Shown here one piece after another: positions 1-35,180 of a DNA stretch of 35,180 nucleotides. The stretch comes from Bacteroidota bacterium (lineage in GTDB: Bacteria; Bacteroidota; Bacteroidia; Chitinophagales; Chitinophagaceae): the NCBI GenBank assembly GCA_013285595.1, contig JABDHF010000021.1, positions 1-35,180 on the forward strand, given 5' to 3'. How positions within the stretch are numbered: position 1 is the stretch's first letter; each line of letters begins with the position of its first letter. The position numbers and the translations under genes are program-made. A model generated the notes under the pieces. It did not search any database and was not told where the DNA came from. It saw nothing but the letters and a program-made list of their open reading frames with translations.

Positions 1-112
1 GTGGTTTTGGCAACTCTTTTACCAGGGAATCAATTTCCGGGGTGCTTTCCGGCTTTTGCGCCCATAGCAATACCGGCAGCATAAAGGCAAATACAAATAA
101 CGTCCTCTTCAT
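1..112 (-). CDS. Secreted protein, N-terminal fragment (cut by window edge)
   Basis: An ATG at 112 on the minus strand opens a frame that runs off the window after 37 codons. The first 19 or so residues (MKRTLFVFAFMLPVLLWAQ) form a clear signal peptide with two basic residues, a hydrophobic core and a probable signal peptidase I site after WAQ. The rest is too short to assign to a family. A 7-of-8 match to the Bacteroidota -7 element (CAAATACA at 119..126, read on the minus strand) ends 6 nt before the ATG. Confidence 0.6.
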   Translation of the reverse strand, partial: MKRTLFVFAFMLPVLLWAQKPESTPEIDSLVKELPKP

Positions 113-321
113 ATTATACAAATACAAAAGCTTTCAGTAAAAAATAAATAATGTCTTATTGTAACAGGTGACCTTGCGTGAATTCAGGGATAGCAAGGTA
201 CTAAAATATTAAATAACCGAGCTCGTTTTTTGGCACAAGGGGAGGCTTCATATAAGCATCTTCAATTATTAAACTTCAGAGAATGGATATCCGGAATAAG
301 TAATTGCATACCAACAACTCG

Positions 322-329
322 TATTTTTG
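322..329 (+). promoter_or_regulatory. Bacteroidota -7 promoter element (TATTTTTG)
   Basis: Exact TAnnTTTG match ending 13 nt before the ATG at 343. It implies a very short 5' leader and favours that ATG over the upstream TTG at 304. Confidence 0.5.
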
Positions 330-342
330 CGTTGTGGTTAGA

Positions 343-690
343 ATGAAAAGGGTATTTATTGCAGGCTGCTTTTTAACGGCATTGGCATGCTCCAAAAGGA
401 ACACTATACCTCCGGTGTCCGGAATAATAAATGGAAAGCCGGCAGTGTCCTTATATGGCGCCAGTAACAAACCCACAGATTATGCGCTGATTGACACCGC
501 AGACAAAAAGATATCTTACGACGGTATTGTATTTGCCTATCTCTACAATTCCCCAACCACAATTTATATTATGAATCCCAGCACACCGGCAGCACAGGCG
601 GGACTGACTTTTACAAGCACAGGTATTACCCTCACTATCAATGCCACATATACGCTTACATTTGGCAGCACGATCTACACATCAAGGTGA
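343..690 (+). CDS. Small hypothetical lipoprotein
   Basis: A 115-residue protein starting MKRVFIAGCFLTALACSKRN, which is a lipoprotein signal with lipobox L-A-C; the cysteine would be lipidated and the protein exported to the envelope. The mature part is rich in Thr, Ser and Ile and looks like a short beta-rich domain; I recognise no family. An upstream TTG at 304 keeps the frame open, but it lies before the probable promoter, so ATG 343 is chosen. It converges with the OmpA gene across a shared hairpin terminator. Confidence 0.6.
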   Translation: MKRVFIAGCFLTALACSKRNTIPPVSGIINGKPAVSLYGASNKPTDYALIDTADKKISYDGIVFAYLYNSPTTIYIMNPSTPAAQAGLTFTSTGITLTINATYTLTFGSTIYTSR

Positions 691-725
691 TAGTGTTAAC
701 TATTGATCAAAAAGGTATAAAATAA

Positions 726-752
726 AATAGGCTGTCCGTATGGCAGCCTATT
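726..752. terminator. Bidirectional hairpin terminator
   Basis: A 9-bp perfect stem (AATAGGCTG / CAGCCTATT) with a 9-nt loop lies between two converging genes. Read on the minus strand it is followed by a T-rich tail, so it can serve the OmpA gene and probably the small lipoprotein gene too. Confidence 0.65.
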
Positions 753-776
753 CTTATCCATTATCTCTTAATTCTA

Positions 777-1628
777 CTATTGTGGTTTTTCCAGTAGCTT
801 GAAGAACTGGTCGAGCTGTGGGATGATCACGATCCTTGTTCTGCGGTTTTCTGCTTTGCCACCCTTCGAATCATTGGTAGTGGCGGGCACATATTCACCA
901 CGCCCTGCAGCGGTCATACGTGCCGGCGCTATGTGATACTGGTTTTGCAGGATGCGCACTACTGCTGTAGCACGTTTCACACTCAGATCCCAGTTGTCCA
1001 GCAGCACTCCTTCTTTATAAGGTACATCATCCGTATGGCCTTCCACTATAAATTCTATCGACGGCTGTGCTTCCAGTACCTTAGCTACTTTGCCCAGTAC
1101 TACCTTCGCAGGTTCTGTAACATTATACTTACCGCTGGTAAACAGCAGCTTGTCAGAAATGTCTACATATACCACACCCTTTTCTACCTTAATATTTATG
1201 TCTTTATCATCAAGATTGCCCACAGCGCTTTTCAGGTTAATCACTAGCGCCATATTCAATGAATCTTTCCGGGTTATGGCAGACTGAAGGTCTTTTATGT
1301 AAGCGTCCTTAACGCCAATATTATCCAGCGACTTCTTTATACTTTCCGCCTGCGTACCCGTAATAACAGACAGGTCCTTCATCTGGTCCATTATCTGGCT
1401 CGAATTGGCCTTTGTATCCGTTATCTGGCCATGCAATGACTGAATGGTTGCCTCGTCTGCAGAATGTTTTTCGCGGCATTTTGCATAGTCGGCCTGTAAT
1501 GCCCTGTAAATACTATCCAGCTGGGAATAGTTCTTTTCGCACGATTTTAATTTTTTACTGGAAACGCAGGACACCATCATTATGGAGGAAAGTCCCACAA
1601 ATGCAACTTGTTTTAGTTTCATAAACAT
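777..1628 (-). CDS. OmpA family peptidoglycan-binding lipoprotein
   Basis: A 283-residue protein (281 if the second ATG at 1622 is used). The N-terminus is a lipoprotein signal ending at the lipobox MMVSC, so it should be anchored in the outer membrane. A helical, coiled-coil-like region follows to about residue 140. The C-terminal third is an OmpA/MotB domain: a VEGHTDDVP motif near residue 196, DNWDLSVKRA near 211, and the closing NRRTRIVIIP. In this family the domain binds peptidoglycan and ties the outer membrane to the wall. It is a single-gene unit with its own -7 element at 1649..1656 and a terminator at 726..752. Confidence 0.85.
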   Translation of the reverse strand: MFMKLKQVAFVGLSSIMMVSCVSSKKLKSCEKNYSQLDSIYRALQADYAKCREKHSADEATIQSLHGQITDTKANSSQIMDQMKDLSVITGTQAESIKKSLDNIGVKDAYIKDLQSAITRKDSLNMALVINLKSAVGNLDDKDINIKVEKGVVYVDISDKLLFTSGKYNVTEPAKVVLGKVAKVLEAQPSIEFIVEGHTDDVPYKEGVLLDNWDLSVKRATAVVRILQNQYHIAPARMTAAGRGEYVPATTNDSKGGKAENRRTRIVIIPQLDQFFKLLEKPQ

Positions 1629-1648
1629 GGTTAGATTCTAATTTTAGG

Positions 1649-1656
1649 CAAAGGTA
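1649..1656 (-). promoter_or_regulatory. -7 promoter element (TACCTTTG) for the OmpA gene
   Basis: Exact TAnnTTTG on the minus strand, 20 nt before the first ATG (1628). No convincing -33 TTG is seen at the usual spacing. Confidence 0.5.
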
Positions 1657-1775
1657 AACATCATTAACTTCTATACTTAGTAAATAACGTTAAAATTGCT
1701 AGCATAATATACGCTCAAAACATAGTTATGCACAACTTAAGCACGTAAGTGGATTTAACTGGAATTAATAAGTTG

Positions 1776-1783
1776 TACATTTG
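1776..1783 (+). promoter_or_regulatory. -7 promoter element (TACATTTG) for the acyltransferase/deacetylase unit
   Basis: Exact TAnnTTTG match 52 nt before the ATG at 1836, giving a leader of about 45 nt. It lies in an AT-rich divergent intergenic region between the OmpA and acyltransferase genes. Confidence 0.5.
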
Positions 1784-1835
1784 TTTTCGCAGCAATTAAA
1801 TCTCCGTAAAAAACTTTCAAAAATCTACTGTTAAA

Positions 1836-2999
1836 ATGCCATTTGCGGAACATAGCATTGAATCAGCTCACATCAGCCAGGGCCAGAATTTTAAAATAGG
1901 AAAGAACAGTATCATTAGGTCGGGTGAAGTTACCCTTGGTGATAACGTAACGATCGGCGATAATGTGGAAGTTATTTGCGATAAGCTGGTATTAGGAGAT
2001 AATTGTAAAATAGGAAATAACACAGTCTTGCTTTGCCCAGATGTAACCTTGTCTGAAGGTTGTGCTATAGGAAATTCAGTGCAATGCGAACTCAATGAGT
2101 ACTTAAGGCTTGGAAAATACTCGGTGATAAGCAACCGGGTCACCATTGCCGGGCAGGGAGTGAGTAGCGGTACCTTTCTTTGGCTGAAAAACGATGTCAT
2201 TATTGGTGGTGGCGGCAGCCAGGGGCCAAACGCTTACCTGGAGATGGGCAACTCTGTGGCTGTAATGGACAAAGCGTTTATTAACCTGTCGGAAAAAGTA
2301 ACTATAGGCGATGGTGCAGCGCTAAGCTTTGGCGTCATAGTACTTACGCACGGTGCAGCACAACCATTGTTAATGGGCTACGCTGCAAAGTTTGCTCCGG
2401 TAAACATCGGAGCGCAATCCACAGTCTATGTTAACTCTGTTATATTGCCCGGATCATCTATTGGGGAGTATTCAACTATTGCGGCTTGCTCATTGGTAAA
2501 TAAAGATATACCTGCCTATGCGCTTGCCAGTGGCAACCCCGCAAGGGTAATTGTAAAAGGCAAGGGCAACTATCCCCGGCCATTAGAAGGTTCAGAGATA
2601 GATGAGCAGGTCCACTCAGTGCTTACAGATTATGCAGCTACACTAGCTCCCAAAGGGCTTACCGCACATATTTTAACTTCAGCCTGCCCATTTACAATGT
2701 CTGTAAATTTTCAGGGTAAAGTTTATACCATAGTGTTTTTCGGAAATATCGCAGATAATTATGACGGATCCGCCCCAGATATTTCCTTATCCTACAATGA
2801 AGTTCCGGATGGTAAAAAAGGCAAAGTGCATTTTGATCTGCAGCACTTGAAAACATCTGGTGAGTTAGGCTTGCTTGCCGAAGACCTCAGGGATTATCTG
2901 CGTCGACGGGCTATCAGGATATTTACTGACAAGCCTTTCCGTAACATCCCGCTTAGCAATCTCACCAGGCTGAAAGAAAAAAGAAAAAACGCGCTCTAA
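1836..2999 (+). CDS. Hexapeptide-repeat acyltransferase with extra C-terminal domain
   Basis: A 387-residue protein. Residues ~15-245 show imperfect I-G-x-x-x-x hexapeptide turns (IGKNSII, LGDNVTIGDN, IGNNTVL, IGDGAALSFG, IGAQSTV, IGEYSTI), the left-handed beta-helix of O-acetyl/acyltransferases; it ends with the usual SGNPARVI motif. Such enzymes acetylate sugars of capsule, LPS or exopolysaccharide. Residues ~255-387 form an additional domain I do not recognise, ending in a very basic tail. The stop is only 2 nt before the deacetylase start, so the two genes are almost certainly co-transcribed. The specific substrate is unknown. Confidence 0.75.
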   Translation: MPFAEHSIESAHISQGQNFKIGKNSIIRSGEVTLGDNVTIGDNVEVICDKLVLGDNCKIGNNTVLLCPDVTLSEGCAIGNSVQCELNEYLRLGKYSVISNRVTIAGQGVSSGTFLWLKNDVIIGGGGSQGPNAYLEMGNSVAVMDKAFINLSEKVTIGDGAALSFGVIVLTHGAAQPLLMGYAAKFAPVNIGAQSTVYVNSVILPGSSIGEYSTIAACSLVNKDIPAYALASGNPARVIVKGKGNYPRPLEGSEIDEQVHSVLTDYAATLAPKGLTAHILTSACPFTMSVNFQGKVYTIVFFGNIADNYDGSAPDISLSYNEVPDGKKGKVHFDLQHLKTSGELGLLAEDLRDYLRRRAIRIFTDKPFRNIPLSNLTRLKEKRKNAL

Positions 3000-3001
3000 A
3001 A

Positions 3002-3727
3002 ATGACAGACTTCACACACCAAAGCTATCTCGATCTGCTCAAAAGTATTAAAGACTCCGGCAGGGAAATAAAAAGCTTCGAGAATGCTGATGCATACAAT
3101 GGGCCGCTGGTCATACTAAGGCACGATGTAGACTTCTCGCTCAGGAAAGCCCTGGAAATGGCTAAGCTGGATCATGAGGCCGGTGCCACTTCCACATTCT
3201 TCATCTTGCTTACCGCACCCTATTATAACCCGCTAACAGAAGAAGGCGTGCACCTGGTAAAAGAGATAGTGGCGCTTGGTCATGAGTGTGGGTTGCACTA
3301 CGATTGTACTGGTTTCGAATTACTAACCGAAGAGCAGCGGCAAAACCGCATCCTTACTTTCGCCAATACTCTTGGTGATGCCGTCGGGGTGCCGGTAAAA
3401 ACAATAGCGCAGCATAAACCAGCCAAGTCCCCTATACGGCAGGAGTTCCCGGCGTTCAGGGATGCATATAGTGCCCAGTATTTCAAAGACATCCCCTACA
3501 TCAGCGATAGCCGAAAGACATTCTTTTACCACACCGATGTTTTAGGCTTTATCAAGCAATACAAGAAGTGCCAGCTATTAACGCACCCCATCTGGTGGAA
3601 CCGGGAACCAATGGATATACCTGGAATATTCGGCCAGCTACTTACCACGATAAATGAGGGAATAGACAGGAATTTGCTGATGGAAGAAGGTTCGATACAG
3701 GCTTTCTTTAGCAGCAACAAAAAATAA
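3002..3727 (+). CDS. Polysaccharide deacetylase-like protein (NodB fold)
   Basis: A 241-residue protein with a short NodB-type catalytic core. HDVD at residues 41-44 matches the metal-binding/catalytic Asp motif, and GHECGLHY (93-100) supplies the later histidines. These enzymes remove acetyl groups from carbohydrates such as N-acetylhexosamines. No signal peptide is visible, so it probably acts in the cytoplasm on a nucleotide- or lipid-linked sugar. It follows the acyltransferase by 2 nt, giving an acetyl-adding and an acetyl-removing activity in one operon. The family call is reasonably firm; the substrate is not known. Confidence 0.7.
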   Translation: MTDFTHQSYLDLLKSIKDSGREIKSFENADAYNGPLVILRHDVDFSLRKALEMAKLDHEAGATSTFFILLTAPYYNPLTEEGVHLVKEIVALGHECGLHYDCTGFELLTEEQRQNRILTFANTLGDAVGVPVKTIAQHKPAKSPIRQEFPAFRDAYSAQYFKDIPYISDSRKTFFYHTDVLGFIKQYKKCQLLTHPIWWNREPMDIPGIFGQLLTTINEGIDRNLLMEEGSIQAFFSSNKK

Positions 3728-3747
3728 AGAGTAACAGTGTTATAACG

Positions 3748-5781
3748 TTAAGCAGCGTACTTACTTATCCATATCATTCCGTTCTTACTTTCGTATTTAT
3801 CCAGGTAGCCTTTTTCATATATACCCTTAAGCGTCTTTGTCGCCTCTGTCATAGAAACTTTGCACAGGAATGCAAATTCTTTGGTAGTCATGGTAGGAAA
3901 CTCGCTGAACAGGTGCTGAGGGTCGGGATCTATTTCGTGCTTTTGGGCTGTTGGTATTAGTTTGTGTATGATCTCTTCAAAACGCTCATAAGGCTGAAAG
4001 CCCTTGAGCGAGAATTTCTTATCAGAGCAGTTGGAAAAGAATAAGGTAGGGAAACCCGTCACGCCAAGTTCGTGGGCCAGCTCCAGGTCTTCTTTAAATA
4101 AGTCCCTTGCATGGCCTTCAAAATCGCGCAAAAGCCTTGCCGCGTCAAGCCCCGAATCCAGCGCCGCGCGCTCCAGGTATCCCCAGCGGATGATATTCTT
4201 TTTCTCCAGGAATACCATTTCTTTGATGCGCCTTAAGAATACCAGCGCTTTCTCTTCATCCTGCATCTGCGCTGCCTTAAAAGCAACAGACGGCGGATAT
4301 GAGGAAGATAATGGGTCTTCTATCCACACGTCTCCATCCATAGGCATTTCATGCAGTGCGCATACCTCTTCCCAGTGTTCTGCCGCATCCAGTGGCTTGC
4401 CTATTCTGCCCTTCGGATATTCTTCCCACGATGGCAGCAACCCACCCATATGATATTCTACATTCACATAGTCATCATACTCCAGCTTCAGCTTTCTTAA
4501 CAGCGGTTGTAGTATCCAGCAGGTAGAGCAGATAGGATCTGTGAAATACATGATCTGTATCAGCTTATCCTTACCATTTACCGCCGGTTCTTTTTTAGGC
4601 GTTATCAGCGGCACCGGTATGTCATCATCATTATAGTCGAGCGGGTTAAGAAATATCTTCTTAAGCTCGCGGCCCAGGTAGATGTGCTTCGACACATCTT
4701 CCGATCTTATCTGGTATAGCCTTTTAAAAGCATTCTCATAATTAATGGAGCTCTCTGCTATCAGGTTAAGCGACTTGGTACTAAGCTCAGACAGCTTTTC
4801 CAGCTTTATTTCATACAGCTTCCTGAATGCCTTTTCATAGTCTACCGAATTGCCCAGGCATTGGGCCAGCGTTTTCGCATCCACAATAGCATTAGTTGTT
4901 CCGGCGCTGGTAAACGGTAGCGCCAGGTGTGCTGCATCGCCTATCAGCACCACGTTCTCTTTATGAAATGTTGGCAGCAGGTCAAAGTCGCGCGTGTTCC
5001 ATATATAGCTCGAAGAGAAATCGTTCGACTCCAGTATGTTAGCTACTATCGGCGGGAAATGCTTTAGCAGTTCCATGCAAAACGACTTCAACTCTTCGGG
5101 GCTGCTGTCAGATACATCGGCAAGAGAAGAGTCGTACTGCATAAACCATACATACTCATTGTATGCAGTAGGTATCAGCCCAAACGCAAGCCCATTGGTC
5201 TTGTTTTGGAATTTGGTAAATACGCTGGGGCTGTTTTTAGATTCCTTCTTATTTTTATATACTATGCCTACAATTTCTTTAACGGTAATAGGTGTGAAAT
5301 TCACCTTTCCAAATACAAGATCCCTCACTTTAGAATTACTGCCATCAGCGCCTACAAATATATCGCCATACTCCACGTCTCCATTTATAAATGCTGCGGC
5401 TACTATTTTGTCGTTCTCATAAACAAAGTGGGAAAATGTTCTGCCTTCTATTATTTTTTCGTTCGGGAAGATGGAGTAAAGAAAACGAATGAGGTCTACT
5501 CGTTTTATACATTGCCATGAATCCAGCTTTATATGCTTTATTTTCTCGCCATCGGGCCTGCGCAGGCAAAATTCATCTACTTTCTTACCGGGAAGCGTTA
5601 TCGCATTGTTATCAGTTAACTCATTTAAAATAGACAACCCATCGTTGTGCATAAGGAAGGCATGTCCGTGCCCCGGCATACCTTTTGACCGCTCATTTAC
5701 TACTACATCAATATTTCTTTTCAGCAAAAAGATCCCTAATGTCAAGCCTGCTACCCCTCCGCCAACTATTACAACTTTCAT
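3748..5781 (-). CDS. Fusion protein: FAD monooxygenase + SpxH-like DsbA + winged-helix tail
   Basis: A 677-residue single frame with two domains normally encoded separately. Residues 1-~390 are a UbiH/PHBH-type flavin monooxygenase: the FAD-binding GGGVAG at 7-12, the GADGSNSKVR segment (144-153) and GDAAHLALPF (281-290). Residues ~405-610 are a DsbA/FrnE thioredoxin-fold domain of the SpxH (ClpXP adaptor YjbH) type, with TDPICSTCW carrying the CxxC cysteines 418 and 421 and cis-Pro at 578 (GFPT). Residues ~625-677 look like a winged helix. Residues 314-330 and 348-364 of the linker are similar to one another, suggesting a small duplication. No internal stop or promoter is obvious; Met411 could in principle start a free DsbA part. 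It sits last in a minus-strand run after an aminotransferase. Confidence 0.85.
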   Translation of the reverse strand: MKVVIVGGGVAGLTLGIFLLKRNIDVVVNERSKGMPGHGHAFLMHNDGLSILNELTDNNAITLPGKKVDEFCLRRPDGEKIKHIKLDSWQCIKRVDLIRFLYSIFPNEKIIEGRTFSHFVYENDKIVAAAFINGDVEYGDIFVGADGSNSKVRDLVFGKVNFTPITVKEIVGIVYKNKKESKNSPSVFTKFQNKTNGLAFGLIPTAYNEYVWFMQYDSSLADVSDSSPEELKSFCMELLKHFPPIVANILESNDFSSSYIWNTRDFDLLPTFHKENVVLIGDAAHLALPFTSAGTTNAIVDAKTLAQCLGNSVDYEKAFRKLYEIKLEKLSELSTKSLNLIAESSINYENAFKRLYQIRSEDVSKHIYLGRELKKIFLNPLDYNDDDIPVPLITPKKEPAVNGKDKLIQIMYFTDPICSTCWILQPLLRKLKLEYDDYVNVEYHMGGLLPSWEEYPKGRIGKPLDAAEHWEEVCALHEMPMDGDVWIEDPLSSSYPPSVAFKAAQMQDEEKALVFLRRIKEMVFLEKKNIIRWGYLERAALDSGLDAARLLRDFEGHARDLFKEDLELAHELGVTGFPTLFFSNCSDKKFSLKGFQPYERFEEIIHKLIPTAQKHEIDPDPQHLFSEFPTMTTKEFAFLCKVSMTEATKTLKGIYEKGYLDKYESKNGMIWISKYAA

Positions 5782-5931
5782 TTCAAATGTTTTTATCTGT
5801 GCTTACCTTTCCTATATCCTTATTACAACAGTAAATGATATGTTAAAATTAAACTTAAAAATCATTTTTTCATAGTAAATAATAGGTTAAATTTTAAAAT
5901 TGTGGAAATGTGAATAAAATCAATTGCTTAT

Positions 5932-7104
5932 TTAATTATTCAGGCTCATGGTTTTCTTTATTCGGTATAGCGCTTCTTCTAAAATTTCTTGTGAGGTGGC
6001 AAAACTAATACGAAAATACCCCTCTGATCCCGCACCAAACCATTCTTTCAGCCCTGGCACTATAGCTACCTTGGCATCCTTCATTAATATCTCATGAATT
6101 TCAGTGCTCGTTCTGTTTGTTCCTGTAATATTAATGAACGCTACATAACAACCATCAGGTGCAATGCAATTGAAACCCGGAATTGAATTCAGTTCCCGCA
6201 CACACAAATCTCTCATGTCTTTCAGATGCGCCAAAAAATCGCTGAGCCAAACTTCACACTTATCTAGGGCGGCCGCGGCGGCTATTTGAGAGATCACATT
6301 TGCACCATGTATGGTGGAATCGTGAAGGAACGCTTCGCGCAAACGGTTATAATGATCTTTATTAGACGCCATAATAGCGCCGATGCGTAGCCCGGCTAAA
6401 CCATACGATTTACTAAAGCCGGTAACCGTTACTGTCCGGTTCCTGATCTCTTCGTTTAAAGAAGCTATACTTGTAAAAACGGCAGGTGTATACACAATAT
6501 CGCTCCATATCTCATCAGATAAGATGATAAAATTGTACTTACTCGCCAGTTGGCCAAAACGCATCAGCTCTTCCCTGGTAAAAACCTTACCTGTAGGGTT
6601 AAGAGGGTTACACAAACACAGCAGCCTTGTTTTTTTGGTAATAAGGCTTTCCAACTTTTCAAAATCAACTGCTGCGGGGCCCGGGGGTATCTGGAACGGA
6701 ATGGCATTACCACCCACAGCTTCAACCGAAAAACGAAACAGGAAATCTACCGGGTCAAATATTATAGCGTCGTCGCCGGCAGATAGAAATGCTTTGCAAG
6801 TCAGGTAAATGCCAAATGCGGCGCTGTCTACAGGAAATATAAGCTCGGCAGATGCCGGAATAGAACGTTTGTTCCGAAAGTACCTGGCCATGCTTTCATT
6901 AAACTCAGGCAGGCCCGATGGGGGGCAGTAGCACAGGTATCGCTGCTGTGCAAACTCACAGATAGCAGCTGCAATTTCAGGCGCACTGGGAAAATCAGGA
7001 TCAGCAGCCGTTAGTGGAATAACCCCTTCTGGCACGGTGGCCCATCTTAAATTATACGCTCTTTTCTTAAGAATATCCAGGTTAATAGAACTATGATCAA
7101 ACAT
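5932..7104 (-). CDS. Class I/II PLP-dependent aminotransferase
   Basis: A 390-residue fold-type I enzyme of the AspC/PatB group, close to the usual length. Motifs seen: NPLNPTGKVF (167-176), SDEIW (196-200) whose Asp contacts the PLP nitrogen, SKSYGLAGLRIG with the Schiff-base Lys232, and a C-terminal FRIS that supplies the substrate-carboxylate Arg. It exchanges amino groups between an amino acid and a 2-oxo acid; the substrate cannot be told from sequence. It lies 59 nt downstream of a response regulator gene and 150 nt upstream of the monooxygenase-DsbA fusion on the same strand, so an operon is possible. No -7 element was seen directly before it. Confidence 0.8.
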   Translation of the reverse strand: MFDHSSINLDILKKRAYNLRWATVPEGVIPLTAADPDFPSAPEIAAAICEFAQQRYLCYCPPSGLPEFNESMARYFRNKRSIPASAELIFPVDSAAFGIYLTCKAFLSAGDDAIIFDPVDFLFRFSVEAVGGNAIPFQIPPGPAAVDFEKLESLITKKTRLLCLCNPLNPTGKVFTREELMRFGQLASKYNFIILSDEIWSDIVYTPAVFTSIASLNEEIRNRTVTVTGFSKSYGLAGLRIGAIMASNKDHYNRLREAFLHDSTIHGANVISQIAAAAALDKCEVWLSDFLAHLKDMRDLCVRELNSIPGFNCIAPDGCYVAFINITGTNRTSTEIHEILMKDAKVAIVPGLKEWFGAGSEGYFRISFATSQEILEEALYRIKKTMSLNN

Positions 7105-7163
7105 ATATAAACAGATTGGGGGAGCTCTGTAGCAATCAAAAGGCAGCCTGGTATTGTATGGAA

Positions 7164-7583
7164 TTATTCTTTGCTCTCCGGTTCGTTCTCACTGGTAAGT
7201 ATTTCCCTGATCTTATCTTTCTTCAGTGGCTTGATGATAAAATCGTTCACCGCCGCTATATTATTTGCCCGCTCTATGTCGTGCGGAGATATAGATGAGG
7301 AGAATATATACAATTCTACTTTTTTACCAAATGTTGGCTGTATCAGGATGTACTCTTTAAGAAACTCCCATCCATCCATTATCGGCATGCTCAGATCAAG
7401 GAAAATTATATCGGGTAGCAGCTCAGCATTACTGGCAATCTCCCTTATGTATTCAATTGCTGCCTGGCCATCACCAAATTCTTTGATGTGGGCCACAATA
7501 TCCGTCTCCTGGATGCTTTTTTTAGTTAAAAAAACAAACAATTTATCATCATCTATGAGAAAAATATTTTTTTCCGGCGTCAT
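7164..7583 (-). CDS. Single-domain response regulator (CheY-like)
   Basis: A 139-residue protein made of a REC domain only. The acidic pocket is DDD at 11-13, the phospho-acceptor is Asp63 (FLDLSMPIMDGW), a serine stands at the switch position (FSSS) and Lys118 is in FIIKPLKK. There is no output domain, so it must act by protein contact or pass phosphate on. Its ATG overlaps the stop of the upstream kinase gene (ATGA), which makes that kinase its likely partner. Confidence 0.85.
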   Translation of the reverse strand: MTPEKNIFLIDDDKLFVFLTKKSIQETDIVAHIKEFGDGQAAIEYIREIASNAELLPDIIFLDLSMPIMDGWEFLKEYILIQPTFGKKVELYIFSSSISPHDIERANNIAAVNDFIIKPLKKDKIREILTSENEPESKE

Positions 7584-9583
7584 CTATCCTGGTTTTTAAA
7601 TTCAACATAAAATGTAGAGCCTTCGTCGGGGGTGCTGTCCACCCATATATTCCCGTTCATTGCTTCCACCTGCGTTTTCGTCATAAACAAACCGAATCCC
7701 TTTGCGTCAGGATGGCGGTGAAATACTTTTCCTATCTTAAAGAAGTTTTCTTTATGCTTTTCAAGATCAATACCTAAACCATTGTCTTTCACCGATAAAA
7801 TGATTGTGTCATTTATTCTCTCAGTTTTCAGCTCAATATGCGGTGTCCTTTTAGGTGATTGATATTTAAGAGTGTTGCTCACCAAGTTGTGAAAAATACT
7901 AAATAAATATTTCGATGGGCAATAAATTTTAGGTGCTAACGAAAAATCTGCCTCGATCACTGCTTTTGAATTGCTTATTTCGGTCTTTAACCCTTCAATT
8001 GTTCTTTGCAGGCAATCAGCCAGTAACATGTTCTCGTATTTTATTTCCAAGTCTTGCTTTATCTGTATAGATTCCACCAGCTCGTTAAAGGTGGTATTCA
8101 GGTGATCTATTACAGGCTCTAATTTTGAGATCAGTAACTTCTGTTCTTCCTCATCTTTGCTCTCTTCTATAAACTTCACCAGCATCCCCATATTTACAAG
8201 AGGGGCTCTTAGATTATGCGATACAATGTTACAGAAGTCTATCAGCTGCACGTTTTGTGCAGAAACCTGCTTCATTATTGCAGTTTGCTTCTCCTCCATT
8301 ATTTTACGGTCAGTGATATCAATACCGAAACCAATGACCATTGTCAACTCTCCTCTATCGTCGTGTACAGGGAATAATCTCCTTAAGTGCGTAATAGGGT
8401 TCCCCTCCGCATCCCTTATCGTATCTTCCCACCGTATTTCTTTTCCTGCTTTTTTTACTTCAAGAAACTGGTCTCTGCGTTTTTGCGCTATCGAGCGGTC
8501 TCTTTTCCGGTATTCGCAATATTGGAAATCGTCTTTACCCACAATATATTTCCGGAACTCCTCGTCTTTAATAGCTCCGGGGTTTACAAACAAGTAAGTA
8601 TGATTTGGGTCAAAAACGGCAATATCGGTAGGAAGGCTATTGAGAATGCTCTCGTAAAATTCCTTTTGTTTGTCCAGCTTATTAGTGGCTAATTTCCGGT
8701 CGGTAATGTCACTTATGAAATTAATAAAGAACCGGTTTCCGTTAATGACTGTTGGCGAAACGCCCAGCGCTATATCAAATTCAGTATTGTCTTTTCGAAG
8801 CGCGGTTATTTCTATAGTTTTATTTATTATGGGCTCATCCGGGTGCTCGTATCTTTTCATCCTTTTCAGGTGAGCCACACGGTGCCTTTCGGGTACAATA
8901 GTTTCATGCACATATTTGCCAATAGCCTCCTTTGCCTTCCACCCGAATATAGTTTCAGCTTTGGGGTTCCATTGTACGATCACACCCTTATCATCCATCA
9001 TTATTACCGCATCTATGGCATTAACAAAAATGGTGTTCATTTGCTCCTCGCTATTGCGCGATGCCTCATCTGCTTTTTCCAGGTCAGCTACCTGTAACTG
9101 CAAATTCAGCAATGCTTCAGCTTGCTTGCCCAGCATCTTCAGACCAGATAATTGCTGGTGAGACAGATCGCGCGGTTTATTATCTGCAACAAATAAATGG
9201 CCAACAGCGTACCTGTCTTTATCTATTAAAGGTATGCCTGCAAAAAAGCGGATGTTGGGATAGCCTGTAACCAGCGGATTATCAAAAATGAATTTATTGC
9301 TGAATGTATCTTCTATGATCAGTATATCGTCTTCTTTTGTAAGATCATTTACATAAAAAGCATCATCCAGCGAGATTTCAGTAAGGTTGACCCCTGATTT
9401 CGCCTTGAATAAAGACCTGGTATTATCTGTAAAGGAAATAACTGAGATCGAGGTATTACATATTTGCGCAGCTAATAACGCTATATTATTAAACTCCAAA
9501 TCAGGCAGCATATCAAATACATGCAAATGGTATGGGGCCGCAATTTGGTCGGGTTCACTCTTGGGGCTCGAGCTCACTTTCAT
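7580..9583 (-). CDS. Soluble GAF-PAS-PAS sensor histidine kinase
   Basis: A 667-residue kinase without membrane segments, hence cytoplasmic sensing. Order: GAF domain (~20-165), PAS with PAC (~180-296, ending FISDITDRK), a second PAS (~308-427, ending GIDITDRK), a HisKA-like dimerisation helix with phospho-acceptor His456 in SHNLRAP, and an HATPase domain with N-box FHNLVSN (564-570), G1 box DNGLGI (600-605) and G2 box GFGLFM (629-634). It autophosphorylates on His456 in response to an unknown cytosolic cue, probably a small ligand or redox state sensed by GAF/PAS. The stop overlaps the start of the single-domain regulator, its probable target. Confidence 0.85.
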   Translation of the reverse strand: MKVSSSPKSEPDQIAAPYHLHVFDMLPDLEFNNIALLAAQICNTSISVISFTDNTRSLFKAKSGVNLTEISLDDAFYVNDLTKEDDILIIEDTFSNKFIFDNPLVTGYPNIRFFAGIPLIDKDRYAVGHLFVADNKPRDLSHQQLSGLKMLGKQAEALLNLQLQVADLEKADEASRNSEEQMNTIFVNAIDAVIMMDDKGVIVQWNPKAETIFGWKAKEAIGKYVHETIVPERHRVAHLKRMKRYEHPDEPIINKTIEITALRKDNTEFDIALGVSPTVINGNRFFINFISDITDRKLATNKLDKQKEFYESILNSLPTDIAVFDPNHTYLFVNPGAIKDEEFRKYIVGKDDFQYCEYRKRDRSIAQKRRDQFLEVKKAGKEIRWEDTIRDAEGNPITHLRRLFPVHDDRGELTMVIGFGIDITDRKIMEEKQTAIMKQVSAQNVQLIDFCNIVSHNLRAPLVNMGMLVKFIEESKDEEEQKLLISKLEPVIDHLNTTFNELVESIQIKQDLEIKYENMLLADCLQRTIEGLKTEISNSKAVIEADFSLAPKIYCPSKYLFSIFHNLVSNTLKYQSPKRTPHIELKTERINDTIILSVKDNGLGIDLEKHKENFFKIGKVFHRHPDAKGFGLFMTKTQVEAMNGNIWVDSTPDEGSTFYVEFKNQDR

Positions 9584-9619
9584 TTGGTTGTAAATTGAAT
9601 TAGCTTATAGTTCGCTGGA

Positions 9620-9627
9620 CAAATTTA
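9620..9627 (-). promoter_or_regulatory. -7 promoter element (TAAATTTG) for the kinase/regulator operon
   Basis: Exact TAnnTTTG on the minus strand, 36 nt before the kinase ATG at 9583. Confidence 0.45.
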
Positions 9628-9860
9628 GTTTTTTTTATGCCAGACCGCCGTTATTAAACTAATGCGCAATATAAAATTGTACATTAATCCTATAGCAGTT
9701 AGCAAAAGTAATATTTCTAGCTCATCTTATCTCAAGATCTGCTAACATATTGATAACAAGATACGTACTTTTATGAAATACGCAAAAATCTTTTATCTAT
9801 ATTACTATATACGTCAAAAAATGATGAATGGACTTTTAACCGGTAAACTAAATGTTACAT
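9628..9860. other. Intergenic region between the kinase promoter and the gyrB terminator
   Basis: About 230 nt of AT-rich DNA with no credible gene. It holds short inverted elements: a 5-bp hairpin at 9724..9738 and a 7-bp inverted repeat GTTAGCA (9698..9704) / TGCTAAC (9740..9746). These could be operator-like, but I see nothing that ties them to a regulator. Confidence 0.4.
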
Positions 9861-9885
9861 ATAAAAAGCGGCTAAATAGCCGCTT
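9861..9885 (-). terminator. Intrinsic terminator of gyrB
   Basis: The 8-bp stem AAGCGGCT / AGCCGCTT with a 4-nt loop is followed on the minus strand by a run of five T residues. It begins 28 nt after the gyrB stop codon. Confidence 0.8.
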
Positions 9886-9912
9886 CTTATTTCTATAAAG
9901 TAAGCATTATTG

Positions 9913-11913
<2,001 letters not shown>

Positions 11914-11994
11914 TTATTTCTTAGAGGAATAATCAATACACCCTACTTTGATGCATGACTAAAATCTATTAATTAATAAGAATTTCTAATCTTA

Positions 11995-12025
11995 CAAAGT
12001 TAACAAAAATATACCTTTAAAACAA
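11995..12025 (-). promoter_or_regulatory. gyrB promoter: TTG (-33) and TAACTTTG (-7)
   Basis: Minus-strand TAACTTTG (11995..12002) with TTG (12023..12025) exactly 20 nt upstream, the spacing typical of the Bacteroidota housekeeping sigma factor. It leaves a leader of about 90 nt before the gyrB start. A second possible -7 (TATTTTTG) overlaps the spacer. Confidence 0.6.
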
Positions 12026-12222
12026 TAAAAAACGCCTATTTGCCGCCCATTTTAGCCCTTAAAATGATTATTTGTGGATAAATAATGCTTTTATTAACAA
12101 AAACCTTCCGAAAGCCCAGAGAACAGCCAGAAAAACCCATAGGATAGCTATAATTTCTGGCAGGTATATGGCACTTTATAACAAAAAGTAGTTATCCGGT
12201 TAAAACATGCGCGCATAAAATA

Positions 12223-13359
12223 TCAAAATCCAAAGCCTATTCCCAACTCGCCAAACTCGGCCGATGTCTTGTGCGTTTTTAGAAAGGCAGATAAAAAGAA
12301 CTCTTTGACTGGGCCATGCTCTCTTTGCACTATATAGTAATGGCCACCTACTTTTTCGTAATAAGGATCGGTTGTCAGGTAAGCCTGTTTCAGGTAAACG
12401 CCTACTTGCAATACTATGCCTATCCTCCCCAGTAAAAACTCATTACCAAAGAACACTGCGCTTTTATAAGAGCTTTGAGCTTCTTTGCCTGCCTCCAGCC
12501 CATTGTTCCGCAAATAAGCATAGATATTATCGTGGTAGGAGTAGTCAATGCCGGCAAAAGCTTTATTCTTACTCAGCCACCGCTTGCTCATAAAACCCGA
12601 AGCAATATATACAGGGTATAACGGCCCTGATGGGGTATTGCCCGATACATAGGCCATGCTCAGCCTCACCTGTGCCAGCCAGCGGTTTTTAAGCCGAGTT
12701 AGCTTCCGCTCTATACGTGGCGGCCTCGAAGTGACTGGAAAATACCGGAAACCTATATGGCCGCCATACATATTAATGCCAAGGTTCGGTTTATGAAAAG
12801 AAGCATCAGAGATATGGGTAAACTGCCCCCCCACCTGCACATCCCAATGTTTATTTACATGATACCGCAGATTTGTCATAAACTGTGCATAGTCATTAAT
12901 ATGGCTGCCGATAGCCACATTTATCGTATCAATGGGGGCTATCCTTCTGTAATCTTTCGTCACATAGCCTATACCATCGCCTATGCGTAATGTCCATTCC
13001 AGGCGTTTACCACTGATCAATGGTAATGTAATATTGGGGTATAAGCTTGCACACTGCCCATACACTGCATCCATTCCGTAATTAATATAAGTAACGCCAA
13101 TACCTACAGTAGGATACTTACGGCGCTGCTCCCATGCTTTTTTGCCATAGGCATGCAGCAGCAGGTTTACATCAAGCCCTGTTGATAATTTAGGGATAGG
13201 TAAAGTAAATTTAGCCTCATGCTTAAACACCTTCCCGGCAAAAGGGTTCACTTCTATCCCAAAACCCGACCAGGGTGTTACATAAGGCAGCGTTTCCTGT
13301 GCCCTGCATCCGTAAGATAGTACCAGGAACAGCAACAACAGCTTTAGCGATGTCCTCAC
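12223..13359 (-). CDS. PagL-like outer-membrane lipid A deacylase (acyloxyacyl hydrolase family)
   Basis: A 378-residue protein from the GTG at 13359, the start that gives a normal signal peptide (MRTSLKLLLLFLVLSYGCRAQ); a TTG at 13374 would overlap the upstream gene. The rest alternates short amphipathic strands and ends in FGF, as outer-membrane barrels do. The segment HISDASFHKPNLGIN (His182, Ser184) resembles the catalytic H-x-S of PagL lipid A 3-O-deacylase; the third catalytic residue (Glu) is not evident at the expected place. It is longer than PagL because of a C-terminal extension. It starts 8 nt after the stop of the small membrane protein gene, so the two form an operon. Family call likely; activity uncertain. 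Confidence 0.6.
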   Translation of the reverse strand: MRTSLKLLLLFLVLSYGCRAQETLPYVTPWSGFGIEVNPFAGKVFKHEAKFTLPIPKLSTGLDVNLLLHAYGKKAWEQRRKYPTVGIGVTYINYGMDAVYGQCASLYPNITLPLISGKRLEWTLRIGDGIGYVTKDYRRIAPIDTINVAIGSHINDYAQFMTNLRYHVNKHWDVQVGGQFTHISDASFHKPNLGINMYGGHIGFRYFPVTSRPPRIERKLTRLKNRWLAQVRLSMAYVSGNTPSGPLYPVYIASGFMSKRWLSKNKAFAGIDYSYHDNIYAYLRNNGLEAGKEAQSSYKSAVFFGNEFLLGRIGIVLQVGVYLKQAYLTTDPYYEKVGGHYYIVQREHGPVKEFFLSAFLKTHKTSAEFGELGIGFGF

Positions 13360-13366
13360 AGTTAGA

Positions 13367-13663
13367 TCACACAATGGATGGCAAAAGGTTAATATTATGC
13401 TTACCCGCTACTTTAATAAGTATAGGCATTACTATAGAGGCCCCCGGTATCAGCACAAACGGAACCACAATACCCACTATCTTCAGCGTATCTGCCAGTT
13501 GCAGCCTTAGCGCCTTTTCTTCATCTTCAGATATGGCGCCTGTGGCTACGTATTTCCTTATTATTACTGCGGTTTCTCTTGTATTTGCCTCCTCTTTATG
13601 CACACTTATTAGTAAGTGATGGGCTCCATCCTCAATATGCTGTATTATATTGGCGCTATTCAT
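13367..13663 (-). CDS. Small membrane-associated hypothetical protein
   Basis: A 98-residue protein from the ATG at 13663. The first 60 residues are helical and charged; then comes one hydrophobic stretch (IVGIVVPFVLIPGASIVMPI) and a short basic tail. The C-terminal pattern P-G-A-S-x-x-x-P-x-L-I-K resembles LETM1-related proteins of Bacteroidota, but the similarity is too short for a name. ATG 13663 is preferred over a longer frame because an exact -7 element ends 4 nt before it. The next gene on the strand is the PagL-like barrel, 7 nt away. Confidence 0.6.
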   Translation of the reverse strand: MNSANIIQHIEDGAHHLLISVHKEEANTRETAVIIRKYVATGAISEDEEKALRLQLADTLKIVGIVVPFVLIPGASIVMPILIKVAGKHNINLLPSIV

Positions 13664-13667
13664 ATCC

Positions 13668-13675
13668 CAAAGATA
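13668..13675 (-). promoter_or_regulatory. -7 element (TATCTTTG) 4 nt before a start codon
   Basis: Exact minus-strand TAnnTTTG ending 4 nt before the ATG at 13663. The expected transcription start is at or next to the start codon, so the mRNA is probably leaderless. Confidence 0.55.
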
Positions 13676-13704
13676 AAAATTAATAAGCAAGCTTGTTAGG
13701 AGCC

Positions 13705-13739
13705 TTTTGAAGGGGGTTTCACCATATTATGTACCTTTG
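13705..13739 (+). promoter_or_regulatory. Promoter of the DUF502-serC unit: TTTTG (-33) and TACCTTTG (-7)
   Basis: TTTTG at 13705..13709 and TACCTTTG at 13732..13739 are 22 nt apart. The -7 element ends 4 nt before the ATG at 13744, predicting a leaderless transcript. It also rules out the more upstream in-frame ATG at 13729. Confidence 0.6.
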
Positions 13740-13743
13740 CGCC

Positions 13744-14340
13744 ATGCGGCGCATAGCATCGGTATTACTAAGGTCATTCCTCCAGGGCCTTCTTTTATTA
13801 AGCCCTATAGCTATTACAGCCTACGTGCTTTACACAGTATTTAATAGTGTCGATAACCTGGTGCCTTTTGTGCCCCGGGGGCTTGGCTTCGTTATCATCA
13901 TTGTAGCGGTTACATTGATGGGCTACCTGGGCACTCGCTTCTTCATTGGTAAATGGCTGTTCGATTCCTTCTCCTATCTCCTGGAGCACACGCCCGGCGT
14001 TAAGTATATCTACTCTTCGGTTCGCGATGTCATGAAGTCCTTTGTAGGCGATAAAAAACGGTTTAATAAACCGGTTTGGGTTTGTGTTAGCAACAATCCC
14101 GAAATGTGGCGCATTGGCTTCATGACCCAGAAAGACATGAGCTATTTAGGCATGGAAAACAAAGTAGCGGTATACCTGCCACATGCCTATGCAATATCTG
14201 GCTGGGTGATCGTTACAGACAGCATAAACGTAAAACCCGTAAAGAAAATGACTCCCGGCGAAGCAATGAAATTCGCGGTGAGCGGCGGCGTTACTATTGT
14301 AGAAGAAAAAGAAACCGATGCAACGAAAGATCAACTTTAA
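13744..14340 (+). CDS. DUF502 family inner-membrane protein
   Basis: A 198-residue protein with two transmembrane helices near the N-terminus (about 12-32 and 48-66, the latter followed by the conserved turn GYLGTRFFIGKW). The rest is a soluble domain with PGVKYIYSSVRDV, typical of DUF502. The family has no established biochemical role. The last 23 nt overlap the start of serC, so they are translationally coupled. The start is fixed by the promoter just upstream. Confidence 0.8.
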   Translation: MRRIASVLLRSFLQGLLLLSPIAITAYVLYTVFNSVDNLVPFVPRGLGFVIIIVAVTLMGYLGTRFFIGKWLFDSFSYLLEHTPGVKYIYSSVRDVMKSFVGDKKRFNKPVWVCVSNNPEMWRIGFMTQKDMSYLGMENKVAVYLPHAYAISGWVIVTDSINVKPVKKMTPGEAMKFAVSGGVTIVEEKETDATKDQL

Positions 14341-15397
14341 TGCCGGCCCCGCCAGGCTGCCCCTCGAAGTACTCGAAGAAGCCGCCAAGGCAGTACTGGA
14401 GTACAAAGATACAGGCATGTCTATCCTTGAGCTACCCCACAGGAGCAAGGAATTTTTAGATATTATCAATGAAAGTGAAGCGCTGGTAAAAGAGTTGTGC
14501 GGCCTCAGCGATGATTACGAAGTGCTCTGGCTGCAAGGTGGTGGCAGGTTGCAGTTTTGCATGATCCCTATGAATTTCCTATCAGACAGGGATGCTGCTG
14601 GTTATATAGATAGCGGCCATTGGTCGGAAGAGGCCTTGGAATATGCGGTGCATTACGGCGACGTGCAGATATTAGAGTCATCGAAAGAAACAAATTACGA
14701 TCGCCTACCGGATTGGCCAACGGATATACCAGAGCAACTGGCCTACGTACATATTACTACCAACAATACCATCTTCGGAACGCAGTGGCACAATATACCG
14801 GGCACATCATCACCGCTGATAGCAGATATGAGCAGCGATATTTTTAGCCGCAGTCACGACTATAGCAAGTACTCGCTGTTTTATGCGGCTGTGCAAAAGA
14901 ACCTGGGCACTCCAGGTACTGCATTAGTTGTTGTGCGCAAAGATATGTTTAAACGCAGGGCAAGGCTGGTACCGCCCATGCTCAATTATGGCGCACAGGC
15001 CGAGCAGCACTCTATACTCAATACCGCCAACGTATTTGGCGTATATACCTCGCTGCTCATGCTCCGCTGGATAAAAGCAAAAGGTATAAATGTAATAGAG
15101 CGGGAAAATGCACAAAAGGCAAAGCTGCTGTATGATGCAATAGATAGCAGCAAGCTATTTTTCCCTCATGTAAAAGTAAAAGAGCATAGGAGCCTGATGA
15201 ATGTGTGCTTCACAGCAATAAACCCTGAAGTAGAAAAAGCATTCCACGCGCTTTGCGGTCAACATAGCATCACAGGCATTAAAGGCCACCGCTCCGTTGG
15301 TGGATTTCGGGCGTCACTGTATAATGCTGTATCTCTTACCGACGTGGAGTTTTTGGTAAGAGTAATGAAAGAATTTGAGGCAACAACTAAAGGTTAG
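14318..15397 (+). CDS. serC: 3-phosphoserine aminotransferase
   Basis: A 359-residue enzyme, normal for SerC. It makes 3-phosphoserine from 3-phosphohydroxypyruvate and glutamate, the second step of serine synthesis, and can also act in pyridoxal phosphate synthesis. Motifs: FNAGPARLP (7-15), GGGRLQF (74-80) at the PLP phosphate site as in E. coli SerC, HITTNNTIFGTQW (145-157), and the PLP lysine K194 in AVQKNLGTPG. The C-terminal GHRSVGGFRASLYNA is also characteristic. It overlaps the DUF502 gene by 23 nt and is followed 55 nt later by DUF1015. No serA or serB is in the window. Confidence 0.92.
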   Translation: MQRKINFNAGPARLPLEVLEEAAKAVLEYKDTGMSILELPHRSKEFLDIINESEALVKELCGLSDDYEVLWLQGGGRLQFCMIPMNFLSDRDAAGYIDSGHWSEEALEYAVHYGDVQILESSKETNYDRLPDWPTDIPEQLAYVHITTNNTIFGTQWHNIPGTSSPLIADMSSDIFSRSHDYSKYSLFYAAVQKNLGTPGTALVVVRKDMFKRRARLVPPMLNYGAQAEQHSILNTANVFGVYTSLLMLRWIKAKGINVIERENAQKAKLLYDAIDSSKLFFPHVKVKEHRSLMNVCFTAINPEVEKAFHALCGQHSITGIKGHRSVGGFRASLYNAVSLTDVEFLVRVMKEFEATTKG

Positions 15398-15452
15398 ATC
15401 ACAAACAAATAAGCGATTTAGAAACCATCATATACTCAGTACAAACAGCTTT

Positions 15453-16694
15453 ATGGCAAAGATCACACCATTCAAAGGCCTCAGGCCGGTAAAACGTTTA
15501 GCGGCCGAAGTAGCCACTTTACCTTACGACGTAGTAAGCGTGGCAGAGGCGCGCGAGTTCAGGAAAGACCCGTATAACTTCTACCATGTTACCCGCTCAG
15601 AAATAGACCTGCAGGAAAATGTAGACGTGCATAGCCAGCAGGTTTATGACAAAGCAAAGGAAAACCTGGATAACATGGTCACCGAAAAGATACTCTTCCA
15701 GGACAACGAACCATGTTACTACATCTACGAGCTGATAATGGATGGCCGTTCACAAACCGGCCTCATCTGCGGCTCGTCTATCGACGATTACAACCATGGC
15801 TTAGTAAAAAAACATGAGTTCACCCGCCCCGAAAAGGAGCTCGACCGTATCAATCATATCATTACCACCGGTGCGCAAACAGGTATCGTATTCCTCGCAT
15901 ACAACGATTGCGATAGCGTTCAAACCATCATTGATAACTGGAAGGCTACTCACGATCCCGAATACGACTTTACCGCACAAGATGGTATACGTCATATCTT
16001 TTGGGTCATAGACGATTACCCTAAAGTTGCGTCTATCACGCACAATTTTGCACAAGATGTGCCCTGCACCTACATAGCAGATGGCCACCACCGCGCCGCC
16101 TCAGCAGCCAAGGTGTGCAAAGAGATGCGCGACAACGGCTACTCTGTAGACGGCGAAGAATCATTCAACTATTTTGTTACCTGCATATTCCCTGCCAGCC
16201 AGTTGAAGATCATGGATTACAACCGTGTAGCCAGGGATCTTAACGACATGATACCGGAAGAATTCATACAGGCACTCGACAAAGAATTCGAGATATACAG
16301 GTTGGGTGATACCGCCTTCAAGCCGGCACAGCCGCATGAGTTCGGCATGTACTTAGATAAGTCATGGTATAGGCTGGTAGCAAAGCCAGGCACCTTCGCA
16401 AACGACCCTATAGGCGTGCTTGATGTTACTATTTTGCAGCAAAATGTGCTGGATAAACTATTGAACATTAAAGACCCCCGTGTAGATAAGCGCATAGATT
16501 TTGTAGGCGGCATACGCGGTATGGAAGCATTGCAAAAGCGGGTAGATAGTAAAGACGCCGCGGTGGCATTTTCGCTGTACCCGGTATCTATACAGCAGCT
16601 ATTTACCATAGCAGACAGCGGCAGTGTAATGCCACCAAAAAGCACGTGGTTCGAGCCAAAGCTAAGGGACGGGCTGGTAGTGTATATGATATAG
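15453..16694 (+). CDS. DUF1015 family protein beside serC
   Basis: A 413-residue cytoplasmic protein from the ATG at 15453; an upstream frame extension overlaps serC and lacks the family N-terminus (MAKITPFKGLRP). Family motifs are KKHEFTRPEKELDR (119-132) and ADGHHRAASAAK (209-220). The DGHHR element resembles the nucleotide-binding turn of ParB-fold free-serine kinases (SerK, SbnI), and the family is often found near serine genes; a role in serine metabolism is an inference. It lies 55 nt after serC and is probably co-transcribed. Confidence 0.8.
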   Translation: MAKITPFKGLRPVKRLAAEVATLPYDVVSVAEAREFRKDPYNFYHVTRSEIDLQENVDVHSQQVYDKAKENLDNMVTEKILFQDNEPCYYIYELIMDGRSQTGLICGSSIDDYNHGLVKKHEFTRPEKELDRINHIITTGAQTGIVFLAYNDCDSVQTIIDNWKATHDPEYDFTAQDGIRHIFWVIDDYPKVASITHNFAQDVPCTYIADGHHRAASAAKVCKEMRDNGYSVDGEESFNYFVTCIFPASQLKIMDYNRVARDLNDMIPEEFIQALDKEFEIYRLGDTAFKPAQPHEFGMYLDKSWYRLVAKPGTFANDPIGVLDVTILQQNVLDKLLNIKDPRVDKRIDFVGGIRGMEALQKRVDSKDAAVAFSLYPVSIQQLFTIADSGSVMPPKSTWFEPKLRDGLVVYMI

Positions 16695-16722
16695 CCCTAA
16701 CATATTAGTGAATTTAAATGCT

Positions 16723-16740
16723 GATTGTTCTATGACAATC
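16723..16740. promoter_or_regulatory. Inverted repeat upstream of the AraC-type gene
   Basis: A perfect 6-bp inverted repeat, GATTGT and ACAATC with a 6-nt spacer, ends 18 nt before the -7 element of the AraC-type gene, overlapping where a -33 element would lie. It could be an operator for autoregulation or the remains of a terminator for DUF1015; there is no T-run. Confidence 0.3.
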
Positions 16741-16758
16741 CATATTTTTAATACTAAC

Positions 16759-16766
16759 TACCTTTG
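16759..16766 (+). promoter_or_regulatory. -7 element (TACCTTTG) 5 nt before a GTG start
   Basis: Exact TAnnTTTG ending 5 nt before the GTG at 16772; the transcript is probably leaderless. Confidence 0.55.
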
Positions 16767-16771
16767 CACCT

Positions 16772-17635
16772 GTGCCAACCGAAACTGTAAAAGCTAAAAA
16801 GTCGCGGCAATCGCCTGTAGAGCGCTTTATAGGAAGCGAGGGCCGTGTTGTGAACAGAAAGCAGCAGCTCATCAATAACTATATACAGGCAGAGTGGCTG
16901 GAAGTTAGCCTGCCCGATGATAATCGTCCTGAAGACGCTGGCATGTTATACCTCTACCCTATCGACGATAACAAGTTTTCTATGCAGCTATGTTTTCTGC
17001 AATACGAAAACGGCCCGGCAACGGATGCCACCATAGTCGCTCTGCAATTTCAGCCTTCATTTTTCGATCAATACCCACCTGAAGCGCTTATGGCTAATCA
17101 GCCATTCCGTTTCGACCAGACTACCGAGCAGCAGTTTTCCGTTTGTTCGCAAATACGCACTTTACTTACCCAGTTGCAGCAGGGCGCTTCGCTACCTGCA
17201 TTTATCAGGTCGCTGCAGCATAGCGAGGCTGCCACACATATACTTCGCCGCGCGCTGGAGTGTATTACGGTGCCATTCACAGCCTGCCAGGTACCGGCCT
17301 GCCGCTTTCTTGCCTATGAAAGCGAACGGGAAAAAATTAAGGACGCCCGGCAAATACTCGACGGCAGCATAGATCAGTTGCTAACCATCCGCGATCTTGC
17401 CCGTATGGTGGCCATGAACGAGTGCTACCTCAAAAAAGGGTTTAAAGCGCTTGTAGGGAAAACGATCCACGAGTACCAGCAGGAGCTCCGCATCACCAAG
17501 GCTAAGGAACTGCTGCAAGAGCAGGGCCGCTCGGTTACAGAAGTTGCCAACACCTTGGGCTACAGCAGCATATCTCACTTTAGTACGGCATTTAAGCGTG
17601 TCACCGGCATGAAACCCTGCGAATTATTGGCGTAA
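16772..17635 (+). CDS. AraC family transcriptional regulator
   Basis: A 287-residue protein from a GTG start; there is no in-frame ATG until residue 57. The N-terminal ~185 residues form a sensing domain I cannot assign. The C-terminal ~100 residues are a double helix-turn-helix: LTIRDLARMVAMNECYLKK (first HTH) and SVTEVANTLGYSSISHFSTA followed by FKRVTGMKP (second HTH and the AraC signature). It binds DNA as a local or global regulator. It could control neighbouring genes or itself through the inverted repeat at 16723..16740; no target is evident. Confidence 0.85.
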   Translation: MPTETVKAKKSRQSPVERFIGSEGRVVNRKQQLINNYIQAEWLEVSLPDDNRPEDAGMLYLYPIDDNKFSMQLCFLQYENGPATDATIVALQFQPSFFDQYPPEALMANQPFRFDQTTEQQFSVCSQIRTLLTQLQQGASLPAFIRSLQHSEAATHILRRALECITVPFTACQVPACRFLAYESEREKIKDARQILDGSIDQLLTIRDLARMVAMNECYLKKGFKALVGKTIHEYQQELRITKAKELLQEQGRSVTEVANTLGYSSISHFSTAFKRVTGMKPCELLA

Positions 17636-17840
17636 AAAGCCAGGGCATATTCAAAAAAATATTTGGCCGGTATATCAAGGTTTTTCACTAATATTGTATA
17701 GAGTGTGTGAATGTTTTATTAAATACTGCGGTATATATTAATAAAAGGGTGTTTTCAAGCATTTTTTAATCAAAAAGTAAATTTTGGCTTAGTTTTTGCG
17801 GTAGTATAAACTAATACAAAAGAGGGCTTGTGAGTATGTT

Positions 17841-18245
17841 ATGAATAATACTTTAAAAAAATTATTGCTATCGATTAGTTGTACACTATTGTTTTTTACG
17901 GGTCAGGCTCAGAATAGCCGTTCACCATTGGAAGATATGGTTAACGCTATTAAGAATGATCGCGTATTAGACATGGTGAAGTATTTTGACAACTTCGTAC
18001 CAATTACGCTTAATAATAACCAGGCTATATACAGTCGTAACCAGGCCGAAGTGGTATTGCACGATTTCTTCGAAAAGAACACCCCGCGCGATTTCAATAC
18101 CATGGAGAACGGCTCACCCGATAATAATTCCAAATTCATGATTGGCACCTTCGATTCCCAGAATGCCAAATTCAACGTTTACGTCCTTATGAAGATGAAA
18201 GACGGCAACTACATCATCCAGGATCTTCGGATAAATAAAGAATAG
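17841..18245 (+). CDS. DUF4783 family secreted protein (NTF2-like)
   Basis: A 134-residue protein with an N-terminal signal peptide (SISCTLLFFTGQAQ, cleavage after GQAQ). The mature ~110 residues match the small DUF4783 family of Bacteroidota: a helix with DMVNAIKNDRVLDMVKYFD, then short strands ending NYIIQDLRINKE, a cone-like NTF2/lumazine-binding type fold. The family has no known function. The gene stands alone, with ~205 nt of AT-rich sequence before it that has no exact -7 element. Confidence 0.8.
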   Translation: MNNTLKKLLLSISCTLLFFTGQAQNSRSPLEDMVNAIKNDRVLDMVKYFDNFVPITLNNNQAIYSRNQAEVVLHDFFEKNTPRDFNTMENGSPDNNSKFMIGTFDSQNAKFNVYVLMKMKDGNYIIQDLRINKE

Positions 18246-18562
18246 GTCATTCCCCCTTCAAATTTGTCAAATCAATCGTATTTTGATAGGAATTCTGTTG
18301 AAATAAGTAGATCGGTTACTTTGTTCGGCGTTTGAAAGTTGGCATTAAGTTAATCCATCACATTGCCGTCACATGTCATTACTCCGTTAGGAGTAACCGC
18401 TTTGTAGAAAATAATGCCTTTATTACCATACGCACCCCTTAGCGGGTGCGCCCCATTCACGCTAGGTATGATTCTATGTTTTAACCGGTACGCCAGCGCG
18501 CATACAACAGGCTATCCGCCCCTTTGTATGCGCCCATTATGCCTATGCGGCTGATCAATGCC
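18246..18562. repeat. Gene-free region with palindromic repeat elements
   Basis: About 315 nt without a gene. It contains three hairpins: TTACTCC-GTTA-GGAGTAA (18379..18396), CGCACCC-CTTAGC-GGGTGCG (18431..18450) and a 10-bp stem GCGCATACAA / TTGTATGCGC (18498..18507 with 18524..18533). The first is followed by CCGCTTTGTAG, a motif also found near 24650. None has a T-run, so they look like interspersed repeats rather than terminators. Confidence 0.55.
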
Positions 18563-20176
18563 TTACTTCAAGCCTCCCACCGTTCTCCCTTTCGGATACT
18601 TTATAGTATACCCAAAGCCCACCTTTTTAGCCTCATTGGCGTTTACGTTCAGTGTCCACTTCATGGCGCCGGTTGTCTCATTATAGTCAGCGCCGCCGGT
18701 GTCCTTATCCTCTATCTGTATATCCTTATCATTACTCACCGGTTGCTGGTCTTCAAGCAGCAGGTTTATATTCTCCTTGCGGGTATTGCGCACAGTAATG
18801 GTATAGGCAAATGTTTCCCGCACATTAGTGCCTATCGTCTTCACACTCCGCAGCTTGGTATCTCGTTCGCGCTTCACTATTATCTTCTTATCCCTGCCCA
18901 GCGATATATCCATTGTGTCCTTTACATTGCGTACGTCTATATATCCCTGCCCTACATAGGTTCCCTCATAAAAAATATTGCTTTGTCCCGGCAACAGGTT
19001 CAGGTCTTCCCAGTTTGTGATGTGCGCCTGCAGAAAAGCGTCTTTATCCAGCTTTGGCACCGCATAGTAAGCGTAGGTAGCAGGCAGGGCATATTCTTTT
19101 ATGGCTACAAGGTGTTGTTGCCCATCGCTGGGTATGCTATAAGGCAACTCTATGTCGAACGATGTATTGATACCCGCATTGTCTACAGATACATATTGAT
19201 TAATAGATGACTCCGCACTCTTTTGAAAAGTACCACCTCTAAAAGGCTGCATATCTTCAGCAGACTGGCTGACCAATGGCTTTCTGTAAGCCATTACAAC
19301 AGGGCCAGGCGCATTGGCAGGCACATAAAATGCCAGGTACCACGGATTGATAACCGGCGACTGCCCACCCTCATTAGGGTTGCCGGTAGATAACGTAAGG
19401 CGCACATTATTCCACTTCACACCTGTATTCTGGTATATGTTGGCCTTATAATAGAGTTTTGCCGGGCTATGCACGTCAGCTACGCGTATATCGTATGTGG
19501 GTGTCCATCCTGCAGTGGGCACTACGTAGTCTATCACTACTTCGCTGGCAGTGGCTTCCTGTGCATAAAACTTCACCAATATCTGGCCACCCGGCTGGTA
19601 GCCCCTCCTCTGTTCTTCTTCTAGTTGCTTGGTCAGTTTTACTATGCGCTCATCCATCTTTTTTTGCAAAGTTTCCTGCTTGCTTTTCTGGTTTAGTATA
19701 CCCTCCATTTTGCTGTTGATCAGGTCCAGCATTTTCATCAGCTCCGCTGTCGACAGGCCATTGGCATTGCCACTCACCTTCCTGTTTTCCTGCAGTATCG
19801 CTATTTGTTCATTCAGCACGGTTATCCTATTACTTATCTGCTGGCGTGTTTCTGTCAGCAGCTCTGCACTGTCTTTTAATTCTTTAAACTTAGGAGATAC
19901 TACCTCCGTAGCCAGGTAGTTATTTTGAAAGGTAGCTGCCTCTACTACCACGCCATTGCCCACGCTTACAGAAATACTTTGCGCATTTACATCCCCTGCC
20001 ACATTTGAGAACAGCACTTCGTTCTCGCCTTTTTGCAGGTTCACTTTGGCACGGCTCGTCAGCTCTGCCCCGCTCAGGAACACGGTTGCCTCGTCTATAT
20101 TCAGTTTCTGTTGCACCTGGGCGTCAAGGCTGTTTGCAAATAAAGATGCCAGGAAGAAAAGGTGTAATCGCTTCAT
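18563..20176 (-). CDS. MuiA-like DUF4140/DUF4139 envelope protein
   Basis: A 537-residue protein from the ATG at 20176, which gives a signal peptide (MKRLHLFFLASLFANSLDAQ). The DUF4140 domain follows (about 22-120, with the phrase EATVFLSGAELTSRA), then a coiled-coil helix (~95-205), then the beta-rich DUF4139 domain from GQILVKFYAQEA to the C-terminus, including the family phrase VPTAGWTPTYDIRV. The family is known as mucoidy inhibitor MuiA and occurs from bacteria to eukaryotes without a clear biochemical function. Secretion to the periplasm or surface is expected. It is a single-gene unit beside repeat DNA. Confidence 0.8.
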   Translation of the reverse strand: MKRLHLFFLASLFANSLDAQVQQKLNIDEATVFLSGAELTSRAKVNLQKGENEVLFSNVAGDVNAQSISVSVGNGVVVEAATFQNNYLATEVVSPKFKELKDSAELLTETRQQISNRITVLNEQIAILQENRKVSGNANGLSTAELMKMLDLINSKMEGILNQKSKQETLQKKMDERIVKLTKQLEEEQRRGYQPGGQILVKFYAQEATASEVVIDYVVPTAGWTPTYDIRVADVHSPAKLYYKANIYQNTGVKWNNVRLTLSTGNPNEGGQSPVINPWYLAFYVPANAPGPVVMAYRKPLVSQSAEDMQPFRGGTFQKSAESSINQYVSVDNAGINTSFDIELPYSIPSDGQQHLVAIKEYALPATYAYYAVPKLDKDAFLQAHITNWEDLNLLPGQSNIFYEGTYVGQGYIDVRNVKDTMDISLGRDKKIIVKRERDTKLRSVKTIGTNVRETFAYTITVRNTRKENINLLLEDQQPVSNDKDIQIEDKDTGGADYNETTGAMKWTLNVNANEAKKVGFGYTIKYPKGRTVGGLK

Positions 20177-20371
20177 ACGTTGTGTGTTTTTAGAAGAAGA
20201 GATAGAAAGGTAGAATTTCCACAACTGCTACCATCACTACCTAAAAGGATTAACAATATTTTGTATCTTTTAAGATGCGTAAACCTATGATCATACGTTT
20301 TATACCAGGGCTTATGGAATTTGTACAATACTGCATCTTTATCAATAACAATTTACCAAAGTGATTTATTA

Positions 20372-20379
20372 TAAATTTG
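20372..20379 (+). promoter_or_regulatory. -7 element (TAAATTTG) 7 nt before a start codon
   Basis: Exact TAnnTTTG ending 7 nt before the ATG at 20387, another leaderless-type arrangement. Confidence 0.5.
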
Positions 20380-20386
20380 CACACAA

Positions 20387-20632
20387 ATGACTTACGACAC
20401 AAACCAGGAAAGAAGGCGGTCACAAAGCTATTTCCGTACCAGCATGGATATTGGCATGGGTATATTTTACACCGTAATAGGCTGCCTCATCGTTTATGCA
20501 AAAACATTTGGTACCATGGCTATCCCGCCGGTAATAGCTTATGCATTGGGTGGAATGATGGTAGTAGGCGGGCTTTTCCGACTATATAGAGGATTGAAAG
20601 TAGTACTGCCGGGCAGGAAAAAACACGATTAA
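20387..20632 (+). CDS. Small two-helix membrane protein
   Basis: An 81-residue protein with a charged N-terminus (TYDTNQERRRSQ), two hydrophobic helices (about 23-38 and 46-64, joined by TFGTMAIPP) and a basic tail. It resembles small membrane proteins found beside TonB/PstS/TPR gene groups in Bacteroidota, but I cannot name a family. The PstS-like gene starts 106 nt downstream on the same strand. Confidence 0.65.
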   Translation: MTYDTNQERRRSQSYFRTSMDIGMGIFYTVIGCLIVYAKTFGTMAIPPVIAYALGGMMVVGGLFRLYRGLKVVLPGRKKHD

Positions 20633-20738
20633 AACGAGCTATAATATTTACGATTGTAAACCTACGCCTGTTAAATTATTGTTACAACAGATATAATTCT
20701 CCTTTATTTTTTGAATTAATGAGTAAAATTGCGCCTCA

Positions 20739-21644
20739 ATGCAGTTACTAAAAAACATTCTTTTCTTAATATTATTCAGTTTCATACTTTCATCTTGCGG
20801 TGATGATACACCAAAACATGAAGACACACTAAGCAAAGGAGTGATAGACATCTCTGTCGATGAATCGTACCAGCCCATCATCGACGAAGTGCTGAAAGTC
20901 TTTGATAGCAGCTACCCCGACGCAAAGATCAATATCCATTACAAGCCTGAAGCAGAGTGTTTTAAAGACTACTTCGATAACAAGGCACGTATCATATTAG
21001 TAACGCGCCAGTTGACCAAAGCAGAAAAAGATCTTTGCGATCAGAAGAAGATCTGGCCATCATCTATGTCTGTTGCCAGGGATGGCATAGCGGTCATCGT
21101 CAATAAAGAGTCTACCGACTCCATCATGGATATGAATGCGCTGAAAGGAATACTCACGGGCATCTACAAAAAGAAGTACACCGTTGTATTCGACAACCAG
21201 GCTTCGGGTATGCTGCGCTACGTAACAGATACCTTGCTGAAGGGCGCTAAGTTTGGCAGCAATGTATATGCTGCCAAAGGCAACAACGACGTTATAGATT
21301 ATGTATCTAAAAACCCGGAGGCAATTGGCTTTGTGGGCATGAGTTATGTGTATGCAAATGAAGATACTTCTGCCGCAGGCACATTTATTAATAACGTTAA
21401 AGTTGTAGCTATGCAAAACGATACTGACAGGCAGTTTTATAAGCCCTACCAGGCTTATGTAGCGCTGAAGTCGTACCCGCTTAGCCGCAACCTGTACTAT
21501 ATCAATAGCGAAAGTTACCATGGCCTTGGCACTGGTTTTGCTAACTTTTTGGTAAGCCAGCACGGACAGCTGATCTTTTTGCATGCGCACCTATTTCCGC
21601 TGCAATCGAGCCTGGTGATCCGCGAGGCTAAAGTGAATAACTAA
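20739..21644 (+). CDS. PstS-like substrate-binding lipoprotein
   Basis: A 301-residue protein with a lipoprotein signal, Cys20 in LSSC. The mature part is a type II periplasmic-binding fold of the phosphate-binding PstS/SphX kind: ISVDESYQPIIDEVLKVFDS near the start, IILVTRQLTK, then VARDGIAVIVNKES, and a C-terminal GTGFANFLVSQHGQ. No permease genes (pstC/A/B) are nearby, so it may bind phosphate or an anion for a TonB-type or regulatory role rather than feed a classical ABC transporter. A 7-of-8 match to the -7 element (TAAAATTG, 20724..20731) ends 7 nt before the ATG. The TPR gene follows by 41 nt. Confidence 0.75.
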   Translation: MQLLKNILFLILFSFILSSCGDDTPKHEDTLSKGVIDISVDESYQPIIDEVLKVFDSSYPDAKINIHYKPEAECFKDYFDNKARIILVTRQLTKAEKDLCDQKKIWPSSMSVARDGIAVIVNKESTDSIMDMNALKGILTGIYKKKYTVVFDNQASGMLRYVTDTLLKGAKFGSNVYAAKGNNDVIDYVSKNPEAIGFVGMSYVYANEDTSAAGTFINNVKVVAMQNDTDRQFYKPYQAYVALKSYPLSRNLYYINSESYHGLGTGFANFLVSQHGQLIFLHAHLFPLQSSLVIREAKVNN

Positions 21645-21685
21645 ACTTTGTAACAATAATTTTACCACGTACTATGTCGTACAAT

Positions 21686-23317
21686 ATGAAAAAGGGAATA
21701 ACAATGATCGCTGCCCTGGTGCTCACCATCAGCGCAACCGCACAGCAAACTGTGGCCGACGGTATTAAAATGTATAACTACAAAAAATACCAAAGCGCCG
21801 AACGCATACTGGAGCCACTGGCAGCAGGCAATGTACAGGCCAACTATTACCTGGGCCTCGCATATCTGGAAACAGGTGATGCAGCCAAGGCCAATGCCAC
21901 ATTCACAAAATTTCCGGAAGACCCGGCAAACATATCGGGCACTGCAAGGGTGGCCTTTGCTAATAAAGATGTAGCAAAGGGCACGCAGATAGCTAAAGAC
22001 CTCGCTGCAAAAACCAAAAAGAAAGAATGGGTGCCTGAAAAGTTTGCCGCAGATGCCATCGCTTACAGCGAAGGTGGCGACTATCACCAGGCAATAGTAT
22101 GGTACACTGATGTGCTTACTAAAACAGATGATGCCGACGTGCACATAGGTATAGGCGATGCCTACCGCAAAGTAGCCGGCGGTGGTGGCGATGCTATGAA
22201 CAACTATGAGCATGTAACCGAGAAAGACGCTAAAAACTCGCTCGGCTTTACCCGCATTGGCGACCTGTGGTACGAAGCGCATAACTACCAGAGCGCACTC
22301 GATAACTATGCAAAAGCAAAAGACGCAGACAATACAAATCCCCTCCCCTACAAGTCCCTTGCTGATGCTTATGCCCGTTCGGGCAATTTTCCAAAGTCCC
22401 TGGAAAATATGAAAACGTACATGCAGCTATCTGACAATACGCTTACCGATAAGATTTACTATGCCGGCATTCAGTACGAAGCCCAGAGCTTTTGTGACGC
22501 CGCAAAATATGCCGGCGACATGCTTAATAATAGCGGTAGCCAATTGACAAAAGACCAAATAATAGAGCTCACCGGTATCGAAGGATATTCCGAGGCAAGT
22601 TGCGGCGACTCTGTAAAAGCGCTTAAAGACCTGCGTACTTATTTCCAGATGCAGAACCCATCTAAGATCAAACCAGGAGACTACATACAAATGGGTAAGC
22701 TGTTCCTGAAATTAGACCAGCTCGACTCTGCCGGCTATTACTACAACAAGGGAATAGCAGGTGATACCGCACAGAACAAAACAGACATCTATCGCCAGGT
22801 AGCAGAGGGTTTCAGGCTTAAAAAAGAATGGTGCAAATCTGCAGAGTGGTATAACAATATGGTTAAAGCTAACCCTAACACACAACCGCTCGATTACTTC
22901 TACCGTGGCTACACCTACTATTATTGCAGGACTTATGATGCAGCATTAAGCTCATTTAAAGAATTCGAGACCAAGTACCCCGATCAGCCATCTGCCAGCT
23001 ACTGGGTAGCAAAATCTCAGGCAGCAATAGACTCTGATGCCACCAACGGTACAGCAAACGATGCCTTTATAAAATGGCTGGGCGTAGTAGGGCCAGATTA
23101 TTATAAAGCAGGTGGCGCTAAGAAGTCTGACCAGAAGACAGCTTATGAATACCTGCTCGCAGTAGCCTTCAACAAAAAAGACAAAGAGAAACTGAAAGAG
23201 TATGAAGACAAGCTGCGCGAGATAGACCCTGACGACACCGTGCTGAAACAAATTGAAGATGCAGAAAAAAGCGGCAATGCCCCAAAGAAAGCAGCCCCTG
23301 CCAAAACTAAAAAATAA
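21686..23317 (+). CDS. Secreted tetratricopeptide-repeat protein
   Basis: A 543-residue protein from the ATG at 21686, with signal peptide MKKGITMIAALVLTISATAQ. The remainder is a series of TPR-like helical pairs, for example YKKYQSAERILEPLAAGN, NYQSALDNYAKAKDADNTNP, PYKSLADAYARSGNFPKSLE and YDAALSSFKEFETKYPDQPS. Its C-terminus is Lys/Ala rich. TPRs form scaffolds for protein contacts; the periplasm is the expected site. The gene follows the PstS-like gene by 41 nt and is closed by a strong terminator, so the three genes from 20387 are probably one unit. Confidence 0.8.
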   Translation: MKKGITMIAALVLTISATAQQTVADGIKMYNYKKYQSAERILEPLAAGNVQANYYLGLAYLETGDAAKANATFTKFPEDPANISGTARVAFANKDVAKGTQIAKDLAAKTKKKEWVPEKFAADAIAYSEGGDYHQAIVWYTDVLTKTDDADVHIGIGDAYRKVAGGGGDAMNNYEHVTEKDAKNSLGFTRIGDLWYEAHNYQSALDNYAKAKDADNTNPLPYKSLADAYARSGNFPKSLENMKTYMQLSDNTLTDKIYYAGIQYEAQSFCDAAKYAGDMLNNSGSQLTKDQIIELTGIEGYSEASCGDSVKALKDLRTYFQMQNPSKIKPGDYIQMGKLFLKLDQLDSAGYYYNKGIAGDTAQNKTDIYRQVAEGFRLKKEWCKSAEWYNNMVKANPNTQPLDYFYRGYTYYYCRTYDAALSSFKEFETKYPDQPSASYWVAKSQAAIDSDATNGTANDAFIKWLGVVGPDYYKAGGAKKSDQKTAYEYLLAVAFNKKDKEKLKEYEDKLREIDPDDTVLKQIEDAEKSGNAPKKAAPAKTKK

Positions 23318-23325
23318 AGACCTCT

Positions 23326-23358
23326 GAAAGCTACCCTCACCGGTAGCTTTCTTGTTTT
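23326..23358 (+). terminator. Intrinsic terminator of the PstS/TPR unit
   Basis: A 10-bp stem GAAAGCTACC / GGTAGCTTTC with a short loop, followed by a T-rich tail; it begins 8 nt after the TPR stop codon. Confidence 0.75.
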
Positions 23359-23429
23359 CTAAACAATTATTGAATAACCATTTTTGACTAATTTTATCAA
23401 AACAACGATCTCTCATTTACGTACCATCA

Positions 23430-23459
23430 CCCTCTCCTTTGGAGGGGGACGGGGAGAGG
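23430..23459. repeat. GC-rich palindromic repeat, copy 1
   Basis: CCCTCTCC-TTT-GGAGGGGG-AC-GGGGAGAGG, self-complementary and about 10 nt before the DinB gene. A second copy in the same orientation lies just behind that gene. Confidence 0.6.
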
Positions 23460-23470
23460 CCATTTAAATT

Positions 23471-24013
23471 ATGGAAACCACACTCGAAGAATTAAAATAC
23501 CCCATCGGCAAATATCAAAGGCCGGAAACCCATACGCCTGAGCTAAGAAAGGACTGGATAGCTGTGCTGCAAGTGCTACCATCGTGGATGGATGCCTGTA
23601 TAGAAAACCTGGACGAAGCCCAGCTACACACCCCGTACCGCGATGGCGGCTGGACGATTCAACAGGTGATACACCACGTAGCCGACAGCCACATGAACGC
23701 CTATGTGCGCCTGAAGCTCGCGCTCACCGAAGACAATCCCACCGTAAAGCCCTACGACGAAGCCGCATGGGCAGAGATGATAGATACTCAGGTAGTACCG
23801 GTAAATATATCCGTCACCATGCTGCACGCCATGCACCGCCGTATGGTGGCCCTGCTGCAACGCCTGGAACCGGAGCAGTGGGAGCGCACTTACTTTCACC
23901 CCGAGCATAACCGCAACGTCCCCATCTGGGACATGGTAGCCATGTATGCCTGGCACAGCAAACACCACACCGCCCACATCACCCGCCTCCGCGACCGCAT
24001 GAACTGGCGATAG
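23471..24013 (+). CDS. DinB/YfiT-type metal-dependent hydrolase (putative thiol S-transferase)
   Basis: A 180-residue four-helix-bundle protein, full length for the YfiT group. It has the family opening YPIGKYQRP (10-18) and the metal-site histidines: HHVADSH (His68/69, His74) and the C-terminal WHSKHHTAHI (His162, 165, 166, 169). Relatives are DinB-superfamily enzymes that use a metal such as Ni or Zn, and some conjugate bacillithiol to electrophiles; whether bacillithiol is the partner here is unknown. The gene has no recognisable promoter and is enclosed by two direct copies of a GC-rich palindrome. Confidence 0.85.
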   Translation: METTLEELKYPIGKYQRPETHTPELRKDWIAVLQVLPSWMDACIENLDEAQLHTPYRDGGWTIQQVIHHVADSHMNAYVRLKLALTEDNPTVKPYDEAAWAEMIDTQVVPVNISVTMLHAMHRRMVALLQRLEPEQWERTYFHPEHNRNVPIWDMVAMYAWHSKHHTAHITRLRDRMNWR

Positions 24014-24036
24014 CCATCTCGCGCCACGCAACATCT

Positions 24037-24069
24037 CCCTCTCCTTTTCCGGAGAGGGCCGGGGAGAGG
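24037..24069. repeat. GC-rich palindromic repeat, copy 2
   Basis: CCCTCTCC, TTTTCC, GGAGAGGG, CC, then GGGGAGAGG: the same order and orientation as copy 1 at 23430..23459, 23 nt after the DinB stop. Confidence 0.6.
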
Positions 24070-24124
24070 TCCCGCTCCCATTTTTCAAAAATTCTCCCTT
24101 ACCTTTAAAATTAAATCCCCCCTT

Positions 24125-24589
24125 ATGCAGCCTTACCTCTTATATTTTCATAGCATTATCCGGTACTTCATTTTGCTATTTGCGGTTGTTGTTGTTGTTC
24201 AAAGCCTGGTAGGCATGATGGGCAAAAAGAAGTTTGTAAAGAGTAACAAACAAGGTGCGCTGGTCTTACTTATTTTTTGCGACCTGCAGATTTTGCTGGG
24301 GTTATTCTTATACTTTTTAAAGGGCTGGGCCAGCGTGCTGGTAAGTGGCGCCGCCATGGCCAGCCCCTACAATCGTTTCTGGTCGGTAGAGCACGGCTTC
24401 GGTATGATGGTGGCTATCGTACTGGTACATATTGGCTATAGCGCCACAAAAAAGAATATGGACGACGACCGCAAATTCAAAAGGCTGTTCTGGTGTTCCT
24501 TTGTAGCGCTGGTAATATTTGTAGCTACTATTCCCTGGTCGGGCAAGCAGGTTGTCGGCCGCCCGAATATCCCTGTTTTGTCGTCCTAG
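24125..24589 (+). CDS. Four-helix membrane protein with conserved-looking histidines
   Basis: A 154-residue protein with four transmembrane helices (about 8-30, 44-65, 90-106, 122-138). Polar residues sit within or at the edge of the helices: His9, Asp53, Glu89-His90 and His102 (HGFGMMVAIVLVHIGYS). Such histidines in helical membrane proteins can bind heme or a metal, but no cytochrome signature is present, so this is only a possibility. I do not recognise a named family. A near -7 element (TACCTTTA, 24100..24107) precedes it by 17 nt. Confidence 0.65.
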   Translation: MQPYLLYFHSIIRYFILLFAVVVVVQSLVGMMGKKKFVKSNKQGALVLLIFCDLQILLGLFLYFLKGWASVLVSGAAMASPYNRFWSVEHGFGMMVAIVLVHIGYSATKKNMDDDRKFKRLFWCSFVALVIFVATIPWSGKQVVGRPNIPVLSS

Positions 24590-24629
24590 TATGTCCTCAT
24601 ATACCTATGGCCCTAAAAATATAGCTGCC

Positions 24630-24730
24630 ACATGCACTATGCCTCGTAGGGGCCACCGCTTTGTAGCGCCACAATACCAAACATATTCCTGTCCCGTAGG
24701 AACTAACCAATTCGCTAAAATGGAAATGCA
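24630..24730. repeat. Degenerate interspersed repeat (CGTAGG / GCTTTGTAG type)
   Basis: Contains GCCTCGTAGGGGC followed by CACCGCTTTGTAGCG, then TCCTGTCCCGTAGGA. The CGT(T)AGG hairpin loop followed by ACCGCTTTGTAG matches the element at 18379..18410. An open frame through this stretch has no start signal or family and is taken as non-coding. Confidence 0.45.
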
Positions 24731-24814
24731 CGTTTATATCTTAAACACATTGGCGGACTTAAAAACGAAACACGGGAATTACGCCTCTCTGCGTGAAACT
24801 CTTCCCTAATACTC

Positions 24815-25555
24815 ATGTTCAGGAAAATACTACAGCCCTTTTATACCGCATACGTCTTTATTACTTTCCTGGTAAGCATCCTTACTGCGTTCCCGTTTTT
24901 TGTGCTTATCAGCCTTGGCAATAACACCGCCGCGCGCAAGGCTATCTACACCATCATCAAAGTATGGACAAAGGGCTGGCTATGGGCCATAGGCATGCCG
25001 CTCAAAAAGCTGGGGCCACCGCCTGCACCCGGCAGGTATATCGTAGTAGCCAATCACATCTCCTACCTCGATCCCTTAGTGCTATTCCCCGCCATACCCG
25101 GCTACTTCCGTCCGCTGGGCAAAAAGGAAACATCAAAGATCCCCGTGGTAGGCTTTATATACAAGCAGGTAACCATAATGGTAGACCGCAGCAGCCTGCA
25201 TAGCCGCGCCCGCAGCATGCGCCTGTTATGGAAGATATTGCGCAACGAGGGCAGCATAGTCATATTCCCCGAAGGCACCTTCAATGAAACCCCGGAACCA
25301 CTAAAAGACTTTTACGATGGCGCCTTCCGCCTGGCTCTAAACACGCATGCACCTATACTGCCTATGATATTCCCCGATACCGTGCATAGGTGGCACTATA
25401 GCGCCTGGTGGAAGTTCTGGCCGGGGAGGAACCGGGTGGTATATATGCATCCCGTTGACACCACCGGGCTCACCATAAGCGACCTTCCTGCATTAAAGCA
25501 AAAGATCTACAGCCTCATGGAAGCAGAGCTGATAAAATACACAACAAGGGCCTAA
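24815..25555 (+). CDS. PlsC-type 1-acyl-glycerol-phosphate acyltransferase
   Basis: A 246-residue membrane-associated enzyme. Its hydrophobic N-terminus (~8-35) anchors it to the inner membrane. The catalytic HX4D motif is HISYLD (His81, Asp86); the phosphate-binding motif FPEGT is at 151-155; a proline-rich VVGFIYKQ lies between. The family acylates lysophosphatidic acid or other lysophospholipids; some members act on ornithine lipids or sugars. The flanking DNA suggests a single gene. There is no clear -7 element; repeat sequence lies 85 nt upstream. Confidence 0.85.
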   Translation: MFRKILQPFYTAYVFITFLVSILTAFPFFVLISLGNNTAARKAIYTIIKVWTKGWLWAIGMPLKKLGPPPAPGRYIVVANHISYLDPLVLFPAIPGYFRPLGKKETSKIPVVGFIYKQVTIMVDRSSLHSRARSMRLLWKILRNEGSIVIFPEGTFNETPEPLKDFYDGAFRLALNTHAPILPMIFPDTVHRWHYSAWWKFWPGRNRVVYMHPVDTTGLTISDLPALKQKIYSLMEAELIKYTTRA

Positions 25556-25584
25556 AGTATAAAATAATTAAGATATGTAATTAT

Positions 25585-25683
25585 TTAATGTAGTATCTTA
25601 TAGCTCAGGTAAAAAATACCCGATAAAGAAAGCACTAAAACCAACCCTACAAAAACCAGGTTAAACAACCTTTCTCCCCGCAT
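25585..25683 (-). CDS. Possible 32-residue single-helix miniprotein
   Basis: An ATG at 25683 opens 32 codons: a short MRGERL head, one hydrophobic helix (about residues 7-26, FNLVFVGLVLVLSLSGIFYL) and a basic tail ending KILH. The charge and helix arrangement is that of real bitopic miniproteins. There is no exact promoter and no known family. It lies in an otherwise empty 330-nt gap between two plus-strand genes. Confidence 0.4.
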   Translation of the reverse strand: MRGERLFNLVFVGLVLVLSLSGIFYLSYKILH

Positions 25684-25882
25684 CTCAAATCAATATTTTC
25701 TTAAGTGACAAAATTCTTAGCTAAGTTACTGCTAAACAGCCCCTATTGAGGAAATAAAAGGCTTAAATTTTAATTAAAGTTGCGAAATTCACGATTTAAT
25801 TATAAAAAATTCAGTGAAAGTCATATTTTTATCGCTGAACAATCTGTTTTTCTTAAATTGTTAACTTGAATAAAAGGTTCAT

Positions 25883-26599
25883 ATGCAAAAAGGAATTTTA
25901 AAAAGCTCTGCAAAATTGCTGGCAATGTTGCTCATTGCTGGTAGTTTTAATTCGTACGGACAGGATATCGTGAAGATAAGAAATCAGAATTATACTTCTT
26001 ATTTTTCAAAAGCACAGCATATTCCGGTACTCGTAGTGTATTCGTTAACTCCCGATCTCTTCAACTGTTCAAGAGTAAAAGGAGAAGGCGGTATGAAGCT
26101 GGCCTCAGACCCACAATTGCCCGATGCAACCAACCTTACTGCCGACTATAACAACTCTCTTTTCGACAACGCCCAGATGATGGCGCCTGAAGAGAACACT
26201 TGCGATAAAGACGCCTTTATGGAGAGCTTTTACTTCACTAACGTAATGCCGATGCCAAAAGACCTGTACAAGGAAATGTGGGAAAAGCTGCACGAAAAAG
26301 AAGTAGTTAAAGCAAAGAAATTTAAGAAGGTAAAAGTATTCTCCGGCACCGTAGGCCGCAACTGGGTAATAGGCCGCGAAAACAACATTATAGTACCAGA
26401 ATGGTGCTGGAAAGTCATCTACATACCTAGCACCGATGAATACCTGTGCTACCAGTTTCACAACATAGAGCCATACAACGCTAAAGACAACCTGGCAAAC
26501 CATAAGGTAGACATCAACACAATAGAATCATTAGCAGGCGTGCACTTCGTAAACGGCGTTATCAGCGCACCATACGTAACCGCTACCCCGAATAACTAA
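25883..26599 (+). CDS. Secreted DNA/RNA non-specific endonuclease homologue lacking catalytic residues
   Basis: A 238-residue protein with a signal peptide (LLAMLLIAGSFNSYG, mature from about residue 27). Residues ~90-185 follow the NUC1/Serratia nuclease (beta-beta-alpha-metal) pattern: ESFYFTNVMP (114-123), MWEKLHE (132-138), VFSGTVG (152-158) and VPEWCWKVIYIP (171-182). The active-site DRGH is replaced by DNAQ (95-98), so the catalytic His is gone. The usual PQ and LN positions read PM (123-124) and LY (128-129), and the LE before the loop reads LH. The frame is intact, which argues for a non-catalytic secreted role rather than decay. Confidence 0.75.
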   Translation: MQKGILKSSAKLLAMLLIAGSFNSYGQDIVKIRNQNYTSYFSKAQHIPVLVVYSLTPDLFNCSRVKGEGGMKLASDPQLPDATNLTADYNNSLFDNAQMMAPEENTCDKDAFMESFYFTNVMPMPKDLYKEMWEKLHEKEVVKAKKFKKVKVFSGTVGRNWVIGRENNIIVPEWCWKVIYIPSTDEYLCYQFHNIEPYNAKDNLANHKVDINTIESLAGVHFVNGVISAPYVTATPNN

Positions 26600-26627
26600 T
26601 ACTTTAAAACATTTTATAAAGACTACG

Positions 26628-26663
26628 CGGTCCACGTGCTTCGGTACATGGACCGTTTTTTTT
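26628..26663 (+). terminator. Strong intrinsic terminator with TTCG tetraloop
   Basis: A 12-bp stem with one mismatch and one G-T pair (CGGTCCACGTGC / GTACATGGACCG), closed by a C(TTCG)G tetraloop and followed by eight T residues. It serves the nuclease-like gene. Confidence 0.85.
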
Positions 26664-26684
26664 GCGTAGAGCCTGTGCGGCGTT

Positions 26685-26770
26685 CAACCCGCTTCGGGGT
26701 TGGTGTTTGGCTGCTCATTTTTACCCCCAGTTTCACTGGGGGCTATTCATATTAAAGTCCTTCGGACTTT
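26685..26770. repeat. Triple-hairpin intergenic repeat (REP-like)
   Basis: Three perfect hairpins in 86 nt: CAACCC-GCTTCG-GGGTTG (26685..26702), CCCCCAG-TTTCA-CTGGGGG (26724..26742) and AAAGTCC-TTC-GGACTTT (26754..26770). The compact series, with no T-run after any of them, is like the interspersed palindromes spread through many Bacteroidota genomes, some of which are tied to RAYT-type transposases; no transposase is present here. Confidence 0.65.
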
Positions 26771-26802
26771 CTGAGCGAAAGTAGGCGTTAACTTAAGTCG
26801 AT

Positions 26803-26985
26803 TTAGGATGGAATCGGATCGTTGAAGGTATCTTTGATAATAATCTTGCCTTTTGCTAATCTTAATATCCGTTTAGTAGGCTTAGGCGCGTTTTTTTGCT
26901 TCAAAAGGGCAATAAAGTCCGCCACTTCCTTTTTTTGAGCGTCGGGAAGTGAGGATAATTCCTGGTATAATTGTGCATCAGTCAC
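26803..26985 (-). CDS. Orphan DUF2281 (VapB-like) antitoxin
   Basis: A 60-residue protein from a GTG start. The first half is the helical DUF2281 motif, LYQELSSLPDAQKKEVADFI (6-25); after a basic linker come LAKGKIIIKDTFNDPIP, like the C-terminal part that blocks a partner toxin in this family. Such antitoxins normally precede a PIN-domain RNase toxin, but here 200 nt of hairpin DNA follows and no PIN gene is visible. An exact -7 element (TAGATTTG) ends 4 nt before the GTG. Confidence 0.7.
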   Translation of the reverse strand: MTDAQLYQELSSLPDAQKKEVADFIALLKQKNAPKPTKRILRLAKGKIIIKDTFNDPIPS

Positions 26986-26989
26986 CCTA

Positions 26990-26997
26990 CAAATCTA
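26990..26997 (-). promoter_or_regulatory. -7 element (TAGATTTG) 4 nt before a GTG start
   Basis: Exact minus-strand TAnnTTTG ending 4 nt before the GTG at 26985; probably a leaderless transcript. Confidence 0.5.
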
Positions 26998-27074
26998 CTA
27001 AAAATTGCAAGTAAACCAGTTGTTGTTTGCGTTTGGTGTGTGTTTAGTATCCACCTATTGCAAAAATGCTGATA

Positions 27075-27751
27075 TCACCTGTATATTATGTGATCTTCAG
27101 GGTGGTCGTAGTATTCTGATGTGCTAAAGCGAGGCTTATCCAGAGCGGGTTTGGGGTCGTTTTTTGGGGAGGAGGAGGCCTTTTTTCCTGATCTTGCAGC
27201 TTCTGCTTTTTTCTTTGCGGCTTCCTTCTTTTCAGCTGCTTTTTTTGCTCTCAATAGCTGGCCTGTTCTTGCAATTGCTCCATCTATCTGCTCATCCCGG
27301 AGTTTTTGGCTTGCAGCATATTCTTCCGGGGTTTCGTTGGCATAGGGCAACCGTCTGATGATTAAGTCGTCCCCTTCTGGCTGGCCAGTTTTGCTGTCGC
27401 GGAGTATGGGTGATAGTTTAGAGATGAGGTTCATGCGAGCCTGTATGCGGAGCCGGCTACGGCTGATGGCTTCTTTGTTTTGTACCTGGCGGGACTTGCC
27501 ATTCTTTACTATAGTCATGTAGTCGTTGGTGCTATCGTCAGCTATTTCGATGATCTCCTCTGCAAGGTGGTGCAACTGCATTATTTTGGCATCGGTATAT
27601 TTTTGCAGAGATCATGACCGCGCTTGTAGACCCAACTGGTGACGGTGGAATAAGGTAGGCCCAGCTGCTTGCAGATGTGGCGCAGCCCGATGCTGGAGGT
27701 GGCGGTTGCCTCGCATATTTTGTCGCCGAGTTTTGGGGTGTAAATTGCCAT
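27075..27751 (-). pseudogene. Frameshifted phage terminase small subunit-like gene
   Basis: Two overlapping frames together make one phage terminase small subunit. The first (27581..27751, 56 codons from ATG 27751) has a helix-turn-helix, GLRHICKQLGLPYSTVTSWV, then stops. The second (27075..27581) continues the family: LAEEIIEIADDSTNDYM, then SRSRLRIQARMNLISKLSP, and a long Lys/Ala/Glu-rich tail. Read in the second frame, the sequence just before 27581 gives LQKYTDAKIM, the expected join, so a one-base change at about 27606..27614 breaks the gene. No other phage genes are nearby. It may be a relic or a sequencing error. Confidence 0.7.
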
Positions 27752-27759
27752 AGGACTAA

Positions 27760-27895
27760 GATTTTCAGGATTAAAGGATAGATAGTATTTTTTTTAAATT
27801 ATTTATTGAAGCAAAGGTCGGGAGGGGAAATTGGAGGGGAAACTTGTCTGAACCGGAATTTACTGAATTAAAGAATTTTCAGAAACTGTAATGAA
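27760..27895. repeat. Degenerate Bacteroidota intergenic repeat halves
   Basis: GATTTTCAGGATTAAAGGATA (27760..27780) and a related stretch from TTGTCTGAACC (27844..27854) to GAATTTTCAGAA share the ATTTTCAG and GAATTAAAG words common in interspersed repeats of this phylum. They lie between the broken terminase gene and the next gene. The stretch of about 220 nt holds no gene. Confidence 0.35.
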
Positions 27896-27949
27896 CCAAG
27901 GATCAGATTACCGCAAGTTTGGGGTATGGCGACGTAACTATAAAAATTA

Positions 27950-27957
27950 TAGCTTTG
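27950..27957 (+). promoter_or_regulatory. -7 promoter element (TAGCTTTG)
   Basis: Exact TAnnTTTG ending 16 nt before the ATG at 27974, so a leader of about 10 nt is expected. Confidence 0.5.
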
Positions 27958-27973
27958 TATTATCCATACTGAT

Positions 27974-28972
27974 ATGAAACTGTTAGCTGCATTTTTCTTA
28001 TTTCCAATGGGTGCTTATGCACAGATAAGGATAGATAGCTATGGCGACTCGCTAAAGGGAAATGTAAAAAGTATGACCCAATACAGTGTGTCTACGAAAA
28101 GCAGCGGTGTAACTGGTTATGTGAAACCTGACACTACAAAATGCATTTACACCTGCGATGTAGCGAAAGGCACAGAACTTATCAGGTTTTACAATGAGCA
28201 TGATAAAGAGACCTCGCATGAGGTGATACAATTTGACGGCAAAGGGCATGTGCTTGAACAGCGCTACTATACCGACCTTGACTCGCTCTACATGAAGTGC
28301 ACTTATGCTTATGAAGTACATGGGTGGGAAACTAAAAATTGCAGGGTTAATTATCCGTTCCATGCCAGCTACCCGAAAGAAGAACAAGAAGTGAGTACTT
28401 CATTCAAAGACTCACTAGGCAGCTACACTACGTACACATACGACAACGTGGGCCACGTGACAGAACGCGTTGATCAATCATCAGTAGATGCCTATATAAC
28501 CACAGATGAAATAATGGCTTATAAATATGATTTAAAGGGCAATAAAACAGAGGAATATGACCTGAATGTTAGGGCTTGCGGACAGGAAAACTATGTATTG
28601 TTTTATTTTGATGGCAGGGGATATACCAAAAAGACCTTGTTCAAATATGATAGCCGAGGCAGGGTTGCAGAACGGATGGAATATACGGAGCGAAAAAAGC
28701 CAAGCTCTTTCATGAACGACCAACAACGTGGCACCAGTATTGGAATGAAGCATCACTATACCTACAGCGGCGAGGATGATATAGCAGATAATGATACGAT
28801 GATGCAGCTATACCGGGAAAGCGATAACTCTATAACAACCGGCAAACCAACTACGATCACCCCTTGGGTGGATAGAAACAAGGCGATCAAAGAGTATGAC
28901 AAGCAGGGCAACGTGGTAAAGAAGATACAATACAACATGCTCGTTTATACACGAACGATAGCATATTTTTAG
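27974..28972 (+). CDS. Secreted protein with YD/RHS-like repeats
   Basis: A 332-residue protein with a signal peptide (MKLLAAFFLFPMGAYAQ). The mature chain has YD-repeat-like units: FDGKGHVLEQRYY (87-99), YTYDNVGHVTERV (154-166), YKYDLKGNKTEEY (183-195), FKYDSRGRVAERMEY (223-237) and KEYDKQGNVVKKIQY near the end. In RHS and teneurin proteins such repeats build a beta-barrel shell; here the number is too small for a full cage. It is a stand-alone gene, and no toxin domain or secretion partner is seen. Confidence 0.65.
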   Translation: MKLLAAFFLFPMGAYAQIRIDSYGDSLKGNVKSMTQYSVSTKSSGVTGYVKPDTTKCIYTCDVAKGTELIRFYNEHDKETSHEVIQFDGKGHVLEQRYYTDLDSLYMKCTYAYEVHGWETKNCRVNYPFHASYPKEEQEVSTSFKDSLGSYTTYTYDNVGHVTERVDQSSVDAYITTDEIMAYKYDLKGNKTEEYDLNVRACGQENYVLFYFDGRGYTKKTLFKYDSRGRVAERMEYTERKKPSSFMNDQQRGTSIGMKHHYTYSGEDDIADNDTMMQLYRESDNSITTGKPTTITPWVDRNKAIKEYDKQGNVVKKIQYNMLVYTRTIAYF

Positions 28973-29008
28973 CGGCCACAGAAAATTTAAAATTCTCTAA
29001 ATCCCAAC

Positions 29009-30721
29009 TCAGACAGCCTTCACCTCGCGCAGCGCCAGCTTCTGCGCTGGGGTCAGGGGTTGCACCCACGAGTTATCGTAAGGCTTGAAGCAGGGAGCAT
29101 TGATAACATCGGCGGCCGGTATTTTGCCATCCATATAGTTGGCCAGCAGCTTAAAGGCCTTCTTATTCTCCTGCTGCATTATCAGCAGGGCTGCATTGGC
29201 GCCGGCCCTTACGGCTATAGGCACACCGCCACCCAGCTCGGCCCAGTGGCCGCTGAGTATCAGATTCTTTACCGGTGTGCGGTAGTGGGCTATCTTGTTT
29301 TGCATGTTGGCCCTGCCGGGTTTTGCACCCATCATGGTGCCATCCTTATTGCCGGTGTACCTGTGGTGGGTAATGGGCGTAGCCACATCGTAGAAGAGTA
29401 TGTGGCTGCGCAGGCCCGGGGCTACCAGCCGCTCTACCCGTGCTATCAGTATCTCTGCTACCTCGTTCTTAAGCTTGTGGTATGCCTCGTTGCGCACATA
29501 GTTGCCGTGCTCGTCCTTTTCCGTCAGCCAGTTATCCTTGTAGTGCATATACGCCGGCATATATATCACCAGTGTACCCTGCCCAGCAGGCGCCAGAGAT
29601 TTATCCCTCAGCGATGGTGGCAGTATAGATAGCTCTGTCTTCTCAGGATCGCCGCTCTGGTGTTCGCTCCTTGGCACAAGCTCATTACACAGGTTTATGG
29701 CCTCCTCGTTAAAGCCCAGGTCTTCCGTAGGGCAGTCCAGCGCTATAGACAAGGTAAAGGAAGAGCTATAGACCTCAGCATTCCGCAGCTTGGCTTTAAA
29801 CTTAGCAGGTATGGCGCTGGCCGGCAGCATCTTTTCATACACGGTCTCTACGTCGCAGGCGGGTACCACATACTTGCTGTGTACCTCGTATTCTTCGCCA
29901 CGGTGCTCAAACTTCACACCCTTTGCGGTATTACCGTCTACCAGTATCTGCTTTACCTTGCACTTATAAAAAGTATCGTTGCCGTAGTAGTGTACCATGT
30001 AGTCCATCCACTCCGGTATCACCTGGGCCCCACCCTTTGGCGGGCTCTGGAAGTCGCCATAGTATGCCCAGCCTATAGGCACCAGGCACGATAGCAGGCT
30101 GGTATCTGAGCAGAAGATCTTGTGTATCTTCTCATTCTTGAAGAACTTGGCCAGGCCCTTTTTTATCCCCTCTTCACCATCATACCGCAGCAGCGGTATA
30201 AACGGCATGGCAAATTTTAGCAGGTGCCTTTTATTAGCCATCCGCTCAAAGGCGTTCATCGTTTCTTCAGTACGGAAGAAATCGCTAAAGTCATCAAATG
30301 ACTTACCAAGCCTTTTAGCGGTCTTGAAGAAACGGATAATGCCCTCCCGGTCGTCAGGGAATTCCTTTATCAGCTGGTCTTTAAACTCATCGGGGTTATT
30401 GGTAAGCAGGTAGTCAAAGGTATCGCCCTTATAGCGCCTTATCCGCTTTTGCGGTACAGCCGTAGGGTGGTCTGAGCCTAAGATGTCGAATATCTTGCAG
30501 GCCATGCCGCCTGGTGCGCATTGGTTGAGCCAGTGAATGGCGGTATCGAACCTGAAGTGCTTTCTCCGGAAACCGGCAAGGTAGCCGCCGGGATGATCGG
30601 CCATATCCAGCACGCATACAGACATGCCTGCCTTACTGAGCAAAGCAGCAGTAGTAAGGCCGCCCACACCAGCGCCAATAATGGTTACATCGTAATGCGG
30701 TTTCAGCGTCAGTGGCCTCAT
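29009..30721 (-). CDS. CrtI/CrtISO-like FAD-dependent oxidoreductase
   Basis: A 570-residue protein of the phytoene desaturase/carotene isomerase/retinol saturase family. The dinucleotide fold DVTIIGAGVGGLTTAALLSKAG (from residue 11) and the PGGYLAGF segment open it; the C-terminal ILSGHWAELGGGVPIAVRAG is the family's FAD-contact region. Members reduce, isomerise or desaturate polyenes with FAD. Carotenoids are one candidate; the acyl carrier protein gene 75 nt upstream suggests an acyl-thioester polyene instead, as in flexirubin or aryl polyene clusters. No ketosynthase is in the window. Confidence 0.75.
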   Translation of the reverse strand: MRPLTLKPHYDVTIIGAGVGGLTTAALLSKAGMSVCVLDMADHPGGYLAGFRRKHFRFDTAIHWLNQCAPGGMACKIFDILGSDHPTAVPQKRIRRYKGDTFDYLLTNNPDEFKDQLIKEFPDDREGIIRFFKTAKRLGKSFDDFSDFFRTEETMNAFERMANKRHLLKFAMPFIPLLRYDGEEGIKKGLAKFFKNEKIHKIFCSDTSLLSCLVPIGWAYYGDFQSPPKGGAQVIPEWMDYMVHYYGNDTFYKCKVKQILVDGNTAKGVKFEHRGEEYEVHSKYVVPACDVETVYEKMLPASAIPAKFKAKLRNAEVYSSSFTLSIALDCPTEDLGFNEEAINLCNELVPRSEHQSGDPEKTELSILPPSLRDKSLAPAGQGTLVIYMPAYMHYKDNWLTEKDEHGNYVRNEAYHKLKNEVAEILIARVERLVAPGLRSHILFYDVATPITHHRYTGNKDGTMMGAKPGRANMQNKIAHYRTPVKNLILSGHWAELGGGVPIAVRAGANAALLIMQQENKKAFKLLANYMDGKIPAADVINAPCFKPYDNSWVQPLTPAQKLALREVKAV

Positions 30722-30796
30722 ATCCTAATGCACATTCTATGATAAAGGTAGTACTATAAGCACTCCGGGATCGGGGAGGCGCTAATAGCTTCAATG

Positions 30797-31051
30797 TTAT
30801 ACTGTTGCCTGCTGCCTGGCGTGTGTGTCTATGTACGTATACAGGTCGTTGAAAGTAATGATATTGAGGAAGTCTTCCGGCGGGATCTTGCAACCGAAGT
30901 TAGCTTCTGTAAGCGCTATCAGGTCTATATAGTCAAGGCTGTCCAGGTCCAGTGTATTCTTAAGATTGGCATCCGTTGATACCTGCGACTCGTCCAGCTC
31001 AAATTCGTCAATAAGCAGGGTATTAATCCTTTGTATAATAGCACTATCCAT
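30797..31051 (-). CDS. Acyl carrier protein
   Basis: An 84-residue acyl carrier protein from the ATG at 31051. The phosphopantetheine-attachment serine is Ser38 in LDLDSLDYIDLI; the C-terminal PPEDFLNIITFNDLYTYI helices complete the four-helix bundle. The DSLDYIDL variant resembles carrier proteins of flexirubin or aryl polyene clusters more than the housekeeping ACP (DSLD.VEL). It precedes the CrtI-like oxidoreductase on the same strand by 75 nt. The start is fixed by an exact -7 element 5 nt upstream. Confidence 0.85.
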   Translation of the reverse strand: MDSAIIQRINTLLIDEFELDESQVSTDANLKNTLDLDSLDYIDLIALTEANFGCKIPPEDFLNIITFNDLYTYIDTHARQQATV

Positions 31052-31056
31052 AATAG

Positions 31057-31064
31057 CAAATATA
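31057..31064 (-). promoter_or_regulatory. -7 element (TATATTTG) 5 nt before a start codon
   Basis: Exact minus-strand TAnnTTTG ending 5 nt before the ATG at 31051; it argues against the in-frame extension to 31111. Confidence 0.55.
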
Positions 31065-31140
31065 AAATATTTTTCCGGGAATTGAGCCGCGAAGTTGTGC
31101 CAACCGGTCATACAAGTGCCATTAAATTGGGCTAAAGGCC

Positions 31141-32496
31141 CTAGTAGCCTGCTTTTGCGGGGCCTTTCAATATACCGGGATATAGTATGCCATCGGGTGC
31201 TATAAAGTCGAGGTGCAGCAGTTGGGTGATAATGGGAGCTATATCTTCCAGCCCTATTACAGGCAATATCTGGCCCTTGTTAAACCCAGCCCCCGATCCT
31301 ATAAAGCCGGTCTGTATCTCTTTAAAATCAGGGTAGTAGCCATGTGTGCCGCCGTGCGCCGCCCTTATATCATCGCCCTCTACGTCGCTGCTCATATTTA
31401 TCCCCTGCATCGGCGATAGTGCCAGCACAGCATCAGGATCCGCACCTCTCTCCTGCAACTCTTCCGGGGTTACTATCCGGAACAGCTTCCTTTTTGAAGC
31501 TGGCAGGTTAGCAAGTACCTTTCTAACTTCCTTCAATGTCTTTTTATCATTCTTATTTTTCAAATGCAGAAACGCTGATGCACCCGAGGTATGGAAGATA
31601 GCCCGCCATTCTGTCTTATTGTCCTTTTTTGAGAGCAGACCGTCTTTTGCCAGCCATACATTTGGACAGATGGTGGTATGGATGTCTACAAAGCCATGAT
31701 CGCCGGTTATGATGATGGCGGTACTGTCTTTTATACCTGCCTTTTGCACGGCCTCCAGTATTTTCCCTACGGCCCTGTCGGCTGAGGATACGGCTCTCTT
31801 CACCATTGGGCCATCCCTGCCTTCTGCATGTTCATAGTGATCTACGCATACCAGGTGCACAGCGGTAAGATTGGGCTTGTAGGTGCGGATAACGTAGGCT
31901 GCTATGCGACCGGTATTTTCGTCTACGGTAAGGTAGTCATCGTTAAAATCGTCGGATGATAATTTGCCGGTAGCATTCTTTTCTATCTCTTCGAAAAAAC
32001 CTGCAGGGGTAGTGTTATCGCGTACTGGCGCCATCCGGTCGCCATTTTTTTCCATCGGCCATATCTCCGGGAAGTTGTGATCTATGGGTGCACCCACGGT
32101 TACCGGCCAGCGCACAGCAGCCGATGTGAGGCCAGCCTTATGCACAGCATCCCACAGGGTGGGGCATTTTATGAGGCTCTCTTCCCAATACCATCTGCCA
32201 GGCCCGTTGGGGTCGAAGCGCTCGTTGTAATATACACCGTGGGTTGCAGGCATGGCGCCTGTGATGATGGTGGTGTGTGACGGATAGGTAACGGATGGAA
32301 ATACAGTGCGCGCACCATCGGCATATACACCGGCGCTTTTCAGCTGATGCAGGTTTGGTGTGCCCCAAGAGTTTTCTTTATAGAAATCTGGCCGCGAGCC
32401 ATCGATGCTGATGAGGATAACATATTTAGCAGACTGTGCAAGAACAAGAGCGCTGATGCAGCAGGCAATGCAAAAAAGAAGGAGTGCTTTTTTCAT
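31141..32496 (-). CDS. Secreted alkaline phosphatase-superfamily phosphodiesterase (ENPP-like)
   Basis: A 451-residue protein from the ATG at 32496. It has a signal peptide (MKKALLLFCIACCISALVLA), so it is periplasmic or secreted. The two-zinc core is complete: Asp32 in SIDGSRPDF, the nucleophile Thr70 in VFPSVTYPSHTT, Asp219 and His223 in VDHYEHAEG, Asp266-His267 in TGDHGF, and the last His in GGTHGYYP. Such enzymes cleave phosphodiester bonds in nucleotides, sugars or lipids. The TTG 9 nt upstream is an alternative start, but the promoter covers it. Confidence 0.85.
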   Translation of the reverse strand: MKKALLLFCIACCISALVLAQSAKYVILISIDGSRPDFYKENSWGTPNLHQLKSAGVYADGARTVFPSVTYPSHTTIITGAMPATHGVYYNERFDPNGPGRWYWEESLIKCPTLWDAVHKAGLTSAAVRWPVTVGAPIDHNFPEIWPMEKNGDRMAPVRDNTTPAGFFEEIEKNATGKLSSDDFNDDYLTVDENTGRIAAYVIRTYKPNLTAVHLVCVDHYEHAEGRDGPMVKRAVSSADRAVGKILEAVQKAGIKDSTAIIITGDHGFVDIHTTICPNVWLAKDGLLSKKDNKTEWRAIFHTSGASAFLHLKNKNDKKTLKEVRKVLANLPASKRKLFRIVTPEELQERGADPDAVLALSPMQGINMSSDVEGDDIRAAHGGTHGYYPDFKEIQTGFIGSGAGFNKGQILPVIGLEDIAPIITQLLHLDFIAPDGILYPGILKGPAKAGY

Positions 32497-32502
32497 AACT
32501 TT

Positions 32503-32510
32503 CAAAGTTA
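32503..32510 (-). promoter_or_regulatory. -7 element (TAACTTTG) 6 nt before a start codon
   Basis: Exact minus-strand TAnnTTTG ending 6 nt before the ATG at 32496; leaderless-type arrangement. Confidence 0.55.
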
Positions 32511-32585
32511 TTGGGGTGATGTAAATTCCATGTTACATTATTAGTGGTGTACCTCTACGAGTAGCGCCCATGCATCTGTAAGCGC

Positions 32586-32684
32586 CTATTTTGTTGATGC
32601 TGATGGATACGAGAACGAATATAAGACTATAAGCGCCGCGGTGGCGCTGACCATAGCTACAAAGAAATTGCCCCAGGAGTTCAT
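32586..32684 (-). CDS. Possible 32-residue single-helix miniprotein
   Basis: An ATG at 32684 opens 32 codons: MNSWGN, then a hydrophobic helix (residues 7-23, FFVAMVSATAALIVLYS) and a Ser/Lys tail. A 7-of-8 -7 element (TATATTTA on the minus strand, 32690..32697) ends 5 nt before the ATG, as in neighbouring genes. An alternative downstream frame is also hydrophobic, so a frameshift cannot be excluded. No family is recognised. Confidence 0.4.
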   Translation of the reverse strand: MNSWGNFFVAMVSATAALIVLYSFSYPSASTK

Positions 32685-32753
32685 TTGAATAAATATAAAA
32701 CCACCGAAAAATACCACAAAATATCAGTTCATACTATTTTAATGTGGCGCCTA

Positions 32754-32784
32754 TTGCATGTTATTTATCCCCGACATACCTTTG
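32754..32784 (+). promoter_or_regulatory. Promoter of the MarR operon: TTG (-33) and TACCTTTG (-7)
   Basis: TTG (32754..32756) and TACCTTTG (32777..32784) are 20 nt apart, the standard spacing. The element lies inside a longer open frame from 32744 and so places the start at ATG 32816. Confidence 0.6.
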
Positions 32785-32815
32785 TATTATACTTGACTAC
32801 TCAAACAGTAATCTT

Positions 32816-33247
32816 ATGTCGAAAATAGACCGCTCCCTGAAATTCCTTATGAATCTGGCCAAGGTGAATGCCATTTTATCGAGGCGTTTTGATAAGCTGA
32901 GTGTGCATGGCATCAGCTTCAGCGACTTTATGATCCTGTACCTGCTTAGTGAAAGCAATGATGGAAAAATGCGCAGAGTAGATCTTGCGGAGAAAATAGG
33001 GTTGACATCTTCTGGCGTGACCCGCATGCTGGTGCCGCTGGAGAAAATAGGGCTTATAGAAAGAGAACTGAGCCAGCGGGATGCACGCGTGAGCTATGCA
33101 CGCCTTACAAAGGCCGGGAAGAAACTATTTGAAGAAGCACAGGTAACGGCTGGCGATCTTGCCGAAGAGATCATTTCTTCGTCAAAGATCAAGAAGACGA
33201 AAGATCTTGTGGATATAGTGGCTGAGCTGGGGGGTGATATTGCGTAA
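32816..33247 (+). CDS. MarR family transcriptional regulator
   Basis: A 143-residue winged-helix regulator. The recognition helix is in RRVDLAEKIGLTSSGVTRML and the wing in LIERELSQRDARVSYARLT; the flanking helices form the dimer interface. MarR proteins usually repress adjacent genes and release DNA on binding a small ligand. It is separated by 20 nt from the phosphotransferase gene, which is the probable target with itself. Confidence 0.85.
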   Translation: MSKIDRSLKFLMNLAKVNAILSRRFDKLSVHGISFSDFMILYLLSESNDGKMRRVDLAEKIGLTSSGVTRMLVPLEKIGLIERELSQRDARVSYARLTKAGKKLFEEAQVTAGDLAEEIISSSKIKKTKDLVDIVAELGGDIA

Positions 33248-33267
33248 AGTTTAAAAATCTAATCTAA

Positions 33268-34278
33268 TTGTCTTCCCCGCTATCATTAATTCCCGCTGCT
33301 AAATTGCAGGCTGTTGAAAATGCAATATTGCAGGTTTTTAACACGACCGATATAGATGAGCTTACCCTTATGACAAGCGGGCTTTCTACATCATTAGTGT
33401 ATAAGCTGGTGAACAATGGACACGCCTATGCAATGAAGGTGATCGTACATTCGGATGCTGCCCATCTTTTTAGATGTACACAAAATGCCGCCAATGCAGG
33501 TATCGCGCCACCCGTTTTGTACACGAATATAGAAGACGGGATATTGATCACCGGATTTATTGAGCATACCAGTTTAAGGGCTGGCTATTCCTCGGCCCAT
33601 CTATTGCTAATGGAACTTGCAAGGACTATTAAGGCGATACATACAACGCCGATCATAGCTAAAACGGAGCGGCTCTTTGATAAAATTGATGCGATAGCCA
33701 ATGAGTTCAGGGAATCAGGCATATTGCCGAAGATTGTTATAGATGAGGTGGCTAGTTATTACGCAGAGATACGAAACCATTATCCTTATTCAGACACGGA
33801 TCTTGTTTTTAGCCACAATGACCTGAATCCTGGAAATATCATTTTCGATGGGAAAAAGATATGGGTCATTGACTGGGATGCGGCATTTATGAATGACCGA
33901 TATGTAGATCTTGCTATTGTAGCGAATTCTTTTGTGGGCAATGAAGCCCAGGAAGTTGCCTTTTTGACCGCATATTTTGGATATGCTCCCTGCGATAGTG
34001 AAAGTGCCCGGTTTTTCCTGATGCGACAGGTATGCTACCTGCTGCATGCGATGATCATGTTTAAACTCGCGATGGCGATGGAAGCAACAAGCACTACGCA
34101 TGATATAGATACAGAGACGCCGGGACTAGCCGAAATAGGCCGACGACTTGGTGATGGAAGCCTAAAAATATCTTCTTATGAAGGGCAACTTCTTTATGCT
34201 AAAGCCCTGCTTAATGAGGCGATGATTAACAAAAGATCACCAAGATTTGCTTCGACTATAAGTATTGTTAGCAGATAA
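33268..34278 (+). CDS. Aminoglycoside/choline-kinase-like phosphotransferase
   Basis: A 336-residue APH-fold kinase. Lys57 in AMKVIV would bind ATP; the catalytic loop is HNDLNPGN (183-190); the metal-binding motif is IDWD (201-204, cf. DxD). HNDLxPxN is the hallmark of choline/ethanolamine and related small-molecule kinases, hence LicA-like. The frame opens with a TTG; the next Met is at codon 35 and would cut into the fold, so the TTG is used. It is the second gene of the MarR operon. The substrate is unknown; resistance to an antibiotic is possible but not indicated. Confidence 0.75.
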   Translation: MSSPLSLIPAAKLQAVENAILQVFNTTDIDELTLMTSGLSTSLVYKLVNNGHAYAMKVIVHSDAAHLFRCTQNAANAGIAPPVLYTNIEDGILITGFIEHTSLRAGYSSAHLLLMELARTIKAIHTTPIIAKTERLFDKIDAIANEFRESGILPKIVIDEVASYYAEIRNHYPYSDTDLVFSHNDLNPGNIIFDGKKIWVIDWDAAFMNDRYVDLAIVANSFVGNEAQEVAFLTAYFGYAPCDSESARFFLMRQVCYLLHAMIMFKLAMAMEATSTTHDIDTETPGLAEIGRRLGDGSLKISSYEGQLLYAKALLNEAMINKRSPRFASTISIVSR

Positions 34279-34283
34279 GCTTT

Positions 34284-35162
34284 TTATACATAGTTCAGCC
34301 GTTCTTCCTGCACTTCGGCTAATACCTGTGTGCATAGCCGGTTCAGCGTAGCGTTGAGCGATCTTATATCTTCTATATTGCTTTCCAGGGTCCCGAAGTT
34401 TTCCATCTCTTCGAGGATCGGTACGGTACCGGGAACTTCGAGCATGGAGACAGAAGAGATCATTTTGTGGGAGTATGCTTTTATAGCAGGGTAGTTCGTT
34501 TGTACTACTGCATCATTTAAATTGGCCAGCTCTTCGGGCACCTGCTGTAGGAAAATATCGATAAGCTCTCTTATGACTGCCTTTTTCCCTTTCATTGACC
34601 TGACAATGAAGTCAAGGTTAATGAGCTTAGGTTTTTGGGTATTATTTTCTTTAGCTTTTATTTTAGACGCAGCCAGGTGCATCATCTTCTTAAATAAAAG
34701 CTCTGCATTAATAGGTTTTGAGATGTAGTCATTCATGCCCAGGCGAAGGCATTTTTCCTTCTCGCCAGCCATGGCATGAGCCGTCATTGCAATTATGGGT
34801 ATGTTATTTTGCAGGTCGTTTCTTATATACTTTGTAGTATCGTAGCCATTCATTTCAGGCATTTCTATGTCCATTAAAAGGAGGTCATAGTTGTTGTTCT
34901 TTATTTGCTCTATGGCTATTTTACCGTTCTGCGCTATTGTTGCACCTATATTGTATTCTTCAAACAGGCTCTGGATAAATTTGATGTTGATAGGGTTATC
35001 TTCTGCCACCAGGATGCTCACCTGGCTCAGCTCCCCGAAATTATACTCGTCTGAATAAACATGTGCGGTTGTGCTGACCTCTGTAGTCTTTTTAAAAGGA
35101 AGTATGAACGTAAACGCTGAACCGACACCTACAGTGCTAGCCAGGGATATATTACCACCCGC
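34284..35162 (-). CDS. Hybrid histidine kinase, C-terminal part (ATPase end, receiver, Hpt)
   Basis: The upstream part (35022-35162) reads GGNISLASTVGVGSAFTF, then ILPFK, the end of an HATPase domain. From the GTG at 35021 follows a receiver domain: AED at 6-8, phospho-acceptor Asp51 (LLMDIEMPEMNGY) and Lys102, then an Hpt domain with His185 (AYSHKMISSV). This is a multi-step phosphorelay kinase of the kinase-REC-Hpt type. Just beyond the ATPase remnant, in frame, lies a TAA (35163..35165) 15 nt from the window edge, so the frame is broken there; a sequence or assembly error near the edge or a real disruption are both possible. Confidence 0.75.
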   Translation of the reverse strand, partial: AGGNISLASTVGVGSAFTFILPFKKTTEVSTTAHVYSDEYNFGELSQVSILVAEDNPINIKFIQSLFEEYNIGATIAQNGKIAIEQIKNNNYDLLLMDIEMPEMNGYDTTKYIRNDLQNNIPIIAMTAHAMAGEKEKCLRLGMNDYISKPINAELLFKKMMHLAASKIKAKENNTQKPKLINLDFIVRSMKGKKAVIRELIDIFLQQVPEELANLNDAVVQTNYPAIKAYSHKMISSVSMLEVPGTVPILEEMENFGTLESNIEDIRSLNATLNRLCTQVLAEVQEERLNYV

Positions 35163-35180
35163 TTAACACAGATCATTATT

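Follow-up and report, generated by a model that had tools for sequence, protein, structure and literature searches.

A FAD monooxygenase fused to a YjbH/SpxH-family thioredoxin module beside a PLP-enzyme gene in Bacteroidota

The fusion gene and its surroundings

The window analysed here is a 35,180-nucleotide stretch of DNA from a Chitinophagaceae genome (GCA_013285595.1, contig JABDHF010000021.1), and is contig 21 of a 2.93 Mb assembly of 146 contigs that is 59.6% complete. It carries a gene in which a FAD monooxygenase (FMO) and a protein of the YjbH/SpxH family are read as one polypeptide (Table 1). The initial annotation had placed this gene exactly but gave no strand; it lies on the minus strand. 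As had been claimed, one frame with no internal stop joins the two halves, all three FAD monooxygenase motifs can be located in the N-terminal half, and the C-terminal half is of SpxH/YjbH type with a CSTC motif. The architecture is unusual and its two families had been correctly named, the Pfam and PDB matches being in agreement. Pfam recognized FAD_binding_3 at residues 2-310 (E 8e-18, 65.2 bits against a cut-off of 22), Thioredoxin_5 at residues 412-602 (E 2e-47, 161.8 bits against a cut-off of 27), and DSBA at residues 410-605. Geobacillus YjbH (6ghb/6gho) was the best PDB match of the C-terminal part (E 8e-44, aligned over residues 7-274 of the 280-residue query; E 2.6e-43 when the full-length fusion was searched), and the thioredoxin domain, the alignment over the winged-helix region, and the CxxC motif of the YjbH/SpxH family are all found in the window protein. 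What had been described as a winged-helix tail is present, but it is the ordinary YjbH C-terminus rather than a separate addition, as seen from the 6ghb alignment and the domain naming in the part of PMC7253607 that we consulted.

Table 1. Features of the fusion locus in the window
Feature	Position	Strand	Basis or remark
FMO-SpxH fusion gene	3748-5781	minus	single stop-free frame, 677 aa, ATG start
FAD monooxygenase part, residues ~1-345	4747-5781	minus	FAD_binding_3, motifs, profile matches
GGGVAG motif	5746-5763	minus	
ADGSNSKVR motif	5323-5349	minus	
GDAAH motif	4927-4941	minus	
Linker, residues ~346-401	4579-4746	minus	interdomain stretch
Candidate old tandem duplication, 33 residues, close to the join	4651-4848	minus	33-column insertion relative to three aligned relatives
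YjbH/SpxH-family part, residues 402-677	3751-4578	minus	6ghb match, Thioredoxin_5; thioredoxin domain and C-terminal winged-helix region
CSTC active-site motif, C418 and C421	4519-4530	minus	
Region matching the YjbH winged helix, residues ~610-677	3751-3954	minus	6ghb alignment; domain name from the consulted part of PMC7253607
Fold-type-I PLP enzyme (PatB C-S lyase/aminotransferase-like), upstream of the fusion	5932-7104	minus	
Protein with a single receiver domain, preceding the PLP gene	7164-7583	minus	Response_reg
PAS/GAF histidine kinase, preceding the receiver gene	7580-9583	minus	

The fusion is a real two-domain protein, and is probably cytosolic. The mean pLDDT of AlphaFold models was 33.7 for the window protein alone and 40.6 with three homologues, values too low for contact between the domains to be judged. 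The 33 extra residues of the window copy are possibly an old tandem duplication, 47 of 99 bases being identical between the putative repeats. No FMO-SpxH fusion is described in the excerpts of the open-licence literature that were searched (PMC7253607, PMC10434189), and protein-architecture databases may list it.

Other genes of the window include one on the plus strand (3002-3727) for a 241-residue protein with no Pfam or NCBIfam match at E 0.001, which presumably resembles polysaccharide deacetylases and is directly preceded by a gene for a hexapeptide-repeat protein (1836-2999). A PagL-like lipid A deacylase domain is encoded at 12223-13374 on the minus strand.

Distribution and selection

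From the fetched loci we collected 28 forward fusions, with the domains in the same order as in the window (window included), three fusions in the reversed order, 15 lone FMOs, and lone SpxH genes. Forward fusions were 639-686 residues long as called by script with unchecked start codons, and reversed fusions 657-664 residues. In the family set, at least 10 of 195 genomes held both halves in one open frame, the window's own genome included; the order set of 396 genomes gave ten with a forward fusion, one more that runs off the end of its contig (G250), and two reversed; forward fusions were present in 11 of the 395 genomes of the class set, with one reversed; and 2 of 395 genomes in the phylum set had a fusion. 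These sets overlap, with the window's own genome in each, and because their thresholds differed (1e-3, 1e-30, 1e-25, and 1e-20) diverged fusions may have escaped the count. Three more fusions were found on GTDB contigs, including that of Pedobacter duraquae strain DSM 19034 (L035). Besides three named contigs, the forward fusions are spread over 11 family codes in a patchy distribution, and lone versions of both halves occur in relatives too. In G247, which shares its genus code with the reversed G209, a contig breaks off after 164 residues whose start is nearly like that of the reversed L147; judged by this likeness it is probably a truncated reversed fusion, and it was left out of the counts.

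Two loci from different family codes, L167 and L169, have in common a 4.9 kb block with 93% DNA identity (L167:4767-9633, L169:5069-9935), an identity which suggests that the block was likely transferred horizontally between families. A 99% complete genome of the same genus as the window (G171) was without matches to the fusion (E 0.001), to PF13743, and to the PLP enzyme (E 1e-30), as if the operon had been gained and lost as a unit.

Nei-Gojobori dN/dS values were calculated for nine pairs of fusion genes with the halves taken separately. In the two pairs that were measurable for both halves, the ratios were 0.134 for the FMO and 0.119 for SpxH (L164/L166), and 0.133 and 0.150 (L158/L165), indicating that both halves are under purifying selection. 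In two other pairs dS was saturated in the SpxH half, with FMO ratios of 0.084 (L041/L043) and 0.094 (L162/L163); it was saturated in both halves in four (window/L036, L033/L035, L037/L039, and L042/L160), and L167/L169, with values of 0.31 and 0.53, are too similar for judgement. A frameshift or misassembly that joined two genes in this fragmented, 59.6% complete assembly found no support and is very unlikely indeed, given 27 further one-frame forward fusions of similar length, that of P. duraquae among them, and selection acting on both halves. Separate genes in relatives with a frameshift in the window, named at the outset as the finding that would speak against a true fusion, are thus not what we observed.

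Two orders of fusion and losses of the module

In a quick FMO tree, the forward fusions shared one branch (96) with two lone FMOs, L168 and L173, and the three reversed fusions grouped together (90) among other lone FMOs; in a more careful tree of 45 rows, support for the reversed group was 97/89. A clade uniting forward and reversed fusions with L168 and L173, which was chosen after the first tree had been seen, was rejected on the FMO tree (p-AU 0.006). A clade of the 28 forward fusions excluding L168 and L173 was also rejected (p 3e-7), so these two are nested among the forward fusions. In the SpxH tree (101 rows), the reversed fusions adjoined the forward ones with a support of 88 and with long branches flagged. 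Apparently there were two separate fusion events, for which the FMO tree speaks while the SpxH tree is less clear, and the permutation of one order into the other is less likely. Whichever the order, the SpxH module sits on the PLP-distal end of the FMO.

Their position among the forward fusions in the FMO tree makes L168 and L173 losses of the attached module. Two decayed pieces of the fused module remain in L168 (3058-5533), adjacent to an intact lone SpxH gene, and its close kin L167 and L169 have both a fused module and a neighbouring lone SpxH gene. For L173, no significant remnant of the fused module was found beyond the linker, and its genome has a lone SpxH at another place.

The monooxygenase and its PLP partner

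The window FMO has the FAD_binding_3 domain and the three motifs of group A FAD monooxygenases, which we take to be those named GxGxxG, DG, and GD, and eight residues were invariant in 17 aligned FMO sequences (G7, G9, G12, D146, G147, R153, G281, and D282). An FMO profile of 17 sequences had 6-hydroxynicotinate 3-monooxygenase as its best match; flavoprotein monooxygenases of the Tet(50)/Tet(51) type and others came next, and the matches were mostly aromatic and N-heterocycle hydroxylases. None of the best 25 of 47 NCBIfam models reached its cut-off, and the top one was PRK06753 (118.6 of 365 bits). A tetracycline destructase was rejected on its score (NF033476, 60.2 of 550 bits), as were HpxO and other named hydroxylases, with scores far under the curated cut-offs.

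With the window PLP enzyme as a tblastn query, a PLP gene on the same strand was found adjoining 24 of 28 forward fusions, in every case upstream, and all three reversed fusions, downstream. Of the 15 lone FMOs, 14 have it too, 11 with the PLP gene downstream and three with it upstream; the one left without this neighbour is a distant paralogue in the window's own genome. The distance from alignment edge to gene was at most 42 bases in 38 of 41 cases, the others being 83 (L048), 154 (window), and 421 (L173). Where a forward fusion had no PLP neighbour (G068, G148, G154, and G078), a PLP relative lies elsewhere in the genome beside a lone FMO, and two of these four loci include less than 1.6 kb of upstream sequence. 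Such adjacency points to a shared pathway for the FMO and PLP genes. The order kinase, receiver, PLP gene is common to the window, L033, L035, L036, L163, and L173, and L040 has a related kinase on the opposite side without a receiver.

A profile of 22 PLP enzymes had aspartate and aromatic aminotransferases as its top matches with PatB-type lyases close behind, and all 22 also matched GntC and aminotransferase models. The best NCBIfam match of the window enzyme was TIGR04350, a PatB C-S lyase model (219.4 of 340 bits), and no cut-off was reached among the best 25 of 71 and the best 25 of 26 models; PatB and GntC were both rejected as names on these scores.

A gene for tryptophanase TnaA, above the equivalog cut-off, lies directly upstream of the lone FMO-PLP pair in two loci of one genus (L152:4237-5688, L153:4478-5854), a hint at aromatic amino acids. 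Tryptophanase-sized genes were present in 6 of 15 forward-fusion genomes searched (G097, G068, G020, G851, G836, and G614), in none of the three reversed-fusion genomes, and not in G171; the window's own genome (G000) is only 59.6% complete. With tnaA beside two lone-FMO operons of a single genus and these genome counts, tryptophan or indole is no more than a conceivable substrate. Ten other neighbours had no common theme: two were without a match, and the rest were a 3-hydroxyacyl-CoA dehydrogenase, an M16 peptidase, a beta-eliminating lyase, a TonB receptor, a glycoside hydrolase, an esterase, an alcohol dehydrogenase, and a PAS kinase.

The SpxH module and its lone relatives

The CxxC motif is intact in 25 of 28 forward fusions, in all three reversed fusions, and in all 70 rows labelled as lone, one of which (L159) is really a fusion truncated where its contig stops. 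The second cysteine is lost in three forward fusions, the motif reading CSAS in the closely related L167 and L169, where the lone SpxH gene lies next to the fused module, and CSTS in L044. The motif is described as common, not universal, in the YjbH/SpxH family in the part of PMC7253607 consulted.

Lone SpxH-like proteins of Bacteroidota have an extra N-terminal cysteine pair, mostly NPLLCDxxxGxC, in 65 of 68 sequences, the three exceptions being far outgroup rows, whereas no forward fusion (0 of 28) has such a pair in the 50 residues ahead of the module. By simple pattern counts over the same 68 sequences, a hydrophobic stretch precedes the pair in 53 and a C..Q pattern follows that stretch in 42, and this N-terminus looks like an export or lipoprotein leader; a methionine stands between leader and pair in 64, so that an internal, cytosolic start is possible. 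Examples of the lone genes are L055:6632-7621, L167:5478-6515, and L066:6426-7436. A small divergent gene of one family adjoins the lone SpxH in 13 of 21 loci (among them L055, L058, L059, L062, L066, L067, L069, and L072), within 400 bases in eight and within 740 in the rest; L071 was measured to a second, downstream copy, the upstream one being nearer. The single member scanned is of the HxlR family, a neighbour which suggests that lone SpxH may be induced by thiol-reactive stress.

What the fusion may do

Of 13 genomes searched for PF13743, ten carry an FMO-PLP pair in which the FMO is lone, and have no fusion. A match was absent in four of the ten (G172, G016, G015, and G1109), weak or short in another four (G060, G041, G483, and G1060), and strong in two (G398 and G825). 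The four absences, which rest on family searches of draft genomes, indicate that SpxH is dispensable to the FMO-PLP pair.

Judged from the sequences, the fused thioredoxin module most probably either copes with a peroxide or reactive product that the FMO gives off or does no more than maintain the enzyme. We tentatively prefer the first, at a probability of about 0.42: a small metabolic operon of PLP enzyme and FMO to which a YjbH/SpxH module was added that deals with the thiol-reactive product or peroxide in place. The PLP enzyme and the FMO would act successively on an amino-acid-derived compound, probably aromatic, and would give rise to a thiol-reactive species, either the oxygenated product itself or H2O2 that escapes from uncoupled flavin. 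The CXXC of the module, positioned beside the flavin site, would reduce or discharge the reactive species and would regain its electrons from cellular thiol reductants. The module would help without being needed, since the FMO-PLP pair of other branches operates with no SpxH. Against this explanation stand the loss of the second cysteine in 3 of 28 fusions, the four fusions without a PLP neighbour, the dispensability of SpxH to the pair, and the patchy presence of tryptophanase-sized genes, while the placement of the reversed fusions in the SpxH tree speaks against full independence of the two orders.

Rather unlikely, though next in rank, is upkeep alone, in which the module preserves the folding and the reduced state of the FMO or the PLP enzyme but has no part in the chemistry. 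Thioredoxin folds commonly keep partner proteins reduced or folded, and such a role would suit L168 and L173, where the module was lost, the FMO retained, and a lone SpxH is present in both genomes. FMOs of other branches, however, manage without SpxH (G172, G016, G015, and G1109), and fusion in two orders suggests more than incidental proximity.

We consider it unlikely that the operon performs sulfur chemistry, with a PLP C-S beta-lyase freeing a thiol or sulfenate, the FMO S-oxygenating it, and SpxH making or breaking a disulfide. Among NCBIfam models the window PLP enzyme scores highest with PatB C-S lyase, below the cut-off of 340, and cysteine-S-conjugate beta-lyases appear among the PDB matches, but the 22-enzyme profile fits aspartate and aromatic aminotransferases best, all 22 match GntC as well, and group A FMOs mostly hydroxylate aromatics.

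More doubtful still is a built-in dithiol relay, in which electrons would move directly between the CXXC and either the flavin (or its peroxide) or the bound product, coupling oxygenation to thiol oxidation in the cytosol. The flavin domain of the forward fusion occupies the position of the N-terminal cysteine pair of the lone Bacteroidota homologues, and the reversed fusion would have reached the same FMO-SpxH pairing independently.

Last among these functional readings, and improbable, is the redox-linked proteolysis that the initial annotation had proposed alongside a disulfide step, with the SpxH module delivering clients to ClpXP and the FAD domain as the sensor. The module matches YjbH over its full length including the winged-helix region, some members of the clade have a kinase and a receiver in the cassette as well, and YjbH is the adaptor for Spx degradation in Bacillus subtilis according to the consulted part of PMC7253607. 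The same source reports that, in Listeria, YjbH depends on its CXXC both to function and to make several protein contacts; retention of the motif is therefore just as compatible with an adaptor. The fusion gene, in contrast, is paired with a gene for a PLP enzyme, and the ArsC/Spx-family search of 14 genomes gave no match in G068 and G851, which carry the fusion and are each 99% complete. Some ArsC-family match was found in the other 12, among which Spx models were run on the two proteins of the window's own genome: by NF002459 they are not Spx, their 31.8 and 21.2 bits falling far short of the required 123. One of them is arsenate-reductase-like; the other, which we take to be YffB-like from model PRK10853, barely passes the broad TIGR01617 (75.8 against 75.05 bits). 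With Spx found in neither G068 nor G851 and the PLP neighbour conserved, proteolysis through Spx is weakly supported, though ClpXP clients other than Spx are conceivable, and the fusion may serve a dedicated thiol or disulfide step.

The same modules fused both ways, together with a conserved PLP gene, are the type of evidence that links proteins of obscure role. They suggest that YjbH-type proteins, known from Bacillus as adaptors for Spx, take part in metabolism or detoxification in Bacteroidota. The operon is compact, its genes in the window amounting to some 3.2 kb of coding DNA, and is amenable to expression and assay.

Comparison with known systems

The operon partner belongs to the same fold-type-I group as PatB C-S lyase, GntC, and the class I aminotransferases, but stays below the cut-offs of the best-listed NCBIfam models. 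The window FMO likewise has its domain family and motifs in common with the group A FAD monooxygenases, such as 6-hydroxynicotinate 3-monooxygenase, HpxO, the Tet(50) type, and MHPCO, from which it differs in additionally bearing an SpxH module and in scoring under the cut-off in the best 25 of 47 models. Geobacillus YjbH (UPF0413 protein GK0824, 6ghb/6gho) aligns with residues 402-671 of the fusion, winged-helix region included, but is a separate protein, whereas the window module is fused to a monooxygenase and occurs without a clear Spx in the genomes checked. The lone SpxH-like proteins of Bacteroidota, mostly ~300-375 residues long, are in their strong matches ~39-58% identical to the fused module.
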